A DNA stretch of 64,000 nt from an uncultured Clostridia bacterium. GTDB taxonomy: Bacteria > Bacillota > Clostridia > Christensenellales > Aristaeellaceae. The stretch lies in contig CAMFCQ010000003.1 of NCBI GenBank assembly GCA_945948915.1, forward strand, positions 1-64,000. Direction: 5' to 3'. This document shows, one piece after another, positions 1-64,000 of the stretch. Under the pieces are notes generated by a model. The model did not search any database and was not told where the DNA came from. It saw only the letters and a program-made list of their open reading frames with translations. The position numbers and the translations under genes are program-made. How positions within the stretch are numbered: position 1 is the first letter of the stretch; each line of letters begins with the position of its first letter.

Positions 1-66
1 TCACTCGGCTTCGTCAGAGCGAAAAATCTGATGCACTCTATTAGGCATTTTAACTACGAATTAGTA

Positions 67-85
67 TTATTTGAGAGTAGTATTA
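67..85. repeat. Isolated end of the 201-bp TIR element
   Basis: The sequence TTATTTGAGAGTAGTATTA matches, with one change, the right terminal inverted repeat of the elements at 22591-22791 and 34845-35045. The bases to its left do not match the element interior, so this is a solo end or a relic. Confidence 0.5.
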
Positions 86-104
86 TACGCTTTGTGACGT
101 GACA

Positions 105-153
105 CAAAAAACGAACGATTTCGGTGCGGAAATGTCCATACCGAAATCGTCCG
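105..153 (-). terminator. Intrinsic terminator of the M20 peptidase gene
   Basis: On the minus strand an 11-bp stem (ACGATTTCGGT pairing with ACCGAAATCGT) is followed by a short spacer and a run of six T. It lies just downstream of the peptidase stop codon. Confidence 0.75.
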
Positions 154-169
154 TATAATGCTGTTTGGA

Positions 170-1273
170 TCAGATAAGCAGCTGCACCATCAGCCTGGCC
201 GCCAGCTCGATCTGCTGCGGAATCAGCGCGATGTTCGCCCATTCCTTGATGGTGTGCATCTTCTGGCCCTGCAGGCCGAGGCCGTCGAGCACGCCGATGC
301 CCGCCTGGCCGACGATGGCGATATCGCCCGCGCCGCCCGTGCGCTCGTGATGCAGCGCGCGGCCCTGCTCGTCTGCGATGGCCAGCGCGGCGTCGAGCAG
401 AACCTGGCTCTTTTCGTTCAGGTCGATGGCGGGGTGGCTCGAGCCGAAGGTGACGGTCGTGGTCACGCCGGGCACCGGCTCCTGCGCGCAAATCGCGAGG
501 ATTTTCTCGCTGAGTACGGCCTTGAGCGACTGGTCGAAATACCGGAACTCGCAGCGGCACTTGGCCTCCGGGGCGACGACGTTCTCCGCCGTGCCGCCGG
601 AAATTACGCCGGCGTTGAAGGAAATCTCCCGCTTGTCGTCGCGCAGCGTGTACAGATTCGTAATGTGCGCGCAGAGCGCCTGAATGGCGCTGGCGCAGCG
701 CGTGTACTGCGCGCCCGCGTGACCGGGGATGCCCTTGCAGGCGATCGTCACATTGGTGACGCCCTTGCGCGCGCAGGTGAGGCGGCCGTCGCCCGCCGGC
801 TCAAAGCTCAGCGCGGCGAAGGACTCCTGTGCGGTGCGCAGCAGCAGGTCGTGGCTCGACGGCGAGCCGATCTCCTCGTCCGGGTTGATGACGGCGCACA
901 GGCGGATCCTGTCAAGGTCAAGCTGCGGCAGCGCCTCCCTGAGCGCGTAGAGCATGACCACAATGCCGCCCTTCATGTCGATGATGCCGCTGCCGCTGGC
1001 CGTGCCGTCGCCGTTGTCCTGAAAGGGGACGGAAACGTCGTGCGGGAACACGGTATCCATGTGGCCCATGAGCATGAGCTGGCGCTCGCCGCGGCCGATG
1101 CGGCACACCAGCGCCGGGCCGGTCGCCTCGAACTCGTGGCGTTCCACCGTGAAACCGAGGGACTCAAAGTCCGCCGCGATGAGCGCAGCCATGGCGGTCA
1201 CGTCGGCGCGGTCGTGCGAGCCGCTGGGCTGGTTGACATAGGCTTCAAGCGTCTTGATGGGATCTGTCAGCAT
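170..1273 (-). CDS. M20 family metallopeptidase (carboxypeptidase G2 / ArgE-DapE type)
   Basis: A cytosolic zinc-dependent aminoacylase or peptidase that should hydrolyse an N-acyl amino acid or a small peptide. Visible family motifs are GHMDTV with its metal-binding His and bridging Asp, the following GSGIIDMKGG, and NPDEEIGS with the catalytic Glu pair. The inserted dimerisation domain lies in the middle and a conserved HTIKEW near the C-terminus carries the last metal His. I chose the ATG at 1273 because AAGGAAG lies just upstream; the open frame extends another 43 codons but those read into a repeat. About 367 aa, normal for the family. The neighbouring amino-acid ABC transporter makes an amino-acid conjugate a reasonable substrate, but the exact one cannot be told. 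Confidence 0.9.
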   Translation of the reverse strand: MLTDPIKTLEAYVNQPSGSHDRADVTAMAALIAADFESLGFTVERHEFEATGPALVCRIGRGERQLMLMGHMDTVFPHDVSVPFQDNGDGTASGSGIIDMKGGIVVMLYALREALPQLDLDRIRLCAVINPDEEIGSPSSHDLLLRTAQESFAALSFEPAGDGRLTCARKGVTNVTIACKGIPGHAGAQYTRCASAIQALCAHITNLYTLRDDKREISFNAGVISGGTAENVVAPEAKCRCEFRYFDQSLKAVLSEKILAICAQEPVPGVTTTVTFGSSHPAIDLNEKSQVLLDAALAIADEQGRALHHERTGGAGDIAIVGQAGIGVLDGLGLQGQKMHTIKEWANIALIPQQIELAARLMVQLLI

Positions 1274-1300
1274 GATGAACTTCCTTTTTGTCTGAATTTC

Positions 1301-1452
1301 TGCTTTGCAGATCAAACCCGTTTCAATCGTAGACCGCTTTGCGGTCTGCTCTGAAACTACGTTTTCTTTGCTTTTGGAGAACGTTGGGGCCGCAGGCCCC
1401 AAACCCTGCCTGAGGGACTATGTCCCTCAGACTCCCTTCTTCGCTTCGCGGC
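1301..1452. repeat. Multi-hairpin intergenic repeat, copy 1
   Basis: About 150 bp of consecutive short palindromes (GACCGC/GCGGTC, GGGGCC/GGCCCC, TGAGGGAC/GTCCCTCA, CGCGAAGCG). It aligns along its length with 11020-11174, including the shared ends TCAAACCC.TTTCAATCGTAG and CTTCTTCGCTTCGCG. It separates the ABC ATPase gene from the M20 gene. Confidence 0.8.
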
Positions 1453-1469
1453 TAAAGCAAAGCTTTGCT

Positions 1470-2237
1470 TTATAGCACCTTGCGCAGGAAGTCCTGCGTG
1501 CGCTTGTTCTGCGGATGGTCAAAGAGCTGCTCCGGCGTGCCGGCCTCGATGATCTGTCCGTCATCCATGAACAGCACGTAATCGCCCACCTCACGGGCGA
1601 AGCGCATCTCGTGCGTGACGACCATCATCGTCATGCCGTCGTTGGCGAGCTGGCGCATGACGTCGAGCACCTCGCCGACCATCTCCGGGTCCAGCGCGGA
1701 GGTCGGCTCGTCAAAGAGCATCACGTCCGGATCCATGGCCAGCGCGCGCACGATGGCCACGCGCTGCCGCTGGCCGCCGGAGAGGTTCTGCGGCCAGGCC
1801 TCCCACTTGTCGATCAGGCCGACGCGCTCGAGCAGCCGGCGCGCCTTTTCCTCCGCGTCCTCTTTGGTCAGGCCGCGCACGCGCCGGGGAGAAATGGTGA
1901 TGTTGTCCTTCACCTTGTAGTGCGGGAACAGGTTGAACTGCTGGAACACCATGCCCATGCGCTGGCGCAGGGTGCTCAGCTCCTTCTTTCCGGCGGCTGT
2001 CATGTCGTTGCCCTCGAAGATGATGCGGCCGGAGGTCGGCTTTTCCAGCAGGTTGACCGAGCGCAGCAGCGTGCTCTTGCCCGAGCCGGACGGCCCGATG
2101 AGCACCAGCACGTCGCCCTTGCGCACGCGCATGTTGACGCCCTTGAGCACCTCGAGCTTGCCGAAGCTCTTGTGCAGGTCGTCGATTTCGATGAGCACAT
2201 CACGGCCTGAGCCGGAATCAAACGCTTGTGTCGGCAC
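1470..2237 (-). CDS. Polar amino-acid ABC transporter, ATP-binding subunit (GlnQ-like)
   Basis: The ATPase that powers amino-acid uptake with the permease and binding protein encoded immediately upstream. It has Walker [10 protein letters not shown], the Q-loop region FQQFNLFPH typical of the polar amino-acid family, signature LSGGQRQR, Walker [13 protein letters not shown] and the switch VVTHE. The GTG at 2237 is chosen because GGAGAGGAGG sits 7 bases upstream; this start overlaps the permease stop by 20 bases, which fits translational coupling. About 255 aa, standard length. Order binding protein, permease, ATPase on the minus strand. Confidence 0.93.
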
Positions 2238-2892
2238 GGCGCATCCTCCTCTCCAGCAGGGACAGAAGACCTGTCGCCGCATAGGTCAGCGCAAAGTAGA
2301 TCAGCGCCGCGACGATCAGCGTCTCGATGTAGTAGTAGTTCACGGAGGCCAGCTTGTAGGCCTGATAGGTCAGCTCGTACACGCCGACCGCGTACAGGAT
2401 GGAGGATTCCTTGATGATGGCGACAAACTCGTTGCCCATGGCCGGCAGCGTGACCTTGATGGCCTGCGGCAGGATGATGTAGAGCATCGTCTGCGCGCCG
2501 GACATGCCCAGGGATTCCGCGGCCTCGCGCTGTCCGCGCTCCACGCTCTGCAGGCCGGAACGGATCAGCTCGGCCATGTATGCGCCGCAGTTGATGACCA
2601 GCGCGATGACGCACATGGTCAGGCGCGGCAGGCGCACGCCCATCTGCGGCAGGCCGTAGACGATCAGCAGCACCTGAACCAGAAGCGGCGTGCCGCGGAT
2701 GAAGGCGACGTAGGCGTTCATCAGCCAGCGCAGCGGGGCGATGGACGTGTGGCGGAACACGGCGACCGTCAGGCCCAGGACCGAGCCAAACAGCACCGTG
2801 AAGAACGCCAGCTCCAGCGTGATGCCAACGCCCTGCAGAAAGGCGGGATACTTCGTGATGAAGATCTCCCAGATTTTTCCGAGGTTGATCAT
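2218..2892 (-). CDS. Polar amino-acid ABC transporter, permease subunit (HisM/GlnP-like)
   Basis: Inner-membrane permease of an amino-acid importer. The protein is about 224 aa with several hydrophobic segments, starting with a long one after residue 18. It carries the EAA loop [20 protein letters not shown] followed by [14 protein letters not shown], the ATPase-docking signature of the HisM family. The ATG at 2892 is preceded by AAAGGAGA. Upstream lies a 94-bp repeat that ends right at the ribosome site, and beyond it a terminator-like hairpin after the binding-protein gene, so expression of permease and ATPase is probably lower than that of the binding protein. Confidence 0.93.
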
Positions 2893-2902
2893 AGCGTCTC
2901 CT

Positions 2903-2996
2903 TTGTTATGCAAGTATTTCCGCAAAGTGTCGTTCTTGGGCACAGAGCTTCAAGGTGTACGGCTCTTTGTCGGTAAGGGGCCGGCATCATGCCGGT
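2903..2996. repeat. 94-bp intercistronic repeat, copy A
   Basis: Aligns with 24773-24867 and 24868-24962. All three begin TTGTTATG, contain GTGTCGTTCT.GGGCACAG and CTTTGTCGGT, and end in a GCCGGCATCATGCCGG-type hairpin. It abuts the permease ribosome site. Confidence 0.8.
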
Positions 2997-3025
2997 GTCT
3001 TTCAGCCCGGCTGACGCTTTTCGTC

Positions 3026-3064
3026 AAAAACGACACGGCGGAAAGAGGATATGCCCCTTTCCGC
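3026..3064 (-). terminator. Intercistronic terminator after the binding-protein gene
   Basis: The minus strand shows GCGGAAAGGGG and CCTCTTTCCGC around a five-base loop, followed within a few bases by TTTTT. Partial termination here would favour excess binding protein over permease. Confidence 0.6.
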
Positions 3065-3091
3065 TCAGCCGGTGCATGCGAATGTGTTGAT

Positions 3092-3904
3092 TTACTCGAT
3101 CAGGGTCGCGTTGAGCTTAACGGCCTCGTCAAACCACGCGTCAAAGGTGCCGTCCGTGGTGACGCGGTCGATCACGCCGTTGATGACGGCGAGCAGGCTC
3201 TCGTTGTCGCCCTGCGCAACGGCGACCGCCACGCCGGCGGTGTTGTCATAGACGACCGGCACCTGGCTGATGGCGAGCTTGCCGTCGTAGTGCGCGATGT
3301 AGGTCTCGGCGACGGTGTCGGTCAGCAGCAGGCCGTCCAGGCTGCCCGTCAGCAGATCCTGCACCATCAGGGCGATGGTGTCCATCATCTGCGCCTCGGT
3401 GTTGGAGAACTGCTCCTCCAGGATGCCCGCCTGCAGGGAGCCCATCTGCGCGCCCACGCGCTTGCCGGTCATGGACTCGACGGTGGTGAGTGTGTCATAG
3501 TCCTCCGCGCGCACCATCATGATCTGCGTGCCTGTGTAGTACGGATGGGAGAAGGAGACGACCTCCTCGCGCTCGGGCTTGACGGCCATGCCGGAGGCGA
3601 TCAGGTCGATGTCGCCGGCGCGCAGCGCGGTGATCAGGCCCGCGAAGGACTGGTCGGCCAGCACCATCTCCACGCCCAGCTCATCGGCGATGGCCTGCGC
3701 CAGCTTCATGTCAAAGCCCTGCAGCTCTTCCACGCCGGTTTCCGGGTTGGTGTAGTAGAATTCATAGGGCGGGAAGCCGACGCTCGCGCCGACGATAATC
3801 TTGCCCTTCGCCTGAATATCCGCGAGCATATCCGCCTGCGCAACGGCGCACAGCGAGAGGATCATAGCGGCGCATACGATCAGCGCCAGGAGCTTCTTCA
3901 TCAT
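3092..3904 (-). CDS. Amino-acid ABC transporter, extracellular substrate-binding protein
   Basis: Captures a polar amino acid outside the cell and delivers it to the permease. The N-terminus is a signal peptide (MMKKLL, a hydrophobic stretch, then AQA) and no lipobox Cys is obvious. The mature part follows the SBP family 3 pattern: GKIIVGASVGFPPYEF, GFDMKLAQAIADELG and GDIDLIASGMAV. Start ATG 3904 lies behind AGGAGG. About 270 aa, normal. First gene of a three-gene uptake operon driven by the promoter at 3965-3992. Substrate not determined; the ArgR-box-like sites in the promoter hint at arginine or a related amino acid. Confidence 0.92.
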   Translation of the reverse strand: MMKKLLALIVCAAMILSLCAVAQADMLADIQAKGKIIVGASVGFPPYEFYYTNPETGVEELQGFDMKLAQAIADELGVEMVLADQSFAGLITALRAGDIDLIASGMAVKPEREEVVSFSHPYYTGTQIMMVRAEDYDTLTTVESMTGKRVGAQMGSLQAGILEEQFSNTEAQMMDTIALMVQDLLTGSLDGLLLTDTVAETYIAHYDGKLAISQVPVVYDNTAGVAVAVAQGDNESLLAVINGVIDRVTTDGTFDAWFDEAVKLNATLIE

Positions 3905-3926
3905 GATGCATACCCTCCTGAAACAA

Positions 3927-3992
3927 TGAATATTTATAGATGCGTTTTGCGTGTATGGTGTATAAATATACATGTTTTTCGCCGATTGTCAA
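3927..3992 (-). promoter_or_regulatory. Promoter of the amino-acid transporter operon with two ArgR-box-like palindromes
   Basis: On the minus strand TTGACA (3987-3992) stands 16 bp from TATATT (3965-3970). Two AT-rich half-palindromes, TGTATAAATATACA at 3959-3972 and TGAATATTTATAGA at 3927-3940, resemble ARG boxes; the first overlaps the -10. The promoter is convincing; the regulator is inference. Confidence 0.6.
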
Positions 3993-4077
3993 TATGTCAA
4001 TACAAATTCCGGCGATAGTGCGCAAAAACAGCGCGCTCAGAAGGGGTTCTTTCGTGCATCCTGCGGCATACCGCCGC

Positions 4078-5853
4078 TTACGTCCCGCACAGGCCCGCGT
4101 CCATGGCCAGGCCGGCGTAGATGCCGCCCTGCCTGACCAGCTCGCTGTGCGTGCCGCGCTCCAGAATACCGTGCTCGCCGATGACGATGATCTCGTCGGC
4201 GTTTTTGATGGTCGAGAGCCGGTGCGCGATCACCAGCGTCGTGCGGCCCTTGGCCAGGCGGTCAAACGCCGCCTGAATGCGCCGTTCGGTCGCGGTATCC
4301 AGCGCGCTGGTCGCCTCATCGAGGATGAGGATGCGTGGGTTCTTGAGGAAGATGCGCGCGATGGAGACGCGCTGCTTCTGTCCGCCGGAGAGCATGATGC
4401 CGCGCTCGCCGACGATCGTGTTGTAGCCGTCGGGCATGTGCAGGATGTCCTCGTGAATCTCGGCCTGCTTGGCCGCCTCGATGACCTCCTCCATGGTCGC
4501 GTCCGGCCGGCCGTAGCGGATGTTCTCCAGAATCGTGCCCGCGAAGAGGAACACATCCTGCTGCACGATGCCGATGCTGCCGCGCAGGTCGGCCAGCTTG
4601 ATGCTGCGGATGTCCTGTCCGTCCAGGGTGATGCAGCCGCTGGTCGCCTCGTAGAAGCGCGGAATCAGCTGGCAGAGCGTCGATTTTCCGCCGCCGCTGG
4701 GGCCGACCAGGGCCAGCATCTCGCCCGGGCGCACGTGCAGATTGACGTGCTCGAGCACCGCCTCCTTCTTTTCGTCGTAGGAGAAGGTCACGTCCCTGAA
4801 ATCGATCTCGCCGTCCACATGATCAAGCGGCTTGGCGTCCGGGCTGTCCACGATATCCGGATCCTCGTGCATGATCGCGCGGAAGCGCTGGAAGCCCGCC
4901 ATGCCCTGCGTGAACTGCTCGGTGAACTGCGTCAGCTTGCGGATGGGGCTCTGCACGCTGGCAACGTACATGTTGAACGTGACCAGCGTGGCGATGTCCA
5001 TCTGATCCTTCATGATGAGGTAGCTGCCCGCGCAGATGACGGACAGGCTCATCAGGTTCATCATGAAGTCCGTGCCGGAGAAGAAGCCGGCCATGACCTT
5101 GTAGTAGCCTTTGCGGGCGTCCACATAGGCGTCCGTGCAGCGGGAGAACTTCTCGATCTCCTTGTCCTCGTTGCCGAAGGCCTTCGACACGCGGATGCCG
5201 GAGATGGAGCTCTCGATCTCCGCGTTGATGCCCGCCGTGCGCTGCTTGACGGCGCGGGAGGTGCGCATCATGCTCTGCCTGCGCAGCGCGACGAAGATGA
5301 CGATCAGCGGCACGCAGATCATCAGCACCAGCGCCAGCTGCGCCTTGATGCGAAACAGCACGATGAACGAGCCGGCCAGCGTCACGAAGGAGATGAACAG
5401 ATCCTCCGGGCCGTGGTGTGCCAGCTCCGTGATATCAAACAGATCCGTCGTCACGCGGGACATGAGCAATCCGGTGCGGTTCTTGTCGTAGAAGCTGAAG
5501 CCCAGCTTCTGCATGTGCGCGAAGATCGCCGCGCGCATGTCCGCCTCGATGCGCACGCCCATCATGTGGCCCAGATAGGCGACGAACCACTGCGCCGCCA
5601 TGCGCACGATGAACAGCACGAGCATCAGCAGCATCACCAGCACGAACGTGCGCATCATCTGGCCGGGAATGTACTCATAGAGCACCTTGCGCGTGATCAC
5701 CGGGAAGAGGATATCCACCAGGGCGATCAGCAGCGCGCAGGCCATGTCCTGCAGAAACAGGCGCAGGTGCGGCTTGTAGTAGGAGGCAAATTCGCGGATG
5801 GCGCCGCCCTTGGGCGCAGCCTTCTCTTCAAAGGCCGAACGATTTTCAGACAT
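4078..5853 (-). CDS. ABC exporter, fused membrane and ATPase domains (MsbA/LmrA type)
   Basis: A half-size type IV ABC exporter of about 591 aa that probably works as a homodimer in the membrane. Residues about 20-320 hold six membrane segments (for example [20 protein letters not shown]). The ATPase domain has Walker [11 protein letters not shown], signature LSGGQKQR, Walker [13 protein letters not shown] and H-loop IAHRLST, all intact. The ATG at 5853 has GGAGAG upstream; the open frame runs 14 codons further without a ribosome site. It starts 20 bases after the MATE stop codon, so the two efflux genes are probably co-transcribed. Substrate unknown. Confidence 0.9.
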
Positions 5854-5873
5854 AGTCTCTCCTCGCAGTCCGG

Positions 5874-7229
5874 TCAGACCACCGGCCTGATCCACTTTTC
5901 AGACAGGAAGTGCCTGCCGTAGAGGAACACCTTGAGCACGTCCTCCGACAGGTACATGACAAGATACGTGACCGGCACGCTCAGCTGCAGCGCAAGACCC
6001 GCAAACGCGGTGAGCGGGATGCCGATCAGGTACGCACAGGCAAAGTCCACAAGCAGCGCGTATTTGGTGTCGCCGCCGGCGCGGAAGATGCCCACAACCA
6101 GCATATAGGGGATGTTGCGCAGCGCCAGCTCCAGGCCGTAGACCATCAGCACCGAGGCGGCGTCCGCACGCACCGCGTCCGACACGCCGAAGACGGACAG
6201 GATGCCAAAGCGCAGCGCCACGACGCCCAGGCCGATGAGCAGCGACAGGGCGACGGTGAGCTTCAGATGATACCATGCACAGCTCTTGGTCTTTTCCATG
6301 TCGCCCTGGCCGACGTAGCTGCCCAGCATCACCGCGCAGGAGGAGGCCAGGCCGAAGATCGCCACGCAGGTCAGATCCTCGATCGACTTGCAGATGGTGA
6401 TGGCCGCATAGGCCTGCGTGCTCATGTGGCCGTAGACCGCGCTGTAAATCAGGTTGGACAGCGCCCAGGTCGTCTCGTTGAAGAGCACCGGCGCGCCGAT
6501 GCGCAGATAGCGCAGCACGAATTCGCCGCGGATGTCCGTCAGCTGCGACAGCCGGGCGCGCAGCAGGGTCTTCTTCCCGAGGCCCGCGATGTGAATGACG
6601 CACGCGTCCACCGCCGAGGCTGTCACTGTGGCGATGGCCGCGCCGGCCACGCCCAGCCGGGGAAAGCCGCACAGACCGTAGATCAGCAGCGCGTTGAGCA
6701 CGACGTTGGTTGCCACGGAGCAGATGGCGGAGACAAACGGGATGACGACCTGCTGCGTGCTCTCCAGCACCGTGCCCGCCGTGCGGCGCAGGGCCTGGAA
6801 GGGATACGCCAGCGCCACGATGCGCAGGTAAACGCACGCCGTCTCGATGGCTGCCGGGTCGCGGGTGAACAGGCCGATGATTTTTTCCGGGATCAGCAGC
6901 GCCAGCAGCATAAACAGCAGCGAGGCGCCCAGCGCGCACACGCCCATCAGGCCATGCGTGCGGTGGATGCCTGCCTCGTCGCCCGCGCCGTAGTACTGCG
7001 CGATGAAAACCGCCGCGCCGCTGGAAAAGCCGAAGAGCACGATGCCCAGAAACCACGTCCACTTGCCCGCCATGCCCACGGCCGCCAGCGGCACATCGCC
7101 CAGACGCCCGATCATCAGCGTATCGATGAACGTCAGCGAGGAGAACAGCAGGTTTTGCAGCGTCACCGGCACGGCAATGGAGAGCATCGTCCGCGTAAAA
7201 CTCAAATATTTCTGATTCATTTTCGTCAT
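5874..7229 (-). CDS. MATE family multidrug/cation antiporter
   Basis: A membrane antiporter of 451 aa with about twelve hydrophobic segments. The N-terminal lobe begins MLSIAVPVTLQNLLFSSLTFIDTLMIG (in part), the typical MATE opening, followed by LGDVPLAAVGMAGKW; the second half repeats the fold. It exports drugs or organic cations using Na+ or H+. The ATG at 7229 is taken although the ribosome site is weak; a second ATG three codons in is possible. It lies upstream of and close to the ABC exporter, so the pair may form one efflux transcription unit. Its 5' side is the structured repeat at 7278-7567. Confidence 0.88.
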   Translation of the reverse strand: MTKMNQKYLSFTRTMLSIAVPVTLQNLLFSSLTFIDTLMIGRLGDVPLAAVGMAGKWTWFLGIVLFGFSSGAAVFIAQYYGAGDEAGIHRTHGLMGVCALGASLLFMLLALLIPEKIIGLFTRDPAAIETACVYLRIVALAYPFQALRRTAGTVLESTQQVVIPFVSAICSVATNVVLNALLIYGLCGFPRLGVAGAAIATVTASAVDACVIHIAGLGKKTLLRARLSQLTDIRGEFVLRYLRIGAPVLFNETTWALSNLIYSAVYGHMSTQAYAAITICKSIEDLTCVAIFGLASSCAVMLGSYVGQGDMEKTKSCAWYHLKLTVALSLLIGLGVVALRFGILSVFGVSDAVRADAASVLMVYGLELALRNIPYMLVVGIFRAGGDTKYALLVDFACAYLIGIPLTAFAGLALQLSVPVTYLVMYLSEDVLKVFLYGRHFLSEKWIRPVV

Positions 7230-7277
7230 TGAAAATCGGTTGTTGAAGGGTGATAAAGTTAATTAACAAGATACTTG

Positions 7278-7567
7278 AATTCGCTGCTTTAGGGGATACG
7301 CGCTCCGCTGGGGCCAGAGAGACTGGGGGGAGTTTCGATTCTCCCCCCAAGCCTCTCTGGACTCTCCTTCCCCCCTGCAAACGACCAGGACTGTGGTCCT
7401 GGACCTGGGGCTGTATGAAAAACTTTGCAAATCCCCATGGGTCCAGGGTCGCAACCCTGGTCGTCTGGGGAGGGGGATGGGAGGTCCAGGAGGGTCTGGG
7501 GAGGGCATCGAAACCCTCCCCGACCCTTCTGGCCCCAGCGGAGCGCGTCCCCCCAAAGCAACGAATC
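7278..7567. repeat. Long inverted-repeat element with internal hairpins
   Basis: Two arms of about 40 bp (7278-7317 and 7529-7567) share GACGCGCTCCGCTGGGGCCAG or its close match in opposite orientation. Between them are further palindromes, for example CCAGGACTGTGGTCCTGG, CCAGGGTCGCAACCCTGG and GGGAGGGCATCGAAACCCTCCC. The 393-base gap 7230-7622 holds nothing else that I can name. Confidence 0.8.
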
Positions 7568-7622
7568 TATTCAAAGCATCTTCAAAACTGGATCTCCTTA
7601 ATTAGCATTAGCTCCCTAAAGA

Positions 7623-8549
7623 TCAATTCGAGAGCACCTGGAACACCGGGCTGTGCTCCGTGACAAACGGGCCGTCCTGTATGAAGAAGAGCATGCCCGT
7701 CGCCGGGGTCTTGAGCACCTCGCGCACAGAGCCGTCCAGTGGGTTGATGATGAACGCCAGCTGCTCGCCGCGGCGCACATGCGCGCCCGCGTGCTTCACC
7801 CGGCGCAGCAGGCCGGAGGCCTTGGAGGTGACGGTCAGAATGTCCTCGTTGGTGATGACGCTGGCGGTCTGGCCCGGCGTCTGCTCGCTGCGGATCACGC
7901 CGCGGCCGTTGAGGAAGCGGACGATGGCGCGCAGCGTCTGATCCGCCGCAGCCTCGTCGATCTCCTGCGTCTTGCCGGCGTAGAGCGAATACGCCTGCGT
8001 GTCCGCCTGCTGCCAGCAGTAGTTGAGCGTCGTCTGGTCGGAGATGCGCGGCGTGCGCACATAGACGTAGGGCAGGCCGAACTCGCAGCCCAGCTCCGGG
8101 TTCTGCCGTCCGGTCTCCATCATGCGCACGTGCGGCACAAACGATCCCTTCTGATAGAAGCTCGTCAGCTGCACGCCATACTTGTACGCCTTCAGCTTTT
8201 CAAACAGCGCGCCCGCAATCCGCTCGGTGGTCGAGCCGTTCAGGTCGCCGGGGAAGCAGCGGTTGATGTCCGTGTTTTCCGGCGCCCACAGACGGCTGCC
8301 CGCGTTCATGGACAGGCCCACCGCCGTGGGCACGACCATCACGCTCTTGCCGGGCATGATGCCGCCGTCGCGCTCCACCTCGCGCAGGAACGAGACCAGG
8401 CGCGCGCAGACGTAGAGCTGCTGCACCTCGTCGCCGCGCAGCGCGCCCAGCACCACGCAGCTCTTCTCACCCTTGCCGAAACGATAGCCCATGATGTTCA
8501 TGTCGTCGCGGAAATACGACGGCACGGTGAAGAGAATATCCTTTTTCAT
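7623..8549 (-). CDS. Succinylglutamate desuccinylase/aspartoacylase-like protein, probably inactive
   Basis: A 308-aa member of the AstE/AspA branch of the M14 fold, which normally removes an acyl group from an amino acid using zinc. The fold is recognisable: VVLGALRGDE, then NTDINRCFPGD with the substrate-binding Asn-Arg. The first zinc ligand, the His of the HGDE motif, is Arg38 here, and the third-ligand region aligns with TSFYQ, without His. It is therefore probably a pseudoenzyme or a partner subunit. ATG 8549 has AAAGGAA upstream and overlaps the stop codon of the intact paralogue by four bases (ATGA). Confidence 0.8.
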   Translation of the reverse strand: MKKDILFTVPSYFRDDMNIMGYRFGKGEKSCVVLGALRGDEVQQLYVCARLVSFLREVERDGGIMPGKSVMVVPTAVGLSMNAGSRLWAPENTDINRCFPGDLNGSTTERIAGALFEKLKAYKYGVQLTSFYQKGSFVPHVRMMETGRQNPELGCEFGLPYVYVRTPRISDQTTLNYCWQQADTQAYSLYAGKTQEIDEAAADQTLRAIVRFLNGRGVIRSEQTPGQTASVITNEDILTVTSKASGLLRRVKHAGAHVRRGEQLAFIINPLDGSVREVLKTPATGMLFFIQDGPFVTEHSPVFQVLSN

Positions 8550-9508
8550 GCGCGTTCCTTTCTGCACAGGCGTGCGATGAGCGTTCCCGGATAGACGGCG
8601 GAGTAGCGGCGCTGGGAGAACACCAGTCCGCTCTCGCTCGCGGTCACATTTTCCAGCGGATCGCCATGCAGCGCGTCGATGATCGTGCCCAGCACATCGC
8701 CGGCGCTGACGTGCGTGCCGATGCGCTCCACCGGCACATACATGCCCGGGCGCGTGCAGGTGATGCGGCATGCGTCCGTCTGCTCGCGCATGCAGGGAAT
8801 CTGATCGGCAGCGGGCGCTGTGACCGTCTCGCCCGACCACAGGCCCATCGCCTTCATCTTGCAGAAGATGCCATCGACCACCTGATCGGCCGTGCGCTGC
8901 GTGTCCATGCGGCGCTCGTCCACCATCAGCACCGCGGCGCGCACGCCCTCCTGAGTCAGAGCGCCGGTGAGCGACGCATTGTAGGCCGCCTTGTCCGGTA
9001 CCACCCACATCAGCTCCGGACACAGCGCAGCGGCGCCGGGGATCATCATGTCTGCTGTTTTTTCGTGCAGGCGCACGGCGTACAGCTCGCTGGTGACCTG
9101 CGAGCTGGAATGGATATCCAGCGCCAGATCCGCGCCCTTCATGTCCTCAATGAGATGATAGCAGATGCTCTCCAGCGCCGTGCCGACCGGGGAGCCGGGG
9201 AACGCGCGGTTCATGTCCAGTCGGTTGCCGGAGGGCACCGTGCGCTCGTTCAGATCCAGGCCCAGCGGGTTGAGCATCGGATAGACGTCCACGGTTCCGT
9301 GCAGGTGATGCGGCTCCTTCTGAATGCGCTGCGCCACATCGTAGACGATCAGCTGGCCCATTCGCTCGTCGCCGTGAATGCCTGTCGCGATGCACAGGCG
9401 CCCGGGCGCCCCGTCGTTAGAGCGGTATCGGCAGCGGGAAACCGTCCAGTTTTCACCGATCGGCATCAGAATCGACGCCACAGAAGTGACTTCCTTGAAA
9501 ACCGCCAA
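8546..9508 (-). CDS. Succinylglutamate desuccinylase/aspartoacylase family protein (intact zinc site)
   Basis: A 320-aa putative zinc deacylase acting on an N-acyl amino acid. The metal site is complete: His45 and Glu48 in GIHGDERMG and His133 in ALDIHSSS; DMNRAFPGS supplies the Asn-Arg pair that holds the substrate carboxylate. The start codon is TTG at 9508, preceded by GAGGGG; no better ATG is nearby. It is the first gene of a coupled pair with the degenerate paralogue downstream. A hairpin followed by T5 in the leader (9526-9550) suggests regulation by attenuation. The exact substrate is not known. Confidence 0.85.
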   Translation of the reverse strand: MAVFKEVTSVASILMPIGENWTVSRCRYRSNDGAPGRLCIATGIHGDERMGQLIVYDVAQRIQKEPHHLHGTVDVYPMLNPLGLDLNERTVPSGNRLDMNRAFPGSPVGTALESICYHLIEDMKGADLALDIHSSSQVTSELYAVRLHEKTADMMIPGAAALCPELMWVVPDKAAYNASLTGALTQEGVRAAVLMVDERRMDTQRTADQVVDGIFCKMKAMGLWSGETVTAPAADQIPCMREQTDACRITCTRPGMYVPVERIGTHVSAGDVLGTIIDALHGDPLENVTASESGLVFSQRRYSAVYPGTLIARLCRKERA

Positions 9509-9525
9509 GAAAACCCCTCGCTTTC

Positions 9526-9550
9526 AAAAAGGGGAGATGCATTCTCCCCT
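9526..9550 (-). promoter_or_regulatory. Terminator-like hairpin in the leader of the deacylase pair
   Basis: On the minus strand AGGGGAGA and TCTCCCCT form an 8-bp stem followed by TTTTT, all upstream of the TTG start. The 3' arm is also complementary to the GAGGGG ribosome site, so it could form either a terminator or a ribosome-site block. Confidence 0.55.
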
Positions 9551-9772
9551 GATTTTTCATACAAATCCTAGCACAAAACAGGAAAATTTGCAAGAAAAAA
9601 CGCATGATCAATTGCGATTCAGCCCAAAAATGGCAGAAGAACAGTTTTTCCTTTCCCAAAAAAGAAAGATGTGATACACTATAAGCGCAGGAGATGGTAC
9701 TTTTATCCTGCGTTTTTAATCTGATCCGTCCCTTTGCGGCAAGCCGGGTTTCCCGAAAAGGAGAAGTTGACC

Positions 9773-10936
9773 ATGAAGATCGGCCTGTTTTCCGATACGT
9801 TTTATCCTGAAATCAACGGCGTGGCGACGTCCGTGCTCACGCTTCACCGCGAGCTGACCCGCCGCGGGCACGAGGTGCATGTGTTTGCGCCCAAGTGCCG
9901 CGGCTGGGAGAGCTACCAGCAGGACACCGTCCATTACATCGCCTCCGCGCCGCTGCTCGTGCTCAAGGACCGCAATGTCGCGTTCCCCGGGCCGCTGACC
10001 AACTGGGAGGCGACGAAGCTCGACTTTGACATCGTGCACACCAACAGCGAATTTGTGATGGGCCATTTCGGCCGTCTCGTCGCCAGGGCGAACGACAGCG
10101 TGCTCGTGCACACCTATCACACCATCTGGGAGGAGTATACCTATTATGTGACGCACGGCGTGGCGGACGAGGCGGCGCGCAAGGTCGCGCGCAAGTATTC
10201 CGAGTGGTGGTGCAACCGCTTTGACCGCATCATCGCGCCGACGGGCAAGACACTCGGCCTGCTCTACGACTACGGCGTGCGCACTCCGATGGACATCATC
10301 CCCAGCGGCATGGACATCGCGCGCTTTGCGCCCGAGCGCCACGACGCGCTGGAGCGCGCCGCCAGACGCAATGAGTGCGGCGTGCAGCCGGGCGAGCGCG
10401 TGCTGCTGAACATCGGCCGCATTTCCAGAGAGAAGAACCTGGAGCAGGTCATGCGCGTATTCCCCAGGCTGCACGAGCAGCACCCGGACGTGCGCCTGGT
10501 CATCGTGGGCGAGGGCCCGATGCGCGAGCACCTGACGAAGATGGCCGCCGAGCTGGGTGTGGAGCAGCATGTCACCTTCACCGGCCCCAAGCCGTGGGAG
10601 AAGATCGACCAGTATTACGCCATCGGCGACGTGTTTGTCAGCGCGTCCCATTCGGAAACGCAGGGCCTGACGTATGTGGAGGCGATGGCCTCCGGCCTGT
10701 GTGTCTGCGCGGTGAACGACGAATGCCTCAGGGGCGTGATTCAGGACGGCGTCTCCGGCATCCTTACCGGGGACGAGGACGAGGCGCTGCTTTCCGGCCT
10801 TCTGCGCGCCTTCTCGGACGAGGGCAGGCAGATTGCCCGGCATGCCGCGAAGTACGCCGAGCCCTTTGGCACCGAGGCCTTCGCCGCCAAGGTGGAAAAG
10901 TGCTACGAGACGGCGATTGCAGACACGAAGAAGTGA
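9773..10936 (+). CDS. GT4 family glycosyltransferase (diacylglycerol glucosyltransferase-like)
   Basis: A 387-aa retaining glycosyltransferase of the GT-B fold. The N-terminus MKIGLFSDTFYPEINGVATS is the pattern of GT4 enzymes that make glucosyl-diacylglycerol or mannosyl lipids. The C-terminal nucleotide-sugar lobe has GRISREKNLEQ, the GEGPMREHL region and an EX7E-like HSETQGLTYVEAMASGL. ATG 9773 has AAGGAGAAG upstream; the open frame runs 13 codons further without need. It stands alone between two opposite-strand genes. Role in membrane or lipoteichoic glycolipid synthesis is inferred from the family. Confidence 0.88.
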   Translation: MKIGLFSDTFYPEINGVATSVLTLHRELTRRGHEVHVFAPKCRGWESYQQDTVHYIASAPLLVLKDRNVAFPGPLTNWEATKLDFDIVHTNSEFVMGHFGRLVARANDSVLVHTYHTIWEEYTYYVTHGVADEAARKVARKYSEWWCNRFDRIIAPTGKTLGLLYDYGVRTPMDIIPSGMDIARFAPERHDALERAARRNECGVQPGERVLLNIGRISREKNLEQVMRVFPRLHEQHPDVRLVIVGEGPMREHLTKMAAELGVEQHVTFTGPKPWEKIDQYYAIGDVFVSASHSETQGLTYVEAMASGLCVCAVNDECLRGVIQDGVSGILTGDEDEALLSGLLRAFSDEGRQIARHAAKYAEPFGTEAFAAKVEKCYETAIADTKK

Positions 10937-10959
10937 CGTATAGAGAAACATATAGAGAA

Positions 10960-10998
10960 GCCCTCCCGGCGCTTGGTAAAAATCAGCGTCAGGAGGGC
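10960..10998 (+). terminator. Hairpin after the GT4 gene
   Basis: A 14-bp imperfect stem with arms GCCCTCCCGGCGCT and AGCGTCAGGAGGGC lies 22 bases after the stop. The T-tract is poor (GTTGTT), so the hairpin may also just protect the 3' end. Confidence 0.55.
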
Positions 10999-11019
10999 GT
11001 TGTTGTGGATAAGGGATGC

Positions 11020-11174
11020 TGCTCTGCGAATCAAACCCATTTCAATCGTAGGCTGCTGCGCAGCCTGCTCTGAAACTGCGTTTTTCAGAGATATTGGGCT
11101 GCCGCCCAAACCTGCTTGGGGCTCTGCCCCAAACCCCGCAAGGGACATTGTCCCTTGACCCTTCTTCGCTTCGC
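11020..11174. repeat. Multi-hairpin intergenic repeat, copy 2
   Basis: Aligns with 1301-1452: TCAAACCC.TTTCAATCGTAG, a GGCTGC/GCAGCC hairpin, GCTCTGAAACT.CGTTTT, GGGG hairpins, then CTTCTTCGCTTCGCG. It carries one extra GGGGC/GCCCC hairpin compared with copy 1. It fills the gap between the convergent GT4 and symporter genes. Confidence 0.8.
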
Positions 11175-11189
11175 GCGGTGAAACGCGGG

Positions 11190-12593
11190 TCAGAGGATCA
11201 TCGAGAGCAGGCCGGTGGACTGCAGGAACAGCACGGCCATGATGACGGGCGCGGCGTAGCGGATCATGAAGCTGTACAGCTTCTTGCGGGTGAAGCGGTC
11301 GCCGGTGAGCTCCATCTCCTCGATGACAAGCTTCGGCCCCACCACCCAGCCGACAAAGATGCACGTGAGCATGGAGATCGCCGGCATCAGGAAGGAGTTG
11401 GAGATGTAGTCCATCACGTCAAGCAGCTGCCCAACGGCGCTGTTGGGCAGCTTCAGCTCAAAGTACAGCGCGTTGTAGCCCAGGCAGATGAGCGCCGCGG
11501 CCGCGGCGGAGAGCACGCCGATGACCAGGCTCGCCCTGCGGCGGGTACAGGAGAAGATCTCCATGCAGTTGGCCACGAGTGTCTCCATGATGGACACGCA
11601 GGAGGTCAGCGCCGCGAAGGCGACCATGATGAAGAACACGATGCCCACGATGCGGCCCGCGCCGCCCATGGCAGCAAAGACCTTGGGCAGGGAGATGAAC
11701 ATCAGGCTCGGGCCGGAGGCCATGCCCTCCGTGCCGGAGAAGACGTAGACCGCGGGGATGATCATCATGCCGGCGAGGAATGCCACGCCGGTGTCAAACA
11801 GCTCGATCTGGCTGACGGCGCGGTTGAGGTTCACGTCCTTTTTGACATAGGAGCCGTAGGTGATCATAATGCCCATGGATACGCTCAGCGAGAAGAACAG
11901 CTGGCTCATCGCGTCCAGCAGAATCTGCAGGAAGCGGGAGAAGGTGAGCCCCTCGAAGCTGGGAATCACGTACACCGCCAGGCCCTCAAGGCCCGTGCGG
12001 GTCACGCCGCTCTCGTCCGTATGCGAGAGCGTAAGCGCGAAAACCGCGATGCCCACGATCATCACCAGCAGCCCCGGCATGACGAGCCTGGCAAAGCGCT
12101 CCACGCCCTTTTCCACGCCGCCGAAGACGACCAGCGCCGTCACGCACAGAAACAGCAGCGTGAAGACGATGGGTGAAACGGGCGAGGTGATGAAGGCGGT
12201 GAAGTAGCCGTCCTGCGCGGCGGCAGTGCCGCTTCCGACGATGAAGTCCACCATGTACTTGCTCACCCAGCCGCCGATGACCGTGTAGTAGGTCATGATC
12301 AGCGCGGGCACGAGGAACGTCAGCTTGCCCAGAAAGCCCCACGCGGGCCGGATGGAACCGAACGCCCTGAGCGCGCCCTGCTGCGTGCGCCTGCCCAGTG
12401 CGATGTCCGTGGTCAGCAGCGTGAAGCCGAAGGTCAGCACCAGCGCCAGATAGATCAGCAGGAACAATCCGCCGCCGTCCTTGGCCGCCAGATAGGGAAA
12501 CCGCCAGATATTGCCCACGCCGACCGCGCTGCCCGCCGCCGCGAGCACAAAGCCGATCGAGCCGCTGAAGCCGCCGCTCTTTTTCTGCTCCAT
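11190..12593 (-). CDS. Na+-dependent transporter of the NSS/SNF family
   Basis: A 467-aa sodium symporter for amino acids or similar solutes (LeuT relatives). The first membrane helix carries the hallmark GSAVGVGNIWRFPYLA, which provides the unwound substrate and sodium site. About eleven to twelve hydrophobic segments follow, fewer than eukaryotic members but normal for bacterial ones. ATG 12593 has AGAGG eight bases upstream. The gene is single and is divergent from an XRE regulator, which could be its controller. The substrate cannot be told from sequence alone. Confidence 0.92.
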   Translation of the reverse strand: MEQKKSGGFSGSIGFVLAAAGSAVGVGNIWRFPYLAAKDGGGLFLLIYLALVLTFGFTLLTTDIALGRRTQQGALRAFGSIRPAWGFLGKLTFLVPALIMTYYTVIGGWVSKYMVDFIVGSGTAAAQDGYFTAFITSPVSPIVFTLLFLCVTALVVFGGVEKGVERFARLVMPGLLVMIVGIAVFALTLSHTDESGVTRTGLEGLAVYVIPSFEGLTFSRFLQILLDAMSQLFFSLSVSMGIMITYGSYVKKDVNLNRAVSQIELFDTGVAFLAGMMIIPAVYVFSGTEGMASGPSLMFISLPKVFAAMGGAGRIVGIVFFIMVAFAALTSCVSIMETLVANCMEIFSCTRRRASLVIGVLSAAAAALICLGYNALYFELKLPNSAVGQLLDVMDYISNSFLMPAISMLTCIFVGWVVGPKLVIEEMELTGDRFTRKKLYSFMIRYAAPVIMAVLFLQSTGLLSMIL

Positions 12594-12714
12594 TGCAAAA
12601 ACCTCTTTTCGTAGAATAGACCGGTCTTACGCCGTTTTTCGGCGCAAAGACTTTCACAGTTTATCAAGTTTCCGCCCGGTTTTCAAATCCATGATGTTTC
12701 TTTTTAAGAAATTC

Positions 12715-12742
12715 TTGACGTTAAAAGTTTCTTTATTATAGA
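12715..12742 (+). promoter_or_regulatory. Probable promoter of the XRE regulator gene
   Basis: TTGACG (12715-12720) and TATAGA (12737-12742) are 16 bp apart in an AT-rich patch about 90 bases before the start codon. Confidence 0.45.
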
Positions 12743-12835
12743 ATTGAGGGAAGAATCTGGGGTTTTTGAGAAGCGCACTTTGCAAAACCGCGCAAAATCA
12801 GGAAAAATGTTATTCTGAGGAAACACGGAGGCAGC

Positions 12836-13567
12836 ATGGAGAGCATGACGGCGCGCATTGGTGCGCGCATCAGGGAAGCGAGAAAGGCCCGGGGCATGAC
12901 GCTCCAGCAGCTTGCAGACGCCATTCACAAGAGCCGCGCAAGCATGAGCAAGTACGAAAACGGCGAGATCACGCTGGACGTGCAGACGCTGCACGAGATC
13001 GGCCAGGCGCTGCATGTGCCGGCCGCGCAGCTGATGGAGGCCTGCACGCCGGAGGAAGCCGCGCCGCGCCCGACGGCCGAGCTGGCGGCAAGAAGCCCGT
13101 TTTTTCAGGCGGACAGGCTGTACTTCTATTTCTACGACGGCCGGTACGGGCGGCTCAAGAGCGGCGTCATCCACGTGCACAAGGGAGAGGGCAGCGGCGG
13201 CGAAGCCAGGGCGTCGCTGTCCATCAGCGCCGTCACGCCCGCGGGCCGCAGCAGCGAAACCTATTACTCCGGCCAGGTGGTCTACTCCGACATGCTCATC
13301 CGCTTTTCCTTCGTCAACCAGTACAATGCGCTGGAGGAGGATCTGCTCTACATCTTCAATCCCCTGGAGCGCCGGGACATGACCGAGGGCCTGTTGTGCG
13401 GCATCTCCAGCGCGGACCTGATGCCCTGCGCGTTCCGGTGCATGGTGACGCTCACGCCCAAGGAGCCGACGGAGGAGTTCATCCGCAGCCTGATGATCAC
13501 CAAAAAAGAGCTTCGCCGCTGGCAGAAGCTCAATATGCTCATTGTGGACAATCAGCTCTTCAAGTGA
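12836..13567 (+). CDS. XRE family transcriptional regulator
   Basis: A 243-aa DNA-binding protein. The first 65 residues form a classic XRE helix-turn-helix (RGMTLQQLADAIHKS, then SKYENGEI). The remaining part is a larger domain without Walker or cupin motifs that I recognise; it may bind a ligand or mediate dimerisation. ATG 12836 follows CGGAGG; a second ATG three codons in is possible but too far from that site. It is divergent from the NSS transporter and 100 bp upstream of the VIT-type gene, which has its own promoter. Confidence 0.85.
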   Translation: MESMTARIGARIREARKARGMTLQQLADAIHKSRASMSKYENGEITLDVQTLHEIGQALHVPAAQLMEACTPEEAAPRPTAELAARSPFFQADRLYFYFYDGRYGRLKSGVIHVHKGEGSGGEARASLSISAVTPAGRSSETYYSGQVVYSDMLIRFSFVNQYNALEEDLLYIFNPLERRDMTEGLLCGISSADLMPCAFRCMVTLTPKEPTEEFIRSLMITKKELRRWQKLNMLIVDNQLFK

Positions 13568-13591
13568 AAGAAAGGAACCCCTAACTTTTTG

Positions 13592-13620
13592 TTGCCTTTT
13601 CCAGAAATTGGCCCTATAAT
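13592..13620 (+). promoter_or_regulatory. Sigma-A promoter of the ferritin-like/VIT gene
   Basis: TTGCCT (13592-13597), 17-bp spacer, TATAAT (13615-13620); the start codon follows 51 bases later. Confidence 0.75.
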
Positions 13621-13671
13621 AGGCACGCGTGAAAGAACGCATACAGACAAAGCGAACGGAGGCTTCTGCAT

Positions 13672-14553
13672 ATGGAAAAGAACATCTCGAAGGCGTCGCT
13701 GGACATCATCCGCGCGATGCAGCAAAACGAGCTGACTGAAAGCGTGATCTATGAAAAGATCGCGGGATTTGCCAAGGGTGAGGAAAACAAGCAGGTGCTG
13801 CTGCGCCTTTCCCGCGAGGAAAAATCGCACTACGAGATCTGGAAGCGGTACACCGGCGAGGAGCTGAAGCCGCAGAAGGGCAAGATCCTCTGGTTCACGC
13901 TGCTTGCGCGCGTGCTGGGCTTCACCTTCGCCGTCAAGCTGATGGAGAACGGCGAGGAGAACGCGCAGGACAAATATGAGGCGCTGGCCGGCGAGGTTCC
14001 GGAGAGTGCGGTCATCCGGGCGCAGGAGGAGGAGCACGAGCAGGCGCTGCTGGGCATGCTCGACGAGGAACGCCTGCAGTATGTGGGCGCCATGGTGCTG
14101 GGCCTCAACGACGCGCTGGTCGAGCTGACTGGCTCGCTGGCGGGCTTCACCTTCGCCATGCAGAACACGAAGCTCATTGCGCTCTCCGGCTTGATCATCG
14201 GCATCTCGGCGACGTTCTCCATGGCGTCCAGCGAATTCCTTTCCGCGCGCAGCGAGGGCCGCACCGACGCGCTCAAGTCCTGCACCTACACCGGCATTGC
14301 CTATCTCATCACCGTTGTGCTGCTCATTCTGCCCTATCTGCTCCTGGGCACCACGCAGTATATCGCGGCGCTGGCGTGCATGATGCTGACGGTGGTGCTC
14401 ATCATCGCGGGCTTCACCTATTACACCTCCGTCGCGCAGGGCAGGGAGTTCAAGTCGAGGTTCCTGGAGATGGCGGGCATCTCCATCAGCGTGGCCGTCA
14501 TCTCGTTCATCGTCGGCGTGCTGGCCAAGCAGCTGCTGGGCGTGGATCTGTAA
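13672..14553 (+). CDS. Ferritin-like domain fused to VIT1/CCC1-type transporter (MbfA-like)
   Basis: A 293-aa membrane protein probably exporting iron or manganese from the cytosol. Residues 1-135 form a rubrerythrin-like four-helix domain with ferritin-type metal ligands (for example REEKSHYEIW and AQEEEHEQALL). Residues 140-293 form the VIT1/CCC1 membrane domain with LGLNDALVELTGSLAGFTFA and five hydrophobic helices. This order is that of bacterial Mbf proteins. ATG 13672 has CGGAGG upstream. It converges with the SH3 protein gene with only four bases between stop codons. Confidence 0.9.
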   Translation: MEKNISKASLDIIRAMQQNELTESVIYEKIAGFAKGEENKQVLLRLSREEKSHYEIWKRYTGEELKPQKGKILWFTLLARVLGFTFAVKLMENGEENAQDKYEALAGEVPESAVIRAQEEEHEQALLGMLDEERLQYVGAMVLGLNDALVELTGSLAGFTFAMQNTKLIALSGLIIGISATFSMASSEFLSARSEGRTDALKSCTYTGIAYLITVVLLILPYLLLGTTQYIAALACMMLTVVLIIAGFTYYTSVAQGREFKSRFLEMAGISISVAVISFIVGVLAKQLLGVDL

Positions 14554-14557
14554 TCAG

Positions 14558-15046
14558 TCATTCATCAGGCGTGAGGTACTGGGCGGCGATGTACTGTCCG
14601 CCCGCGCATTTGGCCCACTTGCTGCCGTCGCCTGCGTAGCGCCAGGACATGACGTGCACGCGCTCGCCCGGCTGAATAAAGCCCGAGGCGCTGCCGCCCG
14701 GCGATTTGCGCAGCCGGACGCGGCCATTGGCGTCAACGGTATAGCTTCTGCCGACGGCGATCTCAAAGTATTTGACGGATACATACGCAACCTGATTTTT
14801 ATACGTCGTCTTGAAATAGCCGTTGACGACCTCGCCGGGGTCTGTGTCAATCGTATCGCCCGCGTGCAGAATGCCCCACGTCGCAGCCGACTGCGAGGCC
14901 CGGTTGCGCACGTTGACGTACTGGCCCTGCGGCACCACGCAGGTGAGCGTTTCGGCGCGGGCTGTGCGCAGGCTGCCGCACAGGCACAGCGCAGCGAGAA
15001 GCAGCAATGAAGTCGTTATGTGAAGCATCCTTCTGTTGTGTTTCAT
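14558..15046 (-). CDS. Small secreted protein with two SH3b domains
   Basis: A 162-aa exported protein. The N-terminus is a signal peptide (KHNRR, hydrophobic LLLLAALCLCG, then ARA). Two bacterial SH3-type repeats follow: one with YVNVRNRAS and GDTIDT at about residues 40-95, the second with GRVRLRKSPGG and GERVHVMSW at about 105-160. Such domains usually bind cell-wall peptides. There is no catalytic domain, so it may be a wall-binding or adaptor protein. ATG 15046 has AGGAGGG upstream. It stands alone. Confidence 0.85.
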   Translation of the reverse strand: MKHNRRMLHITTSLLLLAALCLCGSLRTARAETLTCVVPQGQYVNVRNRASQSAATWGILHAGDTIDTDPGEVVNGYFKTTYKNQVAYVSVKYFEIAVGRSYTVDANGRVRLRKSPGGSASGFIQPGERVHVMSWRYAGDGSKWAKCAGGQYIAAQYLTPDE

Positions 15047-15125
15047 ATCAATCCCTCCTTGCTCTGGGATATCCTATGAAACTCATACGATAAATATGCT
15101 TCATCAATAAAAGAGCATGAAAAAG

Positions 15126-15165
15126 GGCTTGACAGAACCGCTTAAAGGCGAGTCTGTCAAGCCTT
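15126..15165 (-). terminator. Strong terminator, minus strand
   Basis: GGCTTGACAGA and TCTGTCAAGCC flank a shorter inner stem (CCGC with GGCG); on the minus strand TTTTTC follows. It ends the MBL-gene transcript after it has passed through the repeat at 15180-15353. The 307-base gap 15047-15353 contains only these two features. Confidence 0.7.
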
Positions 15166-15179
15166 TCATGTTCAGTTCA

Positions 15180-15353
15180 AGCCATGATCTAAGCACGTCA
15201 GGTAACGCTTCGCTCCCTGACTGCTTTGCCTGAATGGCTTCGCCATGTAGGGATACGTTAGGGCTGCCGCCCTAAAACCTGCCTGAGGGATTTCATCCCT
15301 CAGACTCCCTTCTTCGCTTCGCGCTTATAATTCGTTTCTATCAGAAAACAGTA
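15180..15353. repeat. Diverged copy of the 201-bp TIR element, opposite orientation
   Basis: Its reverse complement matches the left part of 22591-22791: a TIR-like TGATACTGTTTTCTGATAG, then AACGA.TTATAAGCGCGAAG, GAAGAAGGG hairpins, and GCAGTCAGGGAGCGAAGCG, then TTACCTGACG. The far end has decayed. Confidence 0.75.
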
Positions 15354-16136
15354 TCATTCCGCCGTCTTGCCGAATTCCTCGTCCGCCAGCAGCGCCTTGA
15401 GCTTCCTGTCCGGCGCGGTCTCGTCCGTATCGGGGATGGACAGGTCGATGGAATCGCCCGGCGCCTCGAGCGCGACGATCTTGGTGTGGTTGGTCTCGCC
15501 CGTGAGCGCAAAGCGCATCGCCACATCGCCGCGGCCTTGGAAGTGCATGGGAATCAGGATGCGCGGCTTGACGGTCATCACAAAGTAGCCCGCGCCCGCG
15601 TCGTACATGCTGCCCTGGCGCGGATCGACCGGGAAGAACGCCAGGTCAATCTGCTCCTGCGGGATTGGCGCCACGCAGTCGTAAAACGCCTTTTCCGCCG
15701 CCTCGATCTCGGTGATGGAGGATTCGTCCCGCCAGTGCCACAGGTTCAGGTCGCCTGCGTGGAAGATGCGGATGCCCGCATAGGAAACCAGAAAGGACAC
15801 GCCCTCGTCCGTGGAGCCGAACGCAGTGACCTCCACGCTGCCAAAGCCCTGATGCTCGCCCGGGCTCATACGGATGCCGCGGTGGGGCTGCGGCACGTCA
15901 AAGCCCACGATGTATACGGCGTTCTCGCCGCACAGGCTGTAGATCGATTCGGAAAAATGATCGTCATGGCGATGGCTGACAAACACATAGAGCTTTTTGT
16001 ATTCGGCCAGCGTCTCCTTCCCGGGAAGAATGCGCCTGTCCGCGCCGTGCTCGCTTGCGTCAAAGAGAAATCCCGTTTCGCCGATCGTCACCAGAAAGCC
16101 GCTGCCTCCCAGGTATTCCACTGCAATGTCCTTCAT
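15354..16136 (-). CDS. Metallo-beta-lactamase fold hydrolase
   Basis: An MBL-fold hydrolase of about 260 aa. It has the metal motif SHRHDDHF, HAGD at the second-metal position and a terminal PMHFQG. The arrangement recalls the UlaG/UPF0173 branch, cytosolic enzymes acting on lactones or phosphodiesters. I place the start at ATG 16136 (MKDIAVEYLG) by similarity; AAAGGAG is 13 bases upstream, which is long, and an ATG pair at 16169-16172 is an alternative. Not in an obvious operon. Substrate unknown. Confidence 0.8.
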   Translation of the reverse strand: MKDIAVEYLGGSGFLVTIGETGFLFDASEHGADRRILPGKETLAEYKKLYVFVSHRHDDHFSESIYSLCGENAVYIVGFDVPQPHRGIRMSPGEHQGFGSVEVTAFGSTDEGVSFLVSYAGIRIFHAGDLNLWHWRDESSITEIEAAEKAFYDCVAPIPQEQIDLAFFPVDPRQGSMYDAGAGYFVMTVKPRILIPMHFQGRGDVAMRFALTGETNHTKIVALEAPGDSIDLSIPDTDETAPDRKLKALLADEEFGKTAE

Positions 16137-16326
16137 AGGGCTGCAAACGCTCCTTTCCTGATCTGTCATCAACGCTTCGTGATTTGGATGCTGCCAGTCA
16201 CTTCCATTTTATCCATTTTTTACCACTTGTCAATCTTTTCTTCCACTTTTACCCCACGAGCACACCATTCACACGGGAAATCCGTGCCGAATTCAGGGTA
16301 TATTCACCACAATTCGCCTATTTCCG

Positions 16327-17856
16327 TCAAATTTCGTTCAGCGTCAATCCATGTTCCGTGAGCTGTGCCTCCCGCGTGCACACCGCCTTCATGAACCTTT
16401 CGTCGTGCGAGACGGCGATGATGCAGCCGGGATACGACGCAAACAGCGTGCGCACCACCGGGCCGGACAGCGGCGAGAGGTTGCGGGTTGGCTCGTCCAG
16501 CAGCAGCACATTCGCGCCGGAGGCCGCCATCATCAGGAACATGAGCTTGGCCTTCTGCCCGCCGGAGAGCCCGCGGCAGGGATGATTCATCTCCTCGCCG
16601 GTGAACTTCATGGAGCCCAGCGCGACGGTGTTTCTGACCTGCTCCTCCTTGTCGCCCGTCCGCTCCAGCAGCTCAAGCGGCGTCCTGTCCATGTCGAGCA
16701 GATCGCCCGGGTCCTGCGGCATGTAGAAGACGCGCAGGTCTTCTCTCTTTTTAAGCTGATCGCGGATGACGCGCAGCAGCGTGGATTTGCCCACACCGTT
16801 CCGCCCGGTGATGCATACCTTATCCACAGCGCGCACGCAGATGTGGATATCCTGGGCGAGCGTCCTGTCTTCGATGCACAGCCGGTCAAGGTGCAGGTCG
16901 AGCACCACCTTGGTTGGCGGCAGCGGCGGGCAGGTCAGCCTGGCGAAGATCGCCTCCTCGCTTTCGGGCATGGCGGTCATCTCCTGGGCCTCGCGCTCAA
17001 AGCGCCTGCCCATGGACAGCACGGTGTGCATCTTCTTCTTGAGCAGGCGCGCTGTGCCGGGGTCCTGGCGGGAGACGGCGTTCTGCTCGTGCTCCACGCG
17101 GGCACGGATCTGCTCGTACCGGCGCATCTTCTTGTCATGCTCCTCACGCTCCTTGCGGGCGACCTGCGCCTGATGGGCAAACAGGTCCGCGCGGGCCTGC
17201 ACAAATTCCCCGTATCCCTGCCGGCACACGCTCACGCGCGGCACCTGCCGCCTGCGCAGCCGCTCGATGAGCACCACGCCCGTGGCGGCCTGCTCAAGCA
17301 GCGCCTCGTCGTGGGAGACGAACAGCACCGCCAGGCCGCAGCTGCACAGAAAGTCCGACAGAAAGCGCACGGTTTCGCCGTCCAAGTCGTTGCTCGGCTC
17401 ATCCAGCAGCAGCAGCTCCGGCTCGTCCATGAGCAATCGCGCCAGCTGCAGCTTCACGCGCTCGCCGCCGGAGAAGGTATCCATGCGCTGCTCGCTGTAG
17501 AACACGTCCGCGCTCAGGCGCAGCCTGGCGGCCAGAGAGCCCAGCTGGGCGGGCGTCTGATCGTAGAAGCGCTCATGCCCGCAGAAGTACGCGTAGGCGC
17601 TCAGGCCGCGGTCCCCTTCGGGCAGCTCCTGCGGCAGATAGCCCGTGCGGAACGTGTTGACGATCCTGCCATGTACCTCCAGATAGGCGTGGATGGATTC
17701 GTCTCCGAGGATCGCGCGCAGCAGCGAGGATTTTCCGTTGCCCTCCTCGCCGATGAGCGCCAGCCGCTCGCCGGGCTTTATGGCAAAGGAGAGGTCTTCG
17801 ATGAGGTTCACCAGGTCTTTTTTGTGGGTGAGCGTCAGATTCTGTATGGTCAGCAT
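16327..17856 (-). CDS. ABC-F family ATPase, candidate ribosome-protection antibiotic resistance protein
   Basis: A 509-aa soluble protein with two ATPase domains and no membrane segment. First domain: Walker A GEEGNGKSS, signature FSGGERVKLQLA, Walker B LLLLDEPSNDLD. Second: GRNGVGKST, LSGGQKAKL, VLLLDEPTRNLS. The charged linker between them (about residues 215-310, many EREE/RRYEQIR repeats) is the part that reaches into the ribosome in resistance-type ABC-F proteins. ATG 17856 has CAGGGAG upstream. It is preceded by a 220-base leader with a strong promoter, a three-codon ORF and an intrinsic terminator, the layout of an antibiotic-induced attenuator. Confidence 0.9.
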   Translation of the reverse strand: MLTIQNLTLTHKKDLVNLIEDLSFAIKPGERLALIGEEGNGKSSLLRAILGDESIHAYLEVHGRIVNTFRTGYLPQELPEGDRGLSAYAYFCGHERFYDQTPAQLGSLAARLRLSADVFYSEQRMDTFSGGERVKLQLARLLMDEPELLLLDEPSNDLDGETVRFLSDFLCSCGLAVLFVSHDEALLEQAATGVVLIERLRRRQVPRVSVCRQGYGEFVQARADLFAHQAQVARKEREEHDKKMRRYEQIRARVEHEQNAVSRQDPGTARLLKKKMHTVLSMGRRFEREAQEMTAMPESEEAIFARLTCPPLPPTKVVLDLHLDRLCIEDRTLAQDIHICVRAVDKVCITGRNGVGKSTLLRVIRDQLKKREDLRVFYMPQDPGDLLDMDRTPLELLERTGDKEEQVRNTVALGSMKFTGEEMNHPCRGLSGGQKAKLMFLMMAASGANVLLLDEPTRNLSPLSGPVVRTLFASYPGCIIAVSHDERFMKAVCTREAQLTEHGLTLNEI

Positions 17857-17873
17857 GCAATACTCCCTGATTG

Positions 17874-17941
17874 AAAAAAAGTCCGCCCCCGGCTGCTGCC
17901 GGAGACGGAACGCAAACACGCTGTCCGGTCAATGGGCGGAC
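17874..17941 (-). terminator. Leader attenuator (intrinsic terminator) of the ABC-F gene
   Basis: On the minus strand GTCCGCCC and GGGGCGGAC are the outer arms of a long hairpin, followed at once by seven T, all before the ribosome site. A competing pairing exists: GGAACGCA (in the leader near 17990-18000) with TGCGTTCC inside the terminator. Confidence 0.8.
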
Positions 17942-18032
17942 AGAACGAAGGCGCGCGATTTCATCCCGTGGCACAGCAAAGCAAGCCGCCTGCGTTCCCG
18001 CAGCCGGAGGCCATGTTTCACAAAAGACGAAA

Positions 18033-18044
18033 TCAGATGCGCAT
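18033..18044 (-). CDS. Three-codon leader ORF (Met-Arg-Ile-stop)
   Basis: ATG CGC ATC TGA lies about 30 nt after the predicted transcription start of the ABC-F leader and is preceded by GGGGTGAAG at ribosome-site distance. Very short leader ORFs that stall drug-bound ribosomes are known upstream of some ABC-F genes; the role here is inferred. Confidence 0.55.
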   Translation of the reverse strand: MRI

Positions 18045-18079
18045 GATCGATTCTTCACCCCACTGTTAAGTCTTGGTGT

Positions 18080-18108
18080 ATCATAGCACGAACGCCCATG
18101 CCTGTCAA
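18080..18108 (-). promoter_or_regulatory. Promoter of the ABC-F leader transcript
   Basis: On the minus strand TTGACA (18103-18108), 17-bp spacer, TATGAT (18080-18085). Confidence 0.85.
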
Positions 18109-18161
18109 CAGGCTCCGGATGAACGGAAATTTGTCCGATTGTGAACATTTGGTGAACGCCG

Positions 18162-18190
18162 TTGACATTGCCTGCATGGGGGACTATAAT
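18162..18190 (+). promoter_or_regulatory. Promoter of the marR-ABC exporter operon
   Basis: TTGACA (18162-18167), 17-bp spacer, TATAAT (18185-18190), a perfect consensus. The bases right after it, CACTCACAGTG, form a short palindrome that could be a MarR operator. It is back-to-back with the ABC-F promoter. Confidence 0.85.
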
Positions 18191-18330
18191 TCACTCACAG
18201 TGTTAGCAAACCGGCATACGTCATAGGCAGCCCAGGCGAAGCTTTGCAGATCCCGCAGCGCTGTGCCCGAGGCCGGAGCCTTGCTAAAGAATGGATAAAA
18301 CGAAGATACCGGATCAGAAGGAGGAAAACC

Positions 18331-18795
18331 TTGGATATCTATGTGAGCCTGGCCGAAGAACTGATGGAGGTATTCGACCGGAGAAAGCGGAGCATGCCGC
18401 ATGAGGAAATCAGCGCGTCCATGCGCGGCGAAATGGCCGTGCTGCGCCTGCTTGAAAGGGAAAACCGGGCGCTGACCGCCGGCGAGATCAGCCGCATGCT
18501 GAACATGACGACCTCCCGCATCGCCGCGGTGCTGGGCGCGCTGGACAAGAAGGCGCTGATCGTGCGCAGCACGGACGTGCAGGACAAGCGCCGCATTCAG
18601 GTGACGCTGACAGACAAGGGGCTGGCCATGTGCCAAAGAAAGAAGCAGGCCGCCCTCAAGAACATCAGCCATGCCCTTTCCCAGCTGGGCGAGCAGGACG
18701 CGAAGGATTTTGTGCGGCTGATGGGGCGCATGAGCGACATCCTTCCGCCCCCGCCGCCGCCCTGCGTGGATGATGAGGACGAAACCGAAGAGTGA
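18331..18795 (+). CDS. MarR family transcriptional regulator
   Basis: A 154-aa winged-helix regulator, probably repressing its own operon and releasing on drug binding. The core is ALTAGEISRMLNMTTSRIAA (helix-turn-helix) followed by the wing VRSTDVQDKRRIQVTLTDKG, both diagnostic of MarR. The C-terminus ends in a Pro and acidic tail. The start is TTG at 18331, chosen because AAGGAGG precedes it by six bases and no ATG is nearby. It is the first gene of an operon with the two ABC half-exporters, 22 bases from the next start. Confidence 0.88.
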   Translation: MDIYVSLAEELMEVFDRRKRSMPHEEISASMRGEMAVLRLLERENRALTAGEISRMLNMTTSRIAAVLGALDKKALIVRSTDVQDKRRIQVTLTDKGLAMCQRKKQAALKNISHALSQLGEQDAKDFVRLMGRMSDILPPPPPPCVDDEDETEE

Positions 18796-18817
18796 ACCAA
18801 AGGAGGAATTTCCTGAC

Positions 18818-20623
18818 ATGAACGACAAGCTGGCCACAGGTAAGCGCCTGGCCGGGCACATCGGGCAGTACAGGCGCGACGCGCTGCTCTCCCCGCTGTG
18901 CACCATCGGCTGCGTGATCCTGGAGATCCTGATCCCGTACCTGACCGCGTCGATCATCGACGACGGCATCGCCGCGGGCAACATGAGCCACGTTGCAAAA
19001 ACCGGCCTGCTGATGGCCGCCATGGCGCTGCTGGCCATGTGCTTCGGCGTGAAGGCCAATCAGCTCAGCGCGCGGGCGAGCACGGGCTTTGCCTGCAATC
19101 TGCGCCAGGCGATGTTTGAAAACATCCAGCGCTTTTCCTTTTCCAACATCGACCGGTTCTCCACCGCCGGCCTGGTCACGCGCCTGACCACGGACGTGAC
19201 CAACGTGCAGAACGCCTTCCAGATGATCCTGATGGTGTGCACGCGCGCGCCGGTGACGCTCATCGTCGCGCTGGTGATGGCGCTGTCCATCAACGCCAGA
19301 CTGTCGATGGTCTTCCTGGGCGTGATGGTGATTCTGGGCTTCGCGCTGTTCATCCTCATTCCGATGTCCATGCGCTACTTCAAGCAGATGTTCAGAAAGT
19401 ACGACGTGGTCAACGGCGCGATCAAGGAGAACGTCGGCGCCATCCGCGTGGTGAAGGCATTCGTCCGCGAGGACTATGAAAACAGCAAGTTCAGGAAGGC
19501 GGCGGAGGATCTGTACAGCAACTCCGTCTCCGCGGAGAAGATCATCTCCCTGAACATGCCGATCATGATGGGCTGCGTGTACGCCTGCATCCTGCTCATC
19601 AGCTGGTTCGGCGCGAAGATGATTGTGGGCGGCACGGGCCTGACCACCGGCCAGCTGACCAGCCTGCTCTCCTACATCATGAACATCCTCATGAGCCTGA
19701 TGATGATCTCCATGATCTTCGTGATGCTCAGCCAGTCCGTCGCCGCGGCGCAGCGCATCGAGGAGGTGCTTGACGAGCAGGCGGACATCGTCTCCCCGGA
19801 GGACGCCGTGAAGAAGGTCAACGACGGCTCCATCGACTTTGAGAACGTGGTCTTCTCCTACCGCAGGAGCGCGGGCGATCCGGTGCTGTCCGGCATCGAT
19901 CTGCACATCCGCTCCGGCGAGACCATCGGCGTCATCGGCGGCACGGGCTCCAGCAAATCCAGCCTCGTCAACCTGATTTCCCGCCTGTACGACGTGGACA
20001 GCGGCAGCGTGAAGGTCGGCGGCGTGGACGTGCGCCGCTACGACCTGGAGACGCTGCGCAGCGAGGTTTCTGTGGTGCTGCAGAAGAACGTGCTCTTCTC
20101 CGGCACGATCCTGGACAACCTGCGCTGGGGCGATGAAAGCGCCACCGAGGAGGAGTGCCGCGAAGCCTGCCGCCTGGCGTGCGCGGATGAATTCATCCAG
20201 AGCTTCCCGGAGGGTTACAACACGCGCATCGAGCGCGGCGGCGCGAACGTCTCCGGCGGCCAGAAGCAGCGCCTGTGCATTGCCCGCGCGCTGCTCAAAA
20301 AGCCCAAGGTGCTCATCCTGGACGACTCCACCAGCGCCGTGGACACCGCGACGGACGCGAAGATCCGCGCGGCCCTGCGCAGGCACATCCCCGGCACGAC
20401 CAAGATCATCATCGCCCAGCGCATCGCGTCCGTAGAGGACGCCGACCGCGTGCTGGTGATGGACGAGGGCCGCGTGGCGGCGTTTGATACGCCTGCCAAC
20501 CTGCTTGCGACCTGCCCGATCTATCAGGAGGTCTACAATAGCCAGGCGGGCGCCGGCAGCGGCGACTTTGACGAGGCGATGAAACGCGACAGCCGTCAGG
20601 CGAAGGGAGGTGCGCGCGCATGA
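18818..20623 (+). CDS. Heterodimeric ABC exporter, subunit 1 (degenerate ATPase site)
   Basis: A 601-aa half exporter with six membrane helices (about residues 20-310) and an ATPase domain. Walker A is GGTGSSKSS, the signature VSGGQKQR is intact, but Walker B reads ILDDST with Asp in place of the catalytic Glu, and the H-loop is AQRIAS with Gln in place of His. It matches the non-catalytic partner of asymmetric exporters such as TM287/288 and LmrCD. ATG 18818 follows AAAGGAGGA. Its stop overlaps the next start (ATGA), so the two subunits should be made in equal amounts. Confidence 0.9.
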   Translation: MNDKLATGKRLAGHIGQYRRDALLSPLCTIGCVILEILIPYLTASIIDDGIAAGNMSHVAKTGLLMAAMALLAMCFGVKANQLSARASTGFACNLRQAMFENIQRFSFSNIDRFSTAGLVTRLTTDVTNVQNAFQMILMVCTRAPVTLIVALVMALSINARLSMVFLGVMVILGFALFILIPMSMRYFKQMFRKYDVVNGAIKENVGAIRVVKAFVREDYENSKFRKAAEDLYSNSVSAEKIISLNMPIMMGCVYACILLISWFGAKMIVGGTGLTTGQLTSLLSYIMNILMSLMMISMIFVMLSQSVAAAQRIEEVLDEQADIVSPEDAVKKVNDGSIDFENVVFSYRRSAGDPVLSGIDLHIRSGETIGVIGGTGSSKSSLVNLISRLYDVDSGSVKVGGVDVRRYDLETLRSEVSVVLQKNVLFSGTILDNLRWGDESATEEECREACRLACADEFIQSFPEGYNTRIERGGANVSGGQKQRLCIARALLKKPKVLILDDSTSAVDTATDAKIRAALRRHIPGTTKIIIAQRIASVEDADRVLVMDEGRVAAFDTPANLLATCPIYQEVYNSQAGAGSGDFDEAMKRDSRQAKGGARA

Positions 20624-22536
20624 TGAAGGGACCGCATGGCCCGCACGGCCCGATGGGCGGCAGGCCCGGCGCCAAGAACCCCGGCAGGACGATGAAGCGC
20701 ATCCTCTCCGAGGTCATGAAGCGCTACAAGTTCCACTATCTGCTGGTACTTGTCTGCATCGTGGTCAGCGCGTTCGCGTCCGTGCGCGGCACGCTCTTTA
20801 CCCAGACGCTGATTGACGACTACATCCTGCCGATGACCGGCCAGGAAAACCCGGACTTTGCCCCGCTGGCCAGGGCCATCGGCGGCGTGGCGGTGATGTA
20901 CGCGCTGGGCGCGCTGGCCTCCTGGCTGCAGAACTACCTGATGATCTTCGTCACGCAGGGCACGCTCAGAAACCTGCGCCTCAAGCTCTATCAGAAGATG
21001 GAGCGCCTGCCGGTCAGGTACTTTGACACGCACGCCCACGGCGACATCATGAGCGTGTACACCAACGACATCGACACCCTGCGCCAGCTGATCTCCCAGT
21101 CGCTGACGCAGCTGATCTCCAGCGTGGTGACGATCGTCAGCGTGCTGACCTCCATGATCATCCTCAACGTGCCGCTTACGCTGATCACGCTGGTGATGGT
21201 CGCGCTGATGCTGCGCATCTCCATGGGCCGCATGAAGCAGTCCGGCGGCTACTTTGTCAGGCAGCAGCAGGATCTGGGCAGGGTGAATGGCTATATCGAG
21301 GAGATGATGGACGGCCAGAAGGTCGTCAAGGTCTTCTGCCACGAGGAGAAGGCCATCGAGGAGTTCAGCGCGCTCAACGAAAGCCTGCGCTCGAGCGCCT
21401 ACAACGCCCAGCGCATTTCCAGCACGATCATGCCGGTGAACATCGCCATCGGCAACCTGAGCTATGTGCTGTGCGCGATTGCCGGCGGTCTGCTGGCGAC
21501 GGGCGGCTATCTTGGTCTGACCATCGGCACGCTGGTCTCCTTCCTCACGCTCAACAAGAGCTTCAACCACCCGATCAACCAGGTGTCCCAGCAGGCGAAC
21601 GCCGTCGTCATGGCGCTGGCCGGCGCGGAGCGCGTGTTCGAGCTGCTGGACGAGGAGCCGGAGGCGGACAACGGCTACGTCACCCTGGTCAACGCCAGGC
21701 GCGGCGAGGACGGCAAGCTCATCGAGTGCGCCGAGCGCACGGGCTTGTGGGCATGGAAGCACACGCATCAGGCGACGGGCGAGACGGACTACGTCGAGCT
21801 CAAAGGTGACATCGTCATGGACGGCGTGGACTTTGGCTACACGGACGAGAAGATGGTGCTGCACGACGTGAAGCTCTACGCCACGCCGGGCCAGAAGATA
21901 GCGTTCGTCGGCTCCACCGGTGCGGGCAAGACGACCATCACCAACCTCATCAACCGCTTCTACGACATCCAGGACGGCAAGATCCGCTACGACGGCATCA
22001 ACATCACCAAGATCAAAAAGGACGACCTGCGCCGCTCCCTGGGCATCGTGCTGCAGGATACGCACCTGTTCACCGGTACGGTCATGGAGAATATCCGCTA
22101 CGGCCGTCTGGACGCGACGGATGAGGAGTGCATCGCCGCGGCGAAGCTGGCCAATGCGCACGGCTTCATCTCCCGCCTGCCGGAGGGCTACAACACCATG
22201 CTCACCGGCGACGGCGCGAACCTCTCCCAGGGTCAGCGCCAGCTGCTGGCCATCGCCCGCGCGGCGGTCGCCGATCCGCCGGTGCTGATCCTCGACGAGG
22301 CGACGTCCTCCATCGACACCCGCACCGAGGCGCTGGTGCAGGCGGGCATGGACAGCCTGATGAAGGGACGCACGACGTTCGTCATCGCGCACAGGCTCTC
22401 TACCGTCAAGAACAGCGACTGCATCATGGTGCTCGAGCAGGGCCGCATCATCGAGCGCGGCACGCATGACGAGCTCATCGCGCAGCACGGCAAGTATTAC
22501 CAGCTCTACACCGGCGATTTCGAGGAGAACGCGTAA
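20620..22536 (+). CDS. Heterodimeric ABC exporter, subunit 2 (catalytic ATPase site)
   Basis: A 638-aa half exporter paired with the preceding subunit. The N-terminal tail is rich in Gly, Pro and His (KGPHGPHGPMGG). Six membrane helices lie at about residues 40-340. The ATPase domain has Walker A GSTGAGKTT, Walker B ILDEATSSID and H-loop IAHRLST, all catalytic, whereas the signature is LSQGQRQ instead of LSGGQ. Thus the consensus site uses this Walker set and subunit 1's signature. ATG 20620 has GGGAGGTG upstream. A strong terminator follows. Substrate is probably a drug or lipid, judged from MarR control. Confidence 0.9.
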   Translation: MMKGPHGPHGPMGGRPGAKNPGRTMKRILSEVMKRYKFHYLLVLVCIVVSAFASVRGTLFTQTLIDDYILPMTGQENPDFAPLARAIGGVAVMYALGALASWLQNYLMIFVTQGTLRNLRLKLYQKMERLPVRYFDTHAHGDIMSVYTNDIDTLRQLISQSLTQLISSVVTIVSVLTSMIILNVPLTLITLVMVALMLRISMGRMKQSGGYFVRQQQDLGRVNGYIEEMMDGQKVVKVFCHEEKAIEEFSALNESLRSSAYNAQRISSTIMPVNIAIGNLSYVLCAIAGGLLATGGYLGLTIGTLVSFLTLNKSFNHPINQVSQQANAVVMALAGAERVFELLDEEPEADNGYVTLVNARRGEDGKLIECAERTGLWAWKHTHQATGETDYVELKGDIVMDGVDFGYTDEKMVLHDVKLYATPGQKIAFVGSTGAGKTTITNLINRFYDIQDGKIRYDGINITKIKKDDLRRSLGIVLQDTHLFTGTVMENIRYGRLDATDEECIAAAKLANAHGFISRLPEGYNTMLTGDGANLSQGQRQLLAIARAAVADPPVLILDEATSSIDTRTEALVQAGMDSLMKGRTTFVIAHRLSTVKNSDCIMVLEQGRIIERGTHDELIAQHGKYYQLYTGDFEENA

Positions 22537-22550
22537 AAACGAATATCAAA

Positions 22551-22585
22551 AAAGGAACGTTCTGTGCTGGAACGTTCCTTTTTGG
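22551..22585 (+). terminator. Terminator of the ABC exporter operon
   Basis: AAAGGAACGTTC and GAACGTTCCTTT around a seven-base loop, followed by T residues. Confidence 0.9.
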
Positions 22586-22590
22586 TTGGC

Positions 22591-22791
22591 TCATACTATT
22601 CTCAAATAGAAACGAGCTATAAGCGCGAAGCGAAGAAGGGGTCTGGGGACTGGTCCCCAGGCTAGGGGTTTGGGGGATGAAATCCCCCAACGTCTCCATA
22701 TCGCGAAGCGATCAAAGAAAAGCAGTCAGGGAGCGAAGCGTTACCTGACGGTCGGTTATTGCATGGCCGATTTTATTTGAGAGTAGTATCA
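22591..22791. mobile_element. 201-bp MITE-like element, copy 1
   Basis: The ends are inverted repeats: left TCATACTATTCTCAAATAG, right TTATTTGAGAGTAGTATCA. Inside are hairpins GGGGACTGGTCCCC, GGGGGATGAAATCCCCC and CGCGAAGCG. It differs from 34845-35045 at one base (T at 22752, C at 35006). There is no coding capacity, so movement would need a transposase elsewhere. Confidence 0.85.
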
Positions 22792-22915
22792 GGACTTCAT
22801 GCCGAATCCCTGCGTGCCTTTCTGATCTGATTGTGATATGCTGCCGGCGCAGGCAGATAGGTTTCTACGGGTGGTTCCTCCGCAACGGCGTACAGAAGCG
22901 GAGGAGGTGATGGAA

Positions 22916-22978
22916 ATGACGAATGTTGAGCTTCTCAGTATTCTGCTTTCCGTCGCAGGCTTGATTGTCGGTCAATAG
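22916..22978 (+). CDS. Small hydrophobic peptide, candidate type I toxin (holin-like)
   Basis: A 20-codon ORF (22 from the in-frame ATG at 22910) behind GGAGGAGGTG. Its peptide is short, with an acidic start, a hydrophobic stretch LLSILLSVAGLIVG and no basic tail. The setting matches the small holin-like toxins of Firmicutes: strong ribosome site, structured 3' region with GTGGAAGAACTCCAC and TAGGGAAGCGCCCTA hairpins, and a terminator at 23043. A possible antisense promoter lies at 23031-23059. It may be slightly truncated, since known members usually end in a charged tail. Confidence 0.5.
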   Translation: MTNVELLSILLSVAGLIVGQ

Positions 22979-23030
22979 ACAGGCCGTTGTGGAAGAACTC
23001 CACCTGTAGGGAAGCGCCCTATCTGCCTAC

Positions 23031-23059
23031 CTTGTACGCTATCCGCCCATCGCTGTCAA
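23031..23059 (-). promoter_or_regulatory. Possible promoter of an antisense antitoxin RNA
   Basis: On the minus strand TTGACA (23054-23059), 17-bp spacer, TACAAG (23031-23036). A transcript from here would overlap the 3' end of the toxin mRNA. Confidence 0.4.
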
Positions 23060-23082
23060 GTCAGGGATGGGCGGTCTTTTTG
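23043..23082 (+). terminator. Terminator of the small toxin transcript
   Basis: CCGCCCATC and GATGGGCGG pair, followed by TCTTTTT. Confidence 0.8.
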
Positions 23083-23098
23083 TGCTTCTTCATTCCTG

Positions 23099-23815
23099 TT
23101 ATTCCACCAGCAGGAAATCAAGCAGCTTCTCTTCATCCGCATTGAGCACAAGGCTCTCGTCAAAGCCGTACGCCTTCAGCATCTCCAGCGCTAGATCTAC
23201 CCGGCCTACCGCGCTGGGATCGTGCGCGTCGGAATCCACGACCACCGGCACGCGGTACTTCTCGCAGCACTCGAGCATCTTTTTGTAGTTCTCGCGGCTG
23301 TTCATCCTGAAGACCGGCTCCACCAGCGAGCTGTTGTTGACCTCCAGCGCCACGCCATAATCCCGTGCGCCCTTGCACAGCTCCTCGTAGTCAAGCGGCG
23401 TGCGGTCGTCGTCCGGATGGGTGATGAAGCGCAGCTTTGGGCTGCGCTTCATGCAGCCAATGACGTTTTTCGTGTTGCCCGCCGCGCCCGCATCCTGATA
23501 GCACATCAGGTGGATGCCCGCCGAGATGTAATCAAGATGCCGGATGTTGCGCTCGGGCAGGGAGAGCTGGCCGCCCTCCAGCACATTGACCTCGCTGCCG
23601 TGCAGCACGCGCACGCCGAAGAGCTCACGCGGCACGCAGCGCAGGTTGTTGAAATAGATTGGGTCGCAGGTGCCGGGAATGCCCGGGCCGTGCTCCGTGA
23701 TGCCCAGAATCCGCAGGCCGCGCTCCGCCGCAGCCTGGGCGTTTTCGCGAATGGTGCCGTATGCATGGCCGCTGGCCAGCGTGTGCGTGTGCAGATCGGC
23801 AATCAGCTTGATCAT
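23099..23815 (-). CDS. PHP domain phosphatase/phosphoesterase (YcdX-like)
   Basis: A 238-aa trinuclear-zinc phosphoesterase. Metal-binding motifs are visible in order: ADLHTHTLASGHAYGT, GITEHGPGIPG, GSEVNVL, then ITHPDD and DSDAHDP near the end. This set is that of the YcdX branch of PHP phosphatases; the physiological substrate of these is poorly defined. ATG 23815 has only a weak ribosome site (AAAGACAGG). It follows the serine dehydratase alpha gene on the same strand and could be the last gene of that transcript. Confidence 0.88.
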   Translation of the reverse strand: MIKLIADLHTHTLASGHAYGTIRENAQAAAERGLRILGITEHGPGIPGTCDPIYFNNLRCVPRELFGVRVLHGSEVNVLEGGQLSLPERNIRHLDYISAGIHLMCYQDAGAAGNTKNVIGCMKRSPKLRFITHPDDDRTPLDYEELCKGARDYGVALEVNNSSLVEPVFRMNSRENYKKMLECCEKYRVPVVVDSDAHDPSAVGRVDLALEMLKAYGFDESLVLNADEEKLLDFLLVE

Positions 23816-23837
23816 CAGAATCGCCTGTCTTTCAATT

Positions 23838-23885
23838 CATGATAGGAAATTGCGCAAGGAGCCGCGCGGCGGGCACAGCCCGCTG
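23838..23885. repeat. Short, diverged relative of the intercistronic repeat
   Basis: Shares AAATTGCGCAAG and the GCGGGCACAGCCCGC hairpin with 25638-25735, and lies just upstream of the PHP gene as the other copies lie upstream of their genes. Confidence 0.4.
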
Positions 23886-24758
23886 TTACGGTTCCGTGGA
23901 ATTCATCTTTTCGCTGACGGCCTGACCAAACGGCGTGGCCGCCATGCCGCCCAGGCCTGTCTCGCGCAGGGAAACGTCCATCTTGTCGCCGACCTCGCGC
24001 ATGGCGTCGATCACCTCGTCCGGCGGCACGGCGGAGCGAATGCCCGCCAGCGCCAGATCCGCGCTTGACATGGCGATCATCGCGCCGGCGGCGTTGCGCT
24101 TGACGCACGGAACCTCCACCAGCCCCGCGATGGGGTCGCACACCAGGCCCAGCAGGCTCTTGATCGCCATCGCCGCCGCGTGGCAGACCGCCTCTGCGCT
24201 GCCGCCGGCCAGATAGCACAGCGCCGCCGCGCCCATGGCGCTGGCCGTGCCGATCTCCGCCTGACAGCCGCCAGCCGCGCCCGCAATGGATGCCTTCTGC
24301 GCGATCACCTGCCCGATGGCGCCCGCCACATACATCGCGGGTACCATCTCTGTGTCGCTCAGGCCCTCGCGCTGCTGATACGGCAGCAGCACCGCCGGGA
24401 GCACGCCGCAGCTGCCTGCCGTCGGCGCGGCGACGATGCACTTCATGCACGCGTTGCTCTCGCCCATCTCCAGCGCCTGCGCCAGCACGCTGCCGATGTA
24501 TTCGCCGCAGATCGTCCGGCCGGACGACGCATAGGCGCGCATCCTCGCGCCGTCGCCGCCGACCATGCCGCTGTGCGAGCGAAGCCCCGCATCATAGCCC
24601 TCCTGCGCGCGGCGGATGGCACCGTAGAGCGCGGTCATCTGGGCAATGGACTCGCCGGGCGTGACGCCGCGGTCCACGCAGTCGCTGCGCACGATCACGT
24701 CGAAGAGGTCTTCATGCTTTCCGGCCTCTGTCAGCGCGGCAAGGGATTCAATCGCCAT
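23886..24758 (-). CDS. sdaAA: L-serine ammonia-lyase (serine dehydratase), iron-sulfur, alpha subunit
   Basis: Converts L-serine to pyruvate and ammonia together with the beta subunit. The 290-aa protein has the family motifs HSGMVGGDGARM, CMKCIVAAPTAGSCGVLP and AIGTASAMGAAALC-like core (here EIGTASAMGAAALCYLAGG), with conserved Cys residues that hold the 4Fe-4S cluster used as the Lewis acid. ATG 24758 has AGGAGGG upstream. It lies downstream of sdaAB on the same strand, separated by two tandem copies of a 95-bp repeat, an unusual arrangement for a two-subunit enzyme. Confidence 0.95.
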   Translation of the reverse strand: MAIESLAALTEAGKHEDLFDVIVRSDCVDRGVTPGESIAQMTALYGAIRRAQEGYDAGLRSHSGMVGGDGARMRAYASSGRTICGEYIGSVLAQALEMGESNACMKCIVAAPTAGSCGVLPAVLLPYQQREGLSDTEMVPAMYVAGAIGQVIAQKASIAGAAGGCQAEIGTASAMGAAALCYLAGGSAEAVCHAAAMAIKSLLGLVCDPIAGLVEVPCVKRNAAGAMIAMSSADLALAGIRSAVPPDEVIDAMREVGDKMDVSLRETGLGGMAATPFGQAVSEKMNSTEP

Positions 24759-24772
24759 CCTCAGCCCTCCTT

Positions 24773-24867
24773 TTGTTATGAAAATCTATTCGTATAGTGT
24801 CGTTCTCGGGCACAGAGCCACATGATTTGCGGAACTTTGTCGGTGATGCCGCCGGCAGCATGCCGGT
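24773..24867. repeat. 95-bp intercistronic repeat, copy B
   Basis: Tandem with copy C. It starts TTGTTATG and ends GCCGGCAGCATGCCGGT; it abuts the sdaAA ribosome site. Confidence 0.8.
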
Positions 24868-24962
24868 TTGTTATGTAAATCTTTCCGCAAAGTGTCGTTC
24901 TCGGGCACAGGGCTTCAAGACTCAGAGATCTTTGTCGGTGATGCAACCGGCATCATGCCGGT
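24868..24962. repeat. 95-bp intercistronic repeat, copy C (overlaps the sdaAB 3' end)
   Basis: Tandem with copy B and closer to copy A (2903-2996) in its first half (CTTTCCGCAAAGTGTCGTTC). Its hairpin end encodes the last 16 or so residues of the SdaAB protein. Confidence 0.8.
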
Positions 24963-25622
24963 TTCGGCGGACACGAACGTCACGCCGGTGATGCCCCGGA
25001 TGGCCCGCAGCGTGTCAAGGCTCTCCTCGGGCACGGTCTTGTCCGTCTCGATAATCATGACGGCGCTGCCGCCGGGATAGTCGCGGTACAGGTGCAGCGT
25101 CGCGATGTTCACGCCACCCGCGGCCAGCACGCCCGAAACGTCGCGGACATGGCCCGGCTGGTCGCGGTTCTGCACGATGAGCGTGGGCAGGTCGCCGGAG
25201 AAGCTCACGCGCAGGCCGTTCATCTCCACCACCATGATGCGCCCGCCGCCCAGCGACGAGGCGATCATCGACAGCGACTTGCCGCTTTTGCCCGTCAGCT
25301 CGAGCTTTGCGGTGTTGGGGTGCTCGCCGCTCAGATTCTTGCGCGCAAACGTGCAGCGCATGCCGCATTCCTTGGCGATCGCAAAGCTGACCGGAATTCT
25401 CGCGTCGTCCGTCTGCATGCCCAGCAGGCCTGCGACCAGCGCGCGGTCCGTGCCGTGGCCCTGGCCTGTCGCGGCGAAGGAGCCGGACAGCGTGATTTTC
25501 GCCGCCTGCGGCGTGCCCTCGCCAAGGAGCCTGCGCGCCATGCGGCCGATGCGCACCGCGCCCGCCGTATGCGAGGAGCTTGGGCCGACCATCACCGGGC
25601 CCAGAATATCAAACAGGTTCAT
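24915..25622 (-). CDS. sdaAB: L-serine ammonia-lyase (serine dehydratase), iron-sulfur, beta subunit
   Basis: Beta subunit of the serine dehydratase, 235 aa. The N-terminal part has ILGPVMVGPSSSHTAGAVR, which binds substrate, and GSFAATGQGHGTD. The C-terminal 75 residues form an ACT domain (TLIVQNRDQPGHVRDVSGVL), usually an amino-acid sensor. The protein continues past the normal ACT end into MMPVASPTKISES, which is encoded by the repeat at 24868-24962, so the natural stop codon may have been lost by repeat insertion. ATG 25622 has AAGGGGAATG upstream. Confidence 0.95.
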   Translation of the reverse strand: MNLFDILGPVMVGPSSSHTAGAVRIGRMARRLLGEGTPQAAKITLSGSFAATGQGHGTDRALVAGLLGMQTDDARIPVSFAIAKECGMRCTFARKNLSGEHPNTAKLELTGKSGKSLSMIASSLGGGRIMVVEMNGLRVSFSGDLPTLIVQNRDQPGHVRDVSGVLAAGGVNIATLHLYRDYPGGSAVMIIETDKTVPEESLDTLRAIRGITGVTFVSAETGMMPVASPTKISES

Positions 25623-25637
25623 AAAGCATTCCCCTTT

Positions 25638-25735
25638 GTTTGCTGATTAGGAATATGCGCAAAGAATCGTGCTGCGGGCACCAAGCAGCTTGATCCGATC
25701 AGGCTGTTCGGAAGAGGGGCGGGCACAGCCCGCAT
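25638..25735. repeat. Diverged intercistronic repeat upstream of sdaAB
   Basis: Contains GCGCAAAGAATCGTGCTGCGGGCAC, recalling CCGCAAAGTGTCGTTCTCGGGCAC of copies A and C, split here for length, and ends with the hairpin GCGGGCACAGCCCGC. It sits directly upstream of the sdaAB ribosome site. Confidence 0.45.
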
Positions 25736-25851
25736 GCAATACACAGATGATAGCAGAAATCGAACCCGGATTCAAGGATTTCCCCTCTATGAAAAAGCGC
25801 AATGATGCGTTACAATAAGGATGCACAGGATTCAGGAACAGGATGTGAACC

Positions 25852-26856
25852 ATGTTTTCTCTTTCAAGCGGCGCGTGCCGCCATCTCATTGTCTTTGATC
25901 TGGAATGGAACCAGAGCAGCTATAACCCGAATCACCGCATGCCGCACGAGATCATCGAGATCGGCGCGTGCCGCGTGGACAGGGACTATCATGTCGTGGA
26001 TACCTTCTCCCGGCTGATTCAGCCCAGACTCTACAAGCGCCTGGACAAGCACATCAAAAAGGTGACCGGCATGACCGAGGAGGAGCTGGCAGGCGGCCAG
26101 CCGTTTGACTGCGTGTTTGCCGATTTCATCGCCTGGTGCGGCGGGGACGCGCAGCTGGTGACCTGGGGCCGGGATGACTTCCCGGTGCTGCGGCGCAACG
26201 CCGCTTTCCATCAGTGCCCCATGCCCTTTGAGCCGCCGATTGACGCGCAGCTGGTGTTCGGCAGCGCGTGCCTGGGCTCCCTGGCGCAGCAGATGAACCT
26301 GCACGCAGCGATGGAGCACCAGAATATCGTCCTGGAGGTACCGGCGCACCGCGCGGTGTACGACGCCCAGTGCACCGCGGCGCTGCTTGCCTCCATCGAC
26401 AAGGCCGTTCTGGCTATGCCGGAGGACAGACGCGCGCAGCTGCATGCGACGATTGAAAAGGAAGCGCGCATCGCCTCGAGCGTGCTGCTTTCCCTGCCCA
26501 CCCGGCATGTCTATCAGACCGACGCGCTGGCGGACGAGCGGCTCATGAACATCGCCTGCCCCAAATGCGGGCGGCGCACGGCGTTTGATACGCCCTGGTT
26601 TGACAGCGGACGGGAAAAGTACATGGCGCTCTCCCGCTGCCCGCAGCACGGCATGGCCCTGGGCCAGATGCACTTCAAGCGCGCGCAGAGCGGCGCGCTC
26701 GTCATGCATCAGCGCGTCTATGCCGCCAGCGAGCAGGAGATCGACGATGTGCGCGAGCGCTACCGTCTCTATCAGCTGACGCCCCCGCGCAAGCGCCATC
26801 ACCGGCTGAATATGGAGGATGCCGTGGCCAAAATGGGCGCAAAGCCAAACGAATGA
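25852..26856 (+). CDS. DEDDh 3'-5' exonuclease (RNase T/KapD-like) with C-terminal zinc ribbon-like part
   Basis: A 334-aa protein. Residues 10-185 form a DEDDh exonuclease: IVFDLEWNQ (first Asp-Glu), a middle Asp in TWGRDDFPVL and HRAVYDAQ (His and last Asp). The C-terminal part adds CPKCGRRTAF and a later CPQH, which may form a zinc site, then a basic tail (PPRKRHHRLN). KapD-type enzymes trim RNA 3' ends; the target here is unknown. ATG 25852 has CAGGAT upstream. A bidirectional terminator separates it from the convergent XRE gene. Confidence 0.82.
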   Translation: MFSLSSGACRHLIVFDLEWNQSSYNPNHRMPHEIIEIGACRVDRDYHVVDTFSRLIQPRLYKRLDKHIKKVTGMTEEELAGGQPFDCVFADFIAWCGGDAQLVTWGRDDFPVLRRNAAFHQCPMPFEPPIDAQLVFGSACLGSLAQQMNLHAAMEHQNIVLEVPAHRAVYDAQCTAALLASIDKAVLAMPEDRRAQLHATIEKEARIASSVLLSLPTRHVYQTDALADERLMNIACPKCGRRTAFDTPWFDSGREKYMALSRCPQHGMALGQMHFKRAQSGALVMHQRVYAASEQEIDDVRERYRLYQLTPPRKRHHRLNMEDAVAKMGAKPNE

Positions 26857-26896
26857 ATGTGCGCGCGAAATGGGGCTCTGCGCGCCGATGAAGCAA

Positions 26897-26931
26897 AAGA
26901 AAAAAGCGCCGCATTCCGACGCTTTTTCTTA
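26897..26931. terminator. Bidirectional terminator between convergent genes
   Basis: AGAAAAAAGCG and CGCTTTTTCTT arms around a short loop give T-runs on both strands. Confidence 0.75.
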
Positions 26932-26951
26932 TCAGGATTCATCATCCGCTG

Positions 26952-27242
26952 TCAATCCAGACCCAGATGGTTCTCGATTCTGGAGACGCGCATCGCCAGG
27001 TTTTCATCGGCGGAATCCGACATCTTCGTCGTCTTCTTCGCTTCCGTTCTCGCCAGCAGGTAATCGCAGGAGACATCCAGCGTATCGGCAAGAAGGCACA
27101 GCGTTTCAAGGCTCGGCTGTCTGAGGCCGCGCTCGTAAAGCCCGACGGTGTTGAGGCTCTTTCCGATCACATCCGCCAGGGCTTGTTGGCTCATATGTTT
27201 GGCTGTGCGTGCAGCTTTGAGACGCTCACCAAACTGGATCAT
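26952..27242 (-). CDS. Small XRE family regulator
   Basis: A 96-aa protein whose first 65 residues are a helix-turn-helix (KHMSQQALADVIGKSLNTVG, then YERGLRQPSLETLCLLADTL, DVSCDYLL). The rest is a short charged helix. ATG 27242 follows GAGGAGGTG. It is divergent from the acyltransferase gene and could regulate it or itself. Probable promoter on the minus strand: TAGACG (27324-27329), 16 bp, TATACT (27302-27307). Confidence 0.85.
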   Translation of the reverse strand: MIQFGERLKAARTAKHMSQQALADVIGKSLNTVGLYERGLRQPSLETLCLLADTLDVSCDYLLARTEAKKTTKMSDSADENLAMRVSRIENHLGLD

Positions 27243-27411
27243 ATTGACACCTCCTCATTCGGCTGTTCGCAGGTTTTATCCGCATTCAGCCTGTCACCTT
27301 AAGTATACGGTTCATTTTCTGATCGTCTACTGACAAAAATGATGTATTTTGCGGAGATCAACACTATTTTTCCATTTTTAGGTCGTTTTATGTTTAGAAA
27401 ATTTTGAACAA

Positions 27412-27441
27412 TGACTTGCTTTTTCATGTATATCATATAAT
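27412..27441 (+). promoter_or_regulatory. Probable promoter of the acyltransferase gene
   Basis: TGACTT (27412-27417), 18-bp spacer, TATAAT (27436-27441), leaving a GC-rich leader of about 90 nt before the start codon. Confidence 0.5.
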
Positions 27442-27534
27442 GTTTAATGGCTTTGCAGGCCCGCCGGAAGGCCGCGGCGGCAGGCTGTCATGGATCGGAA
27501 ACCGTCCTTTTTCCGGACGCTGATGAGGTGAGTT

Positions 27535-28671
27535 ATGGAAAACCGTCTATCCGCCCGCGAGGGTGAAAACATGGTCATGCGCGCGCTGTACCTGATGGCC
27601 ATCGTGCTGGTTGTGGACGGCCACACGACGCTTGGCGACATGTTCTCCATGGGCGGCCTGTTCAGGTATTACTCCTTTCATCTGATGCTCTTTGCCTTTG
27701 GCGCCGGGTATTTCTTCAGGTTCCACGGCGGCGTGCTGCACGACCTTGCCGCGCGGGCCAGGCGACTGCTCGTGCCGCTGTACATCTGGAACGCCGTTTA
27801 CGGCGTGGGCGCGGCGCTGCTTCGCCGCTTCGGCGGGTTTGAAATCGGTGAGCCGCTGAGCCTGTACACGCTGCTGCTTGCCCCCATCCTCGACGGCGAG
27901 CACTTCGTCTGGAACCTTGGCTCATGGTTCATCTTCCCGCTGCTGCTGACGCAGGTGATCTACAGCCTCATCCGCCGCGCGGCAAAGGCCTGCTGGCGCG
28001 ACAATGAGGTCATCACGTTCGTGATCTGCCTGCTGCTGGGCAGCGCCGCCGTCGAGCTGTGCCACGCGGGCCGCCAGGACGTGCTGCCTCTGTTTTTAAA
28101 CCGCACGCTGATCCTGCTGCCGGGCTACGCCGGCGGACAGCTCTACCGCCGCAGGCTGGAGCGGCACGACACGCTGCCCACCGCGCCGTATCTGACCGGC
28201 ATTGTCATCCTGCGCGCGCTGCTGTGCGTGCGCTATGAGAACCTGGCGTATCTGCTCTCCTCCTGCACCTATTTCACCTGCGGGGCGTTTGGCGTGTACT
28301 TTGGCGCAGCGCTGGCCATCGCCTTCTTCCTGCGCATTGCGCGGCTGCTGGCGCCGCATGTGGCCGGAAGCCGCCTGGCGCTGTACGCCAGCCGCCATAC
28401 GTTCGACATCATGATGCACCATTTCATAGGCTTTTTCGCGCTCAACAGCGTCTTTCTGATCCTGAACGCGCTGGGCGTGGGCGCGGCGGATTTCTCGGTC
28501 AGGAGCTTCCGCACGGATTACGCCTACAACTACGCGCCGGGCGGGCGCGGCGAGTGGGATGTGCTGTATCTGCTTGCGGGCATTTTCTTCTCCCTGGGCA
28601 TCGCGCTTGTGACGGACAGGATCAAGGCGCTGTATCAAAAGCGGAAGCATGGAAATCCGAAGAACGAGTAA
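27535..28671 (+). CDS. Membrane acyltransferase 3-like protein
   Basis: A 378-aa integral membrane protein with about ten hydrophobic segments. The pattern of an early His in VVDGHTTLGD, then ARRLLVPLYIWNAVYG and later HTFDIMMHHFIGFFAL fits the acyltransferase 3 family, which O-acetylates or otherwise acylates extracellular glycans. ATG 27535 follows GAGGTGAG. It stands alone between a divergent XRE regulator and a convergent membrane-protein gene. The acceptor is unknown; family assignment is reasonably but not fully certain. Confidence 0.75.
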   Translation: MENRLSAREGENMVMRALYLMAIVLVVDGHTTLGDMFSMGGLFRYYSFHLMLFAFGAGYFFRFHGGVLHDLAARARRLLVPLYIWNAVYGVGAALLRRFGGFEIGEPLSLYTLLLAPILDGEHFVWNLGSWFIFPLLLTQVIYSLIRRAAKACWRDNEVITFVICLLLGSAAVELCHAGRQDVLPLFLNRTLILLPGYAGGQLYRRRLERHDTLPTAPYLTGIVILRALLCVRYENLAYLLSSCTYFTCGAFGVYFGAALAIAFFLRIARLLAPHVAGSRLALYASRHTFDIMMHHFIGFFALNSVFLILNALGVGAADFSVRSFRTDYAYNYAPGGRGEWDVLYLLAGIFFSLGIALVTDRIKALYQKRKHGNPKNE

Positions 28672-28674
28672 TAC

Positions 28675-28713
28675 AAAAAAGATGCGGGAAAGCAGACCTT
28701 CCCGCATCTTTTT
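28675..28713. terminator. Bidirectional terminator
   Basis: AAGATGCGGGAA and TTCCCGCATCTT with flanking A and T runs, between two convergent genes. Confidence 0.9.
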
Positions 28714-28736
28714 CAGTTTGCCTGAATTTGTGCAGT

Positions 28737-29525
28737 TCATTTCCGGCTGGCCTTGAGCCTGCGGATGTCCTGGCGCAGCGCTTCCTCGCGGCTGTTGATT
28801 TCCTGGCGCAGCTCCAGCGCCTTTCTCCTGGCCTCCGCCTTCAGGCGCAGCCGTTCGGCTTTCATGTCCGAGAGCAGCTGGTTGCTGTACAGCCTGGCAT
28901 ACGGGAATGCGCGCAGCGTGCGGCGCACCAGCCTGCCCTGCTCAACCAGCCTTTCGCGCACGGCACGCGTGATGCTCTCCGTATCGTCGGCGTGGTTGAG
29001 GTTGGCGGCGATGCGGATCTTGCCCAGTACATGCATGGAGATGATCAGATCGACCAGCATGGCGGCGGACAGCCCCGCGCACAGCGCGCTTCGCACCTGC
29101 GCGCTGAGCATGCCGAACACGCCGAAAAAGAACGGCTTGACCCAGTAGACGATCATCAGGCCCAGCAGGCCGAACGGGATGAGCGTGCCGGCACAGATGC
29201 GGCCGTTGAGGTTGAACGGCTTCTGGCTGTAATCCCACCAGCGCGCGTGGAACAGCTTTTCCATCGCATAGCTGGTGACATATTCCAGCAGGCCGCACAC
29301 CAGCAGTGCCAGAGCGAACACGGCCAGCGGATCGCCGGAAAACCGCGAGAGCAGACGGCAGATCGTGACCGCGCCGAAGCCGTAGATCGGGCAGTACGGG
29401 CCGATCAGAAAGCCGCGGTTGATGAAGCGGCGAAACTGCGCGAACTGGCAGATGACCTCCATGAGCCAGCCCAGAAAGGCGCAGGCAAAGAACAGCAGAA
29501 TGGTGTTTTCGATTTCGATGCGCAT
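28737..29525 (-). CDS. CmpB-like membrane protein (putative ABC transporter permease family)
   Basis: A 262-aa protein. Residues 1-160 contain five hydrophobic helices and the family pattern FLGWLMEVICQF, FINRGFLIGPYCPIYGFGA and WWDYSQKPFNLNGRIC. The C-terminal 100 residues form a charged, probably coiled-coil tail (MKAERLRLKAEARRKALELR). Members are called putative ABC permeases but no ATPase is adjacent and their function is not established. ATG 29525 is chosen because GGAGGGG lies nine bases upstream; the ATG nine bases before is too close to that site. Confidence 0.8.
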   Translation of the reverse strand: MRIEIENTILLFFACAFLGWLMEVICQFAQFRRFINRGFLIGPYCPIYGFGAVTICRLLSRFSGDPLAVFALALLVCGLLEYVTSYAMEKLFHARWWDYSQKPFNLNGRICAGTLIPFGLLGLMIVYWVKPFFFGVFGMLSAQVRSALCAGLSAAMLVDLIISMHVLGKIRIAANLNHADDTESITRAVRERLVEQGRLVRRTLRAFPYARLYSNQLLSDMKAERLRLKAEARRKALELRQEINSREEALRQDIRRLKASRK

Positions 29526-29825
29526 GATGTCCATCCCCTCCGGCGGATTGCGCCTGCACGGCGCATCTGCATTGATTATCGTCATGATAAGGCAAAACGC
29601 GCGCCATTTCAACAGACAATTTGGGCATCGTGTCCGTCATCCGCATCCGGTCAGTCCGTTCACGCCGGCGTACATGCGAAAGTTTTGCCGATTGACCGGC
29701 GACTTTTTGTTCAGAATCGTTGACTTTTCGATCGAATCCCCATAAAATATTGACAGGAACTTCTGACAAGGAAGTTCTCTTTGCCATACCTCATCAAATG
29801 ATTGCGATGCGAGGGGCGGTACCTG

Positions 29826-31004
29826 ATGAAGGCGGTCTATATCCCTGTCGGCGCGGCTGGCCATGTGCTCTCGTCGCTGCCGATGGTCGGCGAGCTGGTG
29901 TCCCGCGGCGTGGACGTCATGTACTTCGCGCCGGAGAGCATCCGTGCGCAGGTGGAAGAGACGGGCGCGATCTTTTCCGCGATACCTGCTGTCGCCGCCA
30001 AGGATAACAGCGTGGAATGCGGTCAGGACTTCATTGCCGGATTGCCGCTCGTCTTTTTGGGCGAGGCGGACGGCGTGATAGACACCATCCTGCCCGCGTG
30101 CGAGGCGTTCCGCCCGGACGTGGTCATCACGGACGAACTGGCGCTGGCCGGGCGGCTGGTCGCGGCAAAGCTGCGTCTGCCGATGGTGATGGTCTTTACC
30201 AGCTTTGCGCCGTGTGAGCAGTTTTCCATCTGCCGCTTCTGGCCGGAGTACACGGACGCGCATCCCGCGCGCGCCGCGGCCCGCAGGCTTGCCGAGAAGT
30301 TCACCCGCAAATACGGCGTGCGCCACATGGACATCTACGAGATCTTTGAGGCGACGGGCGATCTGAACATCTCCACGCTCACGCGCGATTTCCAGCCGGG
30401 CGGAGAGACGTTCGGCGACAACTTCCTCTTTGCCGGCGCACAGATCGGCCCGCGGCCCGAAAACGGCACCTGGCAGCCGCCGCAGAACGGCAGGCCGCTC
30501 CTGTACACGTCGCTGGGGTCGCTGTTCAACAACTGGCCGGAGTTTTATCAGATGCTCTTCCCGGTCGTCCAGGATATGGAGATCAACGTGCTGTGCGCGC
30601 TGGGCAAGGCGCTGAGGCCCGAGGATCTGGGCGAGATCCCGGACAATGTGGAGCTTGTCCCCTTTGCGCCGCAGCTGGACGTGCTCAGGAACGCGGATTA
30701 CTTCATCACCCACGCCGGAACCGGCAGCGCGATGGAGGCCATGTATTACGGCGTGCCGTGCGTGTGCATCCCGCAGATGGACGAGCAGCAGCTCACCGCC
30801 CGGCAGATGGTCCGCCTGGGCGTGGCCAGCACGAGCATGGTGCGCGCCGAGACGACGGAGGAATCCCTGCGCGACGCGCTGACGCGGCTGATGACGGAGC
30901 CGCATTACCGCGAGAACGCGCAAAAGCTCTCGCGCATCATGCGCGAAACGGGCGGCAGCGCCTGTGCGGCGAAGGCGATCATCGAGTTCATGGAAAACAG
31001 ATGA
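29826..31004 (+). CDS. GT1 family glycosyltransferase (MGT/UGT-like)
   Basis: A 392-aa GT-B fold enzyme. The N-terminal lobe begins MKAVYIPVGAAGHVLSSLPM, with the His typical of glycosyltransferases of natural products. The C-terminal lobe has LLYTSLGSLFNNWPEF and the donor motif THAGTGSAMEAMYYGVPCV with PQMDEQQLTARQM. Such enzymes glycosylate small hydrophobic molecules, including macrolides or lipids. ATG 29826 follows GAGGGGCGG. It precedes glgA by 60 bases on the same strand, so they may be co-transcribed, but a functional link is unclear. Confidence 0.85.
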   Translation: MKAVYIPVGAAGHVLSSLPMVGELVSRGVDVMYFAPESIRAQVEETGAIFSAIPAVAAKDNSVECGQDFIAGLPLVFLGEADGVIDTILPACEAFRPDVVITDELALAGRLVAAKLRLPMVMVFTSFAPCEQFSICRFWPEYTDAHPARAAARRLAEKFTRKYGVRHMDIYEIFEATGDLNISTLTRDFQPGGETFGDNFLFAGAQIGPRPENGTWQPPQNGRPLLYTSLGSLFNNWPEFYQMLFPVVQDMEINVLCALGKALRPEDLGEIPDNVELVPFAPQLDVLRNADYFITHAGTGSAMEAMYYGVPCVCIPQMDEQQLTARQMVRLGVASTSMVRAETTEESLRDALTRLMTEPHYRENAQKLSRIMRETGGSACAAKAIIEFMENR

Positions 31005-31064
31005 CCGATCAGGCAGGTTAAGTGCAGCTTCGAATATATATCCACCACGAAAGGAGACCTTCCC

Positions 31065-32882
31065 ATGAACATTCTGTTTGTCACCAGCGAATGTGCGCCT
31101 TTCAGCAAATCCGGCGGCCTGGCGGACGTTGCGTTCTCCCTTCCGCCGGCCCTCAAGCAAGCCGGCGACAACATCGAGATCATCGTTCCATACTACAAGA
31201 TGACCCGTGACCGCTTTGAGGACGAGATTAAATTCGTCAAGAAGTGCACCTGCTGGCTTGGCGAGCGCCAGATCGAATACGGCCTGTGCCGCGGCGAGCT
31301 GAACGGCGTGACCGTCTGGTTCATCGAGCATGAGCATTTCTTCCATCGCCCGCGCCTGTACGGCTACGGCGACGATTCGCTGCGCTTTGCGTTCTTCTCC
31401 CGCGCGGTGATCGATCTGATCGGCCAGCTGACCTTTATCCCGGACATCCTGCACTGCAACGACTGGGAGACGGCGCTGTCCATCATCTATCTCAAGAACG
31501 ACGCTGTGCTGCGCGATGAGCTCAAGCCGATCAAGAGCGTGTACACCATTCACAACATCGCCTATCAGGGCCAGTTTGGCAGCAGCGAGCTGACCGGTAC
31601 CTTCGGCCTGCCGTGGGGCTGGTACGACGGCGGCCTGGGCTATGAGTTTGAGGGCCGCAAGGATATCAACCTGATGAAGGGCGCAATGCTCATGGCGGAT
31701 GCGGTCTCCACCGTCTCGCCGACCTACGCGCGCGAACTGCACCATCCGACTTACGGCATGGGCCTGCAGGGCGTGGTGGACATGGTCAATCACAAGCTCT
31801 ATGGCATCCTCAACGGCATCGACGTGGTGCACTACGACCCGTCCATCGATCCGCTGATTCCCTATAAATTCTCCTCCCGCGACCGCTCCGGCAAGGCGCT
31901 GTGCAAGCGCGAGATCCAGCGCATGTTCGGCCTGTCCGAGGAGCCGGAATGGCCGCTGCTGGCCAGCGTCGCGCGCCTGGTGGAGCAGAAGGGCATCGAG
32001 CTCATCAAGCAGATTCTGCCGCAGCTGATGGAGATGGGCGTGCAGCTCATCGTCTTTGGCCAGGGCGATCAGAAGTACATCGACTATTTCAACTGGGCCA
32101 AGCAGAACTGGCCGGGCCAGCTCGGCTTCTCCAGCGATTACAACGAGCCGATGGCCAGCAAGATCTTCGCCGGTGCGGACATGTACCTCATGCCCTCCCG
32201 CTTTGAGCCGTGCGGCCTGTCCCAGATGATGGCCATGCGCTACGGCACCGTTCCGATCGTCCACGAGACCGGCGGCCTGAAGGACTCCGTGCGCGCCTAC
32301 AAGGACTTTGACGGCATCGGCGACGGCTTCGCCTTCTCGGAATATACGGCCAAGGATCTCCTTCTCGCCATTCAGGAGGCGGTTAAGCTCTACTTCAGCA
32401 ACGAGACCATGTTTGACAAGCTGCGCAGGCGCTGCATGGAGAAGGACTTCTCCTGGGACAAGAGCGCCCAGCAGTATCAGTCCATGTACACCGACATCTG
32501 CGGCAGCACCGGAGCGGGCGAATACATCTCCTTCCAGGATGCGTTTGATCAGCTCAAGCACTGCTACGAGGAGAATGACCGCATCAACAAGTACCGGCAC
32601 GCTGACAAGATCCGCAAGGACTATCACCGCGTGATCCAGATCGAGATCGTGGGCCGCGGCGCCGGCTTCTTCCATGTGGAATTTGCGGGCGGCGAGCTGG
32701 CCGTGCGTCCCGAGCCGCGCCCGGACGCCGAGGCGTTCATCGAGTGCAGCTTTGACAATCTGCTGGCTATGGCCCGCGGCTTTGTCACCACCGACAAGCT
32801 CTACCTCACCGGCCAGCTCCGTCTGTCCGGCAACCTGTCCAAGGGCTTTGAGGCGCGCAATCTGCTCACGCCGGCCAAGTAA
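31065..32882 (+). CDS. glgA: Glycogen synthase (GT5) with C-terminal SCP2-like domain
   Basis: A 605-aa ADP-glucose-type glycogen synthase. Residues 1-480 are the GT5 enzyme: SECAPFSKSGGLADVAFSLP at the N-terminus, HCNDWETAL, YTIHNIAYQGQF, and the C-terminal MPSRFEPCGLSQMMAMRYGT. Usual bacterial GlgA proteins end near there. The extra 110 residues (GRGAGFFHVEFAGGELAV, FIECSFDNLLAMARG, KLYLTGQLRLSGNLSKGFE) match the pattern of SCP2 sterol-carrier-like domains, which bind lipids or hydrophobic ligands. ATG 31065 follows GAAAGGAG. A terminator follows. No other glycogen genes are in the window. Confidence 0.9.
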   Translation: MNILFVTSECAPFSKSGGLADVAFSLPPALKQAGDNIEIIVPYYKMTRDRFEDEIKFVKKCTCWLGERQIEYGLCRGELNGVTVWFIEHEHFFHRPRLYGYGDDSLRFAFFSRAVIDLIGQLTFIPDILHCNDWETALSIIYLKNDAVLRDELKPIKSVYTIHNIAYQGQFGSSELTGTFGLPWGWYDGGLGYEFEGRKDINLMKGAMLMADAVSTVSPTYARELHHPTYGMGLQGVVDMVNHKLYGILNGIDVVHYDPSIDPLIPYKFSSRDRSGKALCKREIQRMFGLSEEPEWPLLASVARLVEQKGIELIKQILPQLMEMGVQLIVFGQGDQKYIDYFNWAKQNWPGQLGFSSDYNEPMASKIFAGADMYLMPSRFEPCGLSQMMAMRYGTVPIVHETGGLKDSVRAYKDFDGIGDGFAFSEYTAKDLLLAIQEAVKLYFSNETMFDKLRRRCMEKDFSWDKSAQQYQSMYTDICGSTGAGEYISFQDAFDQLKHCYEENDRINKYRHADKIRKDYHRVIQIEIVGRGAGFFHVEFAGGELAVRPEPRPDAEAFIECSFDNLLAMARGFVTTDKLYLTGQLRLSGNLSKGFEARNLLTPAK

Positions 32883-32891
32883 ACTGCACAC

Positions 32892-32936
32892 AAAAGAGGC
32901 TCATGCTTTTGCTTCAAAGCATGGGCCTTTTCTCTT
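32892..32936 (+). terminator. Terminator of glgA
   Basis: AAAAGAGGCTCATGCTTT and AAAGCATGGGCCTTTTCTCT pair with one or two G-T pairs; the 3' arm itself contains TTTT. Confidence 0.75.
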
Positions 32937-33109
32937 GATTCTGTTCGTCCTCCATCCGCGCAAGGCCGTGCCGGCTGCGGCGTGTCTGCGCGGGAATTTT
33001 TGCACATGGTCAGATTTTTTTGCGTCCGGCCGAAAGATTGGCCCGGCTTCATACGTCATATTCAATACAGGGAAAAACGGAAGGAAAATGAAAAGGAGGA
33101 AAATCTTAC

Positions 33110-34816
33110 ATGAGAAAATGGACCTGCATGATGCTGGCGCTTCTGGCGGCGCTGGCGCTGACCCTGCCTGCGCTTGCCGCTGACTTTTCCGCCAGCGGAC
33201 TGACGGTGGGCGGCACCGCTCAGCAGCTGGGCAAGCCGAAGAACTACGGCTCCAAGGAGATCACCGTCAGGGTGCCCGGCGAGAACCCGATCGTGGAGGG
33301 CGAAAGCCCGCTGACCGGCGAGCCGTTTTCCGGCGAATACAGGATGGTGCTGGCCAACATTGACGCGCATCCCCGCGCGCTGCCGCATTGGGGCGTCGCC
33401 TCGGCGGATATCATCTACGAGCTGCCCATCCAGGCGGACGGCTCCACCCGCTCGCTGGCGCTGTTTATGACCGAGCATCCCGGCTCCGCCGGCCCGATTC
33501 GCTCCGCACGCGTGCCGATGGCTTCCCTGCGCGAGATGTGGGGCGGTACCTACTGCTTCTACGGCTATCAGGGCGGACGCGACAGCAACAATGTCAAGGA
33601 CTGGGTGGTCGCCAACAGCGCCCGCAAGAAGTTCGCCGCGCCCGAATACCTGAACGGCATGACCAAAAACAGCAAGTGGTTCCCGCGCTCCAGCGACCAG
33701 AGCCACGTTGCGCCGTACAACGTGCGCATGGACATGAACGCCGTGCTCTCCGGCGAGGTGGCGAAGGCCAATCCGCATCCCTTTGTCTTCACCGATGAGG
33801 GCCTGACGCGCGGCGAGGACGTCGGCGGCATCGTCATCAGCTACAAGCAAACCAGTCCGGCCTATGTCTCCGCGTATCAGTACAACGCGGCGACGGGCTT
33901 GTATGACCGCTACCGCAACGGCACGCCGTACATCGACGGCAATACCGGCGAGGCCTGCGCCTACGCCAACGTGATCGTCCTGCGCACGGACATTTCCTGG
34001 GCGAGCGGCAATCCCTCCCGACCGGTGATCCGCCTGAACGGACAGGGTGTCTGCGAGATCTTCCAGAGCGGCAAGTATATCCGAGGCACCTGGGTGCGCG
34101 ACTGCACCGCGACGAAAAACCTCCAAAACCGCATGGTCTTCCTCGATGAAAACGGCGACGAGCTGCCCATGAAGCGCGGAAAGACCTTTATCCAAATCGT
34201 CGATAACGAGCAGCCGGTCGTCGTGCTGGCTGATCAGAAGATCGAGGGCAGCGTGGAGCCGCAGGAGCAGCGGCTGGTCATCGGCACCGGCGCGGCCAAA
34301 TCCAGCAAGCCGCGCGCCACCCGCACCCCAAGACCGACGGCCACGCCGAAGCCCACGCAGGAGCCGACCGCCACACCCACGACAGAACCAACCGCTGTGC
34401 CCACGCCGGAGCCTGCTGAAAAGCCGGATGACGGCGAAGAGCAGAAGCCTGACGACAGCGAGGGATCCCAGCCGGAAACCGGCGGCGATCAGAAGCCGGA
34501 TGACGGCGAGACATCCCAGCCGGAAACCGGCGGAGATGAGCAGAAGCCTGATGATCCTGAGACGTCCAAACCGGACGGCAGCGAGCCGTCTCAGCCAGAA
34601 CCAAGCCAGCCTGAACCGAGCGAGCCCAAGGCAGATGAGCCGGGGAACGTGCCGGGCGAATCCAAACCGGAATCCGGCGCAGAAGACAAGAGCGAGCCGC
34701 CGACTGAAAGCAAGGCGGAGGAGGCTGCGCCCGCGGCAAGCGAATCTGCCCCTGTCAGTGAGCCTGCGCCTGCCAGCGAACCCGTGCCGGCCGAGTCCGC
34801 TTCGGACGAAGGCTGA
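33110..34816 (+). CDS. DUF3048 (YerB-like) secreted protein with Pro/Glu/Ser-rich tail
   Basis: A 568-aa exported protein. It has a signal peptide (RKWTCMMLALLAALALT, then ALAA). Residues 55-385 form the DUF3048 domain (GVASADIIYELPIQADGSTR, GPIRSARVPM, ending FIQIVDNEQPVVVL); the function of this family is not established. From about residue 395 on the sequence is low-complexity: TPRPTATPKPT-like and QKPDDGE/SQPETGGD-like repeats, likely an extended wall-spanning stalk. No sortase motif or lipobox is seen. ATG 33110 follows AAAGGAGGA. Confidence 0.85.
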   Translation: MRKWTCMMLALLAALALTLPALAADFSASGLTVGGTAQQLGKPKNYGSKEITVRVPGENPIVEGESPLTGEPFSGEYRMVLANIDAHPRALPHWGVASADIIYELPIQADGSTRSLALFMTEHPGSAGPIRSARVPMASLREMWGGTYCFYGYQGGRDSNNVKDWVVANSARKKFAAPEYLNGMTKNSKWFPRSSDQSHVAPYNVRMDMNAVLSGEVAKANPHPFVFTDEGLTRGEDVGGIVISYKQTSPAYVSAYQYNAATGLYDRYRNGTPYIDGNTGEACAYANVIVLRTDISWASGNPSRPVIRLNGQGVCEIFQSGKYIRGTWVRDCTATKNLQNRMVFLDENGDELPMKRGKTFIQIVDNEQPVVVLADQKIEGSVEPQEQRLVIGTGAAKSSKPRATRTPRPTATPKPTQEPTATPTTEPTAVPTPEPAEKPDDGEEQKPDDSEGSQPETGGDQKPDDGETSQPETGGDEQKPDDPETSKPDGSEPSQPEPSQPEPSEPKADEPGNVPGESKPESGAEDKSEPPTESKAEEAAPAASESAPVSEPAPASEPVPAESASDEG

Positions 34817-34844
34817 TTGACCTTCCAAGCTCTTTCCTGATATG

Positions 34845-35045
34845 TCATACTATTCTCAAATAGAAACGAGCTATAAGCGCGAAGCGAAGAAGGGGTCTGG
34901 GGACTGGTCCCCAGGCTAGGGGTTTGGGGGATGAAATCCCCCAACGTCTCCATATCGCGAAGCGATCAAAGAAAAGCAGTCAGGGAGCGAAGCGTTACCT
35001 GACGGCCGGTTATTGCATGGCCGATTTTATTTGAGAGTAGTATCA
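34845..35045. mobile_element. 201-bp MITE-like element, copy 2
   Basis: Matches 22591-22791 at 200 of 201 positions in the same orientation, with the same terminal inverted repeats. The near identity at 12 kb distance points to recent movement or gene conversion. No coding capacity. Confidence 0.85.
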
Positions 35046-35086
35046 AATCAGCCGCGGTTCATCGCCGCGGCTGATTTTTGTCTGCG

Positions 35087-35508
35087 TTATTTTCCGTCTT
35101 TGCCGCCGTCAGTCTGGATATAGACCGACGTGTGCTGATCATTAAGGTTCAGGGCGAGCGACTGGTGGCCGTCTGGGCTTTCGTGAATGACAACGTCGTA
35201 CGAGCCGTTCACCGTTTTAGAGACGTGCGCGCCGCTGCGGATTGCTGAGAGCATCTGATCATAGAGCGCCATGGCCTCATCTGCTGCGCCTGCGCATTCT
35301 GCCGCTGCGCATGGGAAAGGAAGGCATGCATCAGCGCCCGCGGCGCATAGGCCCACGGCAGCGAGAGCGGCACTAGCAGCCGCAGAACCGCAAGATCCCA
35401 AAGCGCGACAAACATGCGCCGGGGCAGGCGGCCCCTGCATGCCGCGCGCAGCAGCGCCGTCAGCGCGATCACCGCACCGGCGCAAAGGCTCCTTTGCACA
35501 AGAGACAT
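35087..35508 (-). pseudogene. Remnant of a BlaR1/MecR1-like M56 sensor gene
   Basis: From 35508 one frame reads MSLVQRSLCAGAVIALTALL, then LRRMFVALWD-like and LRLLVPLSLPWAY, the first membrane segment pattern of BlaR1 proteins, and stops after 99 codons. A second frame ends with YDVVIHESPDGHQSLALNLN at 35087, a plausible C-terminal tail. A full-length BlaR1 has 400-600 residues with a HEXXH protease centre, absent here. So the middle is deleted and the ends are out of frame. It directly follows blaI, the usual partner order. Confidence 0.7.
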
Positions 35509-35521
35509 AGCCGTCCTCTTT

Positions 35522-35875
35522 TCAGTCCATATCGTCGATCATACTGCGAAGCTTCATCAGCTGCTCCCGGCTGATGTGCTGTCCGCCCAGGAGCGAGGCG
35601 AAGAGCTTGTCCGCCGAGCCATCGAACACCTTGTCGATCAGCTCCTGCGTCTCCTCCTGCTGCACCTGCTCCTTGCTCACCAGCGCGCGGCACATGAAGC
35701 CCGGCTCGCTGCGCTCAATGGCCTTTTTGGCGATACACCGCTTGATCAGCGTGTAGGTGGTGTTCACGTTCCATCCAATTTCCTCGGTGAGCGTCCTGGC
35801 GATGGCCTTGGCGGGAAGGTCTCCCTCGCGCCAGAGCACGTCCATCACCTTCAGCTCGGAATCAAACAGCTTCAC
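35522..35875 (-). CDS. blaI: BlaI/MecI/CopY family repressor
   Basis: A 117-aa winged-helix repressor: KLFDSELKVMDVLWREG, NVNTTYTLIKRCIAKK and AIERSEPGFMCRALVSKEQ form the DNA-binding part, and the C-terminal helix DKVFDGSADKLFASLL the dimer part. I place the start at GTG 35875, which has AAAGGAGAAGG upstream and matches the family start; the in-frame ATG at 35917 has no ribosome site and nearly coincides with the predicted transcription start. Two identical operators flank its promoter. With its sensor gene broken, the repressor may no longer be inducible in the usual way. Confidence 0.9.
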   Translation of the reverse strand: MKLFDSELKVMDVLWREGDLPAKAIARTLTEEIGWNVNTTYTLIKRCIAKKAIERSEPGFMCRALVSKEQVQQEETQELIDKVFDGSADKLFASLLGGQHISREQLMKLRSMIDDMD

Positions 35876-35926
35876 AGATGCATCCTTCTCCTTTGATCGT
35901 TTGTAGTTGTCCGTCATGACGCAATA

Positions 35927-35977
35927 ATACTACCACAGTAGTAAGAAATTGACAATACTACTGTGGTAGTATATTAT
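35927..35977. promoter_or_regulatory. blaI promoter with two BlaI-type operators; opposing promoter on the plus strand
   Basis: Operators TACTACCACAGTAGTA (35928-35943) and its exact reverse complement (35956-35971). On the minus strand TTGTCA (35950-35955), 17 bp, TAGTAT (35927-35932) would drive blaI. On the plus strand TTGACA (35949-35954), 17 bp, TATTAT (35972-35977) points into the 3' end of addB. One operator covers each spacer or -10. Confidence 0.85.
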
Positions 35978-38900
35978 TTCAGATCCTCCACGCTCTTTTT
36001 GCTCAGACGCCTTCGCTGCTTGACCGTCGGATCGAAGCCGCACACGGCGCTGTAATCGCAGGACGCGCAGGCGCTGTATGTTCCGTAGGAGGCGGGCAGA
36101 TCGTCGATCACACCCGCGTATGCGTCGCCCGCAAGCGCTGCGGCCTTGTTCTTCGCAAAGGCGATCATCGCGTCCATGCCTGCTTCGTCCGTCATGGAGG
36201 CGCGGTAAAGCCCGCTGGGCTTCCCGTCCCGCGTGACCATCCCCGCGTGACGCGCGTCCTGCGCGCGCAGCACCTGTACGTCGGAGAGCGAGACGCCCGC
36301 CAGCGCGAGCTTTTTCGCAATCTGGCGCTCGACCTCCTCCTTCACGCGGGATTCGGTCTTCACCGTCGGATCGGCGATGCGGCAGTAGAAGAAGCCTGCC
36401 GCCTGCGCGCCCGGCAGCTGCGCGACTGCAGCCGCCAGATACAGGAGCAGCTGCAGCTGAATGCCGTAGTATGCCATGGTGGGGTCAAACTTCTTCGTGC
36501 CGGATTTGTAGTCGATCACACGGATGCGCTGCGGCTCTCCTTCGAGCACGTCGATGCGGTCGATGCGTCCCTGCAGGTAGACGAATGTGCCGTCCGCCAG
36601 CTCCAGCATGATCGGGGCGACGCCGTTCTGCCCGAAGACCATCTCAAAGCGCATCGGTGCAAAGCGGCTCTGCGCGAACTGCGAGACGATGCTGCGCGCC
36701 GCGCGCCTGGCTGTGCTGCCGATGCGCCGCGCAATTGCCGCGCCCCGTGCGCTCTCTCCAAGAGGAGATTTGCGCCAGGCCTCAATCAGCGGTGCTGCGG
36801 CCTGCTCCATCAGCGCGTCGCAGGTCGCCTCGTCCACATCCGGGAACTGCGGCAGGCTGGTCACGGCGCGCGTGAACTGCTCCGCCGCCTCGTGGTATAG
36901 CGTGCCCAGCTCCGCGCGGTCCACGCCTTGCTTCAGCGGCTCCCGGGGCGCAAGCCCGTAGCGAATGAAGTGCCTGTACGGGCACTGCGCAAATGTCTCA
37001 AGACGCGACACGCTCATCACCGGACGCCCGTACAGCGCGCGCGCCTGACTGCCGTCTAGTTTCTTTTCTGCGCCGCTGCCCAGCTGGCGTGTGACGGCAA
37101 GCAGCTTCTCCCTCCCCTGCGCGCTGCGGCTGAGCGCCGCGTAGGCCTGTACGGCGGATTCTGTGATCTCCTCACCGCCGTCCGCCCGCTCGGAAAGCGC
37201 GACGCTCAATGCTTCCAGCGCGCTGTCCGGCGCGCAGAGCATCGCCTCGCGTTCGCGGCTGACCACGCCGCCGCTGACGGGCATCGCCGGAAACAGCCGC
37301 CGCAGGGCCTGCACAGACGCATCCTCGCGAAGCGCGCGTCCTGTCTCATCTGCCAGCGCGTAGGAGATGATCAGTCGCTCCCTGCAGGCGGTGAGCGCCT
37401 TGAGCGTATCCAGCTGACTGAGCGCGGCACGCTCTGCCGGGCTCATGCCCAGGTAAGCGCCTGTCGCGGCGGAGGCCTCGTCCTGCTCCTGGGGAGTCAG
37501 CAGGCCGCCGCCGGACGCATCCAGCCGGTCGTTCATGCCCAGCACAAAGAGCGACTTGACGTCGCGCGTGCGCACGTTGCCGATCTCGCCGCAGATGACC
37601 GCGCCGTCCGCGGGCGGCAGGGCGGCCAGCTCCAGCGCGGACAGACCGCTTTCAAGCAGGCTGAGCACGACCTTGGCCGACGCGCTGCTCTCTCCCAGCA
37701 GCGTGTGCAGCTGATCGAGCGTCTCCATCAGCAGGTTCCATACCTGCGCACAATCCTCGGCCTCGCTCATCAGACCGGCCTCTGTGAGAGAAACGCGCTG
37801 CGCCTCGAGCGTGTCAAGGGCGCGAACATCCTCAAGCAGAGAAAGGACGGCCTTGATCGTATCGTCTGCGTTTTTGGCGCGCCGCAGCGCGGACTGAAGC
37901 GTAAGAAGCGGCGCAACAGACTTTTCGCGGCTGGCATTGAGCTGCGCAAGGGCGGTTTCGTCTCCGTCCTTGATGTAGGTAAAAGGGTGCTTGATCGCCT
38001 CGCCGCGTACATCCATGCCCTCGATGTAGGCACACAGCGCGTCCGCATCCGCCTGCTCAAGACAGAGGAACCCCGATTGTATGCATTCCACGACATCCGC
38101 TGCGCGCCAGCCGCCGGAAACCGCTGCAAGGCTCGCGGTCAGAAAGCGGCAGAGCGGATGCGCGCCTGCCGGTCTTTTCTCCGCGATGTAGACGCTCACG
38201 CCGTACTGCGGCAGGATGCTTGACAGCAGCGGCGCATATCCGCTCTCCCGGGGATAGACCACGGCCATCTGCTGGGGATCCTCCCCTGCCGCCAGCATGC
38301 GGCGCATCCGACTGCCGGCAAGATGCACCTCCTGCTGCATCGAGCTGGCTGCATGCAGCGAAATATGATCAGGCGCAGCATCAAGCGAAGACGCACTAAG
38401 CGCGAATAGCGAGCGCTCAAGCAGCTGAAGATCCTGCGGCACGTCCAGCGGCGCAGCGATTTGCTCCCGATCGATGGGAACGCCTCGCTCTTTTGCCAGA
38501 GCGCACAGGCGATCGATAGAATAATTCACCGGCGCGAACAGCCTGCCGTCAGGCACGCTGTTCCCATCCGTTTCCACCGCCAGCGTGAGCGATTGGGATA
38601 GCGACGCCATGTGAACGAGTTCAGCGGCGAACGTGGGCGTGATCATATCAAAGCCGAAAACGAAGACATGCTGCCCGCTCAAAACGCCGGAGCGCTCAAG
38701 GCGCGCAAGCATATCGCGCGAAACATCCTCCGCATCGCAGAGTTTTCCGGCCATGCGATGCTCATAGGCCGCGTAGATGCGCGCCGCGTCGGCAAGCTTT
38801 CCCGCAGAAGGACGTTGGCGCTGCGCTTCATCCATAGAGTCCAGCGAAGAAAGGATATCCTGCGCGGATTTGCCGCCGCGCTTGAAGTCGGCAATCAATG

Positions 38901-39261
38901 CAGACATCTTCTGCGCAAGGCCCAATGCGCCGTTTTCCGCGGCGCTGCGGTACACCGTCAGGTTTTCCTTCTCCTGATCGATGATCTCGCTGAGCACCAT
39001 GCATTTGCCGCGCTCGTCGAAGATCACGCGGTCAGGTTGACCCGCCCGCTCGAATACGCGCGACTGAAGCCTGCCCGGTGAGAGCACGTCGATCAGAAAG
39101 GTGCCCTCGAGGTTCAGGCGCGTCATCACCTCGAGCTCCGCCTGAAGGGTAAACTGTGACGGCACGAGCAGCATGCAGCGCTGGTCCTGCGCGGCAAGGA
39201 CACCGATTCGATAAACGATTTCCCCGATAAGCCTGTGCGGTCTGGCGGTGATGATCTTCAT
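35974..39261 (-). CDS. addB: ATP-dependent nuclease/helicase subunit B (AddB/RexB)
   Basis: A 1095-aa subunit of the AddAB double-strand-break resection enzyme. The C-terminus has the RecB-like nuclease domain (IRVIDYKSGTKKFDP, QLQLLLY) and the iron-sulfur Cys set: one Cys in ETFAQCPYRHF and three in SACASCDYSAVCGFD. The N-terminus (MKIITARPHRLIGEIVYRIG) shows no GxxGxGKT Walker A, unlike B. subtilis AddB, and so resembles RexB-type subunits. ATG 39261 follows GGAGGAG. addA, which normally follows addB, is not next to it; blaI is. Confidence 0.9.
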   Translation of the reverse strand: MKIITARPHRLIGEIVYRIGVLAAQDQRCMLLVPSQFTLQAELEVMTRLNLEGTFLIDVLSPGRLQSRVFERAGQPDRVIFDERGKCMVLSEIIDQEKENLTVYRSAAENGALGLAQKMSALIADFKRGGKSAQDILSSLDSMDEAQRQRPSAGKLADAARIYAAYEHRMAGKLCDAEDVSRDMLARLERSGVLSGQHVFVFGFDMITPTFAAELVHMASLSQSLTLAVETDGNSVPDGRLFAPVNYSIDRLCALAKERGVPIDREQIAAPLDVPQDLQLLERSLFALSASSLDAAPDHISLHAASSMQQEVHLAGSRMRRMLAAGEDPQQMAVVYPRESGYAPLLSSILPQYGVSVYIAEKRPAGAHPLCRFLTASLAAVSGGWRAADVVECIQSGFLCLEQADADALCAYIEGMDVRGEAIKHPFTYIKDGDETALAQLNASREKSVAPLLTLQSALRRAKNADDTIKAVLSLLEDVRALDTLEAQRVSLTEAGLMSEAEDCAQVWNLLMETLDQLHTLLGESSASAKVVLSLLESGLSALELAALPPADGAVICGEIGNVRTRDVKSLFVLGMNDRLDASGGGLLTPQEQDEASAATGAYLGMSPAERAALSQLDTLKALTACRERLIISYALADETGRALREDASVQALRRLFPAMPVSGGVVSREREAMLCAPDSALEALSVALSERADGGEEITESAVQAYAALSRSAQGREKLLAVTRQLGSGAEKKLDGSQARALYGRPVMSVSRLETFAQCPYRHFIRYGLAPREPLKQGVDRAELGTLYHEAAEQFTRAVTSLPQFPDVDEATCDALMEQAAAPLIEAWRKSPLGESARGAAIARRIGSTARRAARSIVSQFAQSRFAPMRFEMVFGQNGVAPIMLELADGTFVYLQGRIDRIDVLEGEPQRIRVIDYKSGTKKFDPTMAYYGIQLQLLLYLAAAVAQLPGAQAAGFFYCRIADPTVKTESRVKEEVERQIAKKLALAGVSLSDVQVLRAQDARHAGMVTRDGKPSGLYRASMTDEAGMDAMIAFAKNKAAALAGDAYAGVIDDLPASYGTYSACASCDYSAVCGFDPTVKQRRRLSKKSVEDLK

Positions 39262-39280
39262 GCGCGTTCTCCTCCACGAT

Positions 39281-39296
39281 TGTTTCACGTGAAACA
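39281..39296. other. parS site 1 (ParB binding)
   Basis: TGTTTCACGTGAAACA, a perfect 16-bp palindrome identical to the Firmicutes parS consensus, just upstream of addB. Confidence 0.9.
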
Positions 39297-39324
39297 AGGA
39301 AAGCTGCCGCGGCGGGACGGACAA

Positions 39325-39340
39325 TGTTTCACGTGAAACA
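39325..39340. other. parS site 2 (ParB binding)
   Basis: A second perfect TGTTTCACGTGAAACA, 44 bp from the first; both are followed by AAGGAA. Confidence 0.9.
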
Positions 39341-39415
39341 AGGAAATGAAAAGTTCTGTATAGAATTATAGCACATAACAGACCGTCTTTCAATTTGACA
39401 CACCGGGAGGAAGCC

Positions 39416-40255
39416 ATGCGCATAGCCCTCATCGCCGATATTCACAGCAACATCCTGGCACTTGAAGCCGTGCTCAAATCCGTCAGGAAGCACAGCCCGG
39501 ACAGGATCATCTCCCTGGGCGACCAGGTGAACCTTGGCCCCTGCCCCAGAGAGACGCTGGAGCTGCTCCGGGCGGAAAACGTCACCTGCCTGCACGGCAA
39601 TCACGAGCGCTACATTCTCTCCGCGATGGCGGGTGATCCCGGCTACGCCGGCGCAAACTTCGAGTCGCTGCGCTACAATGCATCCCTGCTGACGCGCGAG
39701 GAGATCACCTTCCCCAAAACTCTGGAGCTTGAGGGTGCAGTTTTCACGCATGCCATGCCGGAAGACGACCGCTTTCCTGTGTTTGATGAAAGCAAGGCGC
39801 TGCCCATGCTGCGCGGCATGGAGTTCGAGCACCCGACGCACATCTTCTGCGGCCACGGGCACAACCCGACGCATATCCAGATGGGCAATCTGACGATCGA
39901 CTCCATCGGCAGCGTCGGCTGCATGGACGACGGCGCGCCCGGCGTCGCGCCCTACGCGATGCTGACGATCTCAAACGGAGAGACCTTCCTGCGCCCGTAT
40001 GATGTCCCCTACGACACCCGCCCCATGCGCAGCCTGTTTAAGAAAAGCGGCATGGCGGATTACTGCCCGATCATGGCGCACCTGATCTGCCTGCAGATGA
40101 TGGAAAACAAGGATTTCCTTGTTGGCTTTGTTAAGAGGGCGCTCGCTCTGAGCGAGGCGCGCGGAGAAAGCGTCGTCAGCCTGAAAACCTGGCAGGACAC
40201 GGACGCGGTCTATGACTGGCCGGACGGCGTAGGCACTGCGGCGTTTTGGCGCTGA
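39416..40255 (+). CDS. Calcineurin-like metallophosphoesterase
   Basis: A 279-aa cytosolic phosphoesterase. Metal motifs are in order: LIADIHSN, LGDQVNLGP, CLHGNHER and CGHGHNPTHIQ, the YfcE/MJ0936-like arrangement of a two-metal site. A C-terminal 60-residue extension follows. Substrate probably a phosphodiester; not known. ATG 39416 follows GGGAGGAAG. It is divergent from addB with the parS pair between, and ends in a terminator. Confidence 0.88.
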   Translation: MRIALIADIHSNILALEAVLKSVRKHSPDRIISLGDQVNLGPCPRETLELLRAENVTCLHGNHERYILSAMAGDPGYAGANFESLRYNASLLTREEITFPKTLELEGAVFTHAMPEDDRFPVFDESKALPMLRGMEFEHPTHIFCGHGHNPTHIQMGNLTIDSIGSVGCMDDGAPGVAPYAMLTISNGETFLRPYDVPYDTRPMRSLFKKSGMADYCPIMAHLICLQMMENKDFLVGFVKRALALSEARGESVVSLKTWQDTDAVYDWPDGVGTAAFWR

Positions 40256-40280
40256 GCGGCATATAGCTGAGCAGAAAAGC

Positions 40281-40318
40281 AGAAAGCACATGCCCGGACA
40301 GACAGGCATGTGCTTTTC
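40281..40318 (+). terminator. Terminator after the phosphoesterase gene
   Basis: AAAGCACATGCC and GGCATGTGCTTT around a ten-base loop; T residues continue. It can also serve the opposite strand. Confidence 0.8.
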
Positions 40319-40358
40319 ATATGGGATTCGGTGCGCTGCAAAGGGAAAACAGACGCGT

Positions 40359-40853
40359 TCATTCGATGACCTTACCCGTCCTGATGAAATGCCCCTCCTG
40401 AATGGCCGCCACTGTGGCGACAACGCAGACAACGCAGCCGCATAGGGGCAGCGGAACGAAGGACACGGCGAGCGGCAGGGCAAACAGCAGCGCGCCCGTC
40501 AGCTTGTTCAGGAGCGTGTGCTCAGGTACAAATCGCCTGTGCACGATGAAACCGGAGATCACATTGACCAGCTTGATCGCGGCAATCAGCAGCGTCCAGG
40601 CGAGCAGCCAACGCGGGAGTTCGAAGAGAGGCAGCAGCTTGAGCAAGCAGACGGCGGCAAAGGAGAAGTCCGCGGCGGTGTCAAGCGACGCGCCCAAGCG
40701 GCAGACCGAGTTTGTCCTGCGGGCGATGAAGCCGTCGGTCATGTCCGACACGCCTGCCAGAAGATAGAGCGCATAGAACGCGGGAGAAAACGCAGGGGTA
40801 AAGATCAGCACGGCAGCGCACACAAGCCGGATGGATGTCACGAAGTTTGCCAT
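40359..40853 (-). CDS. CDP-alcohol phosphatidyltransferase family protein
   Basis: A 164-aa membrane enzyme that transfers a phosphatidyl group from CDP-diacylglycerol to an alcohol. The catalytic motif DGx2ARx8Gx3Dx3D is complete (DGFIARR, then GASLDTAAD at about residues 40-62). Five to six hydrophobic helices. The small size and start MANFVTSIRLVCAAVLIF fit PgsA-like or related small members; the head group is not determinable. ATG 40853 has AGGAGGT upstream. Confidence 0.88.
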   Translation of the reverse strand: MANFVTSIRLVCAAVLIFTPAFSPAFYALYLLAGVSDMTDGFIARRTNSVCRLGASLDTAADFSFAAVCLLKLLPLFELPRWLLAWTLLIAAIKLVNVISGFIVHRRFVPEHTLLNKLTGALLFALPLAVSFVPLPLCGCVVCVVATVAAIQEGHFIRTGKVIE

Positions 40854-40948
40854 GTATACCTCCTGCCCTGCTCTGCACGCGAGATGGTCAGAACAGGTAT
40901 ATCAATTGGAATGGGCAATCCTCATGATACGCTGCCCCGGCGCGGCCG

Positions 40949-42202
40949 TCAAGAGGATTCGCCGCCCGTCTCCATATCCTCCGCGGTCGCCGGTCGCATC
41001 TCAAAGGTGTGCGTCTCAAAGCGATCCTTCTCCCAGCAGTTGAACGCGCGCAGGGCGTAGACGTCGTGCAGCTCGTTCTTGCCCAGCGTCTCCGTCTGGC
41101 GATACATCGTCGGCTCTGACTGCTCATCGTCAAGCGGCATCACCATGCCGCCGCCGGAGAGGCCGGAGGTCAGCCGCTGCTGCGCGTACTGCCCATCCGC
41201 AGGCAGCTGATCCGCAAGCTCGGGGTCGATGAACTCAAACCACAGGCTGTGGTCGGTCTTTGTGTAGGATTCCATGTCCGTGACGGTGTAATCGATGATC
41301 GCGTAAATGTCCTGCGGCTTGACCTCGATGGTCAGCCGGTCCACGCGCACGCCGACGCCCGGATACTCGACAGGCTCACGGCTCACGAAGACGTTCGGAA
41401 TCTCGCCATCCAGGACAGGCGTGTCCGTGGGACTGACGGAGGCTGTCAGCGTAAGCGTTGTTTCCAGCGTTTCGCGCCTGTCGTAGTCGGCGTACCCTGT
41501 GGGATCGAGCGGCGTGTCATACGGCATGAGCATGGCCTGCAGCGTCACCTCGCGCTGCGGCTGGTCGTCGGCGTATTCATCCTGCCGGAAGATCGTCAGC
41601 GTCCCGTCCTCGCCGAGAATGTAGTCCATGGAGCCGCCGGTGATCCCCTGCTGCGCGTCCGCTATGCAGACATCGGCGGCATATGCCTTTTTGTAGCCCT
41701 CCGCCTGCATCACCTGATAGATCGTGCGCATGTCGTTTTCGCCGTCCATCACGTACTCGTGCGTCAGGTTGATGAACAGATCGGAGAGGTAAACATCCTC
41801 CCCCATCAGCAGAACATGCTCCTCCTTGGGCGTCACATCCACCGTCATGCGGGAGGTGCGCCCATCGTAGAACAGCTCGCGGATGCTGACAGTGACCCAT
41901 TCGTTTTCAAGCACGGCGACATCCGTAACCACATAATCCTGCGCATCCTCCGGGATGTAGTGATCCACCGCATAGCGGTCGATGAAGTCAAGCATGCCCC
42001 AGCGGTTGGCCGCCGCGATGGCTGCGGCACAGAGCATCACGGCGAGCAGCGCCATCGCGGCCGCCCATGCGATCTTCTTCTTCATAACAGGTTTCTCTTC
42101 CTTTCCATAGGCTGCGCGCAGCGTGCGCTGCACAAGCATCGGCGCGGCATGAACGCCGTCCGTTTCCGTTCGCAGCCTTTCGGTAAGCTCGTTGCGCGTC
42201 AT
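40949..42202 (-). CDS. Membrane protein co-encoded with a sigma factor, probable anti-sigma (DUF4179-like)
   Basis: A 417-aa protein with a short cytosolic N-terminus, one membrane helix at about residues 45-65 (IAWAAAMALLAVMLCAAAIA) and a large extracellular region with beta-rich repeats. This layout and the four-base overlap with the preceding sigma-factor gene (ATGA) argue for an anti-sigma or sensor function. The extracellular part recalls DUF4179 proteins, but I see no strict signature, so the family name is tentative. Confidence 0.75.
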   Translation of the reverse strand: MTRNELTERLRTETDGVHAAPMLVQRTLRAAYGKEEKPVMKKKIAWAAAMALLAVMLCAAAIAAANRWGMLDFIDRYAVDHYIPEDAQDYVVTDVAVLENEWVTVSIRELFYDGRTSRMTVDVTPKEEHVLLMGEDVYLSDLFINLTHEYVMDGENDMRTIYQVMQAEGYKKAYAADVCIADAQQGITGGSMDYILGEDGTLTIFRQDEYADDQPQREVTLQAMLMPYDTPLDPTGYADYDRRETLETTLTLTASVSPTDTPVLDGEIPNVFVSREPVEYPGVGVRVDRLTIEVKPQDIYAIIDYTVTDMESYTKTDHSLWFEFIDPELADQLPADGQYAQQRLTSGLSGGGMVMPLDDEQSEPTMYRQTETLGKNELHDVYALRAFNCWEKDRFETHTFEMRPATAEDMETGGESS

Positions 42203-42732
42203 GCGTCCACCTCCTCGCCCAACAAACGCTTCAGCAGCGCCCTCGCCCGGCGCAGCCGGGTTGATACGGTATTGACGGGGAGATGCAGAACTTCGGCAAT
42301 CTCCCCCAGCTTCATGTCCCGATCGTAATACAGCACAACCACCTCGCGGTACTTGCCCTCAAGCGCGAGCACGGCGTCGCGCACAGGCGCGGGATCGGCG
42401 TGCTGCGGCGCGGGCAGGTCAAAGAGCGTTTCGACCGGCCGGCTCTTCTTCATCATGCGGAACCAGCCGGTGCGGAGCATGTCCCGGCAGGTGTTGACCG
42501 CAATGCGGGAAAGCCAGGTCTTCTCACTGCAGCTTCCCCGGAAGGAATCGCGGTGCAGCCACGCCTTGACAAACGTCTCCTGAAAGGCGTCCTCCGCCAG
42601 GTGCCTGTCGCCCAGGTACAAAAGGCACAGCCGCAGGATGTCGTCCCCATAGCGGGCGATCATCTCCTCCATATCCAAGCCTTCATCCCTTCCTTCGATC
42701 GGTGTTTTTAGCGCGCGTTCTTTCGTGTTCAT
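42199..42732 (-). CDS. ECF-type RNA polymerase sigma factor
   Basis: A 177-aa sigma-70 family protein with region 2 (LRLCLLYLGDRHLAEDAFQE, then TWLSRIAVNTCRDMLR) and region 4 (GKYREVVVLYYDRDMKLGEI, NTVSTRLRRARALLK). There is no region 1 or 3, so it is of ECF type. It probably transcribes its own operon together with the anti-sigma partner. Start taken at ATG 42732; ATG 42672, with AAGG eight bases upstream, is a good alternative that matches the usual N-terminus (MEEMIARYGDDILRL). Confidence 0.88.
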   Translation of the reverse strand: MNTKERALKTPIEGRDEGLDMEEMIARYGDDILRLCLLYLGDRHLAEDAFQETFVKAWLHRDSFRGSCSEKTWLSRIAVNTCRDMLRTGWFRMMKKSRPVETLFDLPAPQHADPAPVRDAVLALEGKYREVVVLYYDRDMKLGEIAEVLHLPVNTVSTRLRRARALLKRLLGEEVDA

Positions 42733-42796
42733 CCATACAGACGCGCGCTTCGCCGGTTTTCGTTCAACAAATTGACGGAAATTTCTCAGAAACGGA

Positions 42797-42825
42797 TTGA
42801 CAGACCCGCCTGCCTGTGATATACT
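42797..42825 (+). promoter_or_regulatory. Promoter of the second amino-acid transporter operon
   Basis: TTGACA (42797-42802), 17-bp spacer, TATACT (42820-42825); start codon 53 bases later. Confidence 0.85.
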
Positions 42826-42878
42826 TCATTACACTAAAGCACTAACATAATAAAGTATCGCTGAGAGGGGTAACACGT

Positions 42879-43700
42879 ATGAAGAAGATTTTCGCGCTGC
42901 TGCTTGCCGCTATGCTGCTGCTCACCTGCTGTGCCGCGCTGGCGGAGGATGACGGCCTGGCCAATGTGATGGCCAAGGGCAAGCTGATCATGGGCTTTGA
43001 CGAGGCGTATCCGCCGATGGGCTTCGTGGATGAAAACGGCGAGCATGTCGGCTTTGACATCGATCTGGCCAGGGAGGTCTGCAAGCGCCTGGGCGTTGAG
43101 CTCGTGCTGCAGCCGATCTCCTGGGACGCCAAGGAGCTGGAGCTCAGCGGCGGCAACATCGACTGCATCTGGTCCGGCCTGACCATCACCGACGAGCGCA
43201 GGGAGCAGATGCTCTTCACCATGCCGTATCTGGCCAATGAGCAGATCATGGTCGTCATGGCCGATTCCGGCATCACCTGCCAGGCGGACACCGCGGGCAA
43301 GGTGCTGGGCACGCAGGCTGGCTCCGCCTCCGTGGACGTGCTGGATGCCTCCCCGGAGTTCAAGGCTTCCCTGGCTGAGATCGCGCTGAGCGATGACTTC
43401 GTCGCGGCGCTGATGGACCTCAAGCTCGGCGGCATCGACGTGCTGCTGATCGACTCCGTCGTGGGCAACTACTACATCGCCCAGCAGGACGACCCGACCG
43501 CGTTCGCCGTGCTGCCCGAGGTGCTGCAGGCCGAGGAATACGGCATCGCCGTGCGCAAGGGCGAAGAGACGCTGGCCGACGCGATCAACCAGCAGCTCAT
43601 CGCCATCCAGGAGGACGGCACGCTTGATACCATCCGCGCGGGCTGGTTCGCCAACGACGTGACCACCGTCGCCAAGTACGCTGCTGACTACAAGAAGTAA
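42879..43700 (+). CDS. Amino-acid ABC transporter, substrate-binding protein
   Basis: A 273-aa SBP family 3 protein. Signal region MKKIFALLLAAMLLLTCCAALA; the CC pair could provide a lipobox Cys (LLTC), so it may be a lipoprotein. The mature part follows the family: GKLIMGFDEAYPPMGF, GFDIDLAREVCKRLG and GGNIDCIWSGLTITDER. ATG 42879 follows GAGAGGGG. A 36-bp perfect palindrome right after the stop separates it from the permease gene. Substrate not clear. Confidence 0.92.
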   Translation: MKKIFALLLAAMLLLTCCAALAEDDGLANVMAKGKLIMGFDEAYPPMGFVDENGEHVGFDIDLAREVCKRLGVELVLQPISWDAKELELSGGNIDCIWSGLTITDERREQMLFTMPYLANEQIMVVMADSGITCQADTAGKVLGTQAGSASVDVLDASPEFKASLAEIALSDDFVAALMDLKLGGIDVLLIDSVVGNYYIAQQDDPTAFAVLPEVLQAEEYGIAVRKGEETLADAINQQLIAIQEDGTLDTIRAGWFANDVTTVAKYAADYKK

Positions 43701-43713
43701 TTCCCTCCCAATT

Positions 43714-43749
43714 GGAATGAGGCTGTAATCGCGATTACAGCCTCATTCC
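43714..43749 (+). terminator. 36-bp perfect palindrome between binding-protein and permease genes
   Basis: Each arm is GGAATGAGGCTGTAATCG. It forms a very stable hairpin but lacks a T-tract; it may halt exonucleases or partly terminate, raising the binding-protein to permease ratio. Confidence 0.65.
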
Positions 43750-43812
43750 TGCTTATTGATTGCAAATGTGCCCCTCTGCACGGCATAAAAAGGACATATG
43801 TAAGAGGTATTC

Positions 43813-44478
43813 ATGCGGTATTTCAACAATCCGGAAGCGTTCATGAAGCTCGTGATCTCCATGCAGAGCGGCCTCGTGAACACGCTCACCATCTTCTTTG
43901 CAACGCTCATCTTCTCCATCCCGCTGGGCATGGTGCTCGCGCTGCTGCGCATGAACAGGCGCAAGGTTGTGAGCATGCCCGTGTCGCTGTACATCCTTGT
44001 GATGCGCGGCACGCCGCTGATGCTGCAGATCTTCGCCATCTACTTCGCCATCCCCATGATCACCGGCAAGAACCTTGACCGCATGGCAGCGACGATCCTC
44101 GCGTTCTCGCTCAACTATGCGGCGTACTTCGCGGAGATCTTCCGCGGCGGCATGATGTCCATTCCCGTTGGCCAGCACGAGGCCTGCCAGGTGCTGGGCT
44201 TCACGAAGATGCAGACGTTCTTCCACGTCGTGTTGCCCCAGGTGGTCAAGCGCGTGCTGCTGCCGGTGTCCAACGAGGTCATCACGCTGGTCAAGGACAC
44301 CTCTCTGGCCAACATCATCGCCGTGGGCGAGCTGTTCCGCGCGGCCAAGAACGAGGCCAGCCGCACCGCGTCCGTGGAGCCGCTGTTCGTCGCGGGCCTG
44401 TTCTATCTGCTGATGAACGGCGTGGTCACGCTCGTGTTCAGCTCTCTCACCCGACGCATGGACTACTACAAGGACTGA
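43813..44478 (+). CDS. Amino-acid ABC transporter, permease subunit
   Basis: A 221-aa HisM-family permease with several hydrophobic helices. The EAA loop HEACQVLGFTKMQTFFHVVL with PQVVKRVLLPVSNE docks the ATPase; VMRGTPLMLQIF is typical of polar amino-acid transporters. ATG 43813 follows AAGAGG. It ends 15 bases before the ATPase start, so these two are tightly linked, while the palindrome at 43714 sets them apart from the binding-protein gene. Confidence 0.93.
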   Translation: MRYFNNPEAFMKLVISMQSGLVNTLTIFFATLIFSIPLGMVLALLRMNRRKVVSMPVSLYILVMRGTPLMLQIFAIYFAIPMITGKNLDRMAATILAFSLNYAAYFAEIFRGGMMSIPVGQHEACQVLGFTKMQTFFHVVLPQVVKRVLLPVSNEVITLVKDTSLANIIAVGELFRAAKNEASRTASVEPLFVAGLFYLLMNGVVTLVFSSLTRRMDYYKD

Positions 44479-44493
44479 GGAAGGAGGTTTCCC

Positions 44494-45249
44494 ATGCTTC
44501 AGGCGATCAACGTTCACAAATCATTCGGCGAAACCGGCGTCCTCAAGGGCGTGTCCGTGCGCGTCTCCCGCGGCGAGGTCGTGGCGATCATCGGCCGCAG
44601 CGGCTCCGGCAAATCGACCCTGCTGCGCTGCATGAACAACCTGGAAACCGTGGACGGCGGCGAGATCCGCATCGGCGGCGAGGCGCTCGTCGCGCCCGGC
44701 GCGGACGGCAGACCCGTCTACAAGAAGGACGGGGAGCTGCGCGCGCTGATGCTCAAGATGGGCATGGTGTTCCAGGATTACAACCTCTTCCCCCACTATT
44801 CCGTGCTCAAAAACCTCACCGCCCCGCAGACGCTGGTCTTAAGGCGCGGCGCGAAGGAGGCCGAGGAAAAGGCGATGGCGCTGCTTGCCAAGGTCGGCCT
44901 CGAGGAGAAGGCGAACGAATACCCCTGCAACCTCTCCGGCGGCCAGTGCCAGCGCGTGGCGATTGCGCGCGCCCTGTGCATGGATCCGGAGATCCTGTGC
45001 TTTGACGAGCCGACCAGTGCGCTGGACCCGCAGCTGACGCAGGAGGTGCTCTCCGTCATCCGTGCCCTGGCCGAGGAGAAGCGCACGATGGTCGTCGTCA
45101 CGCACGAGATGAACTTCGCCCGCGACGTTGCCGACCGCGTCATCTACATGGAGAACGGTCTCGTCGTCGAGGACGGCCCCGCGCAGGAGGTGCTCGGCGC
45201 GAACAGGAGCGAGGCGATCCGGGCGTTCGCGGGCGAGGCGAATTATTAA
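44494..45249 (+). CDS. Amino-acid ABC transporter, ATP-binding subunit
   Basis: A 251-aa ATPase of the GlnQ type: Walker A GRSGSGKST, Q-loop FQDYNLFPH, signature LSGGQCQR, Walker [13 protein letters not shown], switch VVTHEM. ATG 44494 follows GAAGGAGG. It completes the second three-gene amino-acid importer of the window (order binding protein, permease, ATPase, same as the first). A terminator shared with mnmE follows. Confidence 0.93.
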   Translation: MLQAINVHKSFGETGVLKGVSVRVSRGEVVAIIGRSGSGKSTLLRCMNNLETVDGGEIRIGGEALVAPGADGRPVYKKDGELRALMLKMGMVFQDYNLFPHYSVLKNLTAPQTLVLRRGAKEAEEKAMALLAKVGLEEKANEYPCNLSGGQCQRVAIARALCMDPEILCFDEPTSALDPQLTQEVLSVIRALAEEKRTMVVVTHEMNFARDVADRVIYMENGLVVEDGPAQEVLGANRSEAIRAFAGEANY

Positions 45250-45256
45250 ACAAAGT

Positions 45257-45315
45257 CAAAGAAGGCGCTGTCTCAAAATAGCTGAATCAAGCCATGAGAG
45301 GCAGCGCCTTCTTTG
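45257..45315. terminator. Terminator between the transporter operon and mnmE
   Basis: CAAAGAAGGCGCTG and CAGCGCCTTCTTTG form a 14-bp stem with a 31-base loop, between convergent genes. Confidence 0.7.
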
Positions 45316-45341
45316 CTTATGATGAATACGATCCTTGCCGC

Positions 45342-46703
45342 TCACTTCCCCACGCAGAACCTCGCGAACACCTCGTCGATCACCTGCTCGTTCAGCGTCT
45401 CGCCCGTGATCTCGCCCAGTGCCTCGAGCGCATCGGACAGATCCACCGCGCACACGTCCAGCGGCATCTCCTCCTCAATCGCCCGCTGCGCCTCGGCAAG
45501 CGCGTCGCATGCGTGCATCGCCGCCTGCACGTGGCGTGCCTGGGAGAGCATGGACGATTCCGCGCCGTCCTTCGGCGCGAAGGAGATGAGCAGCGCTTTG
45601 AGCGCATCCAGCCCCTCGCCTTTCGGTGCACAGACGGTGATTATCTGCGCACCCGGGAATTCCGCCGCTGCTTTCTCCGGAGAAACCTCCGCTGGCAGGT
45701 CGCCCTTGCTCAGCACGACGACGTGCGGCGCAAGCCCGCAGAGCACCTCCCGATCCTCCGCCTCGATCCTGCTGGAGCTGTCCAGCACCAGCACGCGCAC
45801 GTCGGCTTCGCTGAGCGCCTTTTTGGCACGCTCCACGCCGATGCGTTCCACCATATCGCCCGTCTCGCGCAGGCCTGCCGTGTCCGTCAGGCAGACCTTC
45901 AGGCCGTCGATCTGGATGGACTCGGTCAGCGTATCGCGCGTTGTGCCGGGAATGTCGGTCACAATCGCGCGCTCGCCGCCGATCAGCGCGTTGAGCAGGC
46001 TGCTCTTTCCGGCGTTCGGACGGCCGCAGAGCACCACGCGCAGGCCCTCGTCCTCGATGCGTCCCGCGCGCGGATCACAGGAGGCCAGCAGCCTGCCGCG
46101 GATCGCGCCGCATCGCGCATGGACCTGCTGCGCCGTCTCGCTCTCCTCCACCTCGTCCGGGAAATCGATTGCTGCGGCGATCTCAGCGAGAAGCGCCACA
46201 ATTTCCTTCCGTGCTGCGCGCACGAACGCGGACACGCCGCCCTCCATCTGCCGGATGGCAGAGGTCATTGCCCGGTCGCTGCCAGCGCGGATCATGCGCA
46301 TGACGGCCTCCGCCTGCGCAAGGTCGATGCGCCCGTTGAGAAACGCGCGGCAGGTGAACTCGCCGGGCCTGGCCATGCGCGCGCCATTACCCAGCAGCAG
46401 CAGCAGAATGCGGCGCACCAGCGCGTCCGAGCCGTGGCAGTGGATTTCGGCGACGTCCTCGCGCGTGTAGCTGTGCGGCGCGCGAAAGAGCACGGCCATC
46501 GCCTCGTCCACGATCTGTCCGCCGTCCATCACATGGCCGAACGTAAGCATGCGATTCGTGAACGGTCGTCCGCTCTTGGGCCGGAACACGCGCAGCAAAA
46601 TCTCCTCGCAGCGCTCGCCCGACAGGCGCACGATGGCGATGCCGCCCTCGCCGCTGGCCGTCGCCTGCGCGGCGATGGTGTCCCTGCTGATCAGCTGGTT
46701 CAT
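45342..46703 (-). CDS. mnmE: tRNA modification GTPase MnmE
   Basis: A 453-aa GTPase that, with MnmG, makes the 5-carboxymethylaminomethyl group on wobble uridine of some tRNAs. N-terminal folate-binding domain: DTIAAQATASGEGGIAIVRL and PGEFTCRAFLNGRIDLAQAE. G domain: GRPNAGKSSLLNAL, then DIPGTTRDT and DTAGLR. The C-terminus FCVGK is the invariant family ending with its catalytic Cys. ATG 46703 follows GGAGGAG. mnmG and rsmG, its frequent neighbours, are not present here. Confidence 0.97.
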   Translation of the reverse strand: MNQLISRDTIAAQATASGEGGIAIVRLSGERCEEILLRVFRPKSGRPFTNRMLTFGHVMDGGQIVDEAMAVLFRAPHSYTREDVAEIHCHGSDALVRRILLLLLGNGARMARPGEFTCRAFLNGRIDLAQAEAVMRMIRAGSDRAMTSAIRQMEGGVSAFVRAARKEIVALLAEIAAAIDFPDEVEESETAQQVHARCGAIRGRLLASCDPRAGRIEDEGLRVVLCGRPNAGKSSLLNALIGGERAIVTDIPGTTRDTLTESIQIDGLKVCLTDTAGLRETGDMVERIGVERAKKALSEADVRVLVLDSSSRIEAEDREVLCGLAPHVVVLSKGDLPAEVSPEKAAAEFPGAQIITVCAPKGEGLDALKALLISFAPKDGAESSMLSQARHVQAAMHACDALAEAQRAIEEEMPLDVCAVDLSDALEALGEITGETLNEQVIDEVFARFCVGK

Positions 46704-47260
46704 GATGTCTCCTCCCCGTTATCCACAGCTTCCTGAAAGCTGCTTGCGATGATGCAATGCTTGCGTTTATCCGCGCAAGGCGAAGGGCAGTCCGATGCGC
46801 AAAGCAGGCATCCGGTATGCTTTCGATTGCTTATCAGTTTATCACGCTTTGCGTGTTTTCGCAAATTCTGCGGCGATCGGCGTGAAAAAAGACCAGCGGC
46901 GATGCACGCTTTTCACACCGGATGAAAGCATTGCACAGAAACTGCCTGTCATGAGTGATGTTCCGATAAATGATTGAAAAAGTCTTCGCTCAATAGTATA
47001 CTGATACATATCCGTGTGAATGAAACAGTATGCTGGAATCGCCTGCGAATCGGGATCACAGCAGTTACAGATTCATATGCGGCGCGGCCATTCTCACTGC
47101 ATCGAAAAAGGAAGTTCGGGAAAAGGCTGTTTCCCTCGACGGGCAAGGGAACAGCGTCATCGCAGCCGGGCGTGCCGCGCTGAATCTGACCATGAGTTTT
47201 TGGACAATGCAGTCAACAGGCCTTTCGAGGATATCTATGTAAGATCAGGAGGAAACAGGT
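46704..47260. other. Gene-free stretch with a long leader to the AIM24-like gene
   Basis: Of these 557 bases only a promoter stands out: TTGAAA (46974-46979), 17 bp, TATACT (46997-47002), reading right. It would give a leader of about 250 nt. Three short frames (46974-47242) have no ribosome site or recognisable protein. I see no hairpin array or riboswitch that I can name. Confidence 0.5.
46974..47002 (+). promoter_or_regulatory. Promoter upstream of the AIM24-like gene
   Basis: TTGAAA, 17-bp spacer, TATACT. Confidence 0.7.
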
Positions 47261-47938
47261 ATGCGTTATGAAATCAAGGGCGGCGCGTTCCCCGTTGTCG
47301 TATGCAGTCTGGAAAGCGGCGAACGGATGATCACCGAGCGGGGCTCCATGGTTTGGATGAGCCCCAACATGCAGATGGAGACCCGCGGCGGCGGCCTTGG
47401 CAAGATGTTTGCCAAAGCGTTTTCAGGTGAGAGCATGTTTCAGAATATCTATACCGCCCGGGGCGCAGGCATGATTGCGTTCGGTTCCAGCTTTCCCGGC
47501 CGGATCAAGCCCATCGTCATTGCGCCCGATCAGGAAATGATCCTGCAGAAGAGCGCCTTTCTGGCGTCCGAGGCAGGCGTAGAGCTCTCCATTCATTTCA
47601 GAAAGAACCTCGGCGTGGGCTTTTTTGGCGGCGAGGGCTTTATCATGCAGCGCCTTTCCGGCAGCGGCATGGCCTTCGTGGAGATCGACGGCGAGCTCGT
47701 CGAATATGATCTGCAGCCCGGTCAGCAGATCGTGGTCGATACCGGCAATGTGGCAGGCTTCACGCCGGGGGTCCAGATGGAGATCCATCAGGTGCCCGGC
47801 ATGAAGAACAAGCTGCTGGGCGGGGAAGGGCTGTTCAACACTGTCCTCACCGGCCCCGGCAGAGTGTGGCTGCAGACCATGCCGATCTGCAATGTTGCGG
47901 CGTCCATCCGTCCGTACATCCCCACCGGAAATGGTTAA
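47261..47938 (+). CDS. AIM24 family protein (TIGR00266)
   Basis: A 225-aa beta-rich protein. It starts RYEIKGGAFPVVVCSLESGE and has GSMVWMSPNMQMETRGGGLG, and ends VWLQTMP; the fold is that of the AIM24/TIGR00266 family whose function in bacteria is not established. ATG 47261 follows AGGAGG eight bases upstream. It is followed, 75 bases on, by the DUF975 gene on the same strand; the two are likely co-transcribed. Confidence 0.9.
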   Translation: MRYEIKGGAFPVVVCSLESGERMITERGSMVWMSPNMQMETRGGGLGKMFAKAFSGESMFQNIYTARGAGMIAFGSSFPGRIKPIVIAPDQEMILQKSAFLASEAGVELSIHFRKNLGVGFFGGEGFIMQRLSGSGMAFVEIDGELVEYDLQPGQQIVVDTGNVAGFTPGVQMEIHQVPGMKNKLLGGEGLFNTVLTGPGRVWLQTMPICNVAASIRPYIPTGNG

Positions 47939-48013
47939 GCCGCAGGAATGAAGAAACGGCGCACCTCAATGATGTGTCATTTCTGTATGACATGGATAAA
48001 GGGAGGAATACAA

Positions 48014-48850
48014 ATGAGAAAATTCGCATCAGACTTTCGGGCAATTGCCCGTGACGCCCTGTGCGGGAAATGGAAGACTGCCGTACTGACAGGCTTTTTG
48101 GCCGGACTGATCGGCGCTTGCATTGTATCCGTCGGCGGCAGCACCACCAGCATCCGTACTTCTGCTCAGGAGCTGCTTCAAGTTCTTCAGAGCTATGAAC
48201 AGATGCTCCTGCTCCAGGCTATTCTCCTCATTGTCATTGGCGTCCTGGGGATTTGGTCAATCGTCACCATTGTCATCGGCGGTGCCGGAAAGCTGGGCTA
48301 CGCGATCTTCAACCTGAAGCTGGTCGACAAAGAGCATGCTGCGACTTCAGACCTGTTTTCGCAGTTTAGCCGTCTGGGCGCCGGCTTCTGCATGAACTTC
48401 TTTATGGGACTGTTCACATCCCTGTGGACGCTGCTGTTGATCATTCCTGGCATCGTGAAATCATTCAGCTATGCCATGACGCCGTACATTCTGGCCGAGC
48501 ACCCTGAAATGAGATCCAGGGACGCCATCACAGAATCCAGACATCTCATGGACGGCAACAAGGGAAGGCTCTTCTGTCTGCACTTCAGCTTCATTGGATG
48601 GTACCTGCTCTGCCTCGCGCCCCTGGTCATTGCGTTTGGCGTGGTTTACACCGGCGCAATCGACAGCCTGGCGGTATTCTTCTGTATCCTCCTTGGCGGG
48701 ATCATTGCGGCCTTTATCGGTTGGCTGTTCCTGCGGCCCTATCAGGAAGCGGCCAATGCGGCCTTCTATCGGGATATCTCCGGGACGGCGCAGAAGGCTC
48801 TGGAGCCCGCTGACCTGGAAGAGGATATGCAGCAGGTGACTACGGAATGA
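48014..48850 (+). CDS. DUF975 family membrane protein
   Basis: A 278-aa integral membrane protein with about five or six hydrophobic segments. The N-terminal RKFASDFRAIARDALCGKWK, the central GIVKSFSYAMTPYILAEHPE and ESRHLMDGNKGRLF are the pattern of the DUF975 family of Firmicutes, whose role is unknown. ATG 48014 follows AAGGGAGGA; the frame is open 22 codons further upstream without ribosome site. Probably the second gene of a pair with AIM24. Confidence 0.88.
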   Translation: MRKFASDFRAIARDALCGKWKTAVLTGFLAGLIGACIVSVGGSTTSIRTSAQELLQVLQSYEQMLLLQAILLIVIGVLGIWSIVTIVIGGAGKLGYAIFNLKLVDKEHAATSDLFSQFSRLGAGFCMNFFMGLFTSLWTLLLIIPGIVKSFSYAMTPYILAEHPEMRSRDAITESRHLMDGNKGRLFCLHFSFIGWYLLCLAPLVIAFGVVYTGAIDSLAVFFCILLGGIIAAFIGWLFLRPYQEAANAAFYRDISGTAQKALEPADLEEDMQQVTTE

Positions 48851-48977
48851 AATCAGAAAAGCACAGCTTCACAAGGCTGCGCTCAGTCCGCGGCGGAGGC
48901 GGCAGGCTATCCTGGATTTCATCCTGCATCCTGTTCCGCCTTCATTTGAGATCGGCAGAAAAGCCCCTCTTCTGTGC

Positions 48978-49006
48978 TTGACAAACTCTATGCCATCCAT
49001 TATGAT
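48978..49006 (+). promoter_or_regulatory. Promoter of the LacI family gene
   Basis: TTGACA (48978-48983), 17-bp spacer, TATGAT (49001-49006). Confidence 0.85.
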
Positions 49007-49041
49007 CGAGCGTGAACGATAAACTTCGGCAGGTGGTTGGG

Positions 49042-50058
49042 TTGGTTACGCTCAAGGAGATTGCAGCGGAGGCCGGTGTCAGCGTCATGACGGTGTCCAA
49101 CGTGATCCATCACAACATGACGCGCGTATCGCCGGAGACGGCGGAGCGGGTCCGCGCAATCATCGATAAATATCACTATGTCCCCAACATGGCGGCGCGC
49201 AGCCTGATTTCCAAGGCGTCGCGCATCGTGGCGCTGCTGCTGCCGCTATGGCATGCGACGGCGGACAGTCTGCTGCTGGACCCGTATGTGGGCCAGATGG
49301 TCGGCATGCTGGAGACGCTGCTGCGCGAGAAGAACTACTATGTGATGATCTGCTCCTTTGAGACAGTGGAGCAGGTGCTGAGCATCCAGCGCACCTGGCA
49401 GATCGACGGCTCCGTGCTGATCATGCCGCACAAGGACAGCATCACCCGCGAGCTGGTCAAGCGCTCGGTTTCCCCGCTGGTGGTCATCGACCGGTGGTTT
49501 GACGACCTGCCGATGAATTCCGTCACGGTCGATGACCGCAAGGGCGGCTATCTCTCCGCCAGGCATCTGCTGGAAAAGGGACACAGAGCCATCGGCTTTG
49601 TCGGACCGACCATCAAAACCTCTTCGGTCATCCATGACCGGTATCTGGGCTATGAGGACGCGCTCAGGGAGTTCGGCCTGACGCCGAATCCCAAATGGGT
49701 CTTCAACAAGCGCTTCCATCAGGAGGGCGGCGAACAGACGGGACAGGAGATCGCCGCCATGCGCCGCCGCCCGACGGCGGTCATCGCGACCGAGGACATG
49801 ATTGCGTGCGGCGTCATCCGCGCGTGCACGGAGAAGGGCATGTCGGTACCGCAGGAACTCTCCGTGATCGGCTTTGACGATTCCCTGCCCTCACGCCTGA
49901 TCTCCCCCGCGCTGACGACGATCGCTCAGGATGTGCGCGGCAAGGCGGCCGGCGTGGTGGAGATCCTGATGGAGCTCATCAAGGACCCGGAGCTCACCGG
50001 CCGACACATTCAGATGGACGTTTCGCTGGTCGAGCGCAAATCCGTCGCGTCGGTCTGA
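49042..50058 (+). CDS. LacI family transcriptional regulator
   Basis: A 338-aa repressor: helix-turn-helix VTLKEIAAEAGVSVMTVSNV at the N-terminus, hinge NMAARSL, and a periplasmic-binding-protein-like effector domain (GYLSARHLLEKGHRAIGFVG, VIATEDMIACGVIRA, SVIGFDDS). The start is TTG at 49042, with AGGTGG upstream. The GTG at 49012 falls on the predicted transcription start and so could not have a ribosome site. No sugar-metabolism genes are next to it, so its targets are elsewhere. Terminator at 50098. Confidence 0.9.
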   Translation: MVTLKEIAAEAGVSVMTVSNVIHHNMTRVSPETAERVRAIIDKYHYVPNMAARSLISKASRIVALLLPLWHATADSLLLDPYVGQMVGMLETLLREKNYYVMICSFETVEQVLSIQRTWQIDGSVLIMPHKDSITRELVKRSVSPLVVIDRWFDDLPMNSVTVDDRKGGYLSARHLLEKGHRAIGFVGPTIKTSSVIHDRYLGYEDALREFGLTPNPKWVFNKRFHQEGGEQTGQEIAAMRRRPTAVIATEDMIACGVIRACTEKGMSVPQELSVIGFDDSLPSRLISPALTTIAQDVRGKAAGVVEILMELIKDPELTGRHIQMDVSLVERKSVASV

Positions 50059-50097
50059 GCAGACGGCGTGTCTGCGGCACTTGACGACAATCCGCTG

Positions 50098-50121
50098 AAA
50101 GGGGCTTCGGCCCCTTTTGTT
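50098..50121 (+). terminator. Terminator of the LacI gene
   Basis: AAAGGGGC, TTCG tetraloop, GCCCCTTTT. Confidence 0.9.
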
Positions 50122-50301
50122 ATGTAATACTGTTATGTAGTACCCTCTTGTCAAGTGCAAATTAGGGGAAAGCGTACCCGCCAAGAAGGGAAGTTATCAA
50201 GGCATTTGGAAAGAGCCAGAGAAACAGATTCCCGGCATTGGCCACTCTGTTATACGCGGATTGGCTACCGCAGATCAATGGTCCGCCGTGAGTTCTGAAT
50301 T

Positions 50302-50499
50302 CTAATCTCGCGAATCGTATGAAAGCGTCGTCATAGTATGATCACAGATAACTGAACCGTTTATGTTACCGTTGATGACGATGTAGCCTTTGGCGGCAAG
50401 CTCGCCATTCAGTATTTTGATGATCCTGTAAGCCTCAGCACGGGAGATTCCGAGCACTTCGGAAACCTCGTCAGCCTTTACAAACAAGCTTTCTGCCAT
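50302..50499 (-). CDS. Small excisionase-like DNA-binding protein, probably truncated
   Basis: A 65-aa protein. Residues 1-45 (FVKADEVSEVLGISRAEAYR, IIKILNGELAAKGYI) match the short helix-turn-helix excisionase or regulator proteins encoded next to integrases of Firmicutes integrative elements. Those usually continue with GKVSRKYF-like residues; here the last 20 residues diverge (NGNINGSVICDHTMTTLSYD), so the gene seems broken at its 3' end. ATG 50499 follows AGGAGGA. No integrase is found next to it. Confidence 0.7.
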   Translation of the reverse strand: MAESLFVKADEVSEVLGISRAEAYRIIKILNGELAAKGYIVINGNINGSVICDHTMTTLSYDSRD

Positions 50500-50574
50500 A
50501 TTGAAAATCCTCCTGGGCATTAGTGTTTGGTTTTTATCCTTACACCTGTTAGGACATTTACCGGAGAAAAATCA

Positions 50575-50860
50575 ACGGTCTTTTGTGTCCTCAACTGTCC
50601 TCACGGAAGATTTTTTTGTTTTCGCACGTTTGGGAGACAAGAGAGACAAGTCATTCAGAGGAATAAAAAAGCTCTCAAATCTAACCAGAAACAGCTGGAT
50701 TTGAGAGCGATGAGACACTTTGACATTATTCTCGTAAAAAAGCTAATGTCCTCAAATTGTCCTCGTGGAACCTTTGGAGAGCCGAAAAAGCCTTGCAAAT
50801 CAAGGGTTTTTGGTTTTCCGTGGATTATTCCCACTCTTTTGATGTTAACTAATTTTGCTT
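50575..50860. other. Probable end of a degraded integrative element (arm-type repeats and attachment-like core)
   Basis: Two direct repeats with the same inner doubling, TGTCCTCAACTGTCCTCACG (about 50588-50607) and TGTCCTCAAATTGTCCTCGTG (about 50747, one base longer than shown inner), resemble integrase arm sites. Near 50824-50835 TTATTCCCACTC equals the complement of GAGTGGGAATAA, the 3' end of guaA that many such elements use. The rest of the 730-base gap 50500-51229 has no gene that I can support. Confidence 0.55.
50663..50708 (-). terminator. Minus-strand terminator
   Basis: GCTCTCAAATC and GATTTGAGAGC pair, followed on the minus strand by TTTTTT. Confidence 0.75.
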
Positions 50861-51127
50861 AATTTCTGTGCGCCGTGATCTATGTGGTGGCTCTGAATCT
50901 CTACAGTATCCCTGCCATACGACCTGCCTGAACGCCGGTTATCATTTCGTTATCAGAGGTGATAACAGGAGAGAGGCAGTTGTGGATGGATTCCGTAGGG
51001 ATATTATAGTATAGGATGGGGAAAGAATCAAGGGGAAATCGATACTTGACGATGAACAGCTTTTCATCCCGAATTCCGCCGAGCGAAGGGAGCTGTGGTG
51101 AGTTTACTGATTCATTACGCCAGTTAA

Positions 51128-51188
51128 TTTGCTCATTATTAGAAAAATGAGTAAATTGATTGACGAATGAGCGCTTTGACGTTATCAT
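51128..51188 (+). promoter_or_regulatory. Promoter and possible operator of the Fic/restriction operon
   Basis: TTGACG (51160-51165), 17-bp spacer, TATCAT (51183-51188). Just upstream TTTGCTCATT (51128-51137) and AATGAGTAAA (51146-51155) form an inverted repeat, and AATGAG recurs inside the spacer, suggesting a repressor site. Confidence 0.6.
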
Positions 51189-51229
51189 AGAATAAGTGAA
51201 TCACCTTATCCTGAATCCCGGAGGTAATG

Positions 51230-52285
51230 ATGCGTATTTTTGACTATCGAGCGGTTTATCCAAGTCTGCTGTCCCCGGAGATCGTCGGTTATCTCTCACA
51301 GATCCATGAATACAAAGGCCAGCAGAATCTCTTTATTGAAGCAAAACCCGATGCGCTGTTGGAGCTGCTGGATATTGCCCGAATCCAGAGCACGGAAGCT
51401 TCCAACCGGATTGAGGGCATCTATACTTCCGATGATCGTTTAAAAAAGCTCGTGCAATCGAAAACCATGCCCCGGACGCGAAATGAGCGCGAAATCGCTG
51501 GTTACCGCGACGTGCTGGCTACGATTCACGAAAGCCATGACTTCATTCCGCCGCGCCCGGGCATGATTCTCCAGCTGCATCGGGACCTTTACAAGTTCTC
51601 TGGAATGAATGTTGGCGGCGCATACAAGGCGACGGACAACGTCATCGCTGAAGAACGCGAAGGAGAGCGGTTTGTTCGCTTCGTTCCGGTGGAAGCCTGG
51701 CAGACGCCGGAGGCGATCGAGCAAATCTGCTATGCGCTGAACGACGCGCTGAGAGACCCGCAAATCGATCCGCTGCTGGTCATTCCCCTGTTCATCCTCG
51801 ACTTCCTTTGCATCCATCCCTTCAGCGACGGCAACGGGCGCATGAGCCGTCTGCTGACGCTGCTTCTCCTCTACCGCAGCGGGTATATTGTGGGCAAGTA
51901 CATCAGTGTAGAAAAGGCGATTGCCGACAGCAAGGAAACCTACTATGAAGCGCTGCATGACAGCTCCATCGGCTGGCATGAGGGGACGAATGATTCGCTG
52001 CCCTTTGTGCGTTATATGCTCGGTGTCATCGTTTCCAGCTACCGGGAGTTTTCTTCCCGCGTCGAGCTGCTGACCAACCGCGGACTTTCCAAGCCCGACC
52101 GGGTACGGGAAATCATCCGCGGCTCACTCGGAAAGATCACCAAGGCCGAAATCATGGCAAAGTGTCCGGATATCAGCCAGATCACCGTGCAGCGTACACT
52201 GGCGGAGCTGCTGCAAAACCATGAGATCATCAAGCTGAGCGGCGGGCGATATACCGCCTATGTCTGGAACAGAGAAAACGAATAA
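51230..52285 (+). CDS. Fic family protein (predicted AMP-transferase), autoinhibited class II
   Basis: A 351-aa protein. The catalytic motif [12 protein letters not shown] is complete, so it should transfer AMP (or a related group) from nucleotide to a protein hydroxyl. An N-terminal helix carries SNRIEG, the S/TxxxE(G/N) motif whose Glu blocks the active site in class II Fic proteins. A C-terminal winged-helix part ([20 protein letters not shown]) is common in this group. ATG 51230 is five bases from GGAGG; the ATG just before is too close. It precedes hsdM by 24 bases. Confidence 0.9.
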
Positions 52286-52309
52286 CCTGCAAAAAGGAGA
52301 GTACCAGCG

Positions 52310-53914
52310 ATGATTACCGGTGAACTGAAAAGCAAAATCGATAGCCTTTGGGAGATTTTCTGGACGGGCGGCCTGACCAACCCGCTCGACGTCATCGAGC
52401 AGATGACCTATCTGATGTTCATCCACGACCTCGATGAAGCCGACAACACCCGCGCCAAGGAGAGCGCCATGCTCGGCCTGCCGTATGAAAGCATGTTCTC
52501 CAAAGAGGTGAGAATCGGGGACCGCGTCATCGACGGCAGTCAGCTCAAATGGAGCGTGTTCCACGACTTCCCGGCCGGCAAGATGTATAAGATCATGCAG
52601 GAGTGGGTGTTCCCGTTTATCAAAACGCTGCATGGTAACAGAGAAAGCGCCTATTCCAAATACATGGACGACGCCATCTTCAAGATTCCCACGCCGCTGA
52701 TGCTTGACAAAATCGTCACCGCGATGGACGCCATCTACATGCAGATGGTACAGCTTCAGGCTACGGATGTGCGCGGCGATCTGTACGAATACCTGCTCGG
52801 CAAGCTGGCGACGGCGGGCGTCAACGGGCAGTTCCGCACGCCGCGCCACATCATCCGCATGATGGTGGAGATGATGGAGCCGAAGGCGGACGAGATCATC
52901 TGCGATCCGGCCTGCGGAACCTCCGGCTTCCTCGTCGCGGCGAGCGAATACCTGAAGGAGCACCGCAAGCAGGAGGTCTTCTTCAACCGCGCCAACAAGG
53001 AACACTACATGAACCACATGTTCCACGGCTACGATATGGACCGCACTATGCTGCGCATCGGCGCGATGAACATGATGACCCACGGCGTGGACAACCCCTT
53101 CATCGAGTACCGCGACAGCCTCTCCGACCAGAATACGGACCGCGACATGTATTCCCTCATTCTGGCAAATCCGCCGTTCAAGGGCTCGCTGGATTACGAC
53201 ATCGTGAGCACCGATTTGCTCAAGCTCTGCAAGACGAAAAAGACCGAGCTGCTGTTCCTTGCGTTGTTCCTGAAGATGCTGAAGGTGGGCGGGCGCTGCG
53301 CCTGCATCGTGCCGGACGGCGTGCTCTTCGGCTCGTCCACGGCGCACAAGGCCATTCGCATGGAGCTCATTGAAAACAACCGGCTGGAGGCAGTCATCTC
53401 CATGCCCAGCGGCGTGTTCAAGCCCTATGCGGGCGTATCCACCGCTGTGCTGATCTTTACCAAAACCGGGCACGGCGGTACGGACAAGGTCTGGTTCTAC
53501 GACATGCAGGCGGATGGGTTTAGTTTGGACGACAAGCGCACGCTCATTGCGGAGAATGACATTCCTGATATTATCGAGAGGTTTCATTCCCTCGCCCTCG
53601 CCCTCTCAGTCAGCAAAGCTGACAGCTCCCCCAGAGGGGGAGCCAAGGGGGACGGGCCGCTGAACGACAGCTCCCCCAAAGGGGGAGCCAAGGGCTGTTC
53701 CGAGTGTGACCGCAAGCGCACTGACAGGAGCTTCCTCGTGCCCAAGCAGGAAATCGTGGACAACGGCTATGACCTGTCCATCAACAAGTACAAGCAGACC
53801 GAATATGTGGCGGTGGAGTATCCGCCGACGCAGGAGATTATGGCTCGAATTGATGAAAACATGATGAAGCTGGGCGAAACACTCGAGAAGCTACGAAACA
53901 TGCTGGAGCAGTGA
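52310..53914 (+). CDS. hsdM: Type I restriction-modification system, DNA methyltransferase subunit
   Basis: A 534-aa N6-adenine methyltransferase. N-terminal HsdM domain, then the AdoMet motif [13 protein letters not shown] and catalytic NPPF ([10 protein letters not shown]). It modifies the target set by HsdS. Residues about 429-463 ([14 protein letters not shown], repeated in part as [11 protein letters not shown]) are an insertion relative to the usual run IIERF-H-L...[12 protein letters not shown] and are encoded by two palindromic repeat units, in frame. ATG 52310 follows AAAGGAG. Member of the operon Fic, hsdM, BRO-N, hsdS. Confidence 0.95.
53594..53698. repeat. Palindromic repeat inserted in frame in hsdM
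   Basis: Begins CCCTCTCAGTCAGC and holds two hairpins 45 bp apart, GCTCCCCCAGAGGGGGAGC (53625-53643) and GCTCCCCCAAAGGGGGAGC (53670-53688). Start and hairpin match the left end of the units at 55988-56470. Confidence 0.8.
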
Positions 53915-53927
53915 GGAAAGGATACCG

Positions 53928-54821
53928 ATGATGATCGAAAACAACAACTTGCAGCTGTTTGAAAACCAGCTGATTCGAACGGCATGGGATGAGGAAAAGG
54001 AAGAATGGTATTTCTCCATTGTTGATGCCGTGATTATTCTGACCGATAGTCCGGATTACAACACCGGAAGAAAATACTGGAACAAACTGAAGCAGCGCAT
54101 GAAAGCGGAAGGCAGCGAACTGGTGTCAAATTGTCACCAGTTGAAGATGACCGCGGCAGACGGCAAACGCCGCCTGACAGATGTAGCGACTACGGAGCAG
54201 CTTCTGCGCATCATCGAATCCATTCCTTCCAAAAAAGCGGAACCCTTTAAACTCTGGCTGGCGCAGGTCGGTCGTGAGCGGATCGAGGAGATCATTGATC
54301 CCGAGCTGACCATTGAGCGTGCTTTGGAGGTCTATGCAAAGAAGGGCTATCCGCCCGAGTGGATCAATCAGCGCCTGCAAACCATCCGTGCCCGCAAGGA
54401 GCTGACGGACGAGTGGAAAATGCACGGCATTCAAAAGGGACGGGAATACGCGATTCTGACCGATGAGATTACAGAGGCTTGGTCTGGTATGACGACACGC
54501 AAATACAAGAATCTGAAGGGACTGAAAAGCGAAAACCTGCGCGACAACATGAGCACGCTGGAGCTTGCCCTGAACATGCTGGCCGAGGCGACAACCACAG
54601 AGCTGACCCGTGTACAGAATCCGCAGGGCTTAACAGAAAATCAGGTGGTTGCAAGGCAGGGCGGCGGAATCGCCGGGGATGCCAGAAAACAGATTGAAGC
54701 GCAGACCGGGCGACCGGTGGTGACATCAGCCAATGCCACAACGCTGTATTCGGTTGTCACGCAGGCCATTGAAGGCGTTGCGCAGAATGACGATAACGAG
54801 ACGAATGGAGGGGGAGAGTGA
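53928..54821 (+). CDS. BRO-N (phage antirepressor-like) domain protein
   Basis: A 297-aa protein. Residues 5-110 form a BRO-N type DNA-binding domain (LFENQLIRTAWDEEKEEWYF, SIVDAVIILTDS, then YWNKLKQR); the middle (ERIEEIIDPELTIERALEVY) and the Gly/Gln-rich C-terminus are shared with DinD-like proteins found beside type I restriction systems. Role unknown; DNA binding or response to damage is an inference. ATG 53928 follows AAAGGA. Its stop overlaps the hsdS start by one base (TGATG), so it belongs to the operon. Confidence 0.8.
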   Translation: MMIENNNLQLFENQLIRTAWDEEKEEWYFSIVDAVIILTDSPDYNTGRKYWNKLKQRMKAEGSELVSNCHQLKMTAADGKRRLTDVATTEQLLRIIESIPSKKAEPFKLWLAQVGRERIEEIIDPELTIERALEVYAKKGYPPEWINQRLQTIRARKELTDEWKMHGIQKGREYAILTDEITEAWSGMTTRKYKNLKGLKSENLRDNMSTLELALNMLAEATTTELTRVQNPQGLTENQVVARQGGGIAGDARKQIEAQTGRPVVTSANATTLYSVVTQAIEGVAQNDDNETNGGGE

Positions 54822-55984
54822 TGGCGAAGCTGGGGGAAATATGTTCTTTTCAATCAGGTGGAACTCCATCACGCAAGAATCCAGAGTTCTATAATGGAAG
54901 TATTCCTTGGATTACGACAGTTGCACTAAATGGAGAAATGATTGACGAGAGTAATGCCGTCGATATGATTTCTGAAAAAGCGATTAAGAACAGTACTGCG
55001 AAGATTGTCCCTCCACATTCAATTATGGTAGGAACAAGAGTTGGAATTGGAAAAGTTGCAATCAATAGTGTGCCAATGTCAACGAGCCAAGATGTCGTTT
55101 CTTTAGTTGGAATTGATGAAAGCGCATGGGATAAGGAATATTTGATAAAGTTCTTACAAGGGAAAAGTGCTTATTTAATATCTCAGTCGCGCGGTGCAAC
55201 GATTAAAGGAATTAAAATTGAAATCCTTGCTGATATGGAATTGCCTCAACATGCACTTCCTACCCAGCGCCGCATTGCCACCACGCTGAACAAGGTGTCC
55301 GAGGGCATTGCGCTGTGCAAGCAGATGCTGGCGGACTTGGATGAGCTGGTTAAATCGCAATTTGTCGAGATGTTTGGTACATTACATGATAACCCCAAAG
55401 GGCTTGAAATTGTTACTATTGAAGATTTGTGTACATTGATTAAAGACGGTACGCATCAGACTCCTACATACACAGAAGACAGGAATGCAGGCTATAAATT
55501 CTTGTCTTCTAAGGATGTTATGACACAAAAAATATGCTGGGAGGACATCAAATATATTCCTGCTGACCTGCACGAGAAACTATATGCGACAATTCAGCCC
55601 AGGCGGAATGACATTCTAATGTCAAAGAATGGTGTGAATTATGGTGTTGCTGCGGTGAATGATACGGATGAAATCTTCGATATTTATGTAAGTTTGGCTT
55701 TGCTTCGACCCAGAGTTGATAAAGTGAACCCTGTATACTTTAGATGTGCAATTAATAATCCGGACACAAAGCGGCAATTTGATGGTAGCATTAAGGGAAT
55801 TGGTGTTCCTAACCTTCATTTGGGCGAAATCAAGAAAACAAAGATTCTGTTGCCTCCAATGAGCAAGCAGAATGAATTTGTTGCCTTCGTTGCCCAGACC
55901 GACAAATCAAAATTTGCAGTGCAGCAGCAGTTGGCGGAGCTGGAAACGCTCAAAAAGAGCTTGATGCAAGAATACTTTGGGTGA
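54821..55984 (+). CDS. hsdS: Type I restriction-modification system, specificity subunit
   Basis: A 387-aa DNA-recognition subunit. Two target-recognition domains are seen: TRD1 (FQSGGTPSRKNPEFYNGSIP, GATIKGIKIEILADMELP) and TRD2 (CTLIKDGTHQTPTY, GVPNLHLGEIKKTKILLPP), each followed by a conserved helix (TQRRIATTLNKVSEGI and AVQQQLAELETLKKSL). The TRD parts are clearly richer in A and T than the conserved helices and neighbours, as expected of exchanged domains. ATG 54821 follows GGAGGGGGAG. The bipartite target cannot be predicted. Confidence 0.93.
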   Translation: MAKLGEICSFQSGGTPSRKNPEFYNGSIPWITTVALNGEMIDESNAVDMISEKAIKNSTAKIVPPHSIMVGTRVGIGKVAINSVPMSTSQDVVSLVGIDESAWDKEYLIKFLQGKSAYLISQSRGATIKGIKIEILADMELPQHALPTQRRIATTLNKVSEGIALCKQMLADLDELVKSQFVEMFGTLHDNPKGLEIVTIEDLCTLIKDGTHQTPTYTEDRNAGYKFLSSKDVMTQKICWEDIKYIPADLHEKLYATIQPRRNDILMSKNGVNYGVAAVNDTDEIFDIYVSLALLRPRVDKVNPVYFRCAINNPDTKRQFDGSIKGIGVPNLHLGEIKKTKILLPPMSKQNEFVAFVAQTDKSKFAVQQQLAELETLKKSLMQEYFG

Positions 55985-55987
55985 TTA

Positions 55988-56470
55988 CGCCCTCTCAGGC
56001 ACTAACGCGCCAGCTCTCCCAAGGGGAGAGCCGAGATGTCTGCGCTGCTTTTGCTGTTGACTCGATAAAGTCGGGAGATAAACCTTGCCTCTCCCTGTGG
56101 GAGAGGTGTCACGGCAACGCCGTGACGGAGAGGGTACTCCCGCAAGAGGTACACCCTCTCAGGCGCTAACGCGCCAGTTCTCCCTAAGGGAGAGCCAAGA
56201 TGTCTGCGCTGCTTTTGCTGTTGACTCGATAAAGTCGGGAGATGCCCCTTGCCTCTCCCTATGGGAGAGGTGTCACGGCAACGCCGTGACGGAGAGGGTA
56301 CTCCCGCAAGAGGTACACCCTCTCAGGCGCTAACGCGCCAGTTCTCCCTAAGGGAGAGCCAAGATGTCTGCGCTGCTTTTGCTGTTGACTCGATAAAGTC
56401 GGGAGATAAGCCTTGCCTCTCCCTATGGGAGAGGTGTCACGGCAACGCCGTGACGGAGAGGGCATTCCCC
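55988..56470. repeat. 164-bp tandem repeat array, three units
   Basis: Units begin CCTCTCAGGC at 55991, 56155 and 56319, exactly 164 bp apart; the third is incomplete and ends near 56470. Each has an inward-facing pair of related palindromes (CTCCC..GGGAGAG near the left, and GTCACGGC..GCCGTGAC with CTCTCCC..GGGAGAG at the right). Fills the gap between hsdS and the DUF559 gene. Confidence 0.9.
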
Positions 56471-56486
56471 AAAGGAGGCATCCGAC

Positions 56487-56885
56487 ATGCCCGTCATGAA
56501 GAACAACCAACTTCTCTCCCGCGCCCGTGAGCTTCGCCGCGACATGACGCCGCAGGAAAGAAAGCTATGGTATGTATATCTGAGAAAATACCCAATAAAG
56601 ATATACAAGCAACGGATCATTGATTCATTTATTGTCGATTTCTATTGTGCCCGCGCAAAGCTGGTCATTGAACTGGATGGATCACAGCACTATACTTCTC
56701 AGGGATTGGCGTATGATCGTGAGCGGACTGCCGTGCTTTCGAAATATGATCTTTCCGTGCTGCGGTTCACCAATTTCGACATAGATCATCATTTCGATGC
56801 GGTATGCCGAGCAATCAACAATGAGATACAAACGAGGATTTCTTTGACCTTCGGCGAATCATCTCCAACAACAGATCATCATTAA
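56487..56885 (+). CDS. DUF559 (Vsr-like) endonuclease-domain protein
   Basis: A 132-aa protein of the PD-(D/E)XK-like DUF559 family. Motifs are RELRRDMTPQERKLW, FIVDFYCARAKLVIELDGSQ with the acidic metal-binding residues, and LRFTNFDI. Members are predicted DNA nucleases, often seen as passengers in mobile regions. ATG 56487 follows AAAGGAGG, which lies right after the last repeat unit. It is followed 24 bases on by hsdR; whether it joins the restriction complex is not known. Confidence 0.88.
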   Translation: MPVMKNNQLLSRARELRRDMTPQERKLWYVYLRKYPIKIYKQRIIDSFIVDFYCARAKLVIELDGSQHYTSQGLAYDRERTAVLSKYDLSVLRFTNFDIDHHFDAVCRAINNEIQTRISLTFGESSPTTDHH

Positions 56886-56909
56886 CCCACCATGAAAGAG
56901 GGAATCCCC

Positions 56910-59900
56910 ATGACCAACTTCGACTACCTTCTCTCCACCCCGTCTTTCCACGCCTTCGCCGACGCTGCCGTCTCCGCCGAGCGCATCCTGCCCATCGACC
57001 CGGCAGCCTGCGCGCTGAGCTGCCGCCGGGCGATGGAGATCGCCGTCAAGTGGATGTATTCGGTGGACAACTCGCTGGTGAAGCCGTGGGACGATAAGCT
57101 GGTCAACCTCATGGGCACGGAGGAATTCCGCGGCATTGTGGATGAGAAGCTGCTGGTTCGCATGGATTTCATTCGCAGGATGGGCAACAACGCCGCGCAC
57201 GCCGGCAAAACCGTGAGCCGGGAGCAGGCGGAGCTGTGCCTTCAAAACCTGTTTTGCTTTCTGGATTTCGTGGCCTATTGTTATGGGGATGAATATACCG
57301 CAAGAGCGTATGATTCCTCTCTGCTTGCGCAGCAGCCGGAAGCTGCTCCCGCGCCGCAGGCTTCCGACGCGGAGATCAGGCTCGACGAGCTGATAAAAGA
57401 AAACGCTGCGCTCAAGGAGGCACTGACTCAGCGCCGCCAGACGCAGTGGCAGACCTATGTGCCCAAGCCGCTGGACATCTCCGAATACGAAACCTGCAGG
57501 CTGTATATTGACGCGATGCTGACGGACGCGGGTTGGATCAGGGGAAGAAACTGGCTCGACGAGGTAGAGCTTCCCGGCATGCCCAACAAGAATGAGGTCG
57601 GCTATGCGGACTATGTGCTCTATGGCGATGATGGAAGGGCGCTCGCGGTCATCGAAGCCAAGCGCACCTGCGTCGATCCGGTGAAAGGACGCCAGCAGGC
57701 AAAGCTGTATGCGGACATCATCGAGAAACAGCAGGGCCGCCGCCCGGTCATCTTCCTGACGAACGGCTTTGAAACGCGCATTGTAGATGGGCAGTATAAG
57801 GAACGCCAGGTTGCATCGATCTATGCCAAGCGCGATCTGGAAAAGTGGTTCAACCTCATGCAGATGCGCACCAGCCTGAAGAATGCAGAGGTGGACAAGC
57901 ACATCGCCGGGCGCTACTATCAGGAGGGTGCGGTGAAGGCGGTCTGCACAAGCTTTGATGAAGGCAACCGCCGCAAGGCGCTGTTGGTCATGGCGACGGG
58001 ATCCGGCAAGACGCGCACGGTGATTGCGCTGTGCAAGGTGCTGCTGGAGCGCGGCTGGGTGCGGGACATTCTGTTCCTTGCGGACCGCAACTCGCTGGTG
58101 ACGCAGGCCAAGCGCAGCTTTGTCAATCTGTTGCCCGACCTCTCTGTGACCAATCTCTGCGAGGAGAAGGACAACCTGACGGCGCACTGCGTGTTCTCCA
58201 CCTATCAGACCATGATGAACTGCATCGACGCTGTTTGGGATGAAGAGGGCAAGCTGTTCACCTGCGGCCATTTCGATCTGATCATCTGCGATGAGGCGCA
58301 TCGCTCCATTTACAACAAGTACAGGGACATCTTCACCTATTTCGATGCGCCGCTCGTCGGTCTCACGGCGACGCCCAAGGATGACATCGACAAGAACACC
58401 TATGAGGTTTTCGAGCTGGGCAGCGGCATGCCCACCTATGGCTATGAACTGGCGCAGGCAGTCAAAGATGGCTATCTGGTGGATTTCATGTCGGTGGAGA
58501 CGACGCTGAAGTTCATCCAACAGGGCATCGTCTACGACGAGTTGTCCGACGAGGAGAAGCAGGCCTATGAGGATACCTTTGAGGATGAAAACGGTGAGTT
58601 GCCGGAGAGCATTGCCTCCTCCGCGCTGAACGAATGGGTGTTCAACGAGGACACGATTCGTGAGGTGCTGAATGTGCTCATAAAGCATGGCCTGCACATC
58701 GACTACGGCAATAAAATCGGCAAGACGATCATCTTTGCCAAGAATCACGCCCACGCGGAGAAGATACTGGAAGTGTTCGGCCAGGAGTATCCGCATCTGC
58801 CCGGCTATGCCAAGGTGATCGACAACTACATGACCTATGCACAGAGCGCGATTGACGAGTTTTCCGACCCGGACAAGCTGCCGCAGATCGCCATTTCCGT
58901 GGATATGCTGGATACCGGCATCGATGTACCGGAGGTGCTCAATCTCGTCTTTTTCAAAAAGGTGATGAGCAAGGCGAAATTCTGGCAGATGATCGGCCGA
59001 GGAACTCGCCTGTGCCCGAAGCTGATGGACGGTAAAGATAAGGACAAGTTCTATATCTTCGATTTCTGCGGCAATTTTGAGTTCTTCCGCATGAACAAGG
59101 GCAAGCCCACCGCCAACATGATTGCGCTTCAGGGCGCCATTTTCCAGTTCAAAGCGCAGATTGCCTATAAGCTGCAGGATCTGGCCTATCAGACCGAAGA
59201 GCTGATTGCCTTCCGGCGGTCGCTTGTGGAGGACATGGTCGGTAAGGTAAGGGAGCTGAACAAAGAGAATTTCGCTGTGCGCCAGCATCTTCGGTATGTG
59301 GAGCAGTACGCCAACCCGGACAACTATCAGACGCTCACCTATGAGGACACGCTGACAATGGGGCAGGAGCTGGCGCCGCTGATTGTGCCAGACCATGACG
59401 ACGCAAAGGCGCTTCGCTTTGACGCTCTGATGTACGGCATAGAGCTGGCCTATCTGATCGGAAAGAAGTATACCCGGGCGCGCAAGGATCTGCTCAAGAA
59501 GGTTTCCTCCGTTGCAAGCGTCGCCAACATCCCGGAGATCATGATGCAGGCTGAGCTGATCGACAAGATTCTGCATACCGATTATCTGGACAATGCCGGC
59601 ATCAACGAGTTTGAGCATATTCGCGAGAACCTGCGCGACCTGATGAAATACATCCCTGTCGGCGGCGCGGTTTATAATACCAATTTCGATGACGAAATCC
59701 TCTCCATCGAATGGAACGAATCCGAGCTGGAAAACGATGATCTCAAGAATTACAAGGCCAAGGCGGAATACTATGTCCGGCAGCATCAGGATCATATCGC
59801 CATCGCCAAGCTGAAAACCAACATTCCGCTCAATGCGATGGACATTGAGTCTCTGGAAAGCATTCTTTGGAGCGAGGTGGGCACCCGGCAGGATTACGAG

Positions 59901-60209
59901 GCGGAATATGGAAAGAAGCCGCTCGGTGAGTTTGTCCGGGAAATCGTTGGTATGGACATGAACGCTGCCAAGGAAGCGTTTTCCGCGTATCTGGACGAGA
60001 CGAATCTGAACGACCGGCAAATCTATTTCGTCAATCAGATCATTGAATACATCGTTCACAATGGGATCATGAAGGATTTTTCCGTGCTGCAGGAAACGCC
60101 GTTCACAGACCGGGGGAATATCGTGGAGCTGTTTGGCGGGAATATAACGGCATGGGCGGGAATCCGTAAGGTTATTGAGCAGATCAACCGGAATGCAGAA
60201 GCAATCTAA
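56910..60209 (+). CDS. hsdR: Type I restriction-modification system, restriction (motor and nuclease) subunit
   Basis: A 1099-aa protein. Residues 1-130 form a DUF4145-like helical domain (RRAMEIAVKWMYSVD, GNNAAHAG). An HsdR-N nuclease domain follows (EVGYADYVLYG, LAVIEAKRT) and then a superfamily 2 translocase: Walker A ATGSGKTRT, DEAH (ICDEAHRSI), GLTATP and QMIGRGTRLCP. The protein cuts unmodified DNA with HsdM and HsdS. ATG 56910 is chosen for GAGGG seven bases upstream; the ATG at 56892 lacks such a site. It converges with the next gene, four bases apart. Confidence 0.95.
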   Translation: MTNFDYLLSTPSFHAFADAAVSAERILPIDPAACALSCRRAMEIAVKWMYSVDNSLVKPWDDKLVNLMGTEEFRGIVDEKLLVRMDFIRRMGNNAAHAGKTVSREQAELCLQNLFCFLDFVAYCYGDEYTARAYDSSLLAQQPEAAPAPQASDAEIRLDELIKENAALKEALTQRRQTQWQTYVPKPLDISEYETCRLYIDAMLTDAGWIRGRNWLDEVELPGMPNKNEVGYADYVLYGDDGRALAVIEAKRTCVDPVKGRQQAKLYADIIEKQQGRRPVIFLTNGFETRIVDGQYKERQVASIYAKRDLEKWFNLMQMRTSLKNAEVDKHIAGRYYQEGAVKAVCTSFDEGNRRKALLVMATGSGKTRTVIALCKVLLERGWVRDILFLADRNSLVTQAKRSFVNLLPDLSVTNLCEEKDNLTAHCVFSTYQTMMNCIDAVWDEEGKLFTCGHFDLIICDEAHRSIYNKYRDIFTYFDAPLVGLTATPKDDIDKNTYEVFELGSGMPTYGYELAQAVKDGYLVDFMSVETTLKFIQQGIVYDELSDEEKQAYEDTFEDENGELPESIASSALNEWVFNEDTIREVLNVLIKHGLHIDYGNKIGKTIIFAKNHAHAEKILEVFGQEYPHLPGYAKVIDNYMTYAQSAIDEFSDPDKLPQIAISVDMLDTGIDVPEVLNLVFFKKVMSKAKFWQMIGRGTRLCPKLMDGKDKDKFYIFDFCGNFEFFRMNKGKPTANMIALQGAIFQFKAQIAYKLQDLAYQTEELIAFRRSLVEDMVGKVRELNKENFAVRQHLRYVEQYANPDNYQTLTYEDTLTMGQELAPLIVPDHDDAKALRFDALMYGIELAYLIGKKYTRARKDLLKKVSSVASVANIPEIMMQAELIDKILHTDYLDNAGINEFEHIRENLRDLMKYIPVGGAVYNTNFDDEILSIEWNESELENDDLKNYKAKAEYYVRQHQDHIAIAKLKTNIPLNAMDIESLESILWSEVGTRQDYEAEYGKKPLGEFVREIVGMDMNAAKEAFSAYLDETNLNDRQIYFVNQIIEYIVHNGIMKDFSVLQETPFTDRGNIVELFGGNITAWAGIRKVIEQINRNAEAI

Positions 60210-60213
60210 CCCG

Positions 60214-60816
60214 TTAGTCTGACCGCTGTTGGCAGGCAGCAATATCCTCCAAATGCGCCAACAGATATGCCTGAGCTTGCAAAGTAAAGACCATCTGTTT
60301 CTTGAGCTCGCCGGTTTTGGGGTCAACAGATTCTTGTTCCTGAATGCCGATTTCTGAGGAACGATTGGATGGCCTTCGGATCGTCCTGTTGATCGTGGTG
60401 GGTTCTTTGCTTTCGGTAATGAATCCCTGTGACAAAAGCCATGCGTTCATGGATTTTGACGATAGCTTTTCCATTCGCTTTCCGTCAACCACTCGATTGA
60501 TGTGATTCAAAAAGGCGTTGGGCGTGATGGGCTTGGAAGAAACAGAAATACGGTGAATCTGTTCTTTGCTTAAGGAGAATGATGATTTCTTTTCTACTAC
60601 TTCGTAACGGTTGGCATCCTCCGGGTCAAGCGCAATAAACCCGTTATTCTTGATGAGTTCGTCGAAAACCTCTGCAACAAAGGCGAAACATTTCTGCATT
60701 CTTGGCTGCAGAACAACAGAGTCCATTTCGATCTTCATCTTGCTGATCGGATCAACTCCCTGTGCCAGCATATCCATATAATTCTTTGTGTGTTCGATGA
60801 GCTGTGTTTTCTTCAC
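60214..60816 (-). CDS. Conserved-looking protein of unknown function next to a DUF1998-type helicase
   Basis: I do not recognise this 200-aa protein. It is soluble, mostly helical and charged (KKTQLIEHTKNYMDMLAQGV, DPISKMKIEMDSVVLQPRMQ). The middle resembles a small winged-helix part (FLNHINRVVDGKRMEKLSSK, AWLLSQGFI), and the C-terminus ends LQAQAYLLAHLEDI. Start is GTG at 60816, which has CAAGGAGGG upstream. It lies 163 bases downstream of the helicase on the same strand and may form its operon. A phage-antirepressor-like or defence-accessory role is a guess. Confidence 0.7.
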   Translation of the reverse strand: MKKTQLIEHTKNYMDMLAQGVDPISKMKIEMDSVVLQPRMQKCFAFVAEVFDELIKNNGFIALDPEDANRYEVVEKKSSFSLSKEQIHRISVSSKPITPNAFLNHINRVVDGKRMEKLSSKSMNAWLLSQGFITESKEPTTINRTIRRPSNRSSEIGIQEQESVDPKTGELKKQMVFTLQAQAYLLAHLEDIAACQQRSD

Positions 60817-60979
60817 GGCGATCCCTCCTTGAGACGACAGTATAAGCATGTGGCTGTTACGATGACTTAGGATAGAAACGATCAAGAAATCATAGAATTT
60901 GTAGATTCAAATGCCTTTTTAGTAAATCAGTTTCCACCATCGGGTATTGACCGAAAGATTGAGTTTGTCGTCCTACCCG

Positions 60980-63900
60980 TCAGCGCAAAATCCGGCTCAG
61001 GTATTGGATAGCCAATCTTCTTTTGAGCAGGTCATGGATTCGCTGATTTCGATAGCTGCGCAGGCAGCCATAGCAGGAAGCGTCAGCTTCATCACCGCCG
61101 CATGTGCAGATGGCGACGACATCGAGTGCTCTCTCAAGAGCATGGGCAAGCAGCTTTTCATCCTCAAGGCGCTTTACATGCCCGGCTCCGCCCGGTGTCG
61201 AATCGTAAAATACAAAACCATAGCCATATGCGCCTGTTACCGGATTTTCAAAGCTCTGCAGGCAGCCGTCGATATCCTGTTCTTCGATATCGAGCGCCAG
61301 GCTGATGCCGCGAAGCATGGCGTGCAAAACGCTGAGCGCCTGATCATGCTGCCCGAGCTCAAGCGGCACATCGATCACATGCAGCTGGAATACGTCCGTC
61401 TCAAAGCGGTATCCCAGAGAAAGGCGCCTTAAATAGCGCTGCTGACAAGCACGACCGCTGGGCATTTTGTGTGGCTTTTCTATCGATTTGACAAAGCCGG
61501 GTCCCAGCTCTGCATAGCCGCACGCTTCGCAGACATAAAAATCCGAGCAATTCATGACGGCCATTTCGTCTTTGCTGCAGTATTGAATCTCTGCCAATGC
61601 CCGGCCAACCGGGATCCTTCTGCGTTCTCCCTCATGCCGGTATCCAACGTAGCTGATGTCTCCCCGATAGGTTCGCCGGGGCTTGATCAAGCCGGGCTTT
61701 TGCACATTCGCAGAATCTGCTTCAAAACCAAATTCCGGTACCAGGAACGTCTTTTGCGCCTCTGCCTTCAGCGCGCATCCGCAGATTCTGCATGCCTTCA
61801 GCTGTTCGTTCTCCTGCCGTTCAATACTGACCTCAATGTTCAGCGACTGACATGACTCGCAGGACACATAGTCATACATCTTCCAGCCGATGCTGGGCAT
61901 TTTTTTGATATATCTGCTGGTGAACAGCCTGCCGTTTGCCACCACCTGAGAGCCTGGCGCGTATTCAGAAATCGCCATAGCCAGATCGCGCTGCAACTCA
62001 ACGCCATAATGGTTGCCCGCTTTGCGATCCTCTACCTGCAGGGCAACGGTATCTACAGGAAATCCATATTGAGGCATGATATTCCTTCTGGACAGAAAGC
62101 TGAGCACATTTTCCCTTTCGTAGTTGCGGATTCTCTGGACGTAGTAGCCCGTGCTGGCGTTCTTGCGGAATGCTTCTTCCGCGGCTTTGTGCAGCTTCCC
62201 GACCTCATATCTGTATTCTGCAACAGCTGTTGTCAGCTTACCCTGCGTTTCATCATTCTCTCCAACCAGTCTCTCAACCCAATCAAACGCATCACATCCA
62301 AATTCTCTGTATAAACTTGCTGGCAAAAAGCTCTGCAAAAACCTCCTGAGCACCTCCGGGCGGCCTGCCAGATAGGCTTTCAGCAAGGTGACGGCATCCT
62401 GCTCATCCGAAACGTCTTCGTTTTGTCCGGCAAAGCGCTTGACAGTGCTGAAGTATTCGGGATGCTTCTTGAAGAATAACGAGAGTGCGGAAGCATACAG
62501 ATGACGAATAGCGATTTTTTCGTTTTCAATGTTGAAATGCGGTGCATGAATCTGACCCTTGATCATCGCAATCGGGTTCTTGAAATACGCAAAGTCATGA
62601 TTGCTTCGGTTGCAGAAGGTCAGCGCATAAGCAGCGCTGCGCTTGCTTCGCCCGGCGCGTCCGGCTCGCTGCGCATAGTTGGATGGCATTGGCGGCATGT
62701 TGCGCATAAAGACGGTTTCCAGTGAGCCGACATCCACGCCCATTTCAAAGGTGGTTGAGCAGCTCAGCACATCCAGCCTTTTCTCCTTGAAATCCTGTTG
62801 ATAACGATAAGCCGTATCCTTGTCGAGCTGAGCTGTGTGCTCCCTGATCCGCAGGGGACGCAGCTCCAAATCCTGATACAGCCGGTAATAATGATGGTCT
62901 GCCAGTTCCATTTCGGGATTGCAGGGGTTCAACTGCCCTTCACACCTGTAGGTTGGGCAGACGCGTTTGACGTTATAGGGGGTTAACCGGCCACACCTGC
63001 TGCACCGATACCAGCTTTGTGGGTTCAAAACCTTGAGACATTCCGGATTGAGCTGATATCCCTCACCCTCGGGCCGCAGCAGCTTCATCTGGATGAACAG
63101 GCTAAAAATGCTGCTCAGTATCTCCCGTACCCGCTCAGGAGGATAATTGGGAGCAGATATGCCGAGGACTTTTCTGAGATAATCCTGCCTCCTGTTGCTG
63201 TATCTTTCCTTGACAGGGACAAATCCGCGGGTGTTCGTCAGGGAATCATTCCCAGATAGTCTGTATTTGCATAGAATAGAGGAATACATGTAGAATGCCC
63301 GATCATCCTCTGTCATGGGAACCGGACAGTATACAGCCACGTCATTGAGCAGGCCGATCGCCAGAACATTCATCATGGAGGCGACCTCTTCCTGGCTGAG
63401 CCCCAGCTTCGGATTAGCCCTGACCATCTGCGTGTCAATACCCATCGCCATCAGACCCAGTCCATAAAGAGATGTGTTGGCGCCTGTTTCGGCCGCTTCG
63501 GCAAGAATTGCCTTCCAGCTCTCCTTTTCTGCGCGGTCATCCGTGTATGCAAGTATGCCCTTTTGCTCAAGCATTGCCTGCAAGTCTTCACAAAAAGCAG
63601 ACAGCGTCCGGGGTACCTCCTGCCCACGAAGCTGCTCGACAAGCAGCCTCTTGTACAGCAGCTTCCGGTAGGTCGTATCCATATACGTTGCAAAATATGC
63701 AGAAGCCTGCCTGCTGTCTGAGAAGGTCAGAAACTGCTTGGCCTTCTGTATTTCCTGCTTTTCCGTATAATCAGAAATGCCGAATCCGAAATCATCCTCT
63801 TGCTGCATCGTTCTGATTCTGACCTCAGACTGGGGAAGCGTCTGAAACAGGGACGTTGCGATGACGCTTGTAACCGCCTCCTGGCCTGAAAAGAACGACC

Positions 63901-64000
63901 GCAGAATGCCGTTGTTGTTCACTGCTTCACAGGCAACGCATTTTTTGATTCCCCTGCTTCCTTCTCCAGATCTGATGCGAATTACGGGAACCTGAAACTG
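60980..64000 (-). CDS. Large DEAD/DEAH-box helicase with C-terminal DUF1998 domain (partial)
   Basis: The frame is open to the right window edge (last residues seen include KKCVACEA, a zinc-type CxxC), so the N-terminal helicase lobe is outside. The visible 1006 or so residues hold the second helicase lobe (FLTFSDSRQASAYFATYMD, TTFEMGVDVGSLETVFMRN, YAQRAGRAGRS) and a long C-terminal region with Cys clusters (CKACRICGC, CEACGY) ending ICTCGGDEADASCYGCLRSY, the DUF1998 signature. Proteins of this build occur as DruE in Druantia, in DISARM and in housekeeping YprA-like forms. The neighbourhood favours defence. Confidence 0.85.
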   Translation of the reverse strand, partial: QFQVPVIRIRSGEGSRGIKKCVACEAVNNNGILRSFFSGQEAVTSVIATSLFQTLPQSEVRIRTMQQEDDFGFGISDYTEKQEIQKAKQFLTFSDSRQASAYFATYMDTTYRKLLYKRLLVEQLRGQEVPRTLSAFCEDLQAMLEQKGILAYTDDRAEKESWKAILAEAAETGANTSLYGLGLMAMGIDTQMVRANPKLGLSQEEVASMMNVLAIGLLNDVAVYCPVPMTEDDRAFYMYSSILCKYRLSGNDSLTNTRGFVPVKERYSNRRQDYLRKVLGISAPNYPPERVREILSSIFSLFIQMKLLRPEGEGYQLNPECLKVLNPQSWYRCSRCGRLTPYNVKRVCPTYRCEGQLNPCNPEMELADHHYYRLYQDLELRPLRIREHTAQLDKDTAYRYQQDFKEKRLDVLSCSTTFEMGVDVGSLETVFMRNMPPMPSNYAQRAGRAGRSKRSAAYALTFCNRSNHDFAYFKNPIAMIKGQIHAPHFNIENEKIAIRHLYASALSLFFKKHPEYFSTVKRFAGQNEDVSDEQDAVTLLKAYLAGRPEVLRRFLQSFLPASLYREFGCDAFDWVERLVGENDETQGKLTTAVAEYRYEVGKLHKAAEEAFRKNASTGYYVQRIRNYERENVLSFLSRRNIMPQYGFPVDTVALQVEDRKAGNHYGVELQRDLAMAISEYAPGSQVVANGRLFTSRYIKKMPSIGWKMYDYVSCESCQSLNIEVSIERQENEQLKACRICGCALKAEAQKTFLVPEFGFEADSANVQKPGLIKPRRTYRGDISYVGYRHEGERRRIPVGRALAEIQYCSKDEMAVMNCSDFYVCEACGYAELGPGFVKSIEKPHKMPSGRACQQRYLRRLSLGYRFETDVFQLHVIDVPLELGQHDQALSVLHAMLRGISLALDIEEQDIDGCLQSFENPVTGAYGYGFVFYDSTPGGAGHVKRLEDEKLLAHALERALDVVAICTCGGDEADASCYGCLRSYRNQRIHDLLKRRLAIQYLSRILR

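Follow-up and report, generated by a model that had tools for sequence, protein, structure and literature searches.

Published accounts of palindromic elements standing in frame within coding genes concern Rickettsia, Wolbachia and REP-bearing bacteria, and most of the sites are scattered (PMC10969869, PMC2996958, PMC3733652, PMC2817692, PMC3874165). The Rickettsia palindromic elements (RPE) are described as in-frame palindromes in unrelated coding genes, to which they add peptides (PMC10969869, PMC2996958). REP elements, assigned to the GTAG and CGTC superfamilies, are described as short, abundant and mostly intergenic palindromes that often form inverted dimers and of which some are intragenic; in recB of Xanthomonas about the same site carries an intragenic REP in two species (PMC3733652). 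The word Firmicutes is absent from the main text of the latter paper, and the titles and abstract beginnings of the literature searched, in which few subscription journals were covered, disclosed no such insertions in Clostridia or in HsdM.

The locus described here lies in a 64,000-nucleotide stretch of DNA from an uncultured Clostridia bacterium, referred to as the window, and comprises a type I restriction-modification operon with the following features.

52310-53914, + strand: hsdM, 534 aa, type I methyltransferase subunit (Pfam N6_Mtase, HsdM_N), frame open through the insertion
About 53594-53695, + strand: extra in-frame segment of 34 residues (alignment of 83 HsdM proteins; linker length table, 123 rows)
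53601-53644, + strand: palindromic unit 1, L type, made of CCCTCTCAGTC, hairpin A and hairpin B (model R1, 66.5 bits)
53656-53689, + strand: palindromic unit 2, L type, left end missing (model R1, 29.9 bits, model positions 9-44)
53928-54821, + strand: gene with BRO-N domain (Pfam Bro-N), between hsdM and hsdS
54818-55984, + strand: hsdS, specificity subunit (Pfam Methylase_S)
55986-56477, no strand assigned: array of three 164-bp units in the intergenic stretch after hsdS, with one L copy (+) and one R copy (-) per unit
55990-56032, 56154-56196 and 56318-56360, + strand: L copies of the array (covariance model search)
56087-56134, 56251-56298 and 56415-56462, - strand: R copies of the array (covariance model search)
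56892-60209, + strand: hsdR, 1105 aa (Pfam ResIII, EcoEI_R_C, DUF4145, HSDR_N)

The window HsdM carries the HsdM_N and N6_Mtase domains of a type I methyltransferase subunit, its gene is adjoined by hsdS and hsdR, and residues 1-533 match PADLOC MTase_I with 583.9 bits. Among type I HsdM proteins with known structures, 5ybb, 3ufb and 2okc belong to the same protein family, 5ybb_A being the best match (E 1.5e-46). A Fic-domain gene (51227-52285; PADLOC SoFic, 122 bits) is located directly upstream of hsdM. The BRO-N gene matches the PADLOC candidate defence family PDC-S13 (437.6 bits), while a 132-aa ORF at 56487-56885, between the repeat array and hsdR, shows a weak PADLOC match to DpdF; this ORF may resemble a small DUF559-type endonuclease.

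The window protein was aligned with those of 80 genome loci, the best 80 of 591 candidates ranked by likeness to it, and of two viral loci (L089 and L091; the incomplete L090 and L092 among the four viral matches were left out). Alignment of these 83 HsdM proteins, which include homologues without the repeat, revealed that 34 residues of the window protein are extra and sit after alignment position 429. A sequence-only reading of the window had placed a palindromic repeat in frame at about residues 429-463, and these limits were right within about one codon. It was confirmed that the extra segment is made of a palindromic repeat with two hairpins, which is present twice and is related to the downstream array. 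Palindromes were located at 53623-53644 and 53668-53689 using a pattern with up to 3 mismatches; this pattern had 5 matches in the window, 2 in hsdM and 3 in the array, whereas 100 shuffles gave 0.01 matches on average. Unit 1 was part of the training set of model R1, and the shuffle test is independent of that model. Units 1 and 2 share a 29-nt direct repeat that is 97% identical, and the strand of the insert folds with -61.3 kcal/mol (z -3.5). The left part of the insert (21 nt) is 81, 71 and 71% identical to the array copies, which bears out the likeness to the array noticed earlier, and within the array the first unit shares 94% identity with unit 2 and 91% with unit 3. When searched in its own genome the insert matched itself alone; the lack of a second match and the only 71-81% likeness to the array count against the reading preferred below.

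Analysis of the repeat indicated that a unit measures about 44-50 nt and comprises two hairpins, and that units are often arranged as inverted pairs. Each begins with CCCTCTC(A/C)GTC, followed by hairpin A and then by hairpin B (CTCYCCC, a short loop and the complement). By eye, the L form and the reverse-complemented R form resemble variants of one unit, and a B variant contains CCTTCCCC in hairpin B. Two covariance models, R1 and R2, were used, the E-values of which are rough. R1 copies were present in all of the 12 genomes searched (E <= 0.01), with at least 5 to at least 144 matches per genome when at most 150 candidates were scored in each. The genome of the window gave 11 R1 matches, and 8 were in this operon among the matches listed. 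A strict pattern matched this locus only, but the covariance models find copies elsewhere in G000 and in its relatives, so that a repeat unique to this locus was rejected. Comparison with Rfam yielded sub-threshold matches only. The number of stop-free frames per repeat was 3.32 of 6 versus 4.47 in shuffles (38 units); as this is below the shuffles, the repeats do not look designed for coding, and their pre-adaptation for coding is unsupported.

Changes on both sides of a pair were counted in 19 cells of the L and 16 cells of the R alignment, numbers reached by none of 500 shuffles, while covariation by further pair types was not above the shuffles (454/500 for L and 124/500 for R reached the count). 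Such paired changes, together with the strong folding, are what one would expect if the hairpins acted in the mRNA or DNA of the operon, through pausing, RNA processing or attenuation of hsdS, and the peptide were incidental. However, the counts of paired changes come mostly from copies outside hsdM, such changes are also expected of a mobile palindrome, and both orientations are present in hsdM; we therefore regard a role of this kind as very improbable.

The repeat resembles REP elements in being an abundant short palindrome that is mainly intergenic (R1 in 12 genomes; sample of G002, the genome of locus L010) and in forming inverted dimers, with L on the + and R on the - strand of each array unit. 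Unlike them it has two hairpins per unit, and it is without the unpaired GTAG or CGTC end tag: no GTAG was seen by eye within the units of alignments A4 and A5, and in the CGTC of R units the G and the last C are paired in 11/11 rows and the T in 6/11. REP elements that accompany a RAYT differ as well, since no IS200-like gene was flanked by R1 in 11 loci. IS200-like genes (PF01797) occurred in 6/12 draft genomes and were absent from G000, G001 and G002, so that an IS200-like transposase as mover of the repeat has no support; a search for a parent or mobilising element, which covered IS200-like genes, found none. Small size, inverted ends and the lack of an own gene are shared with MITEs, RUP, BOX and ERIC as these are presented in PMC10969869. 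Set against a MITE in particular, inverted L and R ends are present, and no target duplication was recognised by eye. As for the RPE, whose descriptions and not whose sequences were compared, the proposed likeness holds for the way of working, a palindrome in frame in coding genes that adds a peptide, and does not extend to membership; the hosts are other ones, and unlike the RPE as described, inserts at one protein site occur in several branches and in both orientations.

Nine of the 83 proteins carried inserts at the linker (window, L009, L010, L013, L015, L021, L037, L056 and L068), and other insertions of at least 3 residues were confined to the distant viral protein L091, in which 17 residues are inserted at position 105 and a further 4 at the linker. 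The loci had been ranked by likeness to the window, which may favour inserts, and the frequency of 8/80 in this set is thus not an unbiased rate. Wider sampling covered 396 genomes of the order, which yielded 15 further loci, and 391 of the class, which yielded 29; L271 is without the region, three class matches had no locus, and 43 loci were read, 2 of which had inserts (L184 and L283). As 3 of the 43 duplicated earlier loci, 123 distinct HsdM rows were obtained. Measured from F425 to S474 in window numbering, the linker is 14 residues long in 107 of the 123 rows; four rows have 13, 16, 16 and 18 residues, L032 has 10, and the other 11 have 27-64. All 11 linkers longer than 18 contained palindromic units, each in frame. 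A repeat-free relative carrying the segment as an ordinary linker was sought among the 123 rows and none was found; the length table rules that explanation out. An assembly artefact in one genome is also unlikely, because the insert-bearing records stem from several studies, as judged by their titles, according to which eight of them are metagenome-assembled.

The hsdM copies of nine of the 11 long linkers matched R1 or R2 at E <= 0.001, and five of these (L009, L010, L013, L068 and L283) were outside the training sets. The L184 insert was a weak model match (E 0.024), and that of L037, matched by neither model, has a hairpin that fits the pattern of the B variant with 1 mismatch. The inserts differ in composition: two L units in the window, one L unit in L009 and in L283, units in opposite orientation in L010, an L-R pair in L015 and L021, an R unit in L056 and the B variant in L013, L068, L184 and L037. 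Further insertions of at least 3 residues in the larger alignment were extensions at the start, where start codons are unsettled, and insertions near 62-72 and 105-108, among them 24 extra residues of L283 at position 108. Locus L196 (G218) encodes a 734-aa HsdM frame with insertions, whose C-terminal extension resembles HsdS by eye; an M-S fusion is possible.

Linker columns had a mean entropy of 1.66 bits as compared with 0.83 overall (12 rows with an insert or remnant excluded). The alignments of 5ybb, 3ufb and 2okc to the window HsdM break at the linker, and 13 solved relatives identified by sequence align as far as window residues 380-428, one of them restarting at 461. A surface loop, as proposed for the insertion site by the sequence-only reading, is thus indirectly supported by a variable region at which solved relatives stop aligning, and the linker may well be exposed. 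More variable stretches of HsdM, at alignment positions 142-147 and 477-485, hold no repeat, so variability alone does not explain the insertion site. Broken hsdM copies would score lower and were not retrieved, and the in-frame survival of inserts is therefore in part a sampling effect. Inserts in hsdM were associated with other repeats in the locus (5/8 versus 5/72 loci, Fisher p 0.0005), an association given little weight because hsdR accounts for part of the other repeats (L047, L068), the sequence of three insert loci stops shortly downstream of hsdM, and likeness to the window decided the ranking of the loci.

The sparing of the more variable parts of HsdM would suit a target preference of the element that is met by this stretch of hsdM, such that landing and not survival explains the recurrence. 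By eye, 9/11 inserts start behind linker residue 3, and the left edge of several is rich in pyrimidines, as is the end of the repeat itself. On the contrary, L010 and L021 have other edges and a target duplication was not recognised by eye, and we consider a preference of this type unlikely.

In a phylogenetic tree of HsdM constructed without the linker columns, nine inserts required 6 changes of the trait, 5 of them forced. With 11 inserts there were 7 changes, 6 of which were forced by branches with SH-aLRT of at least 95 (a quick tree without bootstrap), or 8 changes if insert types were told apart; these changes may be gains or losses. A single clade of insert-bearing HsdM was rejected (p-AU 3e-44), and the same linker holds differing unit types and orientations in separate branches. 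The edges shared among the B inserts and among L015, L056 and L021 imply that exchange of the linker may have spread some inserts, and we put the number of events at at least four to six, not eleven.

One may go further and suppose a few old insertions in the hsdM linker, spread by recombination or horizontal transfer, with turnover of units in place. By unit type alone about 4-5 events suffice. The B-variant inserts of L013, L068, L184 and L037 have similar edges, and those of L015, L056 and L021 a common right edge, in both cases by eye. Close HsdM relatives moreover occur in records named as several phyla: L018, L032, L052 and L066 are in records named Fretibacterium (Synergistota), Spirochaetales, Muribaculaceae and Alloscardovia (Bifidobacteriaceae), a distribution that suggests horizontal transfer or misbinning. 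Against this, the inserts of the window and L009, of L010 and of L283 differ in orientation or tree place, the sisters L010 and L013 differ in insert type, and the inserts of L010 and L015 best match copies of their own genomes. A single clade is also rejected on the rest of the gene, with which exchange of the linker alone is still compatible. On balance we find it doubtful that few old insertions account for the pattern.

Matches of the inserts were compared across genomes for L010 and L015. The best-scoring other match of the L010 insert in its own genome is about 4 kb away and 87% identical over 95 nt, while the best-scoring match in 11 other genomes is 80% identical over 93 nt, higher identities being found over shorter stretches only. 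The four best other matches of the L015 insert lie in its own genome, 2-3 kb away. Between close relatives the number of units differs. The window and L009 sequences differ at 28 of 210 fourfold sites; unit 1 is common to both, with differences only in the loop of hairpin A, unit 2 is absent from L009, and the two inserts differ by exactly 15 residues, that is 45 nt. L021 and L032 share 97% identity in the 1302 nt upstream and the 206 nt downstream of the site, and L032 is 87 nt shorter (L021:9277-9379; L032:9277-9292) and retains CCCTCTCAG, apparently a 9-nt remnant of the element.

Copies within other reading frames, for which the sequence-only reading had called, were found in the genomes of relatives; in the window itself, according to the model search, the repeat is restricted to hsdM and the array.

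L010:13797-15110: HsdR with in-frame units after DUF4145
L047, about 5032-5120: HsdR insert after DUF4145
L141, 1501-1552 (G008): HsdR insert after DUF4145
L173:5816-6724, 12758-13246 and 15972-18047 (G003, contig C22): phage-type genes with in-frame units (endolysin, portal and phrog_12105 protein)

The HsdR linker following DUF4145 carries in-frame palindromic units in three genomes (L010, L047 and L068/G008), unlike that of the window, in which the model search found no repeat; it is a second site of recurrent insertion. In 46 measurable rows this linker is 62-69 residues long in 42, 73 in three and 83 in L010. The restriction-modification operon of the L010 genome has in-frame units in both HsdM and HsdR. 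An in-frame element near the start of the HsdR of G005 (L180) was set aside because the start codon is unsure; a search for this HsdR in viral contigs gave no match. In the L013 genome the endolysin has an in-frame unit between CHAP and PG_binding_1, and three places of the portal protein hold such units, which at one place were recognised from the hairpins alone. Alignment with 34 of 45 viral relatives revealed extra residues at the same three places in 7, 5 and 1 of the 34, which identifies them as variable spots of the portal. Other frames also hold copies, for example that of a mannosyltransferase in L174.

A 382-kb sample of the repeat-rich G002, consisting of stretches chosen for their matches, contained 75 R1 copies, none of which lies within or between Pfam domains of a reading frame, in a test that covered 16 frames of at least 200 aa and would miss shorter frames and genes without a Pfam domain. 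All 16 frames hold copies at least 60 nt from their ends; 14 of them are without a Pfam domain and in the other 2 the copy precedes the domain. The lack of copies in the Pfam-bearing parts of these frames fits their purging from genes.

The recurrence of inserts at one site, although the linker is otherwise nearly fixed in length, the existence of another such site in these operons, within HsdR (L010, L047, L068/G008), and the difference of exactly 15 residues or 45 nt between the window and L009 inserts might suggest that insertions are favoured, either as the linker peptide would tune assembly or activity of the methyltransferase or as gain and loss of units would switch restriction-modification on and off. 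The inserted peptides, however, have no common sequence, frame or orientation, and the same repeats are also found in phage-type genes of another genome; from these sequence comparisons selection for the inserts appears distinctly unlikely.

The extra segment is made of the repeat units described above, its reading frame is kept, and the number of units differs between close relatives. We consider it probable that a mobile REP/MITE-like repeat inserted into the HsdM linker and survived where it was tolerated in frame. The repeat, which we infer to be mobile, would land widely in genomes of gut Clostridia and would at times enter the short linker behind the methyltransferase core of HsdM. If this linker is exposed and tolerant, as seems likely, insertions that are in frame and stop-free may survive as near-neutral added peptides. 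Against an easy tolerance stand the nearly fixed length of the linker in the absence of the repeat and the more variable stretches that are free of it. The low number of stop-free frames in the repeat, the covariation by further pair types that does not exceed the shuffles, and the sampling effects noted above also weigh against this reading.

One site of one protein has been invaded in several branches by several unit types, and relatives with an empty site exist. A broader proposal, which we put forward tentatively and hold to be rather unlikely, is that a mobile palindrome of gut Clostridia preferentially lands or is retained in linkers of type I restriction-modification subunits, namely the one behind the HsdM core and the one joining DUF4145 to the motor part of HsdR, the gain, doubling and loss of units there being a used source of change in the assembly or activity of the defence system. 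Whether such inserts decorate the protein without harm or open a way to new protein parts is testable with natural alleles in an enzyme for which simple assays exist, and the near-identical pair L021/L032 adds a natural comparison with and without the element.
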